64,000 nt of DNA from NCBI RefSeq assembly GCF_000319575.2, contig NC_021291.1:1302001-1366000 (forward strand), in the 5' to 3' direction. The notes below the pieces were generated by a model. The model was not told the origin of the DNA and ran no database searches. It worked only from the letters and a program-made list of their open reading frames with translations. This document shows, one piece after another, positions 1 through 64,000 of the stretch. The position numbers and the translations under genes were made by a program. How positions within the stretch are numbered: the first letter of the stretch is position 1; every line of letters starts with the position of its first letter. The DNA comes from Spiribacter salinus M19-40. GTDB lineage: Bacteria; Pseudomonadota; Gammaproteobacteria; Nitrococcales; Nitrococcaceae.

Positions 1-313
1 CCAGATTCCTGACCACGCCGAGCCCGGCCTGAGCGGCCGAATCAGCGGGCAAATCACTCACCCCCACCGGCAGCAGATCCCGGGCGCGAAGGCCATCAGT
101 CAATGCCTGCAGGGCGTTTCCGCTCAGGTCGAGCTCAGTCGACGCGGTGATCACCAGCGGCATACCAGTAAAGAATCCCGGCGCCTGCGCCAGCCGGGCG
201 TCCAGCTGAGCCAGTACGTGATCCGGGTCGGCGCTTAGCACCTGCAGCACGCTGAGCGTGGCCATGCGTCCCTTGATCTCAAAGGCCGCGGATTCGCCGA
301 GATGGACTGCCAT
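1..313 (-). CDS. minC: Septum site-determining protein MinC, N-terminal part (runs off the window)
   Basis: MinC inhibits FtsZ polymerisation at the cell poles and works with MinD and MinE to place the septum at mid-cell. The minus-strand reading frame begins MAVHLGESAAFEIKGRMATL and continues with an AQAPGFFTGMPLVI stretch. This matches the MinC N-terminal domain pattern (F-E-L-K-G-R, then A-Q-A-P-x-F-F-x-x-x-P-V-V). About 104 residues are visible and the C-terminal beta-helix domain lies outside the window. The ATG follows the htpG stop codon by one base, so translation is probably coupled to htpG. I expect minD and minE beyond the left edge, but they are not visible. Confidence 0.85.
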   Translation of the reverse strand, partial: MAVHLGESAAFEIKGRMATLSVLQVLSADPDHVLAQLDARLAQAPGFFTGMPLVITASTELDLSGNALQALTDGLRARDLLPVGVSDLPADSAAQAGLGVVRNL

Positions 314-314
314 G

Positions 315-2180
315 TCAGTCGAGGAGTCGGTTCATGCGGCGCACGAAGCCGGCGGGGTCGTCCAGACGGCCGCCATCCATCAGCACCGCCTGTTCGTAGA
401 GCAACGACGCCCAGTCATTCAGCGGCGCCTGTTCATCCGCTGCCAGCCGCTGGATGATCGGATGGTCCGGGTTGATCTCGAGCACCGGCTTCTGGGCAGG
501 CAATTCATGCCCCGCTGCCTTCAGCATCCGTTGCATATTGATGCCGAAATCGTGCTCGGAGACAACAATGCATGCGGGTGAGTCCGTCAGTCGGCTGCTG
601 GCGCGGACATCCTCCACCTGCTCGCCGAGCTCGGACTGCAGTCGCTCCAGCAGGGTTTTGACCGACGCGCTGGGTTCCACCGACTCGGGCTTTTCTGCCG
701 TGTCTTCACCCAGATCATCCAGCTCAAGCTCACCCTTGCCGACCGCCCGCAGCGGTGTGTCCTTGTATTTGGACAAATGCGCCACCAGCCATTCATCAAC
801 GGGCTCTGCAAGCAGCAGCACTTCCACGCCACGCTTGCGAAAAACCTCCAGGTGCGGGCTGTTGCGTACCGCTGCCAGACTCTCTCCGGTCAGGTAGTAG
901 ATCGCCTTTTGCCCCTCTTTCATCCGCTCCAGGTAATCGGCAAGCGAGACGCGCTGCTCTTCTTCATCCTGGGTCGAATGGAACCGCAAAAGCCCGGCAA
1001 CCTTTTCTGCATTGCCGGGGTCTTCAATCGGGCCTTCCTTGAGCACGGTGCCAAAGGCGCTCCAGAACCGCTGGTAGACCGCCGCATCGTCTTTGGCCAG
1101 ACGCTCCAGTGTGTCCAGGACCCGCTTGACCGATGCCGCGCGAATCCGGTCAATCAGCCGATTGTGCTGAAGCAGCTCCCGAGAGACGTTAAGCGGCAGG
1201 TCATCCGAGTCGACCACCCCGCGCACAAAGCGCAGATAGCGCGGCAACAACCGGTGCTCGCGGTCCTCCATGATGAAGACACGCCGAACGTACAGCCGAA
1301 GCCCGTGACCCGACTCCGGCTCGAACAAGTCGAAGGGACGCTGAGCGGGAATGAACAGCAGGGTTGTGAAGGACTGATCACCCTCCACCTTGTTGTGCAT
1401 CCAGCGCAGCGGGGGTTCCGTGTCGAAGCTCAGCTGCTGATAGAACTGCTGATAGTCTTCGTCTGACAGCTCACTTTTCGGACGCATCCAAAGGGCCGAG
1501 GCCTGATTAACGGTTTCAGCCTCATCCTGGTCATCCAGCAGTCGGATCGGAATCGCAATGTGATCGGAATAGCGGCGAATGACCTGACGCAGGCGGTCGC
1601 GGCTCAAGAATTCGTCCTGGCCCTCGGCAAGATGCACGGTTACATCCGTGCCGCGGCGCGCCCGAGGGCTCGCCTCCAGAGAAAACTCGCCCTTGCCATC
1701 AGACTGCCAGCGCACGCCCGCATCGGCTGACTCTCCGGCTCGGCGCGTATGCACCGTCACCGAGTCCGCCACGATGAAGGCCGAGTAGAAGCCCACACCA
1801 AACTGACCAATCAACTGCGAGTCCTGCTTTTGATCCCCGGTGAGCGCATCGAGAAAGCGCCGGGTACCCGAGCGCGCGATCGTGCCGAGGTTATCGATGA
1901 CATCCGTGCGATTCATGCCGATGCCATTGTCCGAAATGGTAATGGTGCGCGCGGACTCATCGACTACGATCCGCACCTCAGGCTCAGGATCGTCCTCGAA
2001 CAGCGCAGCGTCCTGCAGGGCCTCGAAGCGCAGACGATCGGCGGCATCCGCTGCGTTGGAGACGAGTTCGCGAAGGAAAATCTCGCGGTTGCTGTAGAGG
2101 GAGTGGATCATGAGATCCAGCAACTGCCGGACCTCGGCCTGAAATTCGAATGTCTCCGGGGTTTTCGTTTCGCTCATCAT
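315..2180 (-). CDS. htpG: Chaperone protein HtpG (bacterial Hsp90)
   Basis: HtpG is the cytosolic ATP-dependent Hsp90 chaperone. The 621-residue product is close to the E. coli length (624). The GHKL ATPase domain is clear: SNAADAADRLRFEAL (motif with the catalytic Glu/Asn), then SDNGIGM and GQFGVGFYSAF. The middle and C-terminal dimerisation domains follow without a gap. Two adjacent ATG codons could start it; the second gives MSETKTPETFEFQ, the usual family start. It lies 7 bases downstream of the acetolactate synthase stop and one base upstream of minC, so the three genes look co-transcribed. No heat-shock promoter or CIRCE-like repeat is visible in front of it. Confidence 0.96.
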   Translation of the reverse strand: MMSETKTPETFEFQAEVRQLLDLMIHSLYSNREIFLRELVSNAADAADRLRFEALQDAALFEDDPEPEVRIVVDESARTITISDNGIGMNRTDVIDNLGTIARSGTRRFLDALTGDQKQDSQLIGQFGVGFYSAFIVADSVTVHTRRAGESADAGVRWQSDGKGEFSLEASPRARRGTDVTVHLAEGQDEFLSRDRLRQVIRRYSDHIAIPIRLLDDQDEAETVNQASALWMRPKSELSDEDYQQFYQQLSFDTEPPLRWMHNKVEGDQSFTTLLFIPAQRPFDLFEPESGHGLRLYVRRVFIMEDREHRLLPRYLRFVRGVVDSDDLPLNVSRELLQHNRLIDRIRAASVKRVLDTLERLAKDDAAVYQRFWSAFGTVLKEGPIEDPGNAEKVAGLLRFHSTQDEEEQRVSLADYLERMKEGQKAIYYLTGESLAAVRNSPHLEVFRKRGVEVLLLAEPVDEWLVAHLSKYKDTPLRAVGKGELELDDLGEDTAEKPESVEPSASVKTLLERLQSELGEQVEDVRASSRLTDSPACIVVSEHDFGINMQRMLKAAGHELPAQKPVLEINPDHPIIQRLAADEQAPLNDWASLLYEQAVLMDGGRLDDPAGFVRRMNRLLD

Positions 2181-2187
2181 TCAGACT

Positions 2188-4077
2188 TCAGAACGCCTCC
2201 GAGGGGTCCACACGACCCCCACGGCCAATTTCAGGAATTTCGCGACTCGGGATATGCTCCCCGGTCACCATCTGTTTGTAGCCCATGCCCGGCCCCACCA
2301 TGGGATAGACACCGGCATCAGGATCAATCATCACTTCCAGGAAGGCCGGCCCGGGGTACTCCACAAAGGCGCGAATCACCTCGGGCAGCGCTTCACGGTC
2401 ACTGCAGCGACGGGCAAACTCGAAACCATCCGCTTCCGCCGCCTTGATAAAGTCTTTCCGGTGCAGCGATTTATCGCTGCCCGAGAAGCGGTCGTCAAAA
2501 TAAAGCTTCTGCCACTGGCGCACCATGCCATCGCCGTTGTTGTTCAGCAGCAGGATCTTGATAGGCAAACCGTAGGTGGTCACGGTCTCCATTTCGCCAA
2601 GATTCATGCGCAGGCTGCCGTCACCATCAACGTCAATGACCAGTGCTTCGGGATTGGCGAACTGAGCACCAATCGCCGCCGGCAGCCCGAATCCCATGGT
2701 GCCCATCGAGCCTGACGTCATCCAGAGCCGGGGCAGACGAAAATCAAGGTATTGCGCGGCCCACATCTGATGCTGCCCGACTCCGGTGCTCACGATCGCC
2801 TCGCCGCCAGTGATGTCGTTGAGTGCGCGCATGACCCCCTGGGGCTGAATCCAGTCACCGTCTTCCTTGAACCCCATGGGGTGCTTTTCCCGCAGGGTCG
2901 TACAGTGTTGCCCCCAGCGCGAGAAGTCGCGCTGGAAGCCGACTCGGCGCCCATGCGCCAGCAGCGAGTGCATGGCATGGCCCGCTTCACCCACGTGCGA
3001 CCAGTCCACGCCTTTGACCTTGCCGATTTCTGCTGCGTCGATATCGATATGAGCGATATGTTCGGCCAATGGGGCAAAGAGCTCGGCCTTGGCGGCCACG
3101 CGGTCATCAAATCGCGAGCCGACCGCAATGATGAAATCACAGTCTTCCACTGCATAGTTCGCATAAGCGGTGCCGTGCATACCGAGCATATGCAGGTGCA
3201 GGTCATCCGTGGTGTCCACTGCACCCAGGCCCATGACCGTGCTGACGCTCGGAATCCCGTATTCACGGGCAAACGCCGAAACGGCTTCGGCGCCCTCCCC
3301 ATGGATGGCACCGCCGCCGACATAGAGCAACGGGCGGCTTGCGCTACCCAGCATCTCGAAAAATGCCTCGGCCTTCGGTTCGGTGACCTCGGTTTGACGA
3401 AGCGCCTCCATGCGCTGGCGATAGCCCCGAATTCCGAGTAGGCCCGTGCCCTTGAACTCGCCGACCCAGTTCTGGACATCTTTCGGCAAATCCACCACCA
3501 CCGGGCCAGGGCGACCGGATCGGGCGACCTCGAACGCCGTGCGAATGGTCTCCTCAAGTCGCTCAGGCTGGGTCACCAGGAACACGTGCTTTGCACAGTT
3601 CCCCATGATGTTAACGATGGGCGCTTCCTGAAACGCATCCGTGCCCATCGCGCCCCGTGCCACCTGGCCGGTAATCAGCACCACCGGCACAGAGTCGGCC
3701 ATGCAGTCACGAATCGGCGTCACCGTGTTCGTGGCCCCGGGCCCGGAGGTCACCAGAAACACGCCCACCTTACCGCTGCTGCGGGCGTATCCCGCCGCCA
3801 TGAAACCCGCGCCCTGCTCGTTCGCCGGCACAACGAGCTTCATCGGGTCGACGTCGGCGTCCGCCCGCTCGCGCTCGTTGTAGCGGAACACGGCGTCATA
3901 GGTTGGCAGGATGGCGCCCCCGCTATAACCGAACACCGTGTCGACACCCTCCTGCGCCAGCACCTCGACGACCATTTCCGCGCCACTCAGCTGCTCGCCA
4001 GCGCGGGGATGGGTTGCCGGTGTCTGGGCCGGTGCGTCAGCCGTTTCGGCTTTGCTCGGGAGGGCGGCGTCGTCCAT
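2188..4077 (-). CDS. Acetolactate synthase (acetohydroxyacid synthase), large catalytic subunit
   Basis: A ThDP-dependent enzyme of branched-chain amino acid synthesis that condenses pyruvate with pyruvate or 2-oxobutyrate. Visible signatures are the N-terminal ThDP site with catalytic Glu in VPANEQGAGFMAAGYAR (most relatives have HEQGA), TSGPGATN, the FAD-region R-x-P segment, the Mg/ThDP motif DGDGSLRMN...NNN, and the substrate-pocket Trp in VRQWQKLYF that is typical of AHAS. It is 629 residues, with about 30 poorly conserved residues before LSGAEMVVEVL. The start is supported by an AGGGA ribosome site. No ilvN/ilvH regulatory subunit is adjacent, so ilvB, ilvI or ilvG cannot be chosen. A bulkier segment around residues 65-85 (NERERADADVDPMK) differs from the E. 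coli enzymes. Confidence 0.88.
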   Translation of the reverse strand: MDDAALPSKAETADAPAQTPATHPRAGEQLSGAEMVVEVLAQEGVDTVFGYSGGAILPTYDAVFRYNERERADADVDPMKLVVPANEQGAGFMAAGYARSSGKVGVFLVTSGPGATNTVTPIRDCMADSVPVVLITGQVARGAMGTDAFQEAPIVNIMGNCAKHVFLVTQPERLEETIRTAFEVARSGRPGPVVVDLPKDVQNWVGEFKGTGLLGIRGYRQRMEALRQTEVTEPKAEAFFEMLGSASRPLLYVGGGAIHGEGAEAVSAFAREYGIPSVSTVMGLGAVDTTDDLHLHMLGMHGTAYANYAVEDCDFIIAVGSRFDDRVAAKAELFAPLAEHIAHIDIDAAEIGKVKGVDWSHVGEAGHAMHSLLAHGRRVGFQRDFSRWGQHCTTLREKHPMGFKEDGDWIQPQGVMRALNDITGGEAIVSTGVGQHQMWAAQYLDFRLPRLWMTSGSMGTMGFGLPAAIGAQFANPEALVIDVDGDGSLRMNLGEMETVTTYGLPIKILLLNNNGDGMVRQWQKLYFDDRFSGSDKSLHRKDFIKAAEADGFEFARRCSDREALPEVIRAFVEYPGPAFLEVMIDPDAGVYPMVGPGMGYKQMVTGEHIPSREIPEIGRGGRVDPSEAF

Positions 4078-4116
4078 ATTCTTGTCCCTAAAACAGTCAG
4101 TTATTTCCAGTAGTTA

Positions 4117-4146
4117 AGCATACCGGTGCGATGTAGCCAGCGACAA
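4117..4146 (-). promoter_or_regulatory. Candidate sigma70 promoter for the acetolactate synthase–htpG–minC unit
   Basis: On the minus strand TTGTCG (4146-4141) and TATGCT (4122-4117) are separated by 18 bases. They lie in the 72-base gap between the msrB stop and the acetolactate synthase start. Each hexamer matches the consensus at four of six positions, so this is plausible but weak. Confidence 0.33.
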
Positions 4147-4149
4147 GCG

Positions 4150-4557
4150 TCAACCCGCGGCCTGACGGGGCCGGAACTGCAGCGATACGGAATTGATGCA
4201 GTAGCGCAATCCGGTTGGCGCTGGCCCATCCGGGAAGACATGCCCGAGGTGGGCATCACAGGCCCGGCATAGCGCCTCCGTGCGGCGCATGCCCAGCGTG
4301 TTGTCTGATTCCGTGGCAACCGCCTGGTCGTCCAGCGGCGCCCAGAAGCTGGGCCAGCCAGTGCCCGAATCGTACTTCTGCTCGCTGTCAAACAGCGGCG
4401 CATCACAGCAGATGCAATGAAAGACCCCATCGGCCTTCAACGCATTGTACTCGCCAGAAAACGGGGGCTCCGTACCCTTTTCGCGCGCCACGCGATATTG
4501 CTCAGGGGTCAGGCGGGAGCGCCAGTCAATGTCTGATAGGGATTGCTCTGTCGTCAT
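4150..4557 (-). CDS. msrB: Peptide-methionine (R)-S-oxide reductase MsrB
   Basis: Reduces the R-epimer of methionine sulfoxide in oxidised proteins, using thioredoxin for recycling. The 135-residue protein carries the two zinc-binding Cys pairs (CICC near residue 47 and CRAC near residue 96), the GWPSFW substrate loop and the catalytic RYCINSVSL near the C-terminus. These are the hallmarks of a zinc-type cytosolic MsrB. It is divergent from serB across a 62-base gap, and no msrA is adjacent. Length and motifs are complete, so it looks functional. Confidence 0.95.
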
Positions 4558-4583
4558 GGTCAGCGCCTCTTTCAGGTTTGTCC

Positions 4584-4589
4584 TACAAT
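4584..4589 (+). promoter_or_regulatory. Candidate -10 element for serB
   Basis: TACAAT (five of six to TATAAT) lies 31 bases before the serB ATG in the msrB/serB divergent gap. No convincing -35 hexamer sits 16-18 bases upstream. A weak GAGCG ribosome site precedes the ATG. Confidence 0.3.
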
Positions 4590-4619
4590 AACGCGCGTCT
4601 TTACTGATGAGCGAGCACC

Positions 4620-5846
4620 ATGGCCGAGCGTGACAGCGAGATTATTCTGATTAACATCTCTGGCAGTGACCGACCCGGGGTCACGGCGGCGCTAATGGGC
4701 ATCCTTTCCGAGTATGACGTCCGCGTCCTCGATATCAGCCAGGCCATGGTCCATGAAAATCTCGCCCTCGGCATCCTGGTCAAGTTCCCCGCACTCAGCG
4801 CGTCAGCATCGGTGCTGAAAGACCTGCTATTCGAGGCGCATCAACTGGATCTGCGAGTCCGCTTCCAGCCAGTCAGCCGCGACGAATATCAGCACTGGGT
4901 CGTGGGTGAACACCAGTCCCGGTATGTCCTGACCCTGCTCGGCCGGCGAGTCACCGCCGCCCAAATTGCCCGCATCGCCGGCGTCACGACCGCCCACGGC
5001 CTCAACATCGAGGACATCGGCCGGCTGTCGGCTCGCAGCGCGCTGCATGATGACGATACCGAGACACGGGCCTGCCTCGAGCTCAGCCTGCGCGGCGAGC
5101 CCGATGACGCCGACGCCATGAAAGCGGCGTTTCTGTCCATCTCCCGGGAAATGGACATTGATATCTCTTTCCAGGAGGACAACTTCTATCGCCGTAACCG
5201 CCGCCTGGTGGTCTTTGACATGGACTCCACGCTGATCCGTGAAGAGGTTATCGACGAGCTGGCGCTGGAAGCAGGCGCCGGGGACGAGGTGGCGGCGATT
5301 ACCGAGGCGGCAATGCGCGGCGACATGGATTTCCGCGAGAGTCTGATCAAGCGCGTCGCGCTGCTGGAGGGACTCGACGAGGCGGTACTGCAACGCGTGG
5401 CTGACCGCCTGACGCTCACCGAAGGTGCCGAGCGGCTGCTTAAAACGCTGCGCCTGCTTGGCTACCGCACAGCTGTCATCTCAGGCGGATTCGATTATTT
5501 CGGCCATCATCTCCAAAGCCGGCTTGGCCTGGATACCGTGCATGCCAATCAGCTTGAGATTGAGTCGGGCCGACTGACCGGCAAGCTGGTGGGTGACATC
5601 ATTGATGGTGAGCGCAAAGCGACGCTGCTGCAGTCACTCGCTGATGAACTGGGCATCGAGCAGTCGCAGGTCATTGCAGTCGGGGATGGTGCTAACGATC
5701 TGCCGATGCTGCGCTCGGCTGGCTTGGGCATCGCGTTTCACGCCAAACCGCTCGTTCAGCGCAATGCCCGCCAGGCCATCTCAACCATCGGCCTGGACGG
5801 TGTGCTCTATCTCATGGGGATGAACGACGCAGAAAGCCCCCACTGA
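4620..5846 (+). CDS. serB: Phosphoserine phosphatase SerB with two N-terminal ACT domains
   Basis: Catalyses the last step of serine synthesis, removing phosphate from O-phospho-L-serine. The 408-residue protein has two ACT-like domains (about residues 5-80 and 100-175) followed by a HAD phosphatase domain. HAD motif I is FDMDSTL, with nucleophile Asp200 and acid/base Asp202. Motif II is the Ser in [10 protein letters not shown], and motif III/IV is [10 protein letters not shown]. The tandem ACT arrangement is like the Pseudomonas/mycobacterial SerB type and suggests allosteric control by amino acids, though the ligand cannot be read from the sequence. It is a single-gene unit, with its stop codon inside a terminator-like hairpin. 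Confidence 0.95.
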
Positions 5847-5860
5847 TACCAGCGGGGGCT
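5835..5860 (-). terminator. Hairpin terminator between convergent serB and rplS
   Basis: AGCCCCC (5835-5841) pairs with GGGGGCT (5854-5860) across a 12-base loop that contains the serB stop codon. On the minus strand the stem is followed by TTTCTG, a short T-rich stretch. It therefore best fits the end of the rpsP–rimM–trmD–rplS transcript, but could work for serB too. Confidence 0.55.
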
Positions 5861-5873
5861 CTCACGCCCGAGT

Positions 5874-6251
5874 TCAGGCCTTGGCGCTGCCCTTGGCGCG
5901 AACCTTTTCCTTAATGCGCGCTGCCTTACCACGGCGATCGCGCAGGAAGTAGAGCTTCGCGCGACGAACGTCACCCCGGCGTTTCACCTGCACGCTCTCA
6001 ATCAGGGGGCTATGCAGCTGGAAGACCCGCTCCACACCCTCGCCGTGTGAGACCTTGCGGAGTGTAAAAGAGGAGTTCAGCCCCCGATTACGCCGTGCAA
6101 TAACAACGCCTTCGAATGGCTGCGTCCGCTCGCGATTGCCCTCGCGCACCCAGACGTTAACCAAGACGGTATCGCCCGGGTTGATCCCATCGAGCGAGCG
6201 CCCGGTGGACTCGACCTGCTCACGCTCCAGGTCCTCGATGATGTTGCTCAT
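5874..6251 (-). CDS. rplS: 50S ribosomal protein L19
   Basis: L19 sits at the 30S–50S interface near the A-site. The 125-residue product starts [12 protein letters not shown] and contains the family core [20 protein letters not shown] (about residues 26-45). Further on are [20 protein letters not shown] and [16 protein letters not shown], ending in a basic tail. It is about ten residues longer than the E. coli protein because of the C-terminal tail. It is the last gene of the rpsP–rimM–trmD–rplS operon, 19 bases after trmD and just before the hairpin shared with serB. Confidence 0.98.
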
Positions 6252-6270
6252 GACTGCATCCCCTGTCCTG

Positions 6271-7008
6271 TCAATAATCCTGCTCGCGACGATAGTCTTC
6301 GAGCAGTGTCTGTTCTTCGTGGCTTAGCCCGCGCTGCTCAAGCAGATCAGGGCGTTTTCGCCAGGTTCTTCCAAGCGCCTCTCGATGACGCCAGCGGGCA
6401 ACCGCCTGATGGTCGCCGCTAAGCAGCACATCCGGCACGCCCTGGCCCGCCACCACCTCGGGGCGGGTGTAATGCGGGCAGTCTAGCAGCCCCTCGGCGA
6501 ACGCGTCCTGTGCCGCCGAATCTGCATGACCCAGCACGCCAGGCAGCAGGCGGGCCACGGCATCCATCATGACCATGGCCGGCAACTCCCCACCACTGAC
6601 GACATAATCGCCAATGGAGATTTCCTGATCGACCTCAAGCTCAATCAGCCGCTCGTCGATCCCTTCGTAGCGACCGCATAACAGAATAATCCGCCCGCAG
6701 TCTGCCAGGGCCGCCACCCCGGCACCATCCAGCTTTTGGCCCTCGGGTGTGAGATACACCACCGAAGCAGGCTCACCTGCGGCCCGGGCTGCCTGAATAG
6801 CCGCCCTCACGGGCTCGACCTTCATCACCATGCCGGGACCGCCACCGTACGGCCGATCATCCACCGTCCGATGCCGGTCCGTGGCGTAATCCCGCGGATT
6901 CCAGGTCACCAGTTCAACCAGCCCCTGCTCCGCCGCGCGGCCGAGGACGCCATGACCCATCACGGCATCCACCATGTCCGGAAAGAGCGTGATGACGTCA
7001 AAACGCAT
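6271..7008 (-). CDS. trmD: tRNA (guanine-N1)-methyltransferase TrmD
   Basis: Methylates G37 next to the anticodon of several tRNAs and so prevents +1 frameshifting. The 245-residue SPOUT enzyme begins [14 protein letters not shown]. It shows the trefoil-knot SAM-binding segments [23 protein letters not shown] and [15 protein letters not shown]. Asp/Arg catalytic residues lie in the following NTRPEV-like region (here CPHYTRPEV). It is the third gene of the conserved rpsP operon, 6 bases after the rimM stop. Confidence 0.97.
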
Positions 7009-7014
7009 CGCGGC

Positions 7015-7578
7015 TCAAAACTCGGGATCCCAATCCACTCGAAGCTGCCCGGCTGTCAGGTCGACTTCGAGTACGTGCCGATCGGGCACATACGGAATGA
7101 GACGCTCCCGGTCTCCATCCACCACCAGCACATCATTCGCGCCGGTCTCCATTAATCCTGTCACCACGCCCAGACGCGATCCGTCGACGTTAATGACTTC
7201 AAGCCCCTGCAAATCGGCCCAGTACACCTCGCCGGGTTCGGCGGCGGGCAACTGCTGCCGGGGCACTCTGATCTCGTGGCCTCGCAGCGCCATGGCACTG
7301 TCCCGGTCGGACACGCCAGCCAGCGTGGCGATCAGGCCTTTCCCCTGCTGTCTCGATCCGAGGACAGCGTAGTCCCGGCTTTGCCCGTTCAAAACGAGCG
7401 TCCAGACCGGATAGTCAAAAATGTTTTCGCGCGGCCGCGTCGCTGAATAGACTTTGACGGCGCCGAGCACGCCATGCACTCCCACCACTTCGCCGAGCAC
7501 AACATCCGCGGGCGACTCGCCCCCGTGCGGATCGGCGACTATGGGCTGATCAGGCGCTTTCGGCCTCTGCGGCTGCAC
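7015..7578 (-). CDS. rimM: Ribosome maturation factor RimM (start uncertain)
   Basis: RimM helps 30S head assembly and binds S19. The core [19 protein letters not shown] and the ending [14 protein letters not shown]...[14 protein letters not shown] are typical (PRC-barrel C-terminal domain). There is no ATG at the expected place. A GTG at 7578 gives 187 residues, close to the E. coli length (182), and overlaps rpsP by 29 bases. A GTG at 7500 would give a shorter 161-residue form starting at the core. I prefer the longer form on length alone; neither has a strong ribosome site. Confidence 0.85.
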
Positions 7579-7819
7579 CGCGCCGTGCCTGACGAATGAG
7601 CTGCACCACGCGCTCACTGGGCTGTGCCCCCTTGGCAATCCAGCGATCCACACCCTCAAGGTCAAGCCGCAGCGGCACTTCCTGCCCTGCCGCGACCGGG
7701 TTGAAGAACCCCAGACGCTCAATGAATCGCCCGTCGCGAGCGTTACGGCGGTCAGTCACCACCACGTGGTAGAACGGCCGTTTCTTGGCACCTGTGCGCG
7801 CCAGTCGAATGGTAACCAT
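7550..7819 (-). CDS. rpsP: 30S ribosomal protein S16
   Basis: A 30S assembly protein. The 89-residue product starts [20 protein letters not shown], with the family motifs [21 protein letters not shown] and [12 protein letters not shown], and ends in an Ala/Glu-rich tail. It is the first gene of the rpsP–rimM–trmD–rplS operon. An AGGGA ribosome site stands 6-10 bases before the ATG, and a candidate promoter lies 40-68 bases upstream, overlapping the end of ffh. Confidence 0.98.
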
Positions 7820-7858
7820 GCTTGTCCCTGAATTATCCGGTCAATTGATCAACCCGCG

Positions 7859-7887
7859 ATTGTACCCGGGCGCCTACCGCCCGCCAA
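7859..7887 (-). promoter_or_regulatory. Candidate promoter of the rpsP–rimM–trmD–rplS operon
   Basis: On the minus strand TTGGCG (7887-7882) and TACAAT (7864-7859) are spaced by 17 bases. The -35 lies inside the Gly/Pro-rich 3' end of ffh, and the predicted start would give a leader of about 33 bases. This would separate the ribosomal operon from ffh. Confidence 0.42.
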
Positions 7888-9274
7888 GCCCCGGTGGTAA
7901 CCCACCCCCGGGCGGCATGCCCCCCGGCGGCATTCCGCCACCGCCACCGAGCTGGCGCATCATCTTTTTCATACCGCCCTTGCGGAATTGCTTCATCATT
8001 TTCTGCATTTGCTTGTGTTGTTTCAGCAGCCGGTTCACTTCCTGGACTTGCAGACCACTGCCCACCGCAATACGCCGCTTCCGCGATCCGTTGATCACCT
8101 CCGGTTTGCGCCGCTCGCCCGGCGTCATCGCGTTGATCATGGCGATCTGCCGGCGGACCTGCTGATCATCCATCTGCTGGCTGACCTGACTGCCCATCTG
8201 GCCCATACCGGGCAGCTTGTCCATCAGACCGTCCATACCCCCCATCTTGGTAATCTGCTGCATCTGCTCGCGCATGTCTTCCAGGTCAAACCCCTTGCCC
8301 TTTTTGAGCTTGCCGGCCATTCGCTCGGCCTGCGCTTGATCAACATTGCGCTCCATGTTCTCGACAAAACTGAGCACATCGCCCATGCCGAGAATCCGGG
8401 ATGCGACCCGATCGGGATGAAACGGCTCCAAGGCATCGGTTTTTTCACCGACACCAAGAAACTTGATGGGCTTGCCGGTCACCTGGCGAATGGACAGCGC
8501 CGCGCCGCCGCGCGCATCGCCATCGGTCTTGGTCAATACCAGGCCGGTCAGCGGAAGCGCCTCATCGAAAGCGCGGGCCGTGCTCGCCGCATCCTGACCG
8601 GTCATACTGTCGACCACGAACAAGGTCTCCACGGGTTCCACTGCGGCGTGGACCCGGCTTGCCTCGCTCATCATCGCCTCGTCAACGGACAGCCGCCCGG
8701 CGGTATCCACGAGCAGGACGTCGTAATAACCCTTTCGCGCGGCCTCTTTTGCCGCCTTCGCGGTCTTGATCGGATCGGCTTCGGGGTCGGTCGGATGAAA
8801 ATCCATCCCGACCTCATCCGCCAGGCGCTGAAGCTGGTCAATGGCCGCCGGTCGATAGACATCCAGCGAGACCGCCAGCACCTTCTTTTTCTCACGCTCG
8901 CGGAGCAAGCGGCCAAGTTTGGCAATACTGGTGGTCTTACCCGAGCCCTGCAGCCCCGCCAGCATGACCACGGCCGGCGGACGGGTACTGAGATCGAGTG
9001 CGTCGTTTTCCTCGCCCATGAGCTGCACCAGCTCGCCGTGGACGATTTTCACGAATGCCTGACCGGGTGTGAGACTCTTCATGACCTCGGCGCCCAGCGC
9101 GCGCTCGCGCACCTGCGCGATGAAGTCCTTGACCACCGGGAGAGCGACATCGGCCTCCAGCAGCGCCATGCGGACCTCGCGCAAAGTCTCCTGAATGTTG
9201 TCCTCGGTCAGGCGGCCCTTGCCCTTGATTCGCTTGCCAATGGCCTCGAGCCGGTCGCTGAGATTGCTGAACAT
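7874..9274 (-). CDS. ffh: Signal recognition particle protein Ffh (SRP54)
   Basis: The GTPase that, with 4.5S RNA, targets inner-membrane proteins to FtsY and SecYEG. The 466-residue product has the N domain (ALLEADVALPVV), then the G domain with GLQGSGKTTS (G1, about residue 106), DVYRPAAIDQL, DTAGRL and TKTDGDARGG. The Met-rich M domain with the RNA-binding SRKRRIAVGSG follows. It ends in a Gly/Met/Pro-rich tail (MPPGGMPPGG). It is divergent from ypjD, the usual gammaproteobacterial neighbour. Confidence 0.98.
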   Translation of the reverse strand: MFSNLSDRLEAIGKRIKGKGRLTEDNIQETLREVRMALLEADVALPVVKDFIAQVRERALGAEVMKSLTPGQAFVKIVHGELVQLMGEENDALDLSTRPPAVVMLAGLQGSGKTTSIAKLGRLLREREKKKVLAVSLDVYRPAAIDQLQRLADEVGMDFHPTDPEADPIKTAKAAKEAARKGYYDVLLVDTAGRLSVDEAMMSEASRVHAAVEPVETLFVVDSMTGQDAASTARAFDEALPLTGLVLTKTDGDARGGAALSIRQVTGKPIKFLGVGEKTDALEPFHPDRVASRILGMGDVLSFVENMERNVDQAQAERMAGKLKKGKGFDLEDMREQMQQITKMGGMDGLMDKLPGMGQMGSQVSQQMDDQQVRRQIAMINAMTPGERRKPEVINGSRKRRIAVGSGLQVQEVNRLLKQHKQMQKMMKQFRKGGMKKMMRQLGGGGGMPPGGMPPGGGLPPGLGGR

Positions 9275-9316
9275 CGTGTCGACGACCCCCGCGGTCGATA
9301 CCGGAAATGACCCTGA

Positions 9317-9325
9317 AGTATAACA
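9317..9325 (-). promoter_or_regulatory. Candidate extended -10 promoter of ffh
   Basis: On the minus strand TGTTATACT (9325-9317) matches an extended -10 (TG-n-TATAAT, one mismatch). It lies about 43 bases before the ffh ATG. No good -35 is present, as is common for extended -10 promoters. Confidence 0.4.
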
Positions 9326-9374
9326 GGGGAGCGACTCGAACAGACCCGGGTTCTATGCCATCATCCACCCAATC

Positions 9375-10178
9375 ATGCATGCCCTTCTCATGACCCTGGC
9401 GGTTGCACTGTATGCCGCCGCTCTGATTGCTCTGCTCGCCGGGCTACGCGACCGTGTGCTGATCGCCCGAAGCGAGCGCTTTGGCATGCGTCTGGCGATC
9501 CCAGCCGTCGTGGTCCACGCCATCCTGCTCTGGCAGAGCAGTTATACTGCTGCGGGACTCAACCTGTCCGTGCTTAACGCGGCCTCGCTGCTGGGCTGGC
9601 TCATGGCCGTCATGCTGCTGCTCGCTGCCCCTCGTCAGCCTATTCAAAGCCTGGGTCTGGTCATCTTCCCGTTTGCCGCACTGACCCTACTGGCAGCGGG
9701 TCTGTTTGGCGTGCCCGCGCGGACATTGGTCCCACTCGGCGCCCCGGTCGAAATCCACGTGATCTCCTCGGTCATCGCTTACGCTGTGCTCGGGCTTGCG
9801 ACCGCGCAAGCCCTGTTGCTGGCCTGGCAGGAACACACGCTGCGCCACCGCCGACCTGGTGCGGTGATCGGCATCCTGCCGCCGTTACGCAGCATGGAGG
9901 CCTTGCTCTTTCAGCTGCTCGCCAGCGGTTTTGTCCTGCTATCCATTGCCTTGCTGACCGGATGGCTCTTTGTCGAGAACCTGCTTGCCCAGGATCTCGT
10001 CCATAAAACCGTCCTCTCCGGCGTGGCCTGGTTTGTCTTTGCGGCGCTTTTGATCGGGCGCTACCGCGCAGGCTGGCGCGGGCGGACGGCCATTCGCTGG
10101 ACGCTGACCGGCTTTGTGCTGCTTGCGCTTGCGTATTTCGGCAGCAAAGTCGTGCTTGAAGTCATTCTGGGCCGCTAA
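9375..10178 (+). CDS. YpjD/CcsA-like integral membrane protein (cytochrome c assembly family)
   Basis: A 267-residue, all-hydrophobic inner-membrane protein with about eight predicted helices. It belongs to the CcsA/CcmC-like family represented by E. coli YpjD. Residues such as EIHVISSVIAYAVLGLA and LLTGWLFVENLLAQDLVHKTVLSGVAWFVFAALL fit that family, including conserved His residues in periplasm-facing positions. In E. coli, YpjD/YfjD homologues have been linked to magnesium homeostasis rather than haem. The gene lies between ffh and a CorB-type gene, the standard gammaproteobacterial order, and both plus-strand genes are 10 bases apart. No strong ribosome site is seen at the ATG. Confidence 0.85.
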   Translation: MHALLMTLAVALYAAALIALLAGLRDRVLIARSERFGMRLAIPAVVVHAILLWQSSYTAAGLNLSVLNAASLLGWLMAVMLLLAAPRQPIQSLGLVIFPFAALTLLAAGLFGVPARTLVPLGAPVEIHVISSVIAYAVLGLATAQALLLAWQEHTLRHRRPGAVIGILPPLRSMEALLFQLLASGFVLLSIALLTGWLFVENLLAQDLVHKTVLSGVAWFVFAALLIGRYRAGWRGRTAIRWTLTGFVLLALAYFGSKVVLEVILGR

Positions 10179-10188
10179 GCCAACCACC

Positions 10189-11478
10189 GTGGATACGATT
10201 CCCTTACCCCTGCTGTTCACCATCCTCGGCGTGCTCATCGTGCTGTCAGGTTGTTTTTCGAGCTCCGAAACCGCCCTGATGACGCTGAACCGATACCGGC
10301 TGCGTCACCTTGCGCGGGATGGTCATCCGGGGGCGCGGCGCGCCGAAAAACTCCTCGGCCGCCCCGACCGGCTGATCGGAATCATTCTCCTCGGTAACAA
10401 CTTCGTGAACATTGCGGCCTCGTCGGTGGCCACACTGATCGCATTGCGCCTCGGCGGTGAGGGCACGCTCGCCGCAGCAACGGGCCTACTCACCCTGGTC
10501 ATCCTGATCTTCTCGGAAGTGGCGCCAAAAACGCTCGCCGCGCTGCGCCCGGAGCACATCGCATTTCCCGCCTCGTATATCCTCGGCCCGCTGCTGAAGC
10601 TGCTCTACCCGTTGGTCTGGCTCACGAACAGCATCTCCAATAGCCTCCTCCGCGTCCTTGGAGTCCAGCCCACTGAAGGCGGACAGTCCGCCCTCAGCCG
10701 CGAAGAGCTCCGAACGGTGGTCAACGAGGCCGGCGCCATGATTCCTCAGCGCCACCAAAGCATGCTGCTCAGCATCCTCGATCTCGATCAGGCCACCGTG
10801 GAAGACATCATGGTGCCGCGTAACGAAGTCGTGGGCATTGATCTTGAGGACGACTGGAATCGCATCCGCAGCCAGATTGCTGAGTCGGAATACACCCGAT
10901 TGCCCGTCTACGAGGGCAGTATCGAAAAGATCCGCGGCATCCTGCATGTGCGTCGCGTTCTGACTGCGATGCTCGACAGCGAGCTCACTCGCGAACGGCT
11001 CCTCGAGCATATGCGGGATCCGTACTTTGTACCGGAAGGCACACATCTCCACGTACAGATGCGCAATTTCCAAACACTGCGACGGCGCATCGGACTGGTG
11101 GTGGATGAATACGGCGAAATCCTGGGCCTGGTCACGCTAGAGGACATTCTTGAGGAAATTGTTGGCGAGTTCACCACAGACCCCGCGGAATCCATCCGGG
11201 ATATCCACCCCCAGCCTGACGGCAGCTATTTGGCGGCCGGCAGCGCGAGTGTGCGCGATCTCAAACGCCTGGTTGACTGGGAGCTACCGGCTGACGGCCC
11301 CAAGACGCTGAACGGCCTGATTCTGGAGCACCTCGAAACCATTCCCGAGCCCGGCACGGCGCTGCTCATCGATGAACACCCCGTCACCGTTCTCCAGACC
11401 GAGGAAAACCGGGTGAAAGTGGCGCGGTTATCCCCGCGCATCAAACCCCGGGCCAAACAGCCGAAACACGAAGACTAG
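10189..11478 (+). CDS. CorB/CNNM-type membrane protein with CBS pair and CorC domain (HlyC/CorC family)
   Basis: A 429-residue protein of the family of E. coli YfjD (CorB), implicated in Mg/Co efflux or sensing. It has an N-terminal CNNM (DUF21) membrane domain with [19 protein letters not shown] and four helices to about residue 150. A tandem CBS pair follows ([13 protein letters not shown]... and [20 protein letters not shown]). The C-terminal CorC/HlyC domain begins at [16 protein letters not shown] chose the GTG at 10189, just after the ypjD stop, because it gives the usual N-terminus. Its TAG stop shares the palindrome CTAG with the stop of the convergent cysS. Confidence 0.9.
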
Positions 11479-12857
11479 CTCTGGCGCCGCCACAGTGTCT
11501 CACCGGCCTTGTCCTCGAGGAGGATGCCCTCGGCCAGCAACGCGTCACGAATCTCATCCGCCCGGGCGAAGTCACGCTCGGCACGGGCTGCCGCGCGGGC
11601 TTCAATCAATTGCTCGATGCGTCGGGTGTCTTCAAGCGCTGCATCGTCGCCGCCCTGAAGAAAGGCGGCAGGGTCACTGCCAAGCAACCCGAGCACACCG
11701 CCGAGCGATTTCAACGTCGCACCAAGGCCTTCAGCCTGCAATTCCTCGCCCGCTTCGCGCGCGCGGTTGAGCGCCCGCGCCAGATCAAACAGTACGGCAA
11801 GGGCTTCCGGCGTATTGAAGTCATCATCCATCGCCGCCTGGAACCGCGCTACCCAGTCGACATCGATGGCGCCGTCACCCTCGAGACCCCGTAACGCCGT
11901 GTACAAACGCGACAGCCCTGCACGGGCGTTGTCCAGCGCATCGTCATTGTAGTTGAGCGGACTGCGATAATGACTCGACAGAAGAAACTGACGGACCACC
12001 TCGGGATGGTGCACTGCCAGGACGTCCCGAACCGTTGTGAAGTTACCGAGCGACTTCGACATCTTTTCGTCCTGAATACGGACATGGCCGTTATGCATCC
12101 AGTAATTGACAAAATGCTCGCCCGTGGCGGCTTCAGACTGCGCGATCTCGTTTTCGTGGTGCGGAAATTTCAGATCAAGCCCGCCACCATGAATGTCGAA
12201 GTGATTCCCTAAGCACCGGGTCGACATGGCGGAGCACTCAATATGCCAGCCTGGCCGACCCGCCCCCCACGGCGATGGCCAACTCGGCTCGCCCTCACGC
12301 GCGGCCTTCCAGAGCACAAAATCGGCAGGGTCGCGTTTACGCTCGCCGGGCTCAATGCGGGCCCCCGCACGCAGTTCATCCAGGCGTTTGCCCGACAGGC
12401 GTCCGTAATCCGGAAAACGATCAACGGCGTAGTAGACATCACCGCCCGATGCATAAGCATGCCCACTGGCAATCAACTGCTCGATCATGGCAATGATCGC
12501 GTCCATATGGGCCGTTGCCCGGGGTTCGTCGTCTGGACGCAGGCACCCGAGCGCATCGGCATCCTCGTGCATCGCCTCAATAAACCGCGCCGTCAGGGCG
12601 TCGATGGGCTCGTTAACCGCTGCCGCGCGCTCGATAATCTTGTCATCGATGTCAGTGATGTTGCGGATGTAGCGCACGTCATAGCCGCAATAGCGCAGGT
12701 AACGCACCACCATGTCGAAGACCACCATGGCTCGGGCGTGACCAAGATGACAGTAGTCATACACCGTCATACCGCAGACATAGAGCCTGACCTGGGGCGG
12801 ATTGGCAGGCCGGAAAACCGCCTGCTGCCCCGTCAGACTGTTATGGATCTCAAGCAT
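11475..12857 (-). CDS. cysS: Cysteinyl-tRNA synthetase
   Basis: Class I aminoacyl-tRNA synthetase that charges tRNA-Cys. The 460-residue protein (E. coli 461) has the zinc-site [16 protein letters not shown] containing the HIGH-type motif HLGH. Further zinc ligands lie in WHIECSAMS and [11 protein letters not shown], the KMSKS loop is in [11 protein letters not shown], and an anticodon-binding helical domain is at the C-terminus. Its start overlaps the end of gltX by 8 bases, so the two synthetases are transcribed together. Confidence 0.97.
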
Positions 12858-14280
12858 TTGGCTGCGCTCCGGCGGCCTGTTCGGCTGCCTTGTTTAAACG
12901 GGTCCGACGGATATCCGCCGGCATGAATGCGATCACATCACCCAACCCCGGCCCATAGCCCAAACCGGTTAACGCAAAGCGCAGCGGCTTCATCAGCTGT
13001 CCACCGCGGCAACCCGTTGCCGACTCGAGCGCAGGCCGCAGCACAGCCCAGTCCATGTCATCCGCTGTCTCCAGCGTCTGTATTGCGGCACGGAAGAACT
13101 CGGGATCAGCGCCCGTCACCGCTGCGGTGGCGGCCTCCGTAAAAGCCGGTGCGGGGGCACAAAGACGCTCTGCCCAATCCTGCAGATCACCCAGCGTTTT
13201 CAGATTGGCACGCACCAATCGAACAAAGTCGGCCCGCTTTTCCGCAGGCACCCACGCCGGTTCGACGGCCTCCAGCAACCGCGCCTCGGGCAGCGTGGCC
13301 ATGGCCTCGGCCTGCCAGTGGTCGAGCTGTGCCGCGTCATACCGAGCGGGCCCCCGCCCCAGTCGCTCAGGCTCGAAGCGGGCGGCCAGGGTATCCAATG
13401 TCTCCAGCCCGTCACCCGGCCCCGAGTTACCAAGCCGCGCGAGATAATTCACAACGGCTTCGGGTAAATAACCCGCGCGGCGTAGCTCGCCGACACCGGG
13501 CGCGCCGGTGCGCTTGGACAAGGGTGCCCCATCGTCCTCCACCACCAGTCCCACATGGCCGTATTGCGGCGTCGGGAGATCGAGCGCGTTCAGCAGCACG
13601 AGCTGGCGCGGCGTATTGCTGAGGTGATCCTCACCCCGGAGCACATGGGTTACGCCCATCAGGGCATCATCGATGGCGTTCGCGAGTAGAAATGACACCC
13701 GTCCGTCGGCGCGCTGGACGACGGGATCACCGAGCGCATCCAGGGCAAAAGACTGATGCCCCCGCACAAGATCCTCAAAGGCGACCGTGTCGCCATCCGG
13801 CAGTCGCAACCGGATCACGGCCGGCTCGCCGGCTGCCTGGCGCTGGCGCGCGTCCGCCGCATCGATCCGCGCGCAGCAACCGTCGTAGCGAATCGGCGCT
13901 CCCGCGGCTCGCTGCTGATCTCGCAGCGCTGCCAGCCGTTCAGCGGAACAAAAACACGGGTACGCCGCGCCGGTCTCAAGCAGCCCCGCTACCGCGCGTG
14001 AATAGTCGGCCGCCCGCGCCGACTGCTGCCACTGTACGGGAGGTGATGCCGCGCCAGGGCCTTCGTCCCAGTGCAGGCCGAGCCAGTGCAGGTCAGCCTG
14101 AATCGCCTCGAGGGCATGAGGATCCGTGCGCTCAGTATCGCTATCCTCGATGCGCAGCAGAAACGTCCCGTCATGGCGCCAGGCCATCAGGGCGTTGAAC
14201 AGGGCCGTGCGCAGGTTGCCCGCGTGCAGCAAACCGGTTGGACTGGGTGCGAAACGGGTCTTGACGGACGTTGTGGTCAT
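12850..14280 (-). CDS. gltX: Glutamyl-tRNA synthetase, GltX2-like type
   Basis: Class I synthetase that attaches glutamate to tRNA. The 476-residue product starts [21 protein letters not shown]. The HIGH-type motif is in [19 protein letters not shown], and the KMSKS-type loop is in [20 protein letters not shown]. The following [13 protein letters not shown] and [14 protein letters not shown] resemble the shorter GluRS2 paralogues rather than the E. coli type (VRLGWSHGDQE). GluRS2-type enzymes in some bacteria prefer tRNA-Gln for the GatCAB amidation route. Whether a second gltX exists in this genome cannot be seen. A much longer upstream extension in frame is not part of the gene. Confidence 0.92.
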
Positions 14281-14343
14281 GGCTGGGCATGTTAATGGAT
14301 GCCCCGCTTGCATGCAGCCGTCGTCGCAGTGATCCTTCACCGC

Positions 14344-15108
14344 ATGACGCCAATGAATTTCAACTCGCACAAAGCACCGGTGCTTTTCATCGCCGATTTG
14401 CACCTCGACCCCGCCCGCCCCGAGGCGATCCGATCGTTCCTCGGCTTTGTTGCTGGGCCGGCACGGACCGCCAGCGCGCTTTTTATCCTCGGCGACCTGT
14501 TCGAGGCCTGGATCGGGGACGATGCGCGCCCGGAAGATGAACCCGTCGCGCCCGCACTCGCTGCGCTCGCAGCCGCCGGCACCGACGTCTTTCTCATGCA
14601 TGGCAATCGGGATTTTCTCATCGGTGAGGCGTTTACCAGCGCCGCGGGCGCGACGTTGCTCGAAGAGCCGACCCGCATCGAAGTGGATAACGAGCCCGTG
14701 TTGCTGGAGCATGGCGATGCGCTATGCACGGATGACGAAACCTATCAGGCATTTCGCCGCCAGGTGCGCGACCCGGCATGGCAGGCGGAGTTTCTTGCAT
14801 TAACGCCTGAGGCCCGCCTGGAGCAGGCCCGCGGCGCCCGTATCCAAAGCGGCAGCGACACCGCCGGCAAAGCGGACGCCATTATGGACGTCAACAGCCA
14901 GGCGGTGCAGCAACGCCTTGCATCGTGGCAGGCAAAGCGCCTGATTCACGGACACACCCATCGGCCTGGCCGCCATGCCCTCACGGTGGCCGCCACACCA
15001 TGTGAGCGGATTGTCCTCGGCGACTGGTTCGAACAAGCCAGTGTGTTGCGGGTGGACGAGGGCCGGTATCAGCTGGAATCGACGCCGCTCGTCCCCTCAT
15101 CAGCCTGA
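14344..15108 (+). CDS. lpxH: UDP-2,3-diacylglucosamine diphosphatase LpxH
   Basis: Hydrolyses UDP-2,3-diacylglucosamine to lipid X in lipid A synthesis, at the inner-membrane surface. The calcineurin-like metal site is complete: FIADLHLD, ILGDLFEAWIGDD, MHGNRDFLIG, LEHGDALCTDD and HGHTHRPG. The product is about 254 residues from the ATG at 14344; a second ATG at 14353 is equally possible, and neither has a clear ribosome site. It is divergent from gltX. Its 3' end overlaps the end of the convergent HEAT-repeat gene by 40 bases. Confidence 0.94.
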   Translation: MTPMNFNSHKAPVLFIADLHLDPARPEAIRSFLGFVAGPARTASALFILGDLFEAWIGDDARPEDEPVAPALAALAAAGTDVFLMHGNRDFLIGEAFTSAAGATLLEEPTRIEVDNEPVLLEHGDALCTDDETYQAFRRQVRDPAWQAEFLALTPEARLEQARGARIQSGSDTAGKADAIMDVNSQAVQQRLASWQAKRLIHGHTHRPGRHALTVAATPCERIVLGDWFEQASVLRVDEGRYQLESTPLVPSSA

Positions 15109-15587
15109 CCACGGCGATTCAGGGCCCGAAGACGTTGCTCTGCACTGGCCCTCACGCTCGCGTTTTCATCATGGGCTGCCACCTCACCGAGCAGCTGCCG
15201 GTCAGTCAGTCGCGGTATCGCGGCCTCTCGCAAAACCGGCTCCCGGGCACTCCGGGCGACATGCGCAATGATCTGCCCATTGCAGCACGCCGCGAGCGCT
15301 GCCAGGCGATAGTCAAGATCCAGGTCATCACCGCCCGCCAGTAGCTGGCGGTAGCGGGCCCGTGCGGCCTCGCGCACACGCTCATCCGCGTCCGACTCGA
15401 GTGCCTGGCGCAGCAGCACGAGGTCAGACAAGCGCCGGGCCGCCGCCTCACGTACGCCGGCATCAGGGTCCGCGGCCAGCAGTCGGCGCAGCGCGTTCTG
15501 GCCTGCAAGATCCGCACTAATCGCCGCACGCCGAAGCGCGGGGTCTTTAGCGTGGATATCCGGCTTTCTTCGGTGCCAGGGCAACAT
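15069..15587 (-). CDS. Short HEAT-repeat protein resembling the N-terminus of DUF349 proteins
   Basis: A 172-residue soluble protein built of Ala/Arg/Leu-rich helical repeats. Examples are ADPDAGVREAAARRLSDL, ESDADERVREAARARYRQL and HDENASVRASAEQRLRAL, giving four or five HEAT-like units. The opening LPWHRRKPDIHAKDPALRRA resembles the start of the large gammaproteobacterial DUF349 proteins (about 900 residues), but the coiled DUF349 part is missing. It begins directly behind the proX terminator with no recognisable ribosome site (GTG-ATG), and it overlaps lpxH at its 3' end. It may be a truncated relic or a small scaffold protein; I cannot assign a function. Confidence 0.6.
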   Translation of the reverse strand: MLPWHRRKPDIHAKDPALRRAAISADLAGQNALRRLLAADPDAGVREAAARRLSDLVLLRQALESDADERVREAARARYRQLLAGGDDLDLDYRLAALAACCNGQIIAHVARSAREPVLREAAIPRLTDRQLLGEVAAHDENASVRASAEQRLRALNRRGQADEGTSGVDSS

Positions 15588-15598
15588 CACTGCAGAGG

Positions 15599-15633
15599 AT
15601 AAAACAAAACGCCCCGCACAAGGCGGGGCGTTA
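15599..15633 (-). terminator. Intrinsic terminator of the proVWX operon
   Basis: A perfect 10-base stem, AACGCCCCGC (15609-15618) with GCGGGGCGTT (15624-15633), has a five-base loop. On the minus strand it is followed by TTTTGTTTTAT. This is the strongest rho-independent terminator in the window and lies 34 bases after the proX stop. Confidence 0.88.
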
Positions 15634-15666
15634 CATCACGGCTCAGTGTCTACCGTGGTTCAGCGA

Positions 15667-16536
15667 TCAGACATCGCCAGTTAGCCAGTAATCGATGCGA
15701 TCCGGATTCTCCTCGATAAAGGCACCAATGGCCTCTTCATAGGACGTCTCCCGCGCCTCGAACATGTATTTCTGCAGCTGATCGATCGGGATATACATCC
15801 GGCTCAGCATCGCCGCAATCTCAGGCTGCTCGGCCGAGAAGCCTGAACGCGCCAGGGTATGGACCCGCTCCGGGCCGCCCAGCGCCCCTTCCGGATCTTC
15901 CAGATACCGCAGTTCATAAGCGCCAAACTTCCAGTGCGGGCTCCAGCCCGTGGCAACCAGCCATTCGTCACGGCCTACGGCCCGCTCCAGCGCGGCCGTC
16001 ATCCCGGCACCACTGGAGGTCTGGAGGTTGTAACCACCCAGTTCGTAAGTCTCCAGGGCCTCTTCGGACAGCGAGGTCAGGCCTGCACCCGGGTCGATCC
16101 CGGTGATGGTGCCATCAAGCTTGTCCTGAACATCGGGATCGTTCAGATCGGCAAGGCTCGAGAGCTGATCTTCCGGAATATAATCCGGCACAACCCAGCC
16201 AAGACGGGCGCCGTTGTAGAGCACACCCAGGTTCTCGACGTCCGCGGCCACTTCCTCGTAATAGTCGCCGTGGGTCGCCGGGAGCCAGGCCATCATCATG
16301 GCGTCAATATCGCCCTCAGCCACGCCCTGGTACTGCGGTGCGATATCCGTCTGCGTCAGTTCCGCCTCGACGTCCGTACGCTCGTTAATAAGGCGGGCAG
16401 CGAGTTTGGTCACGAATTCCGCGTCCGACCAGGCGGTCCACCCGAATTCGACGGTGTCATCCTGTGCAGTGGCTCCGCCGGCAACGGCAAGGCCGAGTGC
16501 ACCGGTCATTAGCATGCGCGATGTTTTATTCAACAT
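15667..16536 (-). CDS. proX: Glycine betaine/proline-type ABC transporter, periplasmic binding protein (ProX/OpuAC)
   Basis: Binds a quaternary-ammonium osmolyte (glycine betaine or similar) in the periplasm and delivers it to ProVW. The 289-residue precursor has a signal peptide (MLNKTSRMLMTGALGLAVAGG, cut near ATAQ-DD). Aromatic residues for a betaine cage are visible in EFGWTAWSDAEF, MMAWLPATHGDYY and TGWSPHWKF. The mature protein is very acidic, as in halophiles. The start at 16536 is fixed by a strong GAAGGAG site 7 bases upstream. It is the last gene of proVWX, followed by an intrinsic terminator. Exact substrate is inferred from the family. Confidence 0.9.
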   Translation of the reverse strand: MLNKTSRMLMTGALGLAVAGGATAQDDTVEFGWTAWSDAEFVTKLAARLINERTDVEAELTQTDIAPQYQGVAEGDIDAMMMAWLPATHGDYYEEVAADVENLGVLYNGARLGWVVPDYIPEDQLSSLADLNDPDVQDKLDGTITGIDPGAGLTSLSEEALETYELGGYNLQTSSGAGMTAALERAVGRDEWLVATGWSPHWKFGAYELRYLEDPEGALGGPERVHTLARSGFSAEQPEIAAMLSRMYIPIDQLQKYMFEARETSYEEAIGAFIEENPDRIDYWLTGDV

Positions 16537-16602
16537 CAGGATTCTCCTTCTTCGCTTCAGATTATCCCCGCGTACGGGGGGCATTATCGCTTGCGCGAAA
16601 AT

Positions 16603-17453
<851 letters not shown>

Positions 17454-17454
<1 letters not shown>

Positions 17455-18653
17455 TATGATTCTCCCGAGCGATCCAGCGTCTTCAGGACCGCTGATCTCG
17501 TGATGCTGCCAAGGTAGGTCCCGTCGTCATCGGTGACGGGCAGCGGGTGATGGCTCGAGGCGGATCGCGTGACCACTTCCGCCAGGGGCATCTGAGCGCT
17601 CACCGGCTCGAGATCAGCAACGAAGGCGTCTGCATAGCGCGGTTCGCCCGACTGATCCATCTGCTTGGCCAGCGACTCAGCCGTCACCGTCCCCAGGTAC
17701 TTCTGGTCCTGATCCAGCACGACGCCGAGGTCACGGTTATTGGCATGCAGGCGCTCGAGCGCTGAGCGCAGTTTCACGCCGGGGCGCTCGAAAACCGTGA
17801 CTTGGCGCCGATCGGCAATATCCGCGGCGGTGAAGACCCGGGTGACGTCCACGCCATAGAAAAATGACCGGACATATTCGTTGGCCGGATTGGCCACAAT
17901 TTCTTCCGGTGTCCCAACTTGCACAACGGTGCCGCCCTGCATGATCGCGATCCGATCCCCAATGCGCATCGCTTCATCGAGGTCGTGGGAGATAAACACA
18001 ATGGTCCGGCGATGCTCGCGCTGAAGGGCGACCAGCTCGTCCTGCATCTCCGTGCGGATCAACGGGTCCAGCGCAGAAAAGGCCTCATCCATCAGCATGA
18101 TCGACGGGTCCACGGCCAACCCGCGGGCCAGGCCAACCCGCTGCTGCATGCCTCCCGAGAGCTCCTCGGGATAGCTGCGCGCGTTTGCTTTCAGCCCGAC
18201 CTGCTCCAGGGCTTTCATGGCGCGCTCTTCCCGCGAGGCCTGCTCGACGCCGGAGACCTCCAGGCCAAAGGCGGCGTTTTGCAGCACCGTTTTATGGGGC
18301 ATGAGCGCAAAGGACTGGAAGACCATGCTCATATCCTGGCGACGCAGCTGTATGAGCTCATCGCGTGACATGCGGTTCACATCATTGCCGTCGATCAGCA
18401 CCCGGCCTGCCGTGGCATCGATGAGGCGGTTGAGCATGCGCACGATCGTGGACTTACCTGAACCCGACAGGCCCATCACGACAAAGATCTCGCCCTCTTC
18501 GATGGCGAACGAGGCGTCGCGCACACCCACGGTGTTCCCGGTGCGCTCGAAGATCTCGTCCTTGTCCAGGCCTTCTTCGAGCAGACGCATGCCCTCATCA
18601 GGGTTTGGCCCGAAGACTTTGTAGAGCTGCTCGACGGTGATTTTGGCGCTCAT
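17454..18653 (-). CDS. proV: Glycine betaine/proline-type ABC transporter ATP-binding protein with CBS pair (ProV/OpuAA)
   Basis: Energises uptake of osmoprotectants. The 399-residue protein has Walker A GLSGSGKST (about residue 62), the Q-loop in MVFQSFALMPHKTV, the ABC signature LSGGMQQRVGLARGLA, Walker B IMLMDEAFSALD and the switch His in FISHDLDEA. Two C-terminal CBS domains (about residues 280-395) are the usual ionic-strength/nucleotide sensor of this family. The start at 18653 follows a GGGGGA site; the longer upstream frame is not conserved. It is the first gene of proVWX, with a 222-base gap upstream that holds a candidate promoter. Confidence 0.94.
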
Positions 18654-18712
18654 TTTGTCCCCCGATCCGCTGGACTCAGTGGTGGGGTTGCGCCGATACG
18701 ATGGGCGGGGCG

Positions 18713-18727
18713 TCCGGGATGCATCCG
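18713..18727. other. Near-palindrome in the proV leader
   Basis: CCGGGATGCATCCGG (18713-18727) contains the perfect palindrome GGATGCATCC. It lies about 55 bases downstream of the predicted transcription start and 60 bases before the proV ATG. It could be an operator; no matching regulator gene is in the window. Confidence 0.25.
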
Positions 18728-18789
18728 GTGTGAGGAGGAAGGCTTTTTCTGCGGTCTCATACCGTCCGATAGCGGCCACGGGACCCATC

Positions 18790-18818
18790 AGGCTAGGAGT
18801 CATCGGACCGGCTTGCAA
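18790..18818 (-). promoter_or_regulatory. Candidate proVWX promoter
   Basis: On the minus strand TTGCAA (18818-18813) and TAGCCT (18795-18790) are spaced by 17 bases. They sit inside the 222-base gap before proV, the longest gap in the window, and would give a leader of about 130 bases. The same TAGCCT hexamer occurs as the putative -10 of pstS. Confidence 0.42.
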
Positions 18819-18875
18819 CCCGCCCCGCCCCGTCGCCAACAGGGATTGAACACCCGAGCCCATTATGACGGGATC

Positions 18876-20111
18876 TCAGGATTTCAGGCCGATGACCAGA
18901 TCCATGACATTGGTGCCGGTTGGCCCGGTCTGAACGAGATCGCCGCTGGCGGCCAGAAAGTGGCCCGCATCGGCAGCAGCCAGCGCGGTAACCGGATCAT
19001 CGCCATTTGCCATGCCTCGCTGGAGCGTGCCCCCGTCGATCACGGCGCCGGCATCCTCACCGGGACCGTCCGCCCCATCCGTACCAGCCGCCAGCAGGCA
19101 ACATGCGGTATCCGCCATGACCGAGGCGGCGGCCAGCGCCAGCGTCTGCATCCGCCCCCCTCGACCCGGATTGGCCGGGAGTGTGACGGTGGGCTCACCA
19201 CCCCAGATCGTGATGCCGGGTGGGCCACTGACAACGGCCTCGGCGAGCGCCCGGCCAGCCACACTGGCCTCTCCCTCAATGAACTGATCCGAGCAGGATA
19301 CCGCCCACCCCGCGGCCTGCGCGGCCTGCGCCACTGCCTCGCGGGCGAGGCGGTTACTGGCAATGATCGAGGGGTGCACCCGGACAAGCGCCGGGTTGTT
19401 CACAGCGGGCGGGGGTGGCGGCAAGGGCAACTGTACCGGCAAGTCCCGGATCACCTCTGCGGGGTCATCCGGGGTGTTCTGCCCGAAGAAAAGCCCGGAG
19501 CCAATCACCGCCGGATCATCACCGGGGACGTCCGAGATGAGCAACACATCGGCGCGGCGGCCACGCAACCGAGCGCCCAGTCGACCGCCCTTGATGCCTG
19601 AAACCGCGGTGCGAATTCGGTTCATCTGGCCGATATCCAGCCCGCTGCCCAGCAACCATTCGTTGAGCACTGACAACGCCTGGGGGTCAGCGCCGTCGGC
19701 CAGCTGCTCGACCAGGCTGGAGGCACCACCAGAGATCAGACAAACAAAGCGTGCATCGTTTGGCGTGTCGTCAAGATAATCAACCAGCGCCTGGCCGGCC
19801 GCCAGGCTGCGTTCATCCGGAACGGGATGCGGCGCCGTCAAGACCTCGACCGGGAGACGCCGGGTCAAATCCGCATCAGCATAGCCACATCGGGTAACGA
19901 CTCGCCCGCCAAGGACATCATCAGCGCGCTGATCGGCCACACCGTGTGCCATCGCGACGGCCGCCTTGCCAATCGCTAGCAAATGAAATGGGCCATGGGG
20001 GATAGCCGAGGGCTCGTTCAGTGCCCGGGCGACTGCGGCACGCCCCTCGACAGCAACGATGCCCGCTCGATGGAAGCCCCGCAAGGCCTCACGCGGATCC
20101 GGATAGCCCAC
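18876..20111 (-). CDS. Glycerate 2-kinase (GckA/TtuD, MOFRL family)
   Basis: Phosphorylates D-glycerate to 2-phosphoglycerate, feeding carbon from glyoxylate or tartronate routes into central metabolism. The 411-residue protein shows the family segments AIGKAAVAMA, LISGGASSLVE, HPSIIASNRLA, GGEPTVTL, LAAGTDGADGPGEDAGAV and QTGPTGTNVMDLVIGL. This is distinct from the GlxK/GarK glycerate kinases. It overlaps the end of metZ by 23 bases, so it is the tail gene of the purF–metZ run. No glyoxylate carboligase or tartronate reductase gene is nearby. Confidence 0.9.
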   Translation of the reverse strand: MGYPDPREALRGFHRAGIVAVEGRAAVARALNEPSAIPHGPFHLLAIGKAAVAMAHGVADQRADDVLGGRVVTRCGYADADLTRRLPVEVLTAPHPVPDERSLAAGQALVDYLDDTPNDARFVCLISGGASSLVEQLADGADPQALSVLNEWLLGSGLDIGQMNRIRTAVSGIKGGRLGARLRGRRADVLLISDVPGDDPAVIGSGLFFGQNTPDDPAEVIRDLPVQLPLPPPPPAVNNPALVRVHPSIIASNRLAREAVAQAAQAAGWAVSCSDQFIEGEASVAGRALAEAVVSGPPGITIWGGEPTVTLPANPGRGGRMQTLALAAASVMADTACCLLAAGTDGADGPGEDAGAVIDGGTLQRGMANGDDPVTALAAADAGHFLAASGDLVQTGPTGTNVMDLVIGLKS

Positions 20112-21264
20112 GGTCGAGATCAGCCTGAATGTCTTCCAGGTCTTCGAGGCCTACGGAGATCCGCACCAGACCCTCATGAATCCCCATGGCCAAACGCTGT
20201 TCCGCGGGCACCCGCCCGTGTGTCGTGCTGGCTGGATGCGTAATCGTGGTGCGGACATCGCCAAGGTTCGCGGTGATGGACAGCATCTGCGTGGCGTCCA
20301 CGACACGCCAGGCCGCCTCACGCCCGCCAGCCACTTCAAAGGAGACAACGCCACCGAAGGCCTTCTGCTGCCGAGCCGCCAGGTCGCGCTGCGGATGATC
20401 TGGCAGCCCGGTGTAGAACACGCGCTCGACCTGCGGATGATCAACCAACCAATGCGCCAGCGCTTGCGCCTGTTCGCTATGCGCGCGCATACGCACACCG
20501 AGGGTTTCCAGCCCCTTTAAGAACACCCACGCATTGAACGGACTCATGCTCGGCCCAGCGGTGCGCAAAAAGGGAAAGATCTGTTCATCCAGCGTTTTCG
20601 CATCGCCAACCACCGCACCGCCAACGCAGCGGCCCTGCCCATCCAGGTACTTGGTGGCTGAATGCGTCACCAGATCGGCGCCGAAGTCGAGCGGGCGCTG
20701 CAGCGCAGGGGTGCAAAAACAGTTGTCCACCACCAGCCAGGCGTCATTCTCATGCGCCAGATCCGCCAGCGCCTGGATGTCGGCAACCTCCGTGAGCGGG
20801 TTCGACGGCGTCTCCAGGAAAAGCATGCGCGTTTCCGGGCGTACCGCGGCCGCCCAGGCCGCGGGGTCAGTCGGCGAGACGAAATCCGTCGTAATCCCGA
20901 AGCGACTGAGCTGATTGGCAAAAAGCGACGCCGTCGTCCCGAAGACGCCCAGCGAGCAGATCACGTGGTCGCCCATCCGTAAGAGCGACAGACAGGTGGC
21001 GAGGATAGCGGCCATCCCCGAGGCCATTCCAATCGCCCGCTCACCCCCCTCCATGGCAGCCAGGCGGTTTTCAAACGCCCGCACCGTCGGATTCGTGAAG
21101 CGTGAGTAGATATTGCCCGGCTCGTCACCAGAGAAGCGGGCGGCCGCCTCGGCCGCGCTCGCAAAACTGAAACTCGAGGTGGGGAAAATCGCTTCCGAGT
21201 GTTCCTGCTCGCCCGTGCGCTCCCAGCCACCCCGGAGCCCGGTGGTGTCAGCGCCCCAGCTCAT
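20089..21264 (-). CDS. metZ: O-succinylhomoserine sulfhydrylase MetZ
   Basis: PLP enzyme that makes homocysteine directly from O-succinylhomoserine and sulfide. The 391-residue protein has the Cys/Met-metabolism fold with [20 protein letters not shown] and [13 protein letters not shown]. The PLP lysine is in [15 protein letters not shown], and the ending is [10 protein letters not shown]...[14 protein letters not shown]. The position immediately after purF, with a 4-base ATGA overlap, is the arrangement seen for MetZ in Pseudomonas and relatives and favours MetZ over MetB or MetC. Confidence 0.92.
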
Positions 21265-22769
21265 GACTGCATCCGACCGAGGTCATTGACGGGTGCCACG
21301 GCGGGGCGGTTCATCACCTCATCCGCGCGGGCCTGCTCGAGGGCGAGAAGATACTCGGCGCTGATGTCGCCGGTCACATACTGGCCATCAAAACAGGAGC
21401 AGTCGAACGTCTCGATAGCCTCGTTCCCCTCGCGGACCGCCTCCATCAGATCACCCAAATCCTGGTAAATCATGTCATCGGCGCCGATCAGGCGGCGGAT
21501 GTCATTCACCTCGCGATCATGGGCGAGCAGCTCGCGCGCCGCCGGCATGTCGATCCCGTAGACATTCGGGTAGCGAACCGGGGGTGCCGCTGAGGCGAAG
21601 TACACCTTGTTGGCGCCGGCATCCCGCGCCATTTCGATGATCTGCTCGGAGGTCGTTCCACGCACGATGGAATCATCCAGCAAGAGGACGTTCTTGCCGC
21701 GGAACTCCAGCTCGATCGGGTTGAGCTTCTGGCGCACGGACTTCTTGCGTACCGCCTGGCCCGGCATGATGAACGTCCGGCCAATATAGCGGTTCTTAAT
21801 GAAGCCCTCGCGATAGGTGATATTGAGATCATTCGCCAGATCGAGCGCCGCCGTGCGGCTGGTATCCGGTATCGGGATCACCACATCGATATCATGGCGC
21901 GCCCACTCGCGCTGAATCTTGCCCGCCAGCATCCGGCCCATGCGCAAACGTGATTTATACACGGAGACGTCATCGAGCATGGAGTCCGGTCGGGCAAGGT
22001 AAACATATTCGAAGATGCACGGCGCCAGACGCGGCGCGACCGCACACTGGCGGGTGTAGAGGTGGCCATCGAGGTCAATGAACACCGCCTCGCCCGGGGC
22101 CACGTCACGGATAAGCGTAAAGCCCAGCACGCTCAGGGCAACGCTTTCCGAGGCAATCATGTATTCCGTGCCGGCGTCGGTCTCGCGACTGCCGAAACAC
22201 AGCGGGCGAATGCCATTGGGGTCGCGAAAGCCCAGTACGCCGTAGCCGTTGATCATGGCAATCGCCGCATAGCCGCCACGGCAACGCTCATGAATGCCAC
22301 TGACCGCGCCAAAGATATCTTCCTCGGTAATTCTCAGCTTGCCGAGCTCGCCGAGCTTGTGCGCGAACACATTGAGGAGGATTTCCGAGTCAGAACTGGT
22401 GTTAATGTGGCGCAGATCCTCGAGGAACAGATCGCGCTTGATGGCGTCGGCGTTGGTGAGGTTACCGTTATGCGCCAGGCTGATGCCGTAGGGCGAGTTC
22501 ACGTAGAACGGCTGAGATTCCGCTGAACTGGAGCAGCCTGCCGTCGGATACCGGCAATGGCCGATCCCGACATTCCCCTGGAGCTGCATCATGTCCTGGG
22601 CGCTAAACACATCCCGGACAAGGCCGTTGTCCTTGCGCAGATGCAGCCGGCCATGCTCGAAGGTCATGATCCCCGCTGCGTCCTGACCGCGATGCTGGAG
22701 CACTGTCAGGCCGTCATACAGCGCCTGATTCACTGGCGATTTCGCCACCATGCCGATCACGCCACACAT
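21261..22769 (-). CDS. purF: Amidophosphoribosyltransferase PurF
   Basis: First committed step of purine synthesis: PRPP plus glutamine to 5-phosphoribosylamine. The 502-residue enzyme starts [20 protein letters not shown], so Cys2 becomes the N-terminal nucleophile with no long propeptide. The glutaminase domain has [11 protein letters not shown] and GHCRYPTAG. The PRTase domain has the PRPP loop [17 protein letters not shown]. It is the second-last step of the cvpA–purF–metZ set, 6 bases after cvpA. Confidence 0.97.
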
Positions 22770-22775
22770 AAAGTC

Positions 22776-23360
22776 CTAGCCCTTGCCGTTGTCTGTTGTC
22801 TCACCGTGACCGCAGAACGCTTCCCAGTAAGCGAAGGCGGCCGAGCCATTCATTGGTGCCTGGGTCAGCGGCTCATACGCTTCCGCCGCCCCAAGCCAGC
22901 CACCGATCTGCTGATGGCAGACCCATGGCTGATAGGCGTCGGCAATGACCGAGTCCTGCCACCATGCTTCTTCAGGCAACGCAGTCAGGCCGGCGGCCAG
23001 AATCATCAAGCCCACGAGCAGGCTGCCGCGCACGCCCCCGAACACAATGCCCAGTAGCCGATCCGTGCCACTCAGGCCGGTGCGACCAACCAAACCCCGC
23101 GCGATGTAGCCAATCAGCGCACCGACGAGCAGCGTTGCGATGAAAAGGGCCGCGAATGCGATCACCGTTCTCAACATGGGGGAGTCGATCCATGGCGCCA
23201 ACTCTTCGGCGCCGGTGCCGCTGTAACGGACCGCCACCATAAACGCCGCCACCCAGGAGACCACCGAGATCACTTCGCGGACAAAACCCCGGATTACACC
23301 AATCAGCACCGAAATGCCGATCACGCCAAGCAATGTGTAATCCAGCCAGTTCATCGCCAT
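22776..23360 (-). CDS. cvpA: CvpA family membrane protein
   Basis: An inner-membrane protein with four predicted helices (MNWLDYTLLGVIGISVLIG; VISVVSWVAAFMVAV; VIAFAALFIATLLVGALIGY; GGVRGSLLVGLMILAAG). The core motif GLVGRTGLSGTDRLLG is typical of CvpA. In E. coli CvpA is linked to colicin V export and envelope robustness; its molecular activity is unknown. It lies between dedD and purF as in most gammaproteobacteria. Confidence 0.9.
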   Translation of the reverse strand: MAMNWLDYTLLGVIGISVLIGVIRGFVREVISVVSWVAAFMVAVRYSGTGAEELAPWIDSPMLRTVIAFAALFIATLLVGALIGYIARGLVGRTGLSGTDRLLGIVFGGVRGSLLVGLMILAAGLTALPEEAWWQDSVIADAYQPWVCHQQIGGWLGAAEAYEPLTQAPMNGSAAFAYWEAFCGHGETTDNGKG

Positions 23361-23391
23361 CTCGCCGAGTTCAGTGTATCAGCCGCCACCC

Positions 23392-23901
23392 TCATGGCTC
23401 GATGATAAAGCCAGGCAGTTCGTGCTGATCGGCCAGGGCCTGCGCCTGCTCTTCCGCCTCGGCGCGGTCATCATACGGGCCGGCCTGGACGCGATAGCTC
23501 ACCTGGCCGTCTCCGCCCTCCTCGACGAGCCGCATGCCAAAACCATCATCACGAAGACGGGCTGCCAAGCCTTCGGCATTCTCCCGACTGCCGAAGGCCC
23601 CCACCTGCACAAAGAAGGCGGGCTCTGCCTCAGGCACGGACTCATCAGTCTCCGGGACAGGCTCACTGGTCACCACATCCTCAGGCGCCGCGTCTTCTGG
23701 CAGCTCTTCTGGCGGGTCTTCCAGCAGATCGGCCTCAGGCAGTGCTGGCACTTCCTCTCGCTCTGGGGCATCAGGCATGTCCAGCTCGATGTCCACCCGG
23801 GTCTGCTGTACCGGGCCACTGAGCAGCATCGGCACGAAAATAATGGCCAGGGCGACCAGAACAATGGCGCCAATCAACCGCTGTTTGAAACGCTGATCCA
23901 A
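23392..23901 (-). CDS. dedD: DedD-like SPOR-domain protein (TTG start)
   Basis: A bitopic cell-division protein that binds denuded septal peptidoglycan. From the TTG at 23901 the product is 169 residues: a short cytoplasmic basic segment (DQRFKQR) and one helix (LIGAIVLVALAIIFVPMLL). A long Glu/Pro-rich periplasmic linker and a C-terminal SPOR domain (FFVQVGAFGSRENAEGLA... VSYRVQAGPYDDRAEAEEQAQ) follow. The TTG is chosen because GGGAGGA stands about 9 bases upstream and the longer frame would overlap folC heavily. It lies 16 bases after folC. Confidence 0.88.
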   Translation of the reverse strand: MDQRFKQRLIGAIVLVALAIIFVPMLLSGPVQQTRVDIELDMPDAPEREEVPALPEADLLEDPPEELPEDAAPEDVVTSEPVPETDESVPEAEPAFFVQVGAFGSRENAEGLAARLRDDGFGMRLVEEGGDGQVSYRVQAGPYDDRAEAEEQAQALADQHELPGFIIEP

Positions 23902-23917
23902 AGCCGGCTTCCTCCCG

Positions 23918-25243
23918 TCAATCCAGGCCCAAGTGTCCGACGGGTCCCGATGTGTTGCAAGCGCTCTCCTGCGTTCGCATGAATGCCTCAACCACTCGGA
24001 ACGACCCGGCTGCCACGTTCAAATCGCCCGATTGCCAACGGCTACCCAGGACACGACGGGCATCCGCAGCATCACCCGACCCCACAACCTCGGCACCGAT
24101 GGCATGAAGCGCCGCCGTCACTGCTTCGGCCGAATGACTGGCCGGGTCATCAACATCGAGCACGAACCACTCGGTCACCCCGGGATGTAACTGCGTTATT
24201 AACGGCTCCAATGGCTTGCGCGCCATCAGCGCAAAGGCCAGACGAACCTGACCTTGATGCCGGTGGGTCGCAAGCCGATCCGCCAGCAGCGCAATCGCCG
24301 CCGGGTTATGCCCAACATCAAGCAACCAGTCTCCATCCGGCGCGCTCACCCGCTCCTGACGTCCGGCGAGTTGCGCACGAGCCAGCCCAGCCCGTAACGC
24401 CGCCTCGTCGAGGGCCAGATCAGCGTGCGCACCCCGCACGGCCATAACAGCGCCGGCGGCATTCGTGAGGGCCGCGTCGGGCAGCCAGGCAGGCCGTGGC
24501 AGATCATCTAACGCTTGTGATGCATGGCGCCAATTCCAGCACGCGTCGGCAGCCGTCAGGTCATAGTGGCTGCCGACCTGCCATAGCGGGGCGCCAATCG
24601 CTTCAGCCAGCTCGGCAATGCGCCGGGGCGGTTGCGGATCAGAGCAAACGACGGGACGCCCCGGGCGAGCGATTCCCATCTTCTCGCCCGCGATGGCTTC
24701 CCGGTTATCCCCCAGCCACTCCATGTGATCCAGATCGATGGCCGTCACGACGGCCAAATCAGCATCAAAGCAGTTCGTGGCATCCAGTCGTCCACCCAGG
24801 CCCACTTCCAGAATCCACGGCGCGGCATGGCGCGCGCGAAAGCACCACGCAGCGGCCAGCGTTGCAAACTCGAAATAGGTCAGTGTGATCTCGGCACGCG
24901 CGGCCTCGATCGCCTCGAAAGCCGCCAGGATGAGGGCATCATCAACCGGAACACCCCCGATCCGAATCCGTTCGTTGTAACGCAGGATATGGGGTGAGGT
25001 GTAGCTGCCGGGCTGCTGACCCGCCGCCGTATACATGGCCTCGAGACAGGCCACGGTGCTGCCCTTACCGTTCGTCCCCGCGACCGTAATGATGGGCGTG
25101 CCCACGTCGCGAAGCCCGAGCCGGTCGGCGACCGCGCCAACGCGGGCGAGGCCGAGATCAATCTCTTGAGGATGCACGCCCTCGAGCCAGCGGAGCCAGT
25201 CCTCGAGTGGGCTTTGGGTCACTGCGTGGTCAGGCGACGGCAT
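23918..25243 (-). CDS. folC: Bifunctional folylpolyglutamate/dihydrofolate synthase FolC
   Basis: Adds glutamate to dihydropteroate and to folates. The Mur-ligase-like product is about 441 residues. It has the ATP P-loop in [57 protein letters not shown] and LDVGHNPAA. The start is uncertain: ATG at 25243 overlaps accD by 14 bases, while a GTG at 25222 would start after the accD stop and just before [10 protein letters not shown]. The accD–folC–dedD order is conserved in gammaproteobacteria. Confidence 0.93.
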
Positions 25244-26129
25244 CCGGCGTGCGGCCGGATCGCTCAAGGGGTGATGTCGCCTGGGTCAGCATGGCCAGGA
25301 GCGCCGCGATGCGGTCGCGCTGCTCGCGGCGGTCGACGATCAAATCAATCGCGCCATGCTCCAGCAGGAACTCACTGCGCTGAAAGCCCTCTGGCAGCGT
25401 TTCACGCACCGTCTGCTCAATCACGCGTGGGCCGGCAAACCCGATCAGCGCACCTGGCTCTGCCACAATGACATCGCCCAGCATGGCCAGACTGGCCGAG
25501 ACACCGCCCATGGTGGGATCGGTCAGGACACTGACAAACGGCACACCGGACTCGGAGAGTTTCGCCAGCGCCGCGCTGGTTTTTGCCATCTGCATCAGGG
25601 AGAACAGGGCTTCCTGCATGCGGGCGCCGCCACTGGCGCTAAAGCACACCAGTGGCGCGCCGGTGGCGCGTGCATGATCGACTGCGCGCACAAAGCGCTC
25701 ACCCACCACCGCGCCCATGGACCCACCCATGAAACGGAACTCGAACGCCACCGCGACCACGGCCACGCCCTGCACCTTGCCGGCCATGGCCACAAGGGCG
25801 TCCCGCTCACCCGTGGCTTTCTGTGCCTGACCCAGGCGTTCGCGATATCGGCGCGAATCCTTGAATCGCAAGATATCCACAGGCTGGAGGTCGGGGGCGA
25901 TTTCCTCGCCACTGTCGGCATCGAGGAACACCTCGAGCCGACGACGGGCGCCGATGCGCATCTGGGCGTCGCACTTCGGACAAACGTCGAGGTTACGCTC
26001 GACTTCCGGGCGATACAGGACGGCGCCGCAGTCCTCGCATTTGGCCCACAAGCCTTCTGGCACACTACTGCCACGCGATCCGCCCTCAGTGCGAATGCGC
26101 GAGGGCATCAGTTTCTCAAACCAACTCAA
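25230..26129 (-). CDS. accD: Acetyl-CoA carboxylase carboxyltransferase subunit beta
   Basis: Transfers the carboxyl group from biotin to acetyl-CoA to form malonyl-CoA, together with AccA. The 299-residue protein has the N-terminal four-Cys zinc ribbon ([16 protein letters not shown]...CPKCDAQM, about residues 31-53). The crotonase-like carboxyltransferase core shows [35 protein letters not shown] and [19 protein letters not shown]. It overlaps trpA by 4 bases (ATGA). Confidence 0.97.
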
Positions 26130-26950
26130 GAGGCCGTCTCCAACGGTGTTCCATCCAGTCCCGCACGCAGACTGCGGGTGAATGCACCCACCTCGGCGCG
26201 CATGGCATTCAAATCCTCCGCGTTGTCCGCAATCCGCGAGACAATCGCACTCCCGACCACCACGGCATCAGCCACCTGACCCAGGCGGCCGGCATCGGCA
26301 CCATCGCGCACGCCAAATCCCACCCCAACGGGCAGCTGCGTCGCCTGACGGATTGCATCCACGTGGCTCGCCACGCTGTCGACATCCAATGTGGCCGCGC
26401 CAGTCACGCCCTTGAGCGAGATGTAATAGACGAATCCGCGCGCATGATCGCAAATCGACTGGATCCGCTCGATGCCCGTGGTGGGTGCAATCAGCCAGAT
26501 GGGATCAAGATCATGCTCGGCCAGTGCGCCGACCAGGTCGTGCCCCTCCTCAGGCGGCAAATCAACGGTCAGGACGCCATCGACGCCGGCCGCAGCCGCC
26601 GACCGAGCAAAGTCGAGATAACCGGTCTGCTCGATGGGATTGAGATAGCCCATCAGCACCACGGGGGTATCCTGGTCTTCACGCCGGAAGGCGCGAATCA
26701 TCTCAAGGACGCCATTGATACCGGTGCCATGTGCCAAGGCGCGATCGCAGGCCGCCTGAATCACTGGCCCGTCCGCCATCGGATCCGAGAACGGCATACC
26801 GACCTCAATCACGTCTGCCCCGGCAGCCACCAGCTCATGCATCATGGGCACCGTCGCCTCAGGATGCGGGTCGCCGCCCGTAAGGTACGTCACCAGCGTG
26901 CGGCGCCCTTCGGCGCGTCGCTGGGCAAACCGATGCTCGATCCGGCTCAT
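26126..26950 (-). CDS. trpA: Tryptophan synthase alpha chain
   Basis: Cleaves indole-3-glycerol phosphate and passes indole to TrpB. The 274-residue TIM-barrel protein has the catalytic Glu in [19 protein letters not shown] and the catalytic Asp in LTVDLPPEE. Phosphate-binding parts are in [12 protein letters not shown] and [10 protein letters not shown]. It overlaps trpB by 4 bases and accD by 4 bases, so it is in a tightly coupled operon. Confidence 0.97.
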
Positions 26951-28179
26951 AGGGTCATCCCCTCAACTTCCGCCACGGTGTTGATATCCTTGTCGCCACG
27001 CCCGGAGCAGTTAACCACAATGGTCTGATCCGGCCGCATCTCGCGCGCCAGATCCTCGGCGTAAGCAATGGCATGGGCGGTTTCCAGTGCCGGGATAATC
27101 CCCTCGGTCTGCGCCAGCGAGTGAAAGGCCGCCAGCGCTGCATCGTCGTTGACCGCGATGTAGTTCACCCGGCCACCGTCCTTGAGCCAGGCATGCTCTG
27201 GGCCCACACCGGGATAATCGAGTCCGGCTGATACAGAATGCGTTGGCATGATCTGGCCGTCCTCATTCTCCATCAGGTAAGTGCGGTTGCCATGCAGCAC
27301 CCCGGGCCGGCCGGCCGACAGAGGCGCGGCGTGGCGTCCGGTCTCCACGCCGTCACCGCCCGCCTCGACACCGTAAATGGCGACCTCGCGATCTTCCAGA
27401 AACGGATGGAAAATACCGATGGCATTCGATCCACCACCCACGCAGGCCACCACCGCATCAGGCAGGCGCCCATGTTCGGCGAGGCACTGCTCACGCGTTT
27501 CCCGGCCAATGACCGACTGGAAGTCGCGCACCATCTCCGGATACGGGTGCGGGCCAGCGACGGTACCAATGATGTAGAAGGTACTATCCACATTGGCTGC
27601 CCAGTCGCGGAACGCCTCGTTCAGGGCGTCTTTCAGCGTCCGCGTACCGGAGTCCACCGGCACCACCTTGGCCCCCATCAGCCGCATCCGATAGACGTTC
27701 ACCGACTGCCGACGAACATCCTCGGCGCCCATGTAAACAATGCACTCCAGCCCAAGCCGGGCGCACACCGCCGCTGTGGCCACGCCATGCTGGCCCGCGC
27801 CCGTTTCCGCAACGATTCGCTTTTTCCCCATGCGCACAGCCAGCAAGGCCTGCCCCATGGTGTTGTTGATCTTGTGCGCGCCCGTATGATCCAGGTCCTC
27901 GCGCTTCAGGTAGATGCGCGCCCCACCGACGTTGTTCGACCAGCGCTCGGCAAGATAGAGCGGGGTCGGGCGGCCCACGTAGTACTTCAAATCCGAGTCG
28001 AGCTGGGCGCGGAACTCGGCGTCATCCCGATAGCGCGCATAGGCCGCGGAGAGCTCCTCAAGTGGGGCAATCAGCAGCTCTGGCACAAACCGCCCGCCAT
28101 AGGGGCCGAAGTGGCCGGCGGGATCGGGGAACTGGCCGTAATCAACGGCCGTTTCAATGGCCTGTATGACGTTGGACAC
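26947..28179 (-). CDS. trpB: Tryptophan synthase beta chain (GTG start)
   Basis: PLP enzyme condensing indole with serine. The 410-residue protein has [13 protein letters not shown], the PLP lysine in [33 protein letters not shown] and [13 protein letters not shown]. The C-terminal [13 protein letters not shown] is also present. The GTG at 28179 gives the usual N-terminus ([15 protein letters not shown]) and overlaps trpF by 26 bases; an AGAAGAGG site precedes it. No trp leader or attenuator is visible because it is inside the operon. Confidence 0.95.
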
Positions 28180-28783
28180 GGTAGACCTCTTCTGTAAAGG
28201 CGGCGACCTGATGGTCATCCTTGATGCCCGGGGCCGATTCAACCGCACTACTGCAGTCAACGCCCCAGGGTCGTGTCTTGCGGACGGCCTCGGCGACATT
28301 ATCCGGGCCAAGACCACCGGCGATAATTATACGATGACTGTCGGGCAATGCCTGCCCCCAGTCGAAGGACTCACCGCTGCCGCCAGCGGCGCCCGGCGCG
28401 TGGCCATCCAGCAACAAAGCAGATGCCCGGGGGTGCGCAGCGGCCACCGCCCAGGGATCTCCGCCAGCCATACCAACGGATTTCATGTAGCGCCGGCCAA
28501 AACTGGTGCAGTAATCCGCTGGCTCACTGCCATGAAATTGCAGCACATCCAGTGGCACGACCGCCAGGATCTCACGAACCGCCTGCGGTTCGGCATCCAG
28601 AAAGAGCCCCACAGCGACCACCAGGGGTGGTAGCGCAGCGATAATCTGCGCTGCCTGATGCGGTGACACCGCACGCGGACTCGCTTCGTGAAAGACAAGC
28701 CCAATGGCATCCGCGCCCGCTTCAGCCGCGAAAACCCCGTCGTCGGGCCGCGTAATCCCGCAGATCTTGATTCGCGTACGCAC
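28154..28783 (-). CDS. trpF: Phosphoribosylanthranilate isomerase
   Basis: Isomerises N-(5-phosphoribosyl)anthranilate in tryptophan synthesis. The 209-residue TIM-barrel enzyme starts [16 protein letters not shown] with the catalytic Cys in KICGIT. It shows [24 protein letters not shown], the catalytic Asp region [20 protein letters not shown] and [11 protein letters not shown] near the C-terminus. It follows truA by 9 bases. Confidence 0.96.
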
Positions 28784-28792
28784 TTCGTTAGC

Positions 28793-29593
28793 TTACTCGC
28801 CGGTCGGAATGGACGCAAAAGCCGGCGTCGTCGCTGGCCCTGGCAAATCGAAGGGCGCCGGATAACGAACCCCAAGCAGATACAACCCGGCTGCCGGCGC
28901 CGTAACACCGGCGACGCGCCGATCCCGTGCCTGCAGGACATCCGCCAGCCAGCCAGACGGACGCTCACCGGATCCGATCACCATCAAAGACCCCACCACG
29001 TTGCGCACCATATGGTGCAAAAAGGCATTGGCCTCAATCTCCAAGGCAATCAGTGCCCCGCGGCGCGCCAGCGACACCTCGGTCACCGTTCGAACGGGAT
29101 GCCGCGCCTGACAACCCGCGGCACGAAAGCTGCTGAAATCGTGCTCACCCAGCAGACAGCCCGCCGCGGCCTGCATGGGCTCGAGGTCCAGGGCCTTCCA
29201 TGTCCAGCCCACTCGGTTGCGCATGAGAACCGGGGCGAGTGCGCTTGACTGAAGCAGGTAGCGATACCGCCGGGCGACACCGCTACGCCGCGCATCAAAT
29301 CTCTTGCCTGGGTGGGCTACCCAGCGCACCCCGATATCCGCTGGCAGGTGGGTATTAACGCCCCGCACCCAGGCCCGATCCGGGCGCTCGGCCTCCGTGT
29401 CAAAATGCACCACTTGGGAACAGGCATGGACACCCGCATCAGTCCGCCCGGCAGCGGTGACCCGCACCGGATGACCGGCAATCTCTGCCAGGGCCGCCTC
29501 CAGCTCGGACTGCACGGCGACTGCATGCGCCTGGGTCTGCCAGCCCCGATAGGCGCTGCCATCGTATTCCAGACCCAAAGCGATGCGCGGCAC
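28793..29593 (-). CDS. truA: tRNA pseudouridine(38-40) synthase TruA
   Basis: Makes pseudouridine at positions 38-40 of the anticodon arm. The 266-residue protein has GLEYDGSAYRGWQTQ, the catalytic Asp in AAGRTDAGVHACSQVVHFD, RYRYLLQ and NAFLHHMVRNVVGSL. It lies between asd and trpF; in Pseudomonas and many relatives fimV separates asd and truA, but here only 52 bases do. Confidence 0.97.
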   Translation of the reverse strand: MPRIALGLEYDGSAYRGWQTQAHAVAVQSELEAALAEIAGHPVRVTAAGRTDAGVHACSQVVHFDTEAERPDRAWVRGVNTHLPADIGVRWVAHPGKRFDARRSGVARRYRYLLQSSALAPVLMRNRVGWTWKALDLEPMQAAAGCLLGEHDFSSFRAAGCQARHPVRTVTEVSLARRGALIALEIEANAFLHHMVRNVVGSLMVIGSGERPSGWLADVLQARDRRVAGVTAPAAGLYLLGVRYPAPFDLPGPATTPAFASIPTGE

Positions 29594-29645
29594 GGCTAGC
29601 CCCGCGGTGAGAGCGAAGGATCCTCACGCGACAGATTGCAGCGCA

Positions 29646-30758
29646 TCAGTCGGCAACAACCAGGCGCAGCATGCGCCGGAGCGGCTCTGCCGCGCCCCAG
29701 AGCAGCTGATCGCCCACGGTGAACGCCGCCAGATACTCCGGGCCCATGCTCAGCTTGCGCAGGCGCCCAACCGGGATGTCCAGCGACCCGCTCACGGCCG
29801 CGGGGGTGAGCTGCTGCTGACTCGGCGTGGGCTCGTTGGGCACGACATGCACCGACTCATTGGCCTCGGCCAGCATCTGCTCAATATCTGCCAGGGGCGC
29901 ATCTCGGCGCAATTTAATGGTGAGGGCCTGCGCATGAGAGCGCATGGCACCGATCCGAACGCAAATTCCGTCAATAGGAATCGGCTCGTGGTAGCGGCCG
30001 AGGATCTTGTTGGTCTCGACGCCCGCTTTCCATTCCTCGCGGCTCTGTCCGGAGTCCATCGGCTTATCGATCCACGGGATGAGGCTACCTGCCAGCGGTA
30101 CGCCGAACTGCTCGGCGGGGTACGCGGCACTGTTCAGCGCGGCCGTCACGCCCTGATCGATCTCGAGGATGGCGCCGGCCGCTTCATCCAGCCGATCACC
30201 AGCGGCATCCCGCAAGTAACCCATCTGGCGCAGCAGCTCTCGCATGTGCTGAGCGCCGGACCCGGAGGCCGCCTGATAGGTCATGGGCGTGATCCACTCA
30301 ACGAGGTCATGCTCGAACAACCCACCGATGGCCATGAGCATGAGGCTGACGGTGCAATTGCCGCCGACGAAGGTCCGAGTGCCCTCCGCCAGGGCCTGAC
30401 GAATGACGCCTGCATTCACCGGATCCAGCACGATGACGCTGTCATCCTGCATTCGCAGGGTTGAGGCCGCATCAATCCAGAAGCCTTGCCAACCCGCCTT
30501 GCGCAGCGCGTCATAAACCGCCGCGGTGTAATCACCCCCCTGACAGGTCACGATGGCATCCATCGCGCTAAGGGCGTCGAGATCATGGGCATCCGCCAGT
30601 GTCGGCACCGGCTTGCCGACTTCAGGCCCGGGCAATCCTGTCTGTGACGTGGAAAAGAAGACCGGCTCGATGTCAGCAAAATCATTCTCGGCACGCATAC
30701 GGTCCATTAGCACCGAACCGACCATGCCGCGCCAGCCGACAAAACCTACTTTTTTCAT
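29646..30758 (-). CDS. asd: Aspartate-semialdehyde dehydrogenase
   Basis: NADPH-dependent reduction of aspartyl phosphate, at the branch to lysine, diaminopimelate, threonine and methionine. The 370-residue protein has the NADP-binding start [26 protein letters not shown], the catalytic Cys in [17 protein letters not shown], the acid/base region [12 protein letters not shown] and [16 protein letters not shown]. This is the Gram-negative (E. coli/Vibrio Asd1) type. It lies 36 bases after leuB in the leu operon. Confidence 0.97.
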
Positions 30759-30794
30759 GACAACCTCTGGAATCGAATGCGAATGGGTCGGTGT

Positions 30795-31883
30795 TCAGCC
30801 CGCCTCGGCCCTCAGCGCCTCGACCACGGCATCCCCCATGGCGGCCGTCGGTGTGACCGAGTCGCCGGGTGCGGCCAGATCCGCGGTGCGAAGCCCGCTT
30901 GCAAGTACGCGGGCGACAGCTCGCTCAACGCGATCGGCGAGATCACCCTCATCCAGGCTATGCCGCAACATCATGGCGACAGACAACAGCGTCGCCAGCG
31001 GATTGGCCTTGCCCTGCCCGGCAATATCCGGTGCCGAGCCATGCACCGGCTCATAGAGGCCAAAACCCTGCTCGTCGAGAGAAGCGGACGGCAGCATCCC
31101 GATCGAGCCAGTGAGCATGGCCGCACAGTCCGAAAGGATGTCGCCGAACAGGTTGCCGGTCACCATCACGTCGAACTGACGAGGCGCACGCACCAGCTGC
31201 ATCGCCGCGTTGTCGACATACATGTGGCTGAGCTCGACGCCCGGATGACTCGGTGCCAGCCCCGTCATCACCTCGCGCCAGAGCTCACTGGATTCCAGCA
31301 CGTTCGCCTTGTCGACCGAGCAGAGCTGCCCTCCCCGCCGCTCGGCGGCGGCAAAGGCCACCTGGCCAATCCGGGCGATTTCGTCCGCGCCGTAAACCAG
31401 GGTGTTAAAGCCTTCGCGCACCCCGTCCGTGCGCTCGCGAATGCCGCGGGGATCGCCGAAATAAATGCCGCCCGTGAGTTCACGGACGATCAGAATATCA
31501 AGACCGGAAACCACCTCCGGACGAAGGCTGGACGCGCCAGCCAGTTCGGGAAACAGGATGGCGGGGCGCAGGTTGGCGAAAAGGCCGAGCTCTGCGCGGA
31601 TCGCGAGCAAGCCACGCTCCGGGCGGCGTTCACGCGCCAGACCATCCCACTCAGGCCCCCCGACAGCCCCCAGCAAGGCCGCATCGGCCTGACGCGCCAG
31701 GCCAAGCGTTGACGCCGGCAGCGGCGTGCCCTCAGCGTCCACGGCACAGCCGCCCAGGTTGGCATACTCGAGTTCGACCGCCAGACCGAAGGCATCCGCA
31801 AGACAGCGAAGCACCTTATCGGCTTCCGCCACGATTTCCGGGCCAATGTGATCGCCCGGCAGCATCAGCACGCGATGGGTCAT
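30795..31883 (-). CDS. leuB: 3-isopropylmalate dehydrogenase
   Basis: Oxidative decarboxylation of 3-isopropylmalate in leucine synthesis. The 362-residue NAD enzyme has [75 protein letters not shown] and [20 protein letters not shown]. It overlaps leuD by 4 bases. Confidence 0.97.
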
Positions 31884-32539
31884 GCGCCGGCCTGATCAGC
31901 GAACAACCAGGGCGTGACGTTCCGTCGCTGGGCCTCGTAGGCGCGAATCTCGTCGGCGTGGTTGAGCGTCAGCCCGATTTCATCGAGACCCTCCACCAGC
32001 ATGTGCTTGCGGTGGGGATCGATATCGAATGAATGCACGGCGCCTTCGGGTGTCACGACCTGCTGGGCCGGGAGGTCCACCGTCAGTGTGTACCCTTCGT
32101 TGGCCCAGGTTGCTTCGAACAACGCCTGCACTGAGTCAGCCGGCAAGCTGAGGGCGAGAATGCCGTTCTTCGAGCAGTTGTTATAGAAAATATCCGCAAA
32201 GCTCGGGGCAATCAGCACCCGAAAGCCAAAACCGGCGAGCGCCCAGGGGGCATGCTCGCGCGACGAGCCGCAGCCAAAGTTCTCACGGGCCAGCAGAATG
32301 CTTGCCCCCTGATAGCGCGGCTGGTTAAGAACGAAGTCTGGGTTGAGCGGGCGGTCGCTGCAATCCTGTCCCGGCTGCCCCTCATCCAGATAACGCCATT
32401 CATCAAAGAGGTTCGGCCCGAATCCCGTGCGATGAATGGACTTCAGGAACTGCTTCGGAATGATCGCGTCGGTGTCGACATTGGAGCGATCCAGCGGCGC
32501 GACCAGGCCTTCGACCTGGGTCAATGGTTCCATGCTCAT
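31880..32539 (-). CDS. leuD: 3-isopropylmalate dehydratase small subunit
   Basis: Swivel domain of isopropylmalate isomerase, working with LeuC. The 219-residue product has [41 protein letters not shown] and [18 protein letters not shown]. It overlaps leuC by 4 bases and leuB by 4 bases, consistent with translational coupling of the two subunits. Confidence 0.97.
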
Positions 32540-33945
32540 GCTTCCACCTCGCTGACATCCACGAAATGCCCCGCCACGGCAGCGGCGGCCGCCATTTCCG
32601 GGCTCACCAGATGAGTGCGTCCGCCTGCGCCCTGGCGACCCTCGAAGTTGCGATTAGAGGTGGACGCGCAGCGCTCGCCCGGACTGAGCCGATCGGGGTT
32701 CATGCCCAGACACATCGAGCATCCGGCATCCCGCCACTGGAAGCCGGCGGCCTTGAACACCTGATCGAGTCCCTCCTGCTCGGCCTGCCACTTCACCAGG
32801 CCCGAGCCGGGAACGACCATCGCCTCACGAATCCCGGCGGCAATGCGCTTGCCCCGCAATACGCGAGCGGCCGCCCGCAGGTCCTCAATCCGCGCATTGG
32901 TGCAGGAGCCGATGAACACTTTTTCCGGGCAGATCTCCCGAATCGGGGTACCGGGCTCAAGGCCCATGTATTCCAACGCGCGCAGCATGCCAGCGCGCTT
33001 GGTCTCATCCTGCTCGACAGCGGGATCGGGCACGACACCGTCGACCGGCACCACCATCTCCGGCGAGGTTCCCCAGGAGACCTGGGGCTTGATCTCGGCG
33101 GCATCCAGCGTGACTACCCGATCAAATTCGGCATCCTCGTCGCTGACCAGCGACCGCCAGTACGCCACCGCGCGGTCCCACATCTCGCCGGTCGGCGCAT
33201 AGGGACGGCCGCGCAGGTATTCAATGGTGGTCTCGTCCACGGCGACCATGCCGCAGCGAGCCCCCGCCTCGATGGACATGTTGCAGATGGTCATCCGACC
33301 CGACATGGGCAAGGCACGAATCGCCTCGCCACCATATTCCACGGCATAACCCGTACCACCCGCGGTGCCAATCTTGCCGATAATCGCGAGCATGATGTCC
33401 TTGGCAGTGACACCAGGGCCCGCCTGACCATCCACTCGAATCAGCATGCGCTTCGACCGTGACTGGACCACCGTTTGCGTTGCCAGGGCGTGCTCGACTT
33501 CTGACGTGCCGATACCAAACGCCAGGGCTCCCAGCGCACCATGGGTTGAGGTGTGCGAGTCGCCGCATACCACCGTCATCCCGGGTTGGGTGGCGCCCTG
33601 TTCAGGCCCGATGATGTGCACGATGCCCTGACGCCGATCGAGCAGACCAAACTGGGTGATGCCATATTCCTGGCAGTTCCGGGTCAGCGTCTCGACCTGC
33701 AGGGCCGAGACCGGGTCAGCGATACCCTGGGCGCGACCCGTGGTCGGCACATTGTGATCAACCACAGCCAGGTTGGCGTCCACCCGCCAGAGTGGGCGAT
33801 TGGCCAGACGCAGCCCCTCAAAGGCCTGGGGCGAAGTCACCTCGTGCACCAGCTGCCGATCGATATACAACAGCGCCGTCCCGTCGCCGTTGTCGCGGAC
33901 GACGTGCGCTTCCCAAAGCCTGTCGTAGAGTGTCTTTCCACTCAT
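32536..33945 (-). CDS. leuC: 3-isopropylmalate dehydratase large subunit
   Basis: 4Fe-4S aconitase-family enzyme interconverting 2- and 3-isopropylmalate. The 469-residue protein starts [16 protein letters not shown]. It has [20 protein letters not shown] and the cluster cysteines in [14 protein letters not shown] and [13 protein letters not shown]. The start is supported by a GAGGAA site. It is the first gene of a run that continues through leuD, leuB and asd, with a good promoter 44-72 bases upstream. Confidence 0.97.
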
Positions 33946-33988
33946 GGGGGTTCCTCGCCATGTCACGGTGCCAGTAGGCAACATTCGG

Positions 33989-34017
33989 ATTATACGCGTT
34001 GGGCCGCCAGGGGTTAA
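33989..34017 (-). promoter_or_regulatory. Promoter of the leuCDB–asd run
   Basis: On the minus strand TTAACC (34017-34012) and a perfect TATAAT (33994-33989) are spaced by 17 bases. The -35 includes the stop codon of the upstream transporter gene. The predicted start gives a leader of about 37 bases with a GAGGAA site, too short for a leucine leader-peptide attenuator. Confidence 0.65.
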
Positions 34018-35180
34018 GCCGCAGCCGGCGCACCGGCCGTGCGACGGGGTACGGATAACAGAATGGTGATCAGGGCAAGACTGGCAACACCCGCCGCCAC
34101 ATAAAAGGTCTGCGCGGGGCCAATGCCCTCCCACAACCAGCCACTGACCAGGCTGCCTAAGGCAACGCCGGCACCAAAGGTCATGCTGCTGTAAAGCGCC
34201 TGACCCCGTCCCTGCAACCCGCCGGTGAAATACTGGTCGATCAGCGAAATCGCGGCGGCGTGGTACACCCCGTAGGTTGCCGCATGCATGAGTTGTGCGA
34301 GGGCTTGCACCGGCATCAGCGCGGGAAAGGCGCCCACCAGAATCCAGCGCAAAACACCAAGGCCCATTGCAAGCGCGAGCAGATGACGGTGCCCGAAACG
34401 CGGCAGCCACCGGGGCATGAGCAGAAACACGCCTATCTCCGCGATCAACGCGATCGCCCAAAGCCCACCAATGGCCGAGCCAGAGTACCCGTAATCCTGC
34501 AGGTAGATGCTGTAGAGCGCATAAAAAGGGCCGTGGCTGGCCTGCAGGAAAAAACAGGCCAGCAATAGCCCGATCACCCGCGGCTGTCGCAAGACACCCA
34601 ACAGATGGCCGCCGGCATGATCATGGGCGCGCGGGGCCGCCTGAGGCACAGTCAAACTGACGGTGGCCAGTATCAAAAACAGTGCGAGTAGCACCGTTGG
34701 CACAATGTCGGTGCCGTAGCGGTCAATCCCCTCACCGACCACCAGCACCGCCACCATGAATCCCACGGTTCCCCAGAGCCGGATGCGCGGGTAGAAGTCG
34801 GTGTGCTCACCCAGGTGGCGCAGGGTATTGGCTTCGAACTGAGGCAGCGCCGCATTCCAGAAAAAACTGAAGCCCACCATCACCAGGGCCATCCAGAGAA
34901 AGCCTCCGGGTAGGAGCACGCCCGTGAAGGCCACCAGGGCAACCAGGCAAGCCAGCCGGATGACCCCCATGCGCTGGCCCGTATGATCGGCAACCCACCC
35001 CCACAGATTGGGCGCAATGATCTTGGTGGCGTGCAGCAAAGCGACCAGGATCCCGATTTCGGCGGCATCGAACCCCCGGCCACGCAGATAAGGCCCCCAG
35101 TACGGGGAGAGCACGCCGAGGACCCCGAAAAACGCAAAATAGAACGCGGCAAGGCGCGTGTAAGGCAGGCCCAGTGGCAT
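34014..35180 (-). CDS. MFS transporter, HcaT-like (PPP/MFS_1_like family)
   Basis: A 388-residue protein with 12 predicted helices. The N-terminal helix motif [28 protein letters not shown] is followed by an [25 protein letters not shown] segment after helix 4. The [30 protein letters not shown] region closely parallels E. coli HcaT. The true substrate is unknown; phenylpropionate transport cannot be assumed. The start at 35180 avoids the overlap with aroC. The prmB–aroC–MFS order is shared with other gammaproteobacteria. Confidence 0.85.
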
Positions 35181-35190
35181 CAGCCGGGCG

Positions 35191-36294
35191 TCAGTGATCA
35201 GGCGTGGCCGGGATCGGCGGGGTCCCCGAGTCAACGTCGGCATTCTGCCCACGATGACGCAAGTAGTGATCCATTAGCACCAGCGCCAGCATCGCCTCGG
35301 CAATCGGGGTCGCCCGAATGCCCACGCAGGGGTCATGACGGCCGGTGGTGACCACCTCAGCCGGCTCGCCATGGATATCCACCGACTGGCCTGGAATACG
35401 GATACTTGAGGTGGGCTTGAGCGCCATGCGCGCAACGAGGTCCTGGCCGGTCGAGATCCCGCCGAGCGTGCCGCCGGCATTATTCGACAGAAAGCCCGCC
35501 GGGGTGATTTCGTCACGATGCTCGGTGCCCTTCTGGCTCGCGCTGGCAAAACCCGCCCCGATTTCCACCCCGCGCACGGCATTGATGCTCATCAAACCAT
35601 GCGCCACATCCGCGTCCAGCCGATCAAAGACGGGCTCACCCAGCCCCGGCGGTAAGCCACGGGCCAACACGCCCACCGTGGCGCCGATGGAGTCTCCCTC
35701 CTTGCGCAGGGCATCCATGTAATCCTCGAGCTCCGACAGACGGCCCGGCTCGGCACAGAAAAAGGGGTTGGTATCCACCGCGTCCCAGTCATCGAGTGCC
35801 AGCTCAATGGGCCCGAGTTGGGCAAGCCAGCCGCGAATGCGCACGCCGAGGTGATCCTGCAGATACTTCCGCGCGATACCGCCTGCGGCCACCCGCACGG
35901 CGGTTTCCCGGGCCGAGGAGCGGCCGCCGCCGCGATAATCGCGAATGCCGTATTTCTGCCAGTACGTGTAATCGGCGTGACCCGGACGGAACAATTCGGC
36001 GATGTTCGAGTAGTCCTTGGAGCGCTGATCCATGTTTTCGATGAGCAGCGCGACGGGCGCGCCCGTGGTCACACCCTCAAAGACGCCGGAGAGGATGCGC
36101 ACCTCGTCACCCTCGCGACGTTGTGAGGTATGGCGGGACGTGCCGGGCTTACGCCGATCCAGATCGCCCTGCAGGTCAGCCTCGCTCAACGCAAGCCCCG
36201 GCGGACATCCGTCGACCACAGCGCCAAGGGCCGGGCCGTGGCTCTCGCCAAAGGTGGTGACCGTGAACAGGCGGCCAAAGGTATTTCCAGACAT
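35191..36294 (-). CDS. aroC: Chorismate synthase
   Basis: Last shikimate-pathway step, 5-enolpyruvylshikimate-3-phosphate to chorismate, needing reduced FMN. The 367-residue product starts [20 protein letters not shown]. It has [55 protein letters not shown] and [18 protein letters not shown]. It begins 5 bases after the prmB stop. Its C-terminus has about ten extra acidic/Pro-rich residues. Confidence 0.97.
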
Positions 36295-36299
36295 CGGGG

Positions 36300-37238
36300 T
36301 CAATCCACTCCGTTGACAATGGGCGATTGCGCAGCCGGGAAGGCCTCGCGAAGCGTCAGGGCATCCACAACAAAAACACCGGCGCCGCCATGGGCCAATT
36401 CTACCCACGTCACCGGAAGCGCCGGAAATGCCGCTTCGAACACCTCAGCGCCATGACCGACCTCACAAACCAGCACACCCTGATCCGACAGGCGGCGCGC
36501 CGCCTGAGGCAGAAGACGACGCACAACCTCGAGGCCATCGTCGCCGGCCGCCAGCGCGGCCTGAGGCTCGTGACGGTATTCCGCGGGCAGATCCGCCATC
36601 GCCTGGCCATCCACATACGGCGGGTTGCTGACGATCAGGTCAAGCAAAGGCGACTCTGGGACGGCCTCCAACAAATCCGAATGCCGCACATCCACCTGCT
36701 GGCCGACGCCGTGACGGCGCGCGTTGTCGGCGGCGAGGGCCACCGCCGCTGGCGCATTATCAAGGGCGACGACATCCGCGCCTGGAAAGGCCATGGCAGC
36801 GGCGATCGCGATGCAGCCACTGCCAGTGCCGACATCGGCGATGCGCATGACCGCCTCAGCATCCACCCAGGGTTCAAACCGCGCCTCGATGAGCTCGGCA
36901 ATGGGTGAGCGAGGTATCAGCACATCCTCATTCACCTTGAAGGCAAGCCCGCAGAACCAGGCCTCGCCAAGCAGGTAAGGCACAGGCAGTCGCTCAGCCC
37001 GGCGGCGGTCGATATGCTGTTGCAGCGTCGCCCGTTCCGCATCGGTGACCCGACAGGCGAGATAGGCTGCATGCAAATCCGGCGGCAAATGGAGGGTGCC
37101 GAGCACCAGGGCCGCGGCCTCATCGAGCGCGTTATCCGTGCCATGGCCGAAATGCAGGCCGTCCGCCTGAAACCGACTGGCCGCCCAGCGAATAAAATCG
37201 CCAATGGTGATCAGAGCATCGCTTTCGTGCGTTGTCAT
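36300..37238 (-). CDS. prmB: Ribosomal protein L3 glutamine methyltransferase PrmB
   Basis: Methylates a glutamine of ribosomal protein L3. The 312-residue SAM enzyme has [30 protein letters not shown], the SAM site [29 protein letters not shown] and the substrate Gln-binding NPPYVDG. PrmB is chosen over PrmC because of the aroC neighbour and the SPIAELI segment. The ATG sits 6 bases after a TAAAAT (-10-like) sequence, which would give a leaderless or near-leaderless transcript. Confidence 0.93.
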
Positions 37239-37244
37239 GCCCCG

Positions 37245-37250
37245 ATTTTA
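37245..37250 (-). promoter_or_regulatory. Candidate -10 of prmB
   Basis: TAAAAT on the minus strand (37250-37245) ends six bases before the prmB ATG, so transcription would start at or next to the start codon. No good -35 is visible. It faces the -10 of the SCO gene in a 35-base divergent gap. Confidence 0.3.
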
Positions 37251-37258
37251 GCAGCGAC

Positions 37259-37267
37259 TGGCATAAT
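37259..37267 (+). promoter_or_regulatory. Candidate extended -10 promoter of the SCO gene
   Basis: TGGCATAAT matches an extended -10 (TG-n-TATAAT, one mismatch). It ends six bases before the ATG at 37274, again predicting a leaderless mRNA. No ribosome site is present before the ATG. Confidence 0.38.
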
Positions 37268-37273
37268 ACACCC

Positions 37274-37924
37274 ATGAATTTGCGCACCGCCCTGCTTTTA
37301 CCCTTGCTGGCCGCGCTGGTTGCCGGCGTCACGGCCGCTGTGGTCACACTCTGGTGGTCGGGTCAGAACGGCGATCGGCGTGCGTCCGTCGAAGTGGGAA
37401 CGGTTTTACCCGAGGCCCGGCCCCTGCCGCCCGTCACGCTGACGGCCGATAACGGCGCCACCTGGACAACGGCTGACTTCGAGGGCAACTGGCAGTTCGT
37501 GTTCTTCGGGTTCACCCACTGCCCGGACGTGTGCCCGATGACGCTGGCCGATCTGGCGGGAACGCTGCAACGCCTGGAAGACACCGATACGCGCCCCCTG
37601 CCGGAGGTGGTCTTCGTCTCCGTGGATCCAGGGCGCGACACGCCCGACATCCTTGAGACCTATGTGGGGCACTTTCACGACGCGTTTGTCGGGGTCACTG
37701 GCGAGCGCGAGGCCATCGACACGCTCACGGCGTCTCTGGGCATCAGCTATACGCTTCACGAGCCAGACGCACAGGGGGATTACGCGGTGGACCACAGTGC
37801 AGCCATTCTGTTGATTGACCCACAAGGCGCCCTGCGAGCGGTCTGGAGCCCCCCGCACGGCCGGCGGGTTCTGGCCGACGAGTTTCGTGCCATCCGCGCC
37901 CGGTTTAGTGAGTCAGGCGGATGA
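37274..37924 (+). CDS. SCO1/SenC-family copper chaperone/thiol protein
   Basis: A membrane-anchored periplasmic thioredoxin-like protein of the SCO family, which helps build the CuA site of cytochrome oxidase or acts as a thiol reductase. The 216-residue product has one N-terminal helix (ALLLPLLAALVAGVTAAVVTLWW). The copper-binding CPDVC is in FFGFTHCPDVCPMTLADLAG, followed by VFVSVDPGRDTP and the distal His in VDHSAAILLID. No cytochrome oxidase gene is nearby. It overlaps psd by 4 bases (ATGA). Confidence 0.92.
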   Translation: MNLRTALLLPLLAALVAGVTAAVVTLWWSGQNGDRRASVEVGTVLPEARPLPPVTLTADNGATWTTADFEGNWQFVFFGFTHCPDVCPMTLADLAGTLQRLEDTDTRPLPEVVFVSVDPGRDTPDILETYVGHFHDAFVGVTGEREAIDTLTASLGISYTLHEPDAQGDYAVDHSAAILLIDPQGALRAVWSPPHGRRVLADEFRAIRARFSESGG

Positions 37925-38832
37925 TTCGGGCACGCCTGTTTGCGGCTCTGATGACCGTACTGCCGCAACACGGCCTCTCTCGGCTTGTTCACCGGCTTGC
38001 CCGGTGGCGTTGGCGGCCATGGAAAAACGCCCTGATCCGCGGCTTCATCAAGGCCTATCACATCAATATGGGCGAGGCGGTGAGCACCGAGCCCGACAGC
38101 TACGCCAGCTTTAATGCCTTCTTCACCCGAGCGTTAGCGCCCGGTAAGCGGCCCATCAAAACGGATCTGGGGACCATCCTGAGCCCGGTCGACGGCGCGG
38201 TCAGCCAGTTCGGCACCATCGAATCCGGCCGCCTGATTCAAGCCAAGGGCCGACACTACACCCTCGATGCGCTGCTCGGGGGCGATCCGTCGCTCACGGC
38301 AGCGTTTACCGAGGGCCGCTTTGCAACGCTGTATCTGTCGCCACGGGATTACCACCGGGTTCACATGCCCTGCGCGGGAACGCTACAGCGCATGCTGCAT
38401 GTCCCCGGTCGGCTTTTTGGTGTCTCCACCCCGCTGGTTGCGCAAGTCCCGCGGCTATATGCCCGCAACGAGCGGGTGATCAGCCTGTTCGAGACAGACG
38501 CCGGCCCCCTCGCTGTCATCTTGGTGGGGGCCATCGGTGTGGGCAGCATCGAAACCGTCTGGGCCGGTGAGGTCACACCACCTCGCGGACAACGCATTCG
38601 AAGCTGGGATATGCGCAACCAGGCAATCGAGCTGGCAGCGGGTGAGGAAATGGGGCGCTTCAACCTGGGCTCAAGCGTCATCCTGCTGTTGCCACCCGAC
38701 GCCAACGTCACCTGGCACGAGACAATCGCCCTGGAAGCGCCCGTTCGTCTCGGCCAGCCCATGGCCGAGCTCGCTGACGCCGAGGCGGACTCAGGCGCGA
38801 TTCCAGGGGAAAGCCATGACGGCCTCGAGTGA
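37921..38832 (+). CDS. psd: Phosphatidylserine decarboxylase proenzyme
   Basis: Makes phosphatidylethanolamine from phosphatidylserine at the inner membrane. The 303-residue proenzyme has SPVDGAVSQFGTI, YLSPRDYHRVHMPCAG (catalytic His) and NERVISLFETDAGP. The self-cleavage site is in GRFNLGSSVILLLP. The cleavage motif reads LGSS rather than the LGST of E. coli; the pyruvoyl-forming Ser is kept. It is translationally coupled to the SCO gene. Its last 42 bases overlap the end of the convergent epmA. Confidence 0.94.
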   Translation: MIRARLFAALMTVLPQHGLSRLVHRLARWRWRPWKNALIRGFIKAYHINMGEAVSTEPDSYASFNAFFTRALAPGKRPIKTDLGTILSPVDGAVSQFGTIESGRLIQAKGRHYTLDALLGGDPSLTAAFTEGRFATLYLSPRDYHRVHMPCAGTLQRMLHVPGRLFGVSTPLVAQVPRLYARNERVISLFETDAGPLAVILVGAIGVGSIETVWAGEVTPPRGQRIRSWDMRNQAIELAAGEEMGRFNLGSSVILLLPPDANVTWHETIALEAPVRLGQPMAELADAEADSGAIPGESHDGLE

Positions 38833-39729
38833 CGCCGCCCCCTCACGCAGCATGATCAACCGATCCAGCCCGATGGCCACGCCGGCGCAGGCGGGCAGGC
38901 CTGCCTCCATCGCCGCCAGCAGCCGTTCATCCATCGCGGGGACCGGCCGCCCCTGGGCCTCCCTGGCCGCCTGATCGTCGGCGAACCGTGCCCGCAGCGC
39001 TGTGGCATCCGTGAGCTCAACAAAACCATTGGCGATCTCGACACCCGAACAGAACAATTCAAAGCGTTCGGCCACGCGTGGATCCGATGGATTCAGGCGC
39101 GCCAGCACGGCCTGGCTGGCCGGATAATCCGTCAGAAAACAGCGCGAGGGGAGGTTCGGCACCACGCAGGTGCTCAACAAAAGATCCAGGCTGCCCTCCC
39201 GATCCAGTTCGGGCGGCAGCGGCTCGGGCAACCAGTGGGCCGCGGCGGCCAGCACCTCATCATCGCGAGCGCTCAGCGGATCGGGCAGCCCCTGGTCCAT
39301 GAACGCCTCGGCGTAGGAACGGGTCTCGACAGGGGCGGGACCGAGGACTCCGTCCACCAGATCCGCTATTTCCCCCCTCAGCGCTGGCCCGTCAAAGCCG
39401 GTTCGGTACCACTCCAGAATGGAGAACTCGGGGTTGTGCCAGCGCCCCTGTTCCCCGCCGCGAAAGGCCCGAGTGATTTGGTAGCAATCACCGAACCCGG
39501 CAGCCAGAAGCCGTTTCATTGCGTATTCGGGAGAAGTCTGGAGCCAGCGGCCGGTGGCCTGCTCGCGCAGGCTATCGATGTGCCGGTCAGTCACCCCCGA
39601 AGCCAACAACAAGGGGGTTTCCACCTCCCGAACACCGCGGTCTGTAAAGAACTGTCGGATGTCTGCGAGGGTGTCGGCCCGTCGATGCAGCACCGCAATC
39701 GGGGCGGCGGGCCGCCAATCGTCATTCAC
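38791..39729 (-). CDS. epmA: EF-P lysine lysyltransferase EpmA (GenX/PoxA)
   Basis: A LysRS-like class II enzyme lacking the anticodon domain that attaches (R)-beta-lysine to Lys34 of EF-P. The 312-residue product has VREVETPLLLASGVTD, LQTSPEYAMKRLLAAGFGDCYQITRAFRGGE (motif 2) and HNPEFSILEWYRTG. Motif 3 is AGVAIGLDRLIMLREGA. It lies 9 bases downstream of efp and close to epmB, so two of the three known modification enzymes cluster with their substrate. Confidence 0.95.
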   Translation of the reverse strand: MNDDWRPAAPIAVLHRRADTLADIRQFFTDRGVREVETPLLLASGVTDRHIDSLREQATGRWLQTSPEYAMKRLLAAGFGDCYQITRAFRGGEQGRWHNPEFSILEWYRTGFDGPALRGEIADLVDGVLGPAPVETRSYAEAFMDQGLPDPLSARDDEVLAAAAHWLPEPLPPELDREGSLDLLLSTCVVPNLPSRCFLTDYPASQAVLARLNPSDPRVAERFELFCSGVEIANGFVELTDATALRARFADDQAAREAQGRPVPAMDERLLAAMEAGLPACAGVAIGLDRLIMLREGAASLEAVMAFPWNRA

Positions 39730-39738
39730 CGCGTGCGA

Positions 39739-40308
39739 TCAGTCCTTGGCCCGGGAGACGTACTCACCGGTCCGGGTGTCCACTTTGAGCAGTTCGCCTT
39801 CCTGGATGAACAGCGGCACCTGCACCACGGCCCCTGTCTCAAGGGTCGCGGGCTTGCTGCCGCCGCTGCTGGTATCGCCTTTCAGGCCCGGATCAGTCTG
39901 CGTAACCGTTAGCGTGACATGGGGCGGTGGCTCGACCGACAACGGCTCACCGTTGTACAGCGTGACGTTGCAGATATCTTGCTCTTTCAGCCACTTGCCC
40001 GCATCGCCTACCACCTCGGGCGGCGCGGCATGCTGCTCAAAGCTCTCTGGCGCCATGAAGTGATAGAACTCGCCGTCGTGGTAGAGATACTGCATCTCGG
40101 TTTCCATAACGTCGGCGGCCTCGACGCTCTCGCCGGATTTGAAGGTCCGGTCGATGACCTTACCAGTCTTGAGGTTACGGACCTTCACCCGATTAAAGGC
40201 CTGGCCCTTACCCGGCTTGACGAATTCGTTCTCGACAATGCTGTAGGGTTCGCCGTCGAGCAGCAGTTTCAGTCCCGACTTGAACTGGTTGGTGGTATAC
40301 GTCGCCAT
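39739..40308 (-). CDS. efp: Translation elongation factor P
   Basis: Rescues ribosomes stalled on polyproline. The 189-residue protein starts [21 protein letters not shown]. The modified lysine is Lys34 in [14 protein letters not shown]; the C-terminal OB domain ends in [28 protein letters not shown]. The start is supported by GGAGAA 4-8 bases upstream. The Lys34 plus adjacent epmA and epmB fit the beta-lysylation type rather than rhamnosylation. Confidence 0.97.
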
Positions 40309-40388
40309 GGGTTCTCCGTTGGGCTCACCGCCGCGCCAGCGGCCATCAATGGCGCAGCATGCTAACGGAAAAGACGAAGGGATGACAC

Positions 40389-41375
40389 ATGAGCACACCG
40401 CAGTGGCAGCGGGAATGGCAGTCGAGCATCACCGACCCAGCCACGCTGATTGACACGCTGGGGCTTGATCCGGCCCTGCTCGAGCCAGCTCACCAGGCCG
40501 CCAGGCTATTCACTCTGCGCGTGCCCCAGGCCTATCTCGCCCGGATGCGACCCGGCGACCCTCATGACCCGCTACTTCGCCAGGTCCTCCCCCTGGGTAC
40601 CGAGACCGAAGACACACCGGGATTTACGGATGATCCGGTAGGCGATGGCGCAAGCCTCCACGCGGGCGGCGTTATCCACAAGTACCACGGCCGGGCATTG
40701 CTGATTGCCACGGGGGCCTGCGCGATCAACTGCCGTTACTGTTTTCGCCGCCACTTCCCCTATGCCGAGGCCAACGCCAGCACCGGGCAATGGCGAGAGG
40801 CGCTGGCTTACCTGCGTGCCGACCCGAGCATTGAGGAAGTCATCCTGAGCGGCGGCGACCCACTGAGTCTCAATGACCGCCGGCTGTCGCAACTCGCTGA
40901 AGGCCTCGCTGCCATTCCGCACCTCCGGCGTCTGCGCATTCACTCCCGACTGCCGGTGGTGCTCCCCAACCGAGTCGATGAGGCACTCCTCGATTGGCTG
41001 ACTGGGCATCACCTCCAGCCGGTTATGGTCATTCATGCCAATCACCCCAACGAGCTGGGCGAAGACGTGGCCGAGGCCATGCAACGGCTGGCCGACCGTG
41101 GCGTGCGGCTATTCAATCAGGCGGTCCTGCTCCGGGGTGTGAATGATCACGCGGACACGCTCGCCGGACTGAGTGAGCGGTTATTCACCATTGGCGTGCA
41201 ACCTTACTACCTGCACCTGCTGGACCGGGTGGAGGGCGCCGCGCATTTCGAGGTGTACGAGACCGAGGCCACCACGCTGATGCGCCAGATCACGGCCCGG
41301 CTGCCGGGTTACCTCCTGCCCCGCCTCGTCAGGGAAGTGCCCGGCGAGCCCGCCAAGGTACCCATTCCGGTCTAG
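40389..41375 (+). CDS. epmB: EF-P beta-lysylation protein EpmB (lysine 2,3-aminomutase-like)
   Basis: Radical-SAM, PLP-dependent enzyme that converts L-lysine to (R)-beta-lysine for EF-P. The 328-residue protein has the cluster motif CxxxCxxC in [19 protein letters not shown] and [17 protein letters not shown]. It also has [25 protein letters not shown] and the PLP-lysine-type region near the C-terminus. The length is that of EpmB; true KamA enzymes are longer. It is divergent from efp across 80 bases, with GAAGGG before the ATG. Confidence 0.95.
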
Positions 41376-41440
41376 CGGCATTGGTGGCACGCCACCCCGG
41401 CAAGTGGTCCTCGCGCCGAGGGAGTGTCAGACTTGCCATC

Positions 41441-43429
41441 ATGTGGCGGTTATCTGCTCTCATCATCAGCTTGTTGCCGACGGTGCTCCTGGCACAGACC
41501 GTGCGGCCGGAGGCCAGCAGCACCCCGATCAATGCCGCTGTCCATTATCTCGAGGACCCGACCGCTACCATGACGCTGGACGAGGTCCGGGCGGCCGACG
41601 CCAGCGGCGCCTTCGAGCCCCACCAAAGCGCCGATGCCGTCAATTTCGGGCTGTCGTCCTCGGCTTTCTGGCTTCGATTCACGCTGGCCGGCGAGGCCAT
41701 GCAGCCGCAGCGCTACCTATTGGAAGTGGGTTTTTACGCGCTCACCGATGTCCGGCTCTTTCATCCGGATGGCCGGGTGATGGAGACCGGTCAGCATCAG
41801 CCAGCCTCGGCACGTCCATGGCCCCACCGCCACCTGGTCTTTCCAGTCAAACTGACCACCGCCAAGGAACAAACCTATTACCTGCGGGTTGCCTCGGTGG
41901 GATCGATCACCGCACCGCTGACACTCTGGCGCCCGGACGCTTTCGCCCAGCATGTGCAGATCAACTATCTCTGGGTGGCCACCTATTACGGTGCCGCACT
42001 TGCGCTTCTGGTCTACAACTTCTTACTGTATGTCTCGCTGCGGGATCGAAATTACCTGCTCTACTGCGGCTTCCTGTTTTTTACCGCGGCCAGCATGTTC
42101 GTCATGAATGGGTTCGGCGCCTACACGTTAGCACCGCTGAACTGGCCGCGGACCATCGGCACAAACACGTTTTTCTCTCTCGCCGGCGTGTTTGCGGTCT
42201 GCTTCCTGCGCGGTTTTCTGTCAACCCGCCAGGAAATGCCGCAGATGGATCGCGCCCTCCAGATCCTGGTCGGGGCGTTTATCTTTATCGCGGCGCTCCC
42301 CGTGGTGGAGACCCCGGTCCGCATTGGCGTCGGCCTCCTGAGTACACTGGGCGTCATCACCGGACCGCTGGTGATCGCGGTCACGCTCATCAGCTGGCGG
42401 CAGGGGAATCAGAGCGCCCGATTCCTGCTTGCCGCCTGGGCGGTCATGCTGGTTGCCGTCAGCATCCAGACGGCGCGCAATTTTGATCTGATTCCCACCA
42501 ACGCCCTCACCCTCAACCTGCTCCAGATTGGCTCCCTGCTGGACATGCTGCTGCTCTCGTTCGCCCTGGCTGACCGCATTCAGGCCGAGCGTCGGGCCCG
42601 GGAGCATGCACAGGCGACGGCGCTGGAAGCCCAGGCGCAGCTTGTCTCAGGGCTGAAAGATTCGGAAAGAGAACTCGAGCAGAAAGTGCAAGAGCGGACC
42701 GAGGCCCTGGAATCAGCGCTGGCCCGCGAACGGGACACCCTGAATCGGTACATCGAATTCGGAGCCCTGATTGCCCATGAATTCCGCAACCCGCTGGCCA
42801 TCATCTCCAATCAGACCCAACTGGCAGAACTCGAGCAGGCACGCTCATCGAAACCGTCCGCGGCGCGTCTACGGACCATCGGACGCGCTGCCGAACGGCT
42901 TCAGCACCTGTTTGATCAGTGGTTGAAGAGCGACCGGCTTAAAGACAACATCGACGCGCTGAATCCCCAACCGATAAACCTCGCGGAATGGCTGCCGATC
43001 ATGCTCGACAGCGGCGATCTTCGGGTGACCCATGACGTCAAGCTGCTCCGAGCCGACAGGCTGACGGTGTTGGCCGACGAGGCCCTGCTCGGCACCGCCC
43101 TGCATAACCTGGTCGACAACGCCGCCAAATATTCACCGGCCAACCAGGCCATTGAGGTCGAGACGCGCACGACAGCGGAATGGATCGGCATTGCCGTCAC
43201 GGACCACGGCCCGGGCGTTCCCCCCGCAGAGCGGACCCGCATCTTCGAGAAGCATCACCGGGCGGCAGACAACCCCAGCCGCCGGGGGCTGGGACTGGGT
43301 CTGTACTTCGTCGCCGAGGTCATGAAGGCCCATGGGGGCCGTGTGACCCTGGATAGCGAGCCCGGCCGGGGCAGCACCTTCATCCTGTGGTTGCCCTGGC
43401 AATCCGTCGACACGGATCAGACTACCTGA
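41441..43429 (+). CDS. 7TMR-DISM sensor histidine kinase
   Basis: A membrane sensor kinase of 662 residues. After a signal peptide (MWRLSALIISLLPTVLLAQ) comes a periplasmic 7TMR-DISMED2-type beta-sandwich (about residues 20-160, with FGLSSSAFWLRFTL). Seven helices (about 170-375), a coiled coil (RAREHAQATALEAQ...REREL-type, 380-430), then HisKA follow. The phospho-accepting His446 is in LIAHEFRNPLAIISNQ. HATPase_c has LHNLVDNAAKYSP (N box), DHGPGVP (G1) and GLGLGLYFVAEVMKAHGG (G2). DISM sensors are thought to read diffusible or carbohydrate ligands; this ligand is unknown. The start at 41441 is chosen for the signal peptide. Its 3' end overlaps the convergent response regulator gene by 13 bases. 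Confidence 0.9.
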   Translation: MWRLSALIISLLPTVLLAQTVRPEASSTPINAAVHYLEDPTATMTLDEVRAADASGAFEPHQSADAVNFGLSSSAFWLRFTLAGEAMQPQRYLLEVGFYALTDVRLFHPDGRVMETGQHQPASARPWPHRHLVFPVKLTTAKEQTYYLRVASVGSITAPLTLWRPDAFAQHVQINYLWVATYYGAALALLVYNFLLYVSLRDRNYLLYCGFLFFTAASMFVMNGFGAYTLAPLNWPRTIGTNTFFSLAGVFAVCFLRGFLSTRQEMPQMDRALQILVGAFIFIAALPVVETPVRIGVGLLSTLGVITGPLVIAVTLISWRQGNQSARFLLAAWAVMLVAVSIQTARNFDLIPTNALTLNLLQIGSLLDMLLLSFALADRIQAERRAREHAQATALEAQAQLVSGLKDSERELEQKVQERTEALESALARERDTLNRYIEFGALIAHEFRNPLAIISNQTQLAELEQARSSKPSAARLRTIGRAAERLQHLFDQWLKSDRLKDNIDALNPQPINLAEWLPIMLDSGDLRVTHDVKLLRADRLTVLADEALLGTALHNLVDNAAKYSPANQAIEVETRTTAEWIGIAVTDHGPGVPPAERTRIFEKHHRAADNPSRRGLGLGLYFVAEVMKAHGGRVTLDSEPGRGSTFILWLPWQSVDTDQTT

Positions 43430-44109
43430 TCACCGAACCATTCCAGCGGCGCGGTGAACGCGTACCCCGTGGCCCGTACCGTCGAGATGGGGGCCTCGAC
43501 CCCCAGTTGCTCAGCAATCTTGACCCGAAGGCGCCGCAGCATGACCTCCATACGCCGGATGTCGTAAGTGTCTGGATCAGCGCCCAGTCGGCGAATGATG
43601 GTGGCACGCTCGACAATCGAACCGGGCCGGATCGCCAGGCACTCCAGCAAAGCGAGCTCCGATGCCGTCAGCTTGACGTTTTTACCTGCGGGGGAACGAA
43701 GCACCCAGGCCAGCGAGTCGAGCTGCCACTGATCTCCTGGTTGCAGACGGTCCAGCAGATTTTTCACACTGATGCTCAACTCGACGAGATTAACCGGCTT
43801 CACGAAATACCCGTCAGCGCCGGCCACCCGGCCGGTAATTCGCTCCGACTCGCTACCCGCGGCGGTCTCGATGATGATGCCCTTGTCCCGGAGATCAGAA
43901 CGTCGCTGGAGCCAGTCCAGGCCGGATTCGCCCGGCAGCCCGAGATCAAGGACGAGGACCATCGCGTCATGACGCTCGAACCAGGCCTCGGCCGCCTCCA
44001 CCGATCCAACGCCCGCGGCTGAATACCCCATCTGCGAGAGAAAGCCGACCACCGCGTCGCGGATGTCGGCTTCATCCTCAATCACCAGTACATCGAGTGT
44101 TGTGCCCAT
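43417..44109 (-). CDS. OmpR/PhoB-type response regulator
   Basis: A 230-residue transcription factor with a receiver domain and a winged-helix DNA-binding domain. The acidic pocket is Glu11/Asp12 in VIEDEAD, the phospho-acceptor is Asp55 in LVLDLGLPGESG, and the conserved Lys is in GYFVKPVNLVEL. The C-terminal domain has LTASELALLECLAIRPGSIVERATIIRRLG and MEVMLRRLRVKI...ISTVRATGYAF. It is most likely the partner of the convergent DISM kinase, though the tail-to-tail order means the two are not in one operon. Target genes are unknown; htpX lies downstream on the same strand after a 74-base gap that includes neither an obvious terminator nor a promoter for this gene. Confidence 0.9.
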   Translation of the reverse strand: MGTTLDVLVIEDEADIRDAVVGFLSQMGYSAAGVGSVEAAEAWFERHDAMVLVLDLGLPGESGLDWLQRRSDLRDKGIIIETAAGSESERITGRVAGADGYFVKPVNLVELSISVKNLLDRLQPGDQWQLDSLAWVLRSPAGKNVKLTASELALLECLAIRPGSIVERATIIRRLGADPDTYDIRRMEVMLRRLRVKIAEQLGVEAPISTVRATGYAFTAPLEWFGDQVV

Positions 44110-44183
44110 ACCGAGAGGCTAGCGCAACTCACGCGTTTGTGTGTGAAATGTTGGTATCTGTCAGAAAAAGTCCGTTGCCGCCG

Positions 44184-45068
44184 CTATCGCCGCCGTAAAG
44201 CCTCGATGCGTACCTCGATGGGTGGGTGGGACATGAAATAGCGCTTCAGCCCACCCCGGGCGATCCGCCCCGAGATGCCAAAGGCCTCCATCTGATCCGG
44301 CAGATCCTCGGCGGGCGGTGTGCCACCGAGGCGCTGGAGTGCCGCGATCATCTTCTCCCGCCCTGCCAGATCCGCCGCACCCGCATCCGCCCGGAATTCC
44401 CGCTGGCGGCTGAACCACATCACAATGACGGATGCCAACACAGCGAGCACGATTTCAGCCACGATCGTTACGACCCAGAAACCTACCCCGTGACCCCGCT
44501 CGTTTTTAAAGATCACTCGGTCGACGAAATGCCCGATCACACGGGCGAAGAAGATAACGAAGGTATTCACCACACCCTGGATCAACGCCAGCGTAATCAT
44601 GTCGCCGTTTTGCACGTGCATGACCTCATGCGCCAGCACGGCCTCGGCCTCATCTCGTGTCATGGTCTGTAGCAGGCCGCTACTGACGGCCACCAGGGCG
44701 TTGTTTCGGCTCATGCCGGTTGCAAAGGCATTGACCTGGGGCGAGTCGTAAATGCCCACCTCGGGCATACCCACGCCCGCCTGACGCGCCTGGTGACGGA
44801 CGGTATCGATCAGCCACTGCTCGCCTTCGTTCGCCGGCCGCTCGATGATCCGGACCCCCATGGCGCGCTTGGCCATCCACTTCGAGATCGCGAGCGACAG
44901 GAAACTCCCGCCCATGCCAAACACAGCGGCAAAGATGAGCAACGCGCGGTAGTCAAGCGCACCGCCGTCGGCCTCGAGCAGGCGATCAACACCGAGCAGA
45001 CGCAACACCGTCCCCAGTACGATGATGATCGCAATGTTGGTGCCCAGAAAAAGCAGAATCCGTTTCAT
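44184..45068 (-). CDS. htpX: Membrane-bound zinc protease HtpX
   Basis: An M48B heat-shock protease of the inner membrane, involved in quality control of membrane proteins with FtsH. The 294-residue protein has two N-terminal helices ([43 protein letters not shown]). The zinc site HEVMH is in [14 protein letters not shown], then two helices and the third ligand Glu in [14 protein letters not shown]. It ends [17 protein letters not shown]-like (here [17 protein letters not shown]). It lies 4 bases after parC. Confidence 0.96.
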
Positions 45069-45072
45069 TGCA

Positions 45073-47328
45073 CTACGCCTTTATCAGGGGCGACAGCCCG
45101 TCCACACGCTGAAACCCCCGGGGCAGCGCGCGGCCGCGTCGACCACGCTCGCCCACATAACCCTCGAACTCGTCGGCTTTGAGCGTCAAGGTCCGCTTCC
45201 CGGCCTGAACGACCAGCGGGTCATCGGCATCCAGCACACAGAGCCCCGCAACCCGCTCACTGCCATCCTTACGCCGCGCCGCCGGGATATCGATGAGCTT
45301 ATTGCCCTTACCCCGGGCAAGCGCGGGTAGCTGCTCCAGGGGAAAGGCCAGCAGACGACCGGCACTGGTGGCGACAGCGACCTGGGCTACGCCCGGTGAC
45401 AGCGTCACTGGCGCCAGCATGCGGCTGCCGGGTGACAGATTCAGGACGGCCTTGCCCGCCTTCTGGCGCCCGTGGAGCTGTCCCAGCTGGGTGATAAAGC
45501 CATACCCCATATCACTGGCCAGCAAGACACGATCATCTGGATCGCCGCACAGCACATGGATAAACCGGCCGCCATCCGGTGGCTGCAGCCGACCGGTCAA
45601 CGGTTCGCCCTGGCCCCGGGCCGATGGCAGCGTATGCGCCGGCAGGGTGTAGCTGCGGCCATGATCATCCATGAACACGGCCAGCTGGTTGCTCCGACCT
45701 GGTGCTGCGTCGGCAAAACCATCTCCGGCGCGGTAGGACAGGCGCTCTGGGTCCACATCATGGCCCTTTGCCGCCCGGGCCCAGCCCTTGCGCGAAAGCA
45801 CCAGGGTGACCGGCTCACTCGGGATCAGGTCACTCTCACTCAGCGCTCGGGCACTGCTGCGGGTCACGAGCGGCGAGCGCCGGTCATCCCCGTATTTCTC
45901 GGCATCGGCCTTCAGCTCTGACTGAATCAACCGGGTCATCCGCGTCTTCGAGCCCAGGGTTTTCTGCAGCTGATCACGTTCGGCGGCAAGCTCATCCTGC
46001 TCTGCGCGGATCTTCATCTCCTCAAGACGGGCCAGATGCCGCAGGCGCAGCTCGAGGATGGCCTCGGCCTGAGTCTCCGTCAGGGCGAACCGCTCGACGA
46101 GCGCCGGCTTGGGTTCGTCTGCCTCGCGAATAATCGCAATCACCTCATCGATATTCAGATAGGCGATCAGCAGGCCTTCAAGGATGTGCAGCCGCGCCTC
46201 GACTTTCTCCAGCCGCCACTCCAGACGGCGACGGAGCGTATCGCGGCGATAGGTCAACCACTCTGTGAGTAGCTCGCGCAGGTTCCGAACCCGGGGGCGA
46301 CCATCGAGGCCAATCACGTTCAGATTCACGCGATAGGTTTTCTCCAGATCGGTTGTCGCGAAGAGATGCTGCATGACCTCTTCGGCATCCACCCGGTTGG
46401 AGCGCAAAGTAATGATCAGTCGGGTCGGATTTTCATGATCCGACTCATCGCGCAGGTCCTCGACCATGGGCAGTTTTTTGGCCTGCATCTGCGCGGCAAT
46501 CTGCTCGAGCAGTCGGCTACCGGAGACCTGGAAGGGCAGCGCCGTCACGACCACGTCGCGGCCATCCTGACGCCAGCATGCCCGAAGCCGCAGCCCGCCA
46601 TTGCCCGTCTCATAAAGCCGGCGGATATCCTCAATCGGCGTAATGACCTCGGCTTCCGTCGGGAAGTCCGGGCCCTGGATGTGCTCACACAGCGCCGCAA
46701 TGTCGGCATCTGGCTCATCCAGCAAGTGAATGCAGGCGGACACGACCTCACGAAGGTTATGCGGCGGGATATCCGTGGCCATTCCCACAGCGATGCCCGT
46801 GCCGCCATTGAGCAGCACATTGGGTACCCGGGCGGGTAACGTCACCGGTTCGTCGAGACTGCCATCGAAGTTGGGCTGCCAGTCCACCGTCCCCTGGCCC
46901 AGCTCAGCGAGCAAAAGCTGGGCGTAGGGGGCAAGTCGCGCCTCGGTATAGCGCATGGCCGCAAACGACTTCGGGTCATCCGCCGAGCCCCAGTTACCCT
47001 GGCCATCCACCAGCGTGTAACGATAGGAGAAAGGCTGAGCCATAAGGACCATCGCCTCGTAGCAGGCCGAGTCTCCGTGCGGGTGATATTTGCCCAGCAC
47101 ATCCCCCACCGTGCGGGCCGATTTCTTGTGCTTGGATGCCGCAGATAACCCCAGCTCCGACATCGCATAGACGATGCGGCGTTGCACCGGCTTAAGCCCA
47201 TCCCCCACATGGGGCAGCGCCCGATCAAGGATGACGTACATCGAATAATCGAGGTACGCCTTTTCCGTGAATTCGTGCAGCGGGCGCTGCTCGAAGTCCG
47301 GGGCCATTGCGTCGTTGGTGTCACTCAT
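45073..47328 (-). CDS. parC: DNA topoisomerase IV subunit A
   Basis: Decatenates daughter chromosomes together with ParE. The 751-residue protein has [12 protein letters not shown], the quinolone-region [20 protein letters not shown] with Ser87 and Glu91 (the wild-type residues of E. coli Ser80/Glu84), and the catalytic Tyr127 in [14 protein letters not shown]. The C-terminal part is a gyrase-A-like beta-pinwheel with degenerate blades, which fits ParC and not GyrA. It follows parE by 26 bases. Confidence 0.96.
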
Positions 47329-47354
47329 TACGTTATCTCTGCGCTCGCGTTCAT

Positions 47355-49599
<2,245 letters not shown>

Positions 49600-49616
<17 letters not shown>

Positions 49617-50487
49617 TGCGCTAACCGAAGGCCAGCAGCGCGTCGAGGCGGCACTCCAGCACGCGCTGCCCGATCCGGCCCTCACACCGGTCACCCTGCA
49701 TGAGGCCATGCGCTATGCCGTGCTGGGTGGCGGGAAGCGGCTCCGTCCCTTTCTGGTGTACCAGGCCGGTGCGCTGTTTGGTGAAACGGGGAGCGCCCTT
49801 GATGCACCCGCCTGCGCCGTTGAACTGGTCCACGCCTACTCCCTCGTCCACGACGATCTACCGGCCATGGACGACGACGACCTGCGTCGGGGGCAGCCCA
49901 CTTGTCATCGCGCGTATGACGAGGCAACTGCCATTCTGGTCGGTGATGCCCTGCAGGCCCTCGCATTCCGATTGATCGCGGGTGCGGAGGTGCCCGATAT
50001 CGCAAGCCGTCTGGCCATGATCGAAACGCTCAGTCAGGCCATTGGCTCGCGGGGGATGGTGGGCGGCCAGGCGATGGATCTCGGTGCGGTCGGCGAGCGA
50101 CTCGACGCCGCCGAGCTTGAAGACATGCATATCCACAAAACCGGCGCGCTCATTCTGGCCAGTCTTCGGCTCGGGAGTCTGTGCACCGGCCTCGGCGGTG
50201 CCGCGGCGCGGGAACAGCTAGACCGCTACGGCCGCTGTATCGGCCTGGCCTTTCAAGTGCAGGACGACATCCTCGATGTCAGCGGCGATCCCGCGACGCT
50301 TGGCAAGGTCAGTGGGGCGGACGCGCGCCGCGACAAACCGAGCTATCCCGGCTTACTCGGGCTTGCTGAGGCCAAGCGGTTTGCCATGGAACTACGCGAC
50401 GAAGCCATCAGTGCCCTGGACGGATTTGGCGCGGAAGCGGACACCATGCGCGCCCTCGCGAACTATATCGTCGAGCGCGAGCACTAA
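49600..50487 (+). CDS. ispA: Farnesyl/geranyl diphosphate synthase IspA
   Basis: Chain elongation of isopentenyl diphosphate to farnesyl diphosphate for quinones and undecaprenyl phosphate. The 295-residue protein has GGGKRLRPFLVYQAG and the first Asp-rich motif DDLPAMDDDDLRRGQ. GQAMDL, KTGALI and the second Asp-rich motif FQVQDDILDVSGD follow. The ATG at 49600 follows GAGGCGGGTG and lies within the end of xseB. In many gammaproteobacteria dxs follows; here the convergent typA comes 8 bases after the stop. Confidence 0.95.
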
Positions 50488-50495
50488 ACCCGGCG

Positions 50496-52313
50496 TTAGC
50501 TGCCCGCCTTCGCGGCGCGTTTACGTTCGTGCTCGAGCAGGTATTTCTTGCGCACCCGAATGGCCGCCGGGGTCACCTCAACAAGTTCATCATCGTCGAT
50601 GAACTCGAGCGCCTGCTCCAGGGTGAGGCGCTGGGGTGGCGTGAGGACGATATTTTCGTCCGATCCAGCCGCGCGCACATTGGTCAGCTGCTTCGCCTTG
50701 AGTGGGTTGACCACCAGATCGTTATCCCGGCTGTGCAGGCCAATGACCATGCCCTCGTAGACCTCGTCACCATGGCCGATAAAGAGCTTGCCCCGATCCT
50801 GAAGATTGAACAGGGCGTAGGCGAGCGCCTTGCCGGCTGCCATGGCAATCATCACGCCATTATTACGCTGACCGTAATCACCGGCTTTTGTCGGGCCGTA
50901 ATGATCGAAGACGTGATACATCAGCCCGGTCCCTGACGTAGCCGTCAAAAACTCGGTGCGAAAACCGATCAGCCCGCGAGCGGGGATCATGTAATCGAGC
51001 CGCACGCGGCCACGACCATCCGGCAGCATGTCGCTGAGCTCACCGCCCCGCTCGCCCAGTCGCTGCATGACCGCGCCCTGGTAGTCTTCCTCAACATCCA
51101 CCGTGAGCTGCTCGTAGGGCTCTTCCAGGCGACCATCCACTTCCCGGGTGATCACCTCCGGCCGGGAGACGCCCAGCTCATAGCCTTCGCGGCGCATGTT
51201 CTCGATGAGAATACCGAGGTGCAACTCGCCACGACCGGATACCCGGAATTTCTCGGGGTCTTCCGTGTCTTCGACGCGCAGCGCCACGTTATGCTGCAGC
51301 TCTCGCATCAGACGATCCCGCAGCTGCCGGGAGGTCACGAATTTGCCCTCACGGCCGACAAATGGCGAGGTGTTGACCTGGAATGTCATGGACACCGTTG
51401 GCTCATCAACGGTCAGCGCCGGCAGCGGCTCAACGGCCGCCGGGTCACAGAGCGTGTCGGAGATATTGATGCCATCAATGCCGGTAAAGGCAATGATGTC
51501 GCCCGCGCTCGCCTCGGGCACCTCAACGCGCTCCAGCCCCATAAACCCCAACACCTGCAGCAGCCTGACCTGGCGCCGCTTGCCATCACGATCCACACAG
51601 ACCAGGCTCTGGCCGCTCTTCACCTGGCCACGCTCGATGCGACCGATCCCGATCACACCGACGTAGCTGTTGTAATCAAGCGAAATCACCTGGGTTCGAA
51701 ACGCGCCGTCGGCATCCACCTTGGGCGGCGGAACGGCGTCGCGAATCAACTCCAGCAGCGGTGTCATGTCGCCCGAGCGGACATCCGAATCCAGCCCGGC
51801 GTAGCCATTCAGCGCCGAGGCGTAGATGACGGGAAAGTCGAGCTGCTCGTCGCTCGCGCCGAGGTTATCGAACAAATCAAAGGTCTTGTCGACGACCCAA
51901 TCCGGGCGCGCGCCGTCCCGGTCGACCTTGTTGACGACCACAATCGGCTTGAGCCCTTTGGACAGGGCTTTCTGGGTGACAAACCGCGTCTGCGGCATGG
52001 GCCCGTCGACCGCGTCCACCAATAACAGCACGGAGTCGACCATCGAGAGCACACGCTCAACTTCGCCACCGAAGTCAGCGTGGCCCGGCGTATCCACAAT
52101 GTTGACGCGCAGGTCCTGCCACTCAATGGCGGTGTTCTTGGACAGGATCGTGATGCCGCGCTCACGCTCCAGATCGTTGGAGTCCATGACGCGCTCCTGC
52201 ATCTCGCCGCGGGCGGCAAGCGTACCGGATTGCTGGAGGAGCTGGTCGACGAGGGTGGTCTTGCCATGATCGACGTGGGCGATAATGGCGATGTTGCGTA
52301 GATTCTCGATCAC
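50496..52313 (-). CDS. typA: Translational GTPase TypA/BipA
   Basis: Ribosome-associated GTPase needed for 50S assembly at low temperature and under stress. The 605-residue protein has IAHVDHGKTTLVDQLL (G1), ERERGITI, DTPGHADFGGEVERV (G3) and NKVDRDGARPDWV (G4). EF-G-like domains III and V and the TypA C-terminal domain (GKALAYALFNLQDRGKLFIGHGDEVYEGMVIG) follow. It lies 81 bases downstream of the trkH stop; two inverted repeats are in that gap. Confidence 0.97.
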   Translation of the reverse strand: MIENLRNIAIIAHVDHGKTTLVDQLLQQSGTLAARGEMQERVMDSNDLERERGITILSKNTAIEWQDLRVNIVDTPGHADFGGEVERVLSMVDSVLLLVDAVDGPMPQTRFVTQKALSKGLKPIVVVNKVDRDGARPDWVVDKTFDLFDNLGASDEQLDFPVIYASALNGYAGLDSDVRSGDMTPLLELIRDAVPPPKVDADGAFRTQVISLDYNSYVGVIGIGRIERGQVKSGQSLVCVDRDGKRRQVRLLQVLGFMGLERVEVPEASAGDIIAFTGIDGINISDTLCDPAAVEPLPALTVDEPTVSMTFQVNTSPFVGREGKFVTSRQLRDRLMRELQHNVALRVEDTEDPEKFRVSGRGELHLGILIENMRREGYELGVSRPEVITREVDGRLEEPYEQLTVDVEEDYQGAVMQRLGERGGELSDMLPDGRGRVRLDYMIPARGLIGFRTEFLTATSGTGLMYHVFDHYGPTKAGDYGQRNNGVMIAMAAGKALAYALFNLQDRGKLFIGHGDEVYEGMVIGLHSRDNDLVVNPLKAKQLTNVRAAGSDENIVLTPPQRLTLEQALEFIDDDELVEVTPAAIRVRKKYLLEHERKRAAKAGS

Positions 52314-52340
52314 GGGTGCTGAGTGCTCTTGGCTGGAGAA

Positions 52341-52355
52341 GCCCGGTCGCCGGGC
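52341..52355 (-). repeat. GC-rich hairpin before typA
   Basis: GCCCGG and CCGGGC flank a three-base loop. On the minus strand the stem is followed by TTCTCC, so it is at best a weak terminator. It lies 28 bases before the typA start. Confidence 0.4.
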
Positions 52356-52373
52356 AAAACACCTATGATCCGC

Positions 52374-52396
52374 GACTCAAGACAGCTTGTCGAGTC
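52374..52396 (-). repeat. Inverted repeat at the trkH stop codon
   Basis: On the minus strand GACTC-GACA, loop AGC, TGTC, a two-base TT bulge and GAGTC form a nine-pair stem that overlaps the trkH stop. There is no T-tract directly after it. It may be a processing or stabilising hairpin at the end of the trk message. Confidence 0.4.
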
Positions 52397-53864
52397 AGCG
52401 CGCCAGCGCCCAGGCGGCCAGCACCAGCAAGGGGAAGATTTCCAGCCGCCCCAGCAGCATCAACAGGCTCATCAGCCCCGCCGTTGCCCACGGCATGTCA
52501 GGCCCGGCAATCCCGGTGGACAACCCCGAGTTGAACAACGCTGAGGCCGTGTCGAAGAACACATGCGCAAGCCGGGCTTCCTCCGGCAGGGTATGCAGCA
52601 CCAGGAACACCCCAAGCAACCAGAGCAGCATAAAGATGCCGACAAGGCGCGCGGCGATTCGCCCCAGCCGGGCGAACTGACCGGGTGTCACCCGTTCGCC
52701 GTCATGCGGGAGGATGACCACCTCGTGGGGACTCGCGCGCAACTCGCGTAACTGCCCCAGCAGATCTCGCAGCAACACGTTGACCCGCAGCAGCTTAATC
52801 CCCCCGCTCGTGGATCCGGCCATGCCACCGGTGATCACGGCCACCAGCACCAGCAGCAGTGCGGCATCGCCCCAACTGGCCAGATCAACGCTGGTAAAAC
52901 CGGCGGTGGTCAGGGCAGAAACCCAGAGAAACGCGGTCGACACACCCCCCCAGTCGCCCATGGCGAGCCAGCGCTCCAGCCACAGCAACACAAGCCCACC
53001 AACGGTAAGCCAGACCAGCAGCCGTAGCTCGTCGGTGCGCCAGACACTCGGCAGGGGGCGCCGCTCCACAATCAGCCGGTAGTGCACGAGAAAGCTCACC
53101 GCGCCTGCCAGCATCACGGGAATGTAAGCCAGCTGGACGGCCCCCGAGGCCTGCATGAGGCTGTCATCCGTTATTGAGAACCCGCCGGTGGCAATGGCGG
53201 TCATGCCGTGATTGATCGCGCGCCAGAGGGGCTCCCCGGCAAGCCAGAGCAGGCCGATGCCCGCGATGGTATAGCCCAGATAAATCACCCAGATGGCCCG
53301 CACGGTCGATTTGACCGTGGGCAGGATCTTCTCCTCCCGGGCCTCGGAGAAATACAGATTAAGCGCGCCCCGGTCAGCCGGTAACACGGCAATGAGCAGC
53401 AGGATGACGCCAATGCCTCCCACCCACTCACTGAACGAGCGCCACCACTGGATGTGCGCCGGCAGCTCCGAGGCCGTGGCCACCACGGTCAGACCCGTCG
53501 AGGTAAACCCCGACACGGACTCGAAAATCGCATAGACGGGGAACTGGAACACTGCGAGCGCCAGGGCCATCGCTGAGCCATCCGGGGCTAACCGCGCCGA
53601 CGCAATAAAGGGCAAGGCACCCAGAAGCGCAATCAGCAGCCAACTGATCGCCGCGATCTGCATTGACTGATAGCGCTGGAACGCGCCCGCGTGCCGACCC
53701 ATCCAGACCAGCCCCTGCCCACCGAACAAGGCGAGCCCCGCGGTCCAGCCGAGACCCACCAGGCCCCAGCGCTCGTCTGCCCACCAGGCCACGGGCATCG
53801 ACAAAAGCGCCATGATGCCCGGGACATGCAGCAAAAACCCGGTACCGCGCAGGACCTCGCGCAA
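52395..53864 (-). CDS. trkH: Trk/Ktr potassium uptake membrane subunit TrkH
   Basis: Potassium-translocating subunit. The 489-residue protein has the four pore-loop repeats with their filter glycines: FESVSGFTSTGLTVV, MTAIATGGFSI, ALTTAGFTSVDLASWG and ASALFNSGLSTGI. The gating region is around VITGGMAGSTSGGIKLLRVN. It starts 3 bases after the trkA stop. In a halophile this system keeps high cytoplasmic K+ during osmotic stress, complementing proVWX. Confidence 0.95.
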   Translation of the reverse strand: MREVLRGTGFLLHVPGIMALLSMPVAWWADERWGLVGLGWTAGLALFGGQGLVWMGRHAGAFQRYQSMQIAAISWLLIALLGALPFIASARLAPDGSAMALALAVFQFPVYAIFESVSGFTSTGLTVVATASELPAHIQWWRSFSEWVGGIGVILLLIAVLPADRGALNLYFSEAREEKILPTVKSTVRAIWVIYLGYTIAGIGLLWLAGEPLWRAINHGMTAIATGGFSITDDSLMQASGAVQLAYIPVMLAGAVSFLVHYRLIVERRPLPSVWRTDELRLLVWLTVGGLVLLWLERWLAMGDWGGVSTAFLWVSALTTAGFTSVDLASWGDAALLLVLVAVITGGMAGSTSGGIKLLRVNVLLRDLLGQLRELRASPHEVVILPHDGERVTPGQFARLGRIAARLVGIFMLLWLLGVFLVLHTLPEEARLAHVFFDTASALFNSGLSTGIAGPDMPWATAGLMSLLMLLGRLEIFPLLVLAAWALAR

Positions 53865-53867
53865 AGC

Positions 53868-54545
53868 CTAGCCTTCTCCCGTGGACTCGCGGAACAGGCG
53901 CCGCCGCCGGCCCCGTAACCGTTGCGTTGCAAAAAGCACGAGCCCGTCCCCAGCAGCCAGCGGCTCATCCGGCTTGAGCAGCTGCGTTTCACCCTCACGA
54001 ACGCGAGCGATGATCTCCAACGTTTCATCGAGCACGCCATCAGCATGAATCTGCTCCGCGGTCCGCCCGGTCAGCGGGGAGGCCGCATCCACCTGCAGCT
54101 CGATGATCTGCTGGCCATCTCGCAGGGTGGTCACGTCGCTGGCTTCAGGCAGCAGCGTAATATCCAGCAAATGCTGCGCCACCAGCCGCTCGGGGTCGGC
54201 CAGCACCCGCACGCCGAGGCGTCGGAAGAGATTCACATGACCAGGCTGATTCACCGTGCTGGTCAGCGTGGCAACCCCCGCCTCCTGGCCCAGCAACATC
54301 GCCATGATATTCACCGAGTCATCGGTCGTGGTGGCGATCAGCGCCTCAGCATCGTCGAGCCGACTTTCCTCCGGGAAACGATCATCCCCAACGCCCATGG
54401 CCAGAACGCGCACGTCGTACTCACGGGCGGCGGCCTCGGCCAGGGTCTCATCCGGCTCGACCAGGACAACGTCATGTCCACCCGCCAGGGCGCGTTCAAC
54501 GAGTCGGCTGCCCACCGGGCCGGCCCCCAGAATGATCAGGTTCAT
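53868..54545 (-). CDS. trkA: TrkA-type regulatory subunit with a single RCK unit
   Basis: Cytosolic NAD(H)-binding gating protein of the K+ transporter. The 225-residue protein has one TrkA_N Rossmann domain (NLIILGAGPVGSRLVERAL, acidic residue in VVLVEPDE, ATTTDDSVNIMAMLLGQEAG) and one TrkA_C domain (ELQVDAASPLTGRTAEQI). E. coli TrkA has two such units in about 458 residues, so this is the half-size form like KtrA. The start at 54545 follows GAGGAGACAGGC. The trkA–trkH order, 3 bases apart, points to a dedicated pair. Confidence 0.9.
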   Translation of the reverse strand: MNLIILGAGPVGSRLVERALAGGHDVVLVEPDETLAEAAAREYDVRVLAMGVGDDRFPEESRLDDAEALIATTTDDSVNIMAMLLGQEAGVATLTSTVNQPGHVNLFRRLGVRVLADPERLVAQHLLDITLLPEASDVTTLRDGQQIIELQVDAASPLTGRTAEQIHADGVLDETLEIIARVREGETQLLKPDEPLAAGDGLVLFATQRLRGRRRRLFRESTGEG

Positions 54546-54588
54546 GCCTGTCTCCTCTTCCATGGCGGTGTGTTCGACGCCGTCTGCA

Positions 54589-55569
54589 TCATACGCTCAG
54601 CGCCGGCTCCTGCATGGCAGCGGCCTGCTCGCGCAGGGCGAGCACGTGGTCCTCCCAGTAACGGTCGGTGTTAAACCACGTGAACGTGCTGGGAAAAGCC
54701 GGGTCATGCCAGCGCTGGGCCAACCAGGCGGCATAGCGCATCATCCGCAGCGTTCGCAGCGCCTCCAGCAAAACCAGTTCCCGCGGATCAAAGACATGAA
54801 AATCCTCATATCCAGCCAGCAAATCCCCCAGCTGGAGGGTGCGCTCGGTGCGATCGCCGGAGAGCAGCATCCACAAATCCTGAACGGCCGGACCCGTCAG
54901 ACAGTCATCCAGATCCACCAGGTGGGGGCCCGCGTCTGTCCAGAGAATGTTGCCGGGATGAAAATCCCCATGCAGGCGAATCGGCGACCAACCACCGGCC
55001 CGATCAAAGGCGGCGTTGATATCCACCAGGAGGTCATCCGTCAGCGAGGCATAGGCACTCGCCAAATGCCCGGGGATCCAGCCCTCGCCCAGTAGGAAAT
55101 CGCGGCTCCCCGTCCCCATCGACTGCGGGTCCATAGCCGGGCGATGCGCAAATGCCCGGGCATGACCGACGGCATGGGCTCGGCCCAGCAGCCGCCCCAG
55201 CCACTCACGGGTATCCGCATCATCAAGCGGGGGTGCATGGCCACCGCGGCGCGGGTAGACCGCGAAGTAAAATCCCGCATGCGTCCCCACCGTGTGTCCG
55301 TCAAACGCCAGCGGCGGGACCATGGGAATGTCATGCGCCGCCAGCTCTTCGGCAAACGCATGTTCTTCACTGAGCGCGTCTTTTGGCCAGCGCCCGGGCC
55401 GATAGACCTTCAGGATGACCGGATCTGCCTCCTCGACACCCAGTTGATAGACCCGATTTTCGTAGCTGTTCAATGCCAACAGGCGCCCATCCGGGTGCAG
55501 ACCGGTGGACTCAAGCATGTCCAGCAGCAGACTCGGCCCCAGTTCGGAAAACGGATGGCTGGCGCTCAC
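54589..55569 (-). CDS. srkA: Stress response Ser/Thr kinase SrkA (RdoA/YihE)
   Basis: A kinase of the aminoglycoside-phosphotransferase fold that counters stress-induced death in E. coli. The 326-residue product (E. coli 328) has SYENRVYQLG, the ATP Lys in VILKVYRPGRW, the catalytic loop RLHGDFHPGNILW and the metal Asp in LVDLDDCLTGPAVQDLWML. The GTG start at 55569 overlaps the stop of the PHP gene (GTGA), as expected for coupled translation. The place between rnm and trkA suggests a stress-linked operon. Confidence 0.92.
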   Translation of the reverse strand: MSASHPFSELGPSLLLDMLESTGLHPDGRLLALNSYENRVYQLGVEEADPVILKVYRPGRWPKDALSEEHAFAEELAAHDIPMVPPLAFDGHTVGTHAGFYFAVYPRRGGHAPPLDDADTREWLGRLLGRAHAVGHARAFAHRPAMDPQSMGTGSRDFLLGEGWIPGHLASAYASLTDDLLVDINAAFDRAGGWSPIRLHGDFHPGNILWTDAGPHLVDLDDCLTGPAVQDLWMLLSGDRTERTLQLGDLLAGYEDFHVFDPRELVLLEALRTLRMMRYAAWLAQRWHDPAFPSTFTWFNTDRYWEDHVLALREQAAAMQEPALSV

Positions 55570-56411
55570 GCGGCGGTCTCCCAGCGCGGCCACACCGGTG
55601 TCAGATCCACCGGGGGCGGGCCAAACCCACCAATACGAATCCATGGAAAATCGGGATCATGGAAGTCCGACCCCATGGAGGCCTCCAGGCCAAAGCGACG
55701 GGCGAGTGCCGCGGCTGCAACGACATCGTCACGGCCGCCACCGCCATTGCTGACCTCGATCGCCCCGCCACCGGCCTCCACAAACGCTTTCACCGCCGCG
55801 CGCAGAGCACCCCGGCTGAGCCGGTAGCGCAACGGATGGGCGAAGACCGCGACGCCGCCCGCGCCGTGAATCCATTGCACCACCTGATCGATAGCGGCCC
55901 ACTCCACCGGGGCATAACCCGGACGACCCCGCTGGAGATAGCGATCGAAGGCCTTCTGAATCGTCCGTGCATGCCCGGTTTCCATCAGGTCGCGGGCGAA
56001 GTGCGCCCGGCCCGGCACGCCCGCACCGACCAGGGCCTCCACCCGCGCAGCAATGCCCTCGACACCCGCTTGCTCCAGCCGCTCCGCGATCCGAGTCGCC
56101 CGACGATGGCGCTCCGCCTGCTGCTGCGCGACCCCAGCCATTAACCCCGCCTCGGTGGGATCGATGCCCAGGCCCACGATGTGCACCACGCCACGCGCCC
56201 AGCGGGCCGAGAGCTCAATCCCCGGTACAAAGGTCACATCGGCCTCGCGCGCTGCCGCGTCGGCGCGCGTTAGGCCATCGAGCGTGTCATGATCGGTGAG
56301 TGCCATCATGCGGACACCCGCGGCGGCCACCCGAGCGACCAGGTCCTCCGGCGTTAAACGGCCATCCGAAGCGGTACTATGCATGTGAAGATCGATGGGG
56401 CTGACGGACAT
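55566..56411 (-). CDS. rnm: PHP-domain phosphoesterase, RNase AM type (Rnm/YciV)
   Basis: In E. coli this family removes extra nucleotides from 5' ends of rRNA and degrades short oligonucleotides. The 281-residue protein has the PHP metal motifs IDLHMHSTASDG, ALTDHDTLDG, FVPGIELSA, GRAHFARDLM, AVFAHPLRY and GSDFHDPDFPW. The ATG at 56411 gives MSVSPIDLHMH. It is divergent from argD and is the first gene of the rnm–srkA–trkA–trkH run. Confidence 0.9.
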   Translation of the reverse strand: MSVSPIDLHMHSTASDGRLTPEDLVARVAAAGVRMMALTDHDTLDGLTRADAAAREADVTFVPGIELSARWARGVVHIVGLGIDPTEAGLMAGVAQQQAERHRRATRIAERLEQAGVEGIAARVEALVGAGVPGRAHFARDLMETGHARTIQKAFDRYLQRGRPGYAPVEWAAIDQVVQWIHGAGGVAVFAHPLRYRLSRGALRAAVKAFVEAGGGAIEVSNGGGGRDDVVAAAALARRFGLEASMGSDFHDPDFPWIRIGGFGPPPVDLTPVWPRWETAA

Positions 56412-56422
56412 GGCGAGCAATC

Positions 56423-56451
56423 TTGTGGCGCTGTGCCCCCCATCCTATAAT
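56423..56451 (+). promoter_or_regulatory. Promoter of argD–argF
   Basis: TTGTGG (56423-56428) and a perfect TATAAT (56446-56451) are spaced by 17 bases. The predicted start is near 56458, immediately before a terminator-like hairpin in the leader. No ARG-box-like repeat was recognised. Confidence 0.65.
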
Positions 56452-56459
56452 GAACGGCT

Positions 56460-56487
56460 CGGCAGCCGCAGGCTGCCGTTTGTTTTT
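56460..56487 (+). terminator. Terminator-like hairpin in the argD leader (possible attenuator)
   Basis: CGGCAGCC (56460-56467), loop GCA and CGG-rich GGCTGCCG (56471-56478) form a perfect eight-base stem followed by TTTGTTTTT (56479-56487). This is an intrinsic terminator by structure, but it stands after the argD promoter and directly before the CGGAGG ribosome site. No plus-strand gene lies upstream for it to end. A second stem, CGGCT (56455-56459) with AGCCG (56464-56468), would exclude it. Confidence 0.6.
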
Positions 56488-56501
56488 CGGAGGTCATTGC
56501 C

Positions 56502-57698
56502 ATGTCAGCGGCCCTCATGCCCACCTACGCACGCCTGCCCGTCGCCTTCCAGCGCGGCCAGGGCGCGTGGCTGGAAGACACGACCGGTCGGCAGTATCTG
56601 GATGCCCTCACCGGTATTGCTGTCTGCGGCCTGGGCCACGGCCATCCGGCAGTGGCCGCCGCACTCGCCGACCAGGCCGCAACGCTGGTGCATACCTCCA
56701 ACCTCTACGATATTCCGCATCAGAACGCCCTCGGCGAGCGACTGTGTGCGCTGTCCGGACTCGATCAGGTGTTTTTTGCCAATAGCGGGGCGGAAGCGGC
56801 AGAGGCCGCCATCAAGCTTGCCCGGCTTTATGGCCATCGCCGCGGCATCGAGCAGCCGGAGATCATCGTGGCCGAGAATGCCTTTCATGGACGAACACTC
56901 GGTGCGTTGGCGGCAACGGGCAATGCCAAGGCACAGACCGGCTTTGGGCCGCTGCCTGCCGGTTTCGTCCGTGTGCCGTACAACGACCCGGCCGCTGTCG
57001 AGGCCGCAGGCACGGAGCAGACCGCCGCCGTGTTCGTCGAGCCGATTCAGGGCGAAGGCGGCATTGTCGTACCTGATGACGACTACCTGGCGGCACTGCG
57101 GCGCATCTGCGATGACCGTGGCTGGCTGTTGATGCTCGACGAGGTGCAGTCCGGGGTCGCCCGAACCGGGCAGTGGTTCGCCCATGCCCACGCCGGCATT
57201 CGCCCCGACGTGGTCACGCTGGCCAAGGCCCTCGCCAATGGCGTACCCATCGGGGCGTGCATTGCCGGCGGTGCAGCCACCGGCGTGCTCGGCCCTGGCA
57301 GCCACGGCACCACGTTCGGCGGCAACCCCCTCGCCACCCGCGCCGCGCTGGCCGTCCTCGATGTCATTGAGGCGGACGGCCTGGCTGCACGGGCGGCCAC
57401 CCTGGGCACACGAATACGCGAGGGATTTCGGGATAGGCTGGCGGGCGAGCCCGGCGTTCGCGAGATCCGGGGCCGTGGCCTGATGATCGGCATCGAACTG
57501 GCCCACCCGTGCCCTCAACTCGTGGCGCAGGCGCTGGCGGCCGGGCTACTCATCAACGTGACCGCCGGCCAGGTGGTTCGCCTGCTACCCCCCCTGATCA
57601 TGAGCGATGCAGAAGCCGACCAGCTGGTTTCCACACTCGCCCCCATGATTCTGGCGGTGGCCCGTGAAACTGATAGCCCGGCTGTTGCCGGCGCCTGA
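56502..57698 (+). CDS. argD: Acetylornithine aminotransferase
   Basis: Class III PLP aminotransferase of arginine (and often lysine) synthesis. The 398-residue protein has TGIAVCGLGHGHP, FFANSGAEAAEAAIKLAR, ENAFHGRTLGALAATGN, EPIQGEGGIVVP, LMLDEVQSGVARTG, the PLP lysine in VTLAKALANGVPIGA and HGTTFGGNPLA. A CGGAGG ribosome site precedes the ATG. argF follows 21 bases later, so the two arginine genes form an operon. Confidence 0.95.
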   Translation: MSAALMPTYARLPVAFQRGQGAWLEDTTGRQYLDALTGIAVCGLGHGHPAVAAALADQAATLVHTSNLYDIPHQNALGERLCALSGLDQVFFANSGAEAAEAAIKLARLYGHRRGIEQPEIIVAENAFHGRTLGALAATGNAKAQTGFGPLPAGFVRVPYNDPAAVEAAGTEQTAAVFVEPIQGEGGIVVPDDDYLAALRRICDDRGWLLMLDEVQSGVARTGQWFAHAHAGIRPDVVTLAKALANGVPIGACIAGGAATGVLGPGSHGTTFGGNPLATRAALAVLDVIEADGLAARAATLGTRIREGFRDRLAGEPGVREIRGRGLMIGIELAHPCPQLVAQALAAGLLINVTAGQVVRLLPPLIMSDAEADQLVSTLAPMILAVARETDSPAVAGA

Positions 57699-57719
57699 CC
57701 GCAACCCGGAGCATTCCCC

Positions 57720-58622
57720 ATGGCAGCCCGTCATTTCCTGACCCTGGCCGATCTGGACTCAACTGAGCTGGAAGCCCTGCTCCGCCGGGCTGCGGAGCTC
57801 CGCGCCCTGCATCATGCCGGCTCGCTCCATGAACCCCTCCGGGGCCGAGTGCTCGGCATGATCTTCGAGAAATCGTCGACACGCACCCGGGTGGCATTCG
57901 AGGCCGGTATGGCCCAGCTAGGGGGCAGTGCGATCTTCCTGTCACCGCGTGACAGCCAACTCGGCCGCGGCGAGCCCATCGAAGACACCGCACGGGTCCT
58001 GTGCAGCATGGTCGATGCGGTGATGATCCGGACGTTTGCCCACGAGAACGTCGAGCGGTTCGCCAGCGCCTGCCGAGTGCCGGTAATCAACGGGCTGACC
58101 GACGACCATCATCCATGTCAGCTCCTGGCCGATCTGCAAACCTGGCAGGCGCATCGCGGCGCAATCACCGGACGCACCGTGGCCTGGATGGGGGATGGAA
58201 ACAACATGTGTCGGTCGTGGATGCAGGCGGCTGAGCGCATGGGGTTTCAGCTCCACATTGGCTGTCCAGCCGACTACATACCGGCCGACCTCGACGCCTA
58301 TCCGGCAACGCGGCATATCATCGACCCCGAAGAAGCCGTGAAGGGCGTCGATCTGGTCGTCACCGATGTCTGGGCGAGCATGGGAATGGAAGAGGAGCAG
58401 GCGACCCGTCTGGCCGCCTTCCGGCCCTACCAGGTCAATGAAGCCATCATGGCAGAGGCTGCAGACGATGCGCTTTTCATGCACTGCCTGCCAGCCCATC
58501 GAGGAGAAGAGGTCAGCGCCGCGGTCATCGACGGCCCACAGAGTGTGGTGTGGGAGGAAGCCGAGAACCGACTCCACGCCCAGAAAGCCCTGCTGGAGTG
58601 GTTAATCGCCGGCACCGCATGA
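57720..58622 (+). CDS. argF: Ornithine carbamoyltransferase
   Basis: Makes citrulline from ornithine and carbamoyl phosphate. The 300-residue protein has the carbamoyl-phosphate loop [15 protein letters not shown], the HPCQ motif in [37 protein letters not shown] and the ornithine-site [11 protein letters not shown]. The gene is convergent with phoU, 10 bases apart. The anabolic role is inferred from the argD neighbour. Confidence 0.95.
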
Positions 58623-58632
58623 GGGCGCTGGC

Positions 58633-59355
58633 CTAGTGCCGGTCGCCCGTCGCCTCTTCGGCCATTTGCTCGAAGCTGGTGTGGCGCACGTCCTTGCCCC
58701 GCACGAAGTAGATCACGTACTCGCAGATATTCCGGGAGCGGTCGCCAATCCGCTCCAGCGAACGGGTGGCCCAGACGATGTCCAGCACCGGGGGGACTGA
58801 CTTCGGATTATCCTCGAGGTATTTCACCAGGTTGCGGATGATGGCGTCGTACTGCGCATCGGCCTTGATGTCCTCCTGGGCCACGCGCACCGCCTGCTCG
58901 GCATCCATGCGCGCGAAGGCATCCAGGGCACCACGCACCATGTTTTTCACCTGCTCGCCAAGCGCCCCAATCTCGCTCATGGGGCTGCGACGGCGATCCT
59001 CATCCAGCAGGTGCAGGGCCATCCGCCCGACCCGCTCCGCCTCGTCACCAATGCGCTCGAGGTCCGTAATGGCCTTGATGACAGCAACGACGAGGCGCAG
59101 GTCACTCGCGGCCGGCTGACGACGGGCGAGCACGTTCGTGCAGGCCTCATCCAGCTCGACCTCCATGGCATTGATGCGGTAGTCCGACGTGACCACCTGC
59201 TCACCCTTTTCCTGGTCACCAGAGACCAACGCCTCCAGCGCCGCCTCCAGCTGCTGCTCCACGAGCCCACCCATGGTCATGACCCGGGTGACGATCTGCT
59301 CGAGATCCTCGTTGTACTGCCGGGAGATGTGCTGGGAAAAACCTTTCTTGTCCAT
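58633..59355 (-). CDS. phoU: Phosphate-specific transport system accessory protein PhoU
   Basis: Negative modulator of PhoR signalling, connecting it to the Pst transporter. The 240-residue protein starts MDKKGFSQHISRQYNEDLEQ and contains two three-helix PhoU repeats. The metal-binding motifs are in ITDLERIGDEAERVG and ATRSLERIGDRSRNICEY. The start is supported by AGGAG about 12 bases upstream. It is the last gene of the pstSCAB–phoU set. Confidence 0.96.
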   Translation of the reverse strand: MDKKGFSQHISRQYNEDLEQIVTRVMTMGGLVEQQLEAALEALVSGDQEKGEQVVTSDYRINAMEVELDEACTNVLARRQPAASDLRLVVAVIKAITDLERIGDEAERVGRMALHLLDEDRRRSPMSEIGALGEQVKNMVRGALDAFARMDAEQAVRVAQEDIKADAQYDAIIRNLVKYLEDNPKSVPPVLDIVWATRSLERIGDRSRNICEYVIYFVRGKDVRHTSFEQMAEEATGDRH

Positions 59356-59377
59356 GTCGCGTACCGCTCCTGCGGGC

Positions 59378-60226
59378 TCAGCCGAATCGGCCGGTAATGT
59401 AGTCTTCGGTGCGCTGCTCGCGCGGATTGGTGAACAACGTATCCGTGTCGTTAAACTCCGCAATCTGGCCCATGTGGAAAAACGCCGTGTAGCCAGCGAC
59501 GCGGGCGGCCTGCTGCAGATTATGGGTAACAATGACAATGGTGTAGTTGTCTTTGAGCTCGTGAATGAGCTCTTCGACCGTCGCCGTGGCGAGTGGATCG
59601 AGTGCCGAGGCCGGCTCGTCCATCAGGATCACCTCGGGGTTCACGGCGATGGCCCGAGCAATGCACAGGCGCTGCTGCTGCCCTCCGGAAAGCTCCGTGC
59701 CCGGTGTGTGCAGGCGGTCAGCCACCTCGTTCCAGAGGCCGGCACGCTTGAGCGATGATTCAACGAGGCCATCCAGCTCCGAGCGTGACGTGCCGGTGCC
59801 ATGCAGGCGCGGTGCATAAGCGATGTTTTCGTAGATGCTCTTCGGGAACGGGTTTGGTTTCTGAAACACCATGCCGACGAAGGTACGTAGCTGCACCACA
59901 TCAACGCTGGCGTCGTAGATATCCTCGTCATCCAGGGTGACATCACCCTGGATGCGGACCTGCGGAATCAAATCATTCATGCGGTTGAGGCAGCGCAGGA
60001 ATGTCGACTTACCACAGCCAGACGGACCAATGAGCGCCGTCACCTCGCGAGCGTACATGTCCAGGCTAATGTCATGCAGGGCCTGGGTATCGCCATACCA
60101 CAGGTTTAAATCGCGAGCGCGCATCTTCACCTCGGGCGCGTTGGCGCGCTCAGGCGTGGTGGCGTCGTTGTTCTCGGCCATGGTCTGCGTCTCCGCCGCC
60201 GTCACATTTTCGCTCTTAGTTTCCAT
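59378..60226 (-). CDS. pstB: Phosphate ABC transporter ATP-binding protein PstB
   Basis: ATPase of the high-affinity phosphate importer. The 282-residue protein has a non-conserved polar N-terminal tail of about 35 residues. The family sequence [19 protein letters not shown] follows, with Walker [23 protein letters not shown] and Q-loop [18 protein letters not shown]. The signature [16 protein letters not shown] and Walker [13 protein letters not shown] complete it. A GAGGA site precedes the ATG at 60226. Confidence 0.97.
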
Positions 60227-60243
60227 GAAGTCCTCGCGAGTCG

Positions 60244-61413
60244 CTACCAGCGACGTTCAAACCGCCGCCGCAGGAATACGGCCGTTGCGTTGAGTGTAAG
60301 CAGAATGGCCAACAGCACCATGATGCCGGCACCCGTCTTCTCGACAAATGCCTTGCGGGGCTCACTCGCCCAGGTGAACACCTGCGCGGGCAGCACCGTG
60401 GCCGAATCGAAGATACTGGTTGGCGCATCCGGAATGTAAGCGATCATGCCCACGATAATCAGCGGCGCTGTCTCACCCATGGCCTGCGCCAGGCCGATGA
60501 TGGTACCGGTCAGGATGCCGGGCAGCGAGAGTGGCAGCACATGATCCCGAACCACCTGCCAGCGCGAACAGCCCATCGCAAACGCCCCCAGGCGAATGGG
60601 GTCGGGCACGGCGCGCAACGCGGCTCGGGTGCTGATAATGATAATGGGCAAAGTCATCAGGCCCAGGGTCAATCCGCCGACCAGCGCCGACGATCGCGGC
60701 ACCCCGAACGTATTGATGAACACCGCCAGGCCCAGGAGGCCGAAGATGATCGACGGCACCGCCGCCAGATTATTGATATTGACCTCGATGAGCTGCGTGA
60801 GCTTGTTGTCCGGCGCAAACTCCTCAAGATAGATCGCTGACATCACGCCAATGGGGAAGGCAAAAACCAGGGTGACGAACAGCACCAGGATCGACCCAAC
60901 GGCGGCCGAGAAGATACCCGCCATCTCCGGGAGCTTCGAGTCACCCGACGTAAAGAATGCCCAGTTGAAGACATTGCGGATGCGATCTTCCTCCGCCAGC
61001 CGATCAACAATGGGTGCCAATTCTGGATCAAGCTCTTCGTTTCCTTTCAGGTACTGATCGACGCGGCTGTAGACCGGCACCCAGACCTCACGCGTGCTTC
61101 CCGCCAGCTCTGGGTTGTTGCGAATCTCCAGCGGAATGGACCGAACCGCGCCGCGGGAGACGACCTCCCGCAACTCTTCCTGAATTGCAAAGCGTCCGAT
61201 TCGCTCGGCGCGCTCGTTATAATCCAGCGTGACCTGAATTTCGCTGCGCCAGAACGCGCTATAGCCCTGGGTAATGATGTCGGCAAAAAACGCCAGGATG
61301 ATAGCGAACGCCACGAAGAGCGCTGTAATCGTATAGGCCTTGAATCGCGATTCGGTCCGGTAACGGGACCGGATACGCGGGTCGTTGGCTGATCCAGTGA
61401 GTCGTCTCTGCAT
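60244..61413 (-). CDS. pstA: Phosphate ABC transporter permease PstA (long form)
   Basis: Inner-membrane permease subunit. The 389-residue protein is about 90 residues longer than E. coli PstA. After the first helix ([22 protein letters not shown]) there is a roughly 110-residue soluble, acidic periplasmic segment (about 50-165). The BPD_transp_1 core follows, with [36 protein letters not shown] as the coupling loop. This matches the DUF3333-containing PstA variant common in marine gammaproteobacteria and relatives. Confidence 0.94.
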
Positions 61414-61425
61414 CCCAGGCCCCGT

Positions 61426-62673
61426 CTAGTCGTATTTCTGCTTGAACCGGCGCACCAGGTAGGTGGAAACCAGGTTCAACATGAGTGTCACGATGAACAG
61501 CACCAGACCCAAGGCGAACGCCGCCAATGTCTTGGGGCTGTCAAATGCCTGATCACCCGTGAGGGCATAGACAATATTCACGGTGACCGTGGTCATATCC
61601 TCTAACGGGTTCCAGGTGAGATTGGGGCGCACCCCCGCGGCCATAACGACAATCATTGTCTCGCCGAGTGCGCGGGATACCCCCAGCAGGAAGGCCGAGA
61701 TCACCCCAGGCAGCGCCGCCGGCAGGATCACCTGCTTGATCGTCTCCGAATGCGTCGTGCCAAGCGCGTAGGCACCCTCACGCAGGCTCTGCGGGATACT
61801 GTTGATCACATCGTCCGACAGCGAGGAAATGAACGGGATGATCATGATGCCCATCACGATACCCGGAGAGAGGATATTGCTGTAGGACGCATCCAGTCCG
61901 AAAAAGCCCGCGATATCGACAACGATGGGCGTCACCGTGATGGCGGCGAAGAAGCCGTAAACCACCGTCGGGATGCCCGCCAGGATCTCGAGCACCGGCT
62001 TGGCAATACCGCGTTGGGTGCGCGTGGCATACTCGGACATAAAAATCGCCGAAAGCAGCCCGATAGGTAGGGCAGTCGCCATAGCAATCGCTGTGACCAT
62101 GAAGGTGCCCGCAAACAGCGGCACCGAACCAAAGAAGGAGGTCCCTTCTTCAACTTCGTCGCCCCGGCCAGCGGCCTCGAGGAACGTATCCCCGGGTGCC
62201 CAGACCGTGCCGGTCACAAACTCCCAAACGCTCACCTCGCGAAAGAAACGCATCGCCTCAAAGACAATCGACAGCACGATGGCGATCGTTGTCATGATCG
62301 AGATCAACGCCGCACCCATGAGCAGGAAACGGACAGTGTTATCAAGTACGTTACGGGCGCGAACCTCCGGGCGAATCGCCCGAAGGCCATGGGCAAGCCC
62401 AATCGCGGCCACGGCAACGCTAACGATCAACACCAGCTCACGCGCCGGTGAAATCACACCGAAAAGACTGAGAATCGCGGCAGCAAGGGCGACACCAAGT
62501 GCCGGCACGCCCATCCACACTACTGAATACCAGCCATACTGCTGTGGCCGGGAATGCATGCTGATCCCTGCAGCCATCTTCGCGATGGCCTTGCCGCGTC
62601 CAAGACGGAAGGCCAGTAAGCCAAGCGGCGCAAGCGCGAGCAGCAACAGCAATGTGGTGGTTCCAATGCCCAA
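61426..62673 (-). CDS. pstC: Phosphate ABC transporter permease PstC (long form)
   Basis: Partner permease of PstA. The 415-residue protein has two or three extra N-terminal helices (TTLLLLLALAPLGLLAFRLG; WMGVPALGVALAAAILSLFG; ELVLIVSVAVAAIGLAHGL) before the usual six-helix core. The coupling loop is GAYALGTTHSETIKQVILPAALPGVISAFLLGVSRALGE. E. coli PstC has 319 residues. It is separated from pstS by 114 bases with two hairpins, and from pstA by 12. Confidence 0.94.
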   Translation of the reverse strand: MGIGTTTLLLLLALAPLGLLAFRLGRGKAIAKMAAGISMHSRPQQYGWYSVVWMGVPALGVALAAAILSLFGVISPARELVLIVSVAVAAIGLAHGLRAIRPEVRARNVLDNTVRFLLMGAALISIMTTIAIVLSIVFEAMRFFREVSVWEFVTGTVWAPGDTFLEAAGRGDEVEEGTSFFGSVPLFAGTFMVTAIAMATALPIGLLSAIFMSEYATRTQRGIAKPVLEILAGIPTVVYGFFAAITVTPIVVDIAGFFGLDASYSNILSPGIVMGIMIIPFISSLSDDVINSIPQSLREGAYALGTTHSETIKQVILPAALPGVISAFLLGVSRALGETMIVVMAAGVRPNLTWNPLEDMTTVTVNIVYALTGDQAFDSPKTLAAFALGLVLFIVTLMLNLVSTYLVRRFKQKYD

Positions 62674-62710
62674 AACGCGTCCTCGTATTCCCCGGTCTTC
62701 GAGTTAGGAC

Positions 62711-62740
62711 GTCGCTGCCCCACTTGAGCAGGACAGCGAC
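62711..62740 (-). repeat. Hairpin upstream of pstC (minus-strand RNA)
   Basis: GTCGCTGCCC and GGACAGCGAC flank a ten-base loop. In the minus-strand transcript the one non-Watson-Crick position is a G-U wobble, while on the plus strand it would be a C-A mismatch. This favours a role in the pst mRNA. There is no T-tract, so it is not a standard terminator. Confidence 0.5.
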
Positions 62741-62756
62741 GAAATCGGCGTCAAGT

Positions 62757-62776
62757 GCTCACAACTCCCTGTGAGC
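62757..62776 (-). repeat. Hairpin just after the pstS stop
   Basis: GCTCACA and TGTGAGC form a perfect seven-base stem with a six-base loop, 11 bases after the pstS stop codon. There is no T-run after it. It is suited to protecting the pstS 3' end. Confidence 0.5.
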
Positions 62777-62787
62777 GTCGCGACACC

Positions 62788-63810
62788 TTAGCCCTCCAAA
62801 TCACTCCGCTGGAGATCAACCCGGTTCTCGACCCGCTCACGCCATTCGGCGCTCTGGCTGGCAGGCAGCGGGATCAGGCCCTCTTCGATGAGCAGGCCAT
62901 CGGTACCGATCATGATGTCGTCCATGAACAGGCTGACGTACTCGTCGATGCCCGGCACGACACCCTCGTGGGCTTCCTTGATGTAGAACCAGAGGCTCCG
63001 GGCCACCGGATAGTCCTCAGTGGAGATGGACTCCGTGGTCGGCTCGACACCGTCAACCGTCGCGGCCTGAACGACGTCGCTGTTCTCCTCGAGGAAACTG
63101 AAACCAAAGATACCCACGGCATCCTTGTTCTCGGTGATCCGCTGAACGATCAGGTTGTCGTTCTCACCGGAATCCACGTAACCGCCGTCGGAGCGAATGT
63201 CGGTATACTCTTCCGGGTAGCCGGCAGCCTCACTGGCACCCTCCATGACCAGCTCCTCGAATGCATCACGCGTACCGGAAGTCGTGGGCGGGCCCAGGAC
63301 TTCGATCTCAGCGTTGGGGAGGCTGGAGTCAATCTCGTTCCAGCTGTCGTACGGATTCTCAACCAACTCGCCGTTCTGCGGCACCTCGGCCGCCACGGCC
63401 AGCAGGATCTGCTCACGGGTCAGGGCCAGCGGTTCGTTATCTGCGCTGTGGGCAATGACGATGCCGTCCGAGCCGATCAGCGCCTCGGTGATCTCGGTCA
63501 CGCCATTGTCCTGGCAGCGATCGAACTCACTGGGCTTCATGCGGCGGGAAGCGTTGGTGATATCCGGGGTGCTGACGCCAACGCCCTCACAGAACAGCTG
63601 CAGACCACCGCCGGAGCCCGTGGACTCGATCACCGGGGTCGGGAAGTTCGTGGTGGCGCCGAACTCTTCGACGACGTAGCTGGCGAACGGGTAGACGGTG
63701 CTGGAACCAACGATCCGAATCTGATCGCGCTCCTGGGCAACGGCCACGGAGGTCATGCCGGTCAGTGCGGCAGCCGCAGTGGCAAGGGCTGTAGTCTTCC
63801 AAGTCTTCAT
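62788..63810 (-). CDS. pstS: Phosphate-binding protein PstS
   Basis: Periplasmic phosphate receptor of the Pst transporter. The 340-residue precursor has a signal peptide (MKTWKTTALATAAAALTGMT, cut near SVAVAQ-ER). The phosphate-binding segments are IVGSSTVYPFASYV, ESTGSGGGLQLFCEGVG, ITNASRRMKPSE and PTTSGTRDAFEEL. The mature protein is strongly acidic. A GAGGAG site supports the start. It is the first gene of the pst operon and has a Pho-box promoter directly upstream. Confidence 0.96.
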   Translation of the reverse strand: MKTWKTTALATAAAALTGMTSVAVAQERDQIRIVGSSTVYPFASYVVEEFGATTNFPTPVIESTGSGGGLQLFCEGVGVSTPDITNASRRMKPSEFDRCQDNGVTEITEALIGSDGIVIAHSADNEPLALTREQILLAVAAEVPQNGELVENPYDSWNEIDSSLPNAEIEVLGPPTTSGTRDAFEELVMEGASEAAGYPEEYTDIRSDGGYVDSGENDNLIVQRITENKDAVGIFGFSFLEENSDVVQAATVDGVEPTTESISTEDYPVARSLWFYIKEAHEGVVPGIDEYVSLFMDDIMIGTDGLLIEEGLIPLPASQSAEWRERVENRVDLQRSDLEG

Positions 63811-63850
63811 GAGGTCGCTCCTCGTAGTGCTTCAGGTTAGTGCTCCGAGG

Positions 63851-63884
63851 AGGCTAGGCAAGAAATATGACAGCATCATGACCG
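63851..63884 (-). promoter_or_regulatory. Pho box and -10 of the pst operon
   Basis: On the minus strand CGGTCAT (63884-63878), GATG, CTGTCAT (63873-63867), ATTT and CTTGCCT (63862-63856) form 7-base repeats at an 11-base pitch. The middle unit is the exact PhoB consensus. The -10 candidate TAGCCT (63856-63851) lies 10 bases after the middle repeat, as in class I Pho promoters, leaving a leader of about 34 bases. Confidence 0.72.
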
Positions 63885-63900
63885 CAGGAGCAGCCATGCT

Positions 63901-64000
63901 TCAAGCGCCGCGGTCATCCGCCCGGGAGGCGGGCTGGGCCTCACGAACCGGGTCGGGGAAGATGCACGAGAAGGTGCTCCCCACCCCGGGTTCGCTGTTT
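63901..64000 (-). CDS. phoR: C-terminal end of a sensor histidine kinase, probably PhoR (runs off the window)
   Basis: Only the last 32 or so codons are visible. They include NSEPGVGSTFSCIFPDPVRE, the G2-box region and final strand of a HATPase_c domain, followed by a short polar tail and TGA. Position directly upstream of pstS and its Pho box makes PhoR, the phosphate-starvation sensor, the likely identity; phoB would be expected beyond the right edge. Confidence 0.7.
   Translation of the reverse strand, partial: NSEPGVGSTFSCIFPDPVREAQPASRADDRGA

Follow-up and report, generated by a model that had tools for sequence, protein, structure and literature searches.

A conserved hairpin and split T-tract between the promoter and start codon of argDF: a probable premature terminator in Spiribacter salinus and its relatives

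Described leaders closest to the argDF leader

The closest known counterparts of the leader analysed here precede other genes. In Pseudomonas, according to the portion of PMC4997734 available to us, transcription towards carA starts 118 nt upstream of the gene and first passes a potential Rho-independent terminator; a short RNA, P32 of P. syringae, arises from this leader. The same portion, citing a 1994 paper, states that pyrimidine control requires a stem-loop in P. aeruginosa, where a leader peptide has been reported (none in P. syringae) and ArgR also acts. The E. coli greA leader (GraL; accessible part of PMC6829880) carries an intrinsic terminator after its promoter, with about one-third read-through and short RNAs, and both its imprecise termination and its dependence on GreA were shown by experiment; 19 nt precede the terminator structure. 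A third case, the Polynucleobacter carA motif, is presented in the accessible part of PMC8632094 as an extended hairpin and proposed translational riboswitch, with no terminator described there; the paper also reports a proX motif in Spiribacter, and argD is absent from its main text. The main text of a prediction of 5' terminators in 302 genomes, where they were less stable than 3' ones, likewise lacks argD (PMC2965389), and that of a study of P. aeruginosa 3' ends lacks both argD and argF (PMC8297930).

Like the Pseudomonas carAB leader, as far as the available text describes it, the argDF leader stands at the carbamoyl-phosphate branch point and has a putative Rho-independent terminator in a short leader between promoter and gene; unlike it, it serves another gene, the carAB leader being longer and the carA hairpins of the genomes searched here having another sequence. 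With the greA leader, again as described in the part available, it shares a predicted terminator right after the promoter and the lack of an identified metabolite sensor, but the gene is another one, GraL has 19 nt before the stem against the predicted 2–13 nt or so here, and termination was experimental for GraL whereas for argDF it is predicted from sequence. The Polynucleobacter motif, in the part of its description at hand, is similar in being an extended leader hairpin at a carbamoyl-phosphate gene, in betaproteobacteria, and differs in lying before carA and in being a proposed translational riboswitch. Within the searchable parts of the open-licence literature no description of an argD or argDF leader was found (the term argD occurred once, in PMC3616915), nor, by title among the papers listed, a Spiribacter transcriptome paper. 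The S. salinus leader (best E 2.5) and 20 further argD leaders had no Rfam match at gathering score; hits below it, among them isrD, rnk leader and ncS025, were taken as chance, and identity with a known Rfam RNA was rejected. The leader is real, conserved and, as far as these literature and Rfam searches reach, undescribed; it is best placed among the premature-terminator leaders as a broad group, where it has an extreme position and a split U-tract.

The leader in S. salinus and its genus

The window, i.e. the whole 64-kb stretch of DNA that was analysed, comprises positions 1302001–1366000 of a genome of one contig of 1,739,487 bases. Its argD region contains the following features.

55566–56411, minus strand: nearest upstream gene, divergent (ORF), presumably a PHP-domain protein from its sequence features
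56423–56428, plus strand: -35 hexamer TTGTGG (from sequence; the TTG spacing is kept among argD leaders)
56446–56451, plus strand: -10 hexamer TATAAT (from sequence), 17 nt from the -35
56457–56459, plus strand: predicted transcription start, placed from the position of the -10 alone
56460–56478, plus strand: putative terminator hairpin of 8 GC-rich base pairs with loop GCA (sequence; genus conservation; 35.6 bits with model R1, below), arms CGGCAGCC (56460–56467) and GGCTGCCG (56471–56478)
56479–56487, plus strand: split T-tract TTTGTTTTT (sequence; split form common among leaders)
56488–56493, plus strand: argD ribosome site CGGAGG (from sequence)
56502–57698, plus strand: argD, acetylornithine aminotransferase (ORF, ATG at 56502; class-III aminotransferase PF00202, 380.6 bits), a name we assume from conservation and the argF neighbour
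57720–58622, plus strand: second operon gene (ORF; homologue 3' of argD in relatives), which from its sequence features we take to be argF, ornithine carbamoyltransferase

Every element of the promoter, hairpin and T-tract that an earlier note on this DNA had placed before argD was found at its position. The same note had stated that no plus-strand gene lies upstream to be terminated, which holds, the nearest gene being divergent and on the minus strand, and that the stem starts at about +2, which agrees with the start predicted from the -10, from which the stem would begin at about +2 to +4. A few bases separate the argDF -35 from either possible start (56411 or 56420) of the divergent gene, and about 90 nt of intergenic DNA are common to the two genes.

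Local statistics on their own do not single the hairpin out: positions 52000–64000 hold nine terminator-like sites (shuffle mean 7.3, sd 3.0), of which it is the first, and the fold of the 64-nt leader has a z of -0.99. A generic promoter scan did not list the argD promoter, because TTGTGG matches three of six positions and the scan requires four. We judge the hairpin to be real because it is conserved in relatives. When loci of relatives were picked by argD protein similarity and their upstream DNA was then read, the 8-bp stem was intact in all 12 readable same-genus loci (S. salinus included), each with a T-tract after it and with TATAAT or TATACT at the same place; conservation of the stem in close relatives, which the earlier note had named as a check, is thereby borne out. 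A C to T change within the stem of L016 retains pairing, and L008 is interrupted by a contig end, yet its 3' arm and tract are visible. A fourteenth genome (L019) contributed another argD-like gene, which has no such leader.

The competing stem proposed in the earlier note (56455–56459 with 56464–56468) fared less well. The pairing is possible on paper, yet no more than 6 of the 12 same-genus loci keep it intact, and we therefore rejected it as an antiterminator; part of its 5' arm would also precede the likely +1. Since this stem is not conserved and inspection by eye revealed no fitting leader ORF at the S. salinus locus, classical attenuation is not supported either. An ATG directly before the stem was seen by eye in L119, L130, L134, L035 and L141 and is absent from the S. 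salinus leader and most others; with an ATG there in few loci and a predicted 5' tail of 2–13 nt, an attenuator working through a leader peptide was also rejected.

The exact stem occurs at one site in the genome and is therefore not a genomic repeat. Strict matches to the succession of promoter, hairpin and T-tract numbered zero elsewhere in the 64-kb window, one in ten 20-kb stretches of the S. salinus genome and zero in ten of G161, and this rarity in the sampled DNA led us to reject the layout as a general promoter habit. The sole other S. salinus match in that sample (L180, near 16105, about 816,105) lies shortly before an ORF starting MAAQNIATEAHRRRTFA, which we take to resemble prfC.

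Distribution and architecture across the class

In 131 of 138 loci the gene next after argD is an argF homologue (13/13 in L004–L016, 16/17 in L017–L033, 74/79 named loci and 28/29 class loci), and three of the seven loci without it end at a contig edge; we therefore speak of an argDF leader. The survey itself rests on two blind sets, chosen by argD protein only (29 and 60 loci, 89 together), with a terminator-like hairpin sought within 140 nt upstream and a -10 box of at least 5/6 matches sought 6–21 nt before the stem. Hairpin and T-tract were present upstream of argD in 29/29 and 54/60 blind loci (83/89), and the hairpin was preceded by the -10 box in 22/29 and 28/60 (50/89), leaving 39/89 with no good -10 box at that distance and 6/89 with no hairpin. 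Among control gene starts, taken by naive ORF calling from 200 kb each of the S. salinus genome and G161, a hairpin was found at 13/75 and 12/94 (25/169) and a hairpin with -10 box at 0/75 and 1/94 (1/169). Under the same criteria, argG in 30 genomes gave 5 hairpins and no -10 box before any of them. The layout thus stands at 0/30 for argG, against an argDF leader that is shared by many families across the class.

Other samples delimit this distribution. In a third, smaller draw only 3 of 10 class argD loci had a hairpin and 2 a hairpin with -10 box; for 19 argD loci of other classes the figures were 4 and 0, and the DNA upstream of E. coli argD has neither the hairpin nor the hairpin with -10 box. 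The full layout was seen in 24 of 61 Burkholderiales-like named loci (a group assigned by us from titles and resemblance) and any hairpin in 30, these leaders often using other stems, e.g. CGGCTCAACC..GTTGAGCCG; the remaining 18 named loci gave 5 with the layout and 15 with any hairpin. One set of leaders comprised 109 loci (30 and 79), L051 having been dropped for want of upstream DNA. Relatives without such a hairpin are L032 and G028; L018 keeps the stem and has no T-tract; and G014, of the same family and without an R1 match, has a CAGCC..GGCTG hairpin and T-tract after TATAAT. In four loci of the same order (L023, L025, L027, L028) an outer GGCAGC/GCTGCC-type stem and T-tract are kept upstream of argD while the loop is expanded to a long internal hairpin, the whole measuring 52–68 nt. 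The loose core pattern occurs in 26/29 and 30/60 blind loci, and in 25/2220 and 12/2220 background 180-nt windows.

Model R1 was built from alignment A1, which holds 40 of 53 pattern matches drawn from 138 loci and omits near-identical same-genus rows together with L036, L093, L118, L139 and L142; the stem core in A1 is there partly by construction, the blind figures being those of the 29- and 60-locus sets. In A1, whose rows were preselected with the core pattern, 89.5% of stem cells are paired and two-sided changes number 21 against 8.7 in shuffles, i.e. the stem covaries. Applied to 232 genomes of the class (150 matches listed; 150 genomes with a listed argD place; 'upstream' meaning at most 160 nt from argD on the same strand), R1 favours argD at high scores: among the matches listed, 19/21 at 36 bits or more lie just upstream of argD, followed by 10/15 at 34–36, 18/28 at 32–34, 6/26 at 30–32, 6/43 at 28–30 and 4/17 at 26–28 bits. 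Among these listed matches 63 genomes have one at argD, 39 of them not used for building R1, and in the S. salinus genome the argD leader is the only match at E 0.05. L283 (G361) is the single genome outside the class with an R1 match and a hairpin before argD.

Of five other high R1 matches inspected, four start 5–26 nt after the end of a same-direction ORF and are terminator-like (among these four, L168 is also followed by another ORF 29 nt further on); for the fifth, L173, the ORF list has no such ORF end. That R1 also matches stems just after other ORFs would suit a left-over terminator of an upstream gene, just as the GGCAGC..GCTGCC palindrome at the start site would suit a DNA operator in the form of an inverted repeat. 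We consider this pair of explanations largely refuted and scarcely credible, because the half-sites lie from 3 to 56 nt apart (L048, L025), so that no fixed dimer fits, and because the upstream gene is divergent in S. salinus; in other loci (e.g. L201, L231, L250) a different terminator can be seen ending upstream of the promoter.

The geometry of the leader was followed in 48 of 59 pattern matches (ten lacked a -10 of 5/6 and one was too short; the -35 was not consulted). TTG lies 16–18 nt before the -10 in 40/48 argD leaders, at exactly 17 in 33, and the gap from -10 to stem is 9–20 nt, so that the predicted RNA would have about 2–13 nt before the stem. In these 48 leaders the T-tract directly adjoins the stem, and 15–53 nt separate it from the argD match, counted to the protein-match start, which is not always the start codon. 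Among 78 distinct core-bearing leaders T occupies 96–100% at positions 1–3, 47% at position 6, 92% at position 8 and 99% at position 9, the last being outside the stretch used for leader selection, and 67/78 have the split form. In a set selected by hairpin alone the split form occurs in 64/74, versus 30/74 in a control of hairpins that follow ORF ends; since this control contains some argD leaders, it is conservative. Because the tract adjoins the stem while its distance to argD varies, we argue that its role lies more with the hairpin, in pausing or termination, than with the ribosome.

This geometry bears on the possibility that the leader terminates nothing and is instead a 5' stabilising stem followed by a U-rich translation enhancer, the mRNA being shielded from decay and the ribosome aided. 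A stem beginning about 2–13 nt from the predicted start would serve the first part, while for the second, the S. salinus tract immediately precedes the ribosome site and, in 67/78 leaders, has an interruption that a terminator does not need. An enhancer, however, should stay with the ribosome site, and the tract stays with the stem, 15–53 nt from the argD match; we regard this explanation as unlikely.

Probable premature termination and the carbamoyl-phosphate branch point

The leader has the layout of a premature terminator, with a GC hairpin and then a T-rich tract between promoter and start codon; this layout is conserved and, among the genes tested, prefers argDF. We suggest that the argDF leader is probably a promoter-proximal premature intrinsic terminator and that argDF is made by read-through. 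Transcripts from the sigma-70 promoter would fold the GC hairpin about 2–13 nt after the start and continue into the split U-tract, RNA polymerase would release part of them at about +30 to +45 as a tiny RNA, and the polymerases that read through would express argDF. Among the points against such a terminator are that the split tract would weaken it, that stems with this core also match after other ORFs, that some relatives and blind loci have no such hairpin or no good -10 box, and that local statistics are unremarkable. Among the options raised in the earlier note, a very short attenuator-like terminator with a tiny RNA fits best, and the 5' stabilising stem has been weakened by the variable distance between tract and argD.

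The tiny RNA might itself be the product that matters, acting in trans and sharing the argD promoter, with argD read-through as a by-product. Leaders of this type do yield short RNAs, namely P32 from carA in P. syringae and GraL in E. coli, according to the accessible parts of the respective papers. We nevertheless find such a role highly improbable, given that the loops and 5' tail are not conserved in sequence, that only a few bases are unpaired, and that, in the part of PMC4997734 available, deleting P32 from P. syringae changed little in planta and did not make the bacterium auxotrophic.

Returning to premature termination, the most likely target of any control would be the terminator as it forms or the polymerase itself (through nucleotide supply, elongation factors or a stem-binding protein), since the S. 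salinus leader has no suitable ORF and is too small for a sensor domain, and since the alternative stem that was proposed is not conserved. A fixed damping of argDF expression instead of control is possible. Taken together, a premature terminator of tuned strength is the most likely view. ArgR (PF01316) had no match in the S. salinus genome, the E. coli control being positive, which gives no support to an ArgR-regulated operon there. It exceeded the cut-off in 20/232 class genomes, none of which is among the 150 with a listed argD place, a grouping that rests on argD similarity and is post hoc; of 180 genomes with argD at E 1e-85, six have ArgR. To our knowledge, the control of arginine synthesis in gammaproteobacteria without ArgR is largely an open question.

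A second leader is conserved upstream of carA: among 30 genomes, hairpin and T-tract were found in 24, four with a close -10 box, and a CGGGA..TCCCG-type core was present in 24/30; compared by core sequence, it differs from the GGCRG..CTGCC core of argD. In five carA loci tried, Rfam gave no match at gathering score. The S. salinus carA hairpin (L344:1428–1455; the other carA loci examined are L317–L343, L345 and L346) is of the CGGGAGG..CCTCCCG type with a T-tract, and a GGAGG ribosome site would be another possible partner for its 3' arm CCTCCC. By analogy only, the argDF leader may be the same kind of device as the carA leader, on the other side of carbamoyl phosphate.

Finally, we raise as a speculation, to which we give little chance, that the split U-tract is a UTP sensor which, together with the carA hairpin, forms a carbamoyl-phosphate terminator circuit without dedicated regulator protein or aptamer. 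At low UTP the polymerase would linger at the conserved U8–U9 and terminate, argF would fall, and carbamoyl phosphate would be left for pyrimidine synthesis; were this so, the carbamoyl-phosphate branch point of ArgR-less Gammaproteobacteria would be a terminator-based circuit. For the leader as a premature terminator, our results suggest genes throttled by early termination in many gamma- and betaproteobacteria and, since the leader is too short for a sensor domain or a leader peptide, it would be a minimal system in which control exerted at the terminator can be tested directly.
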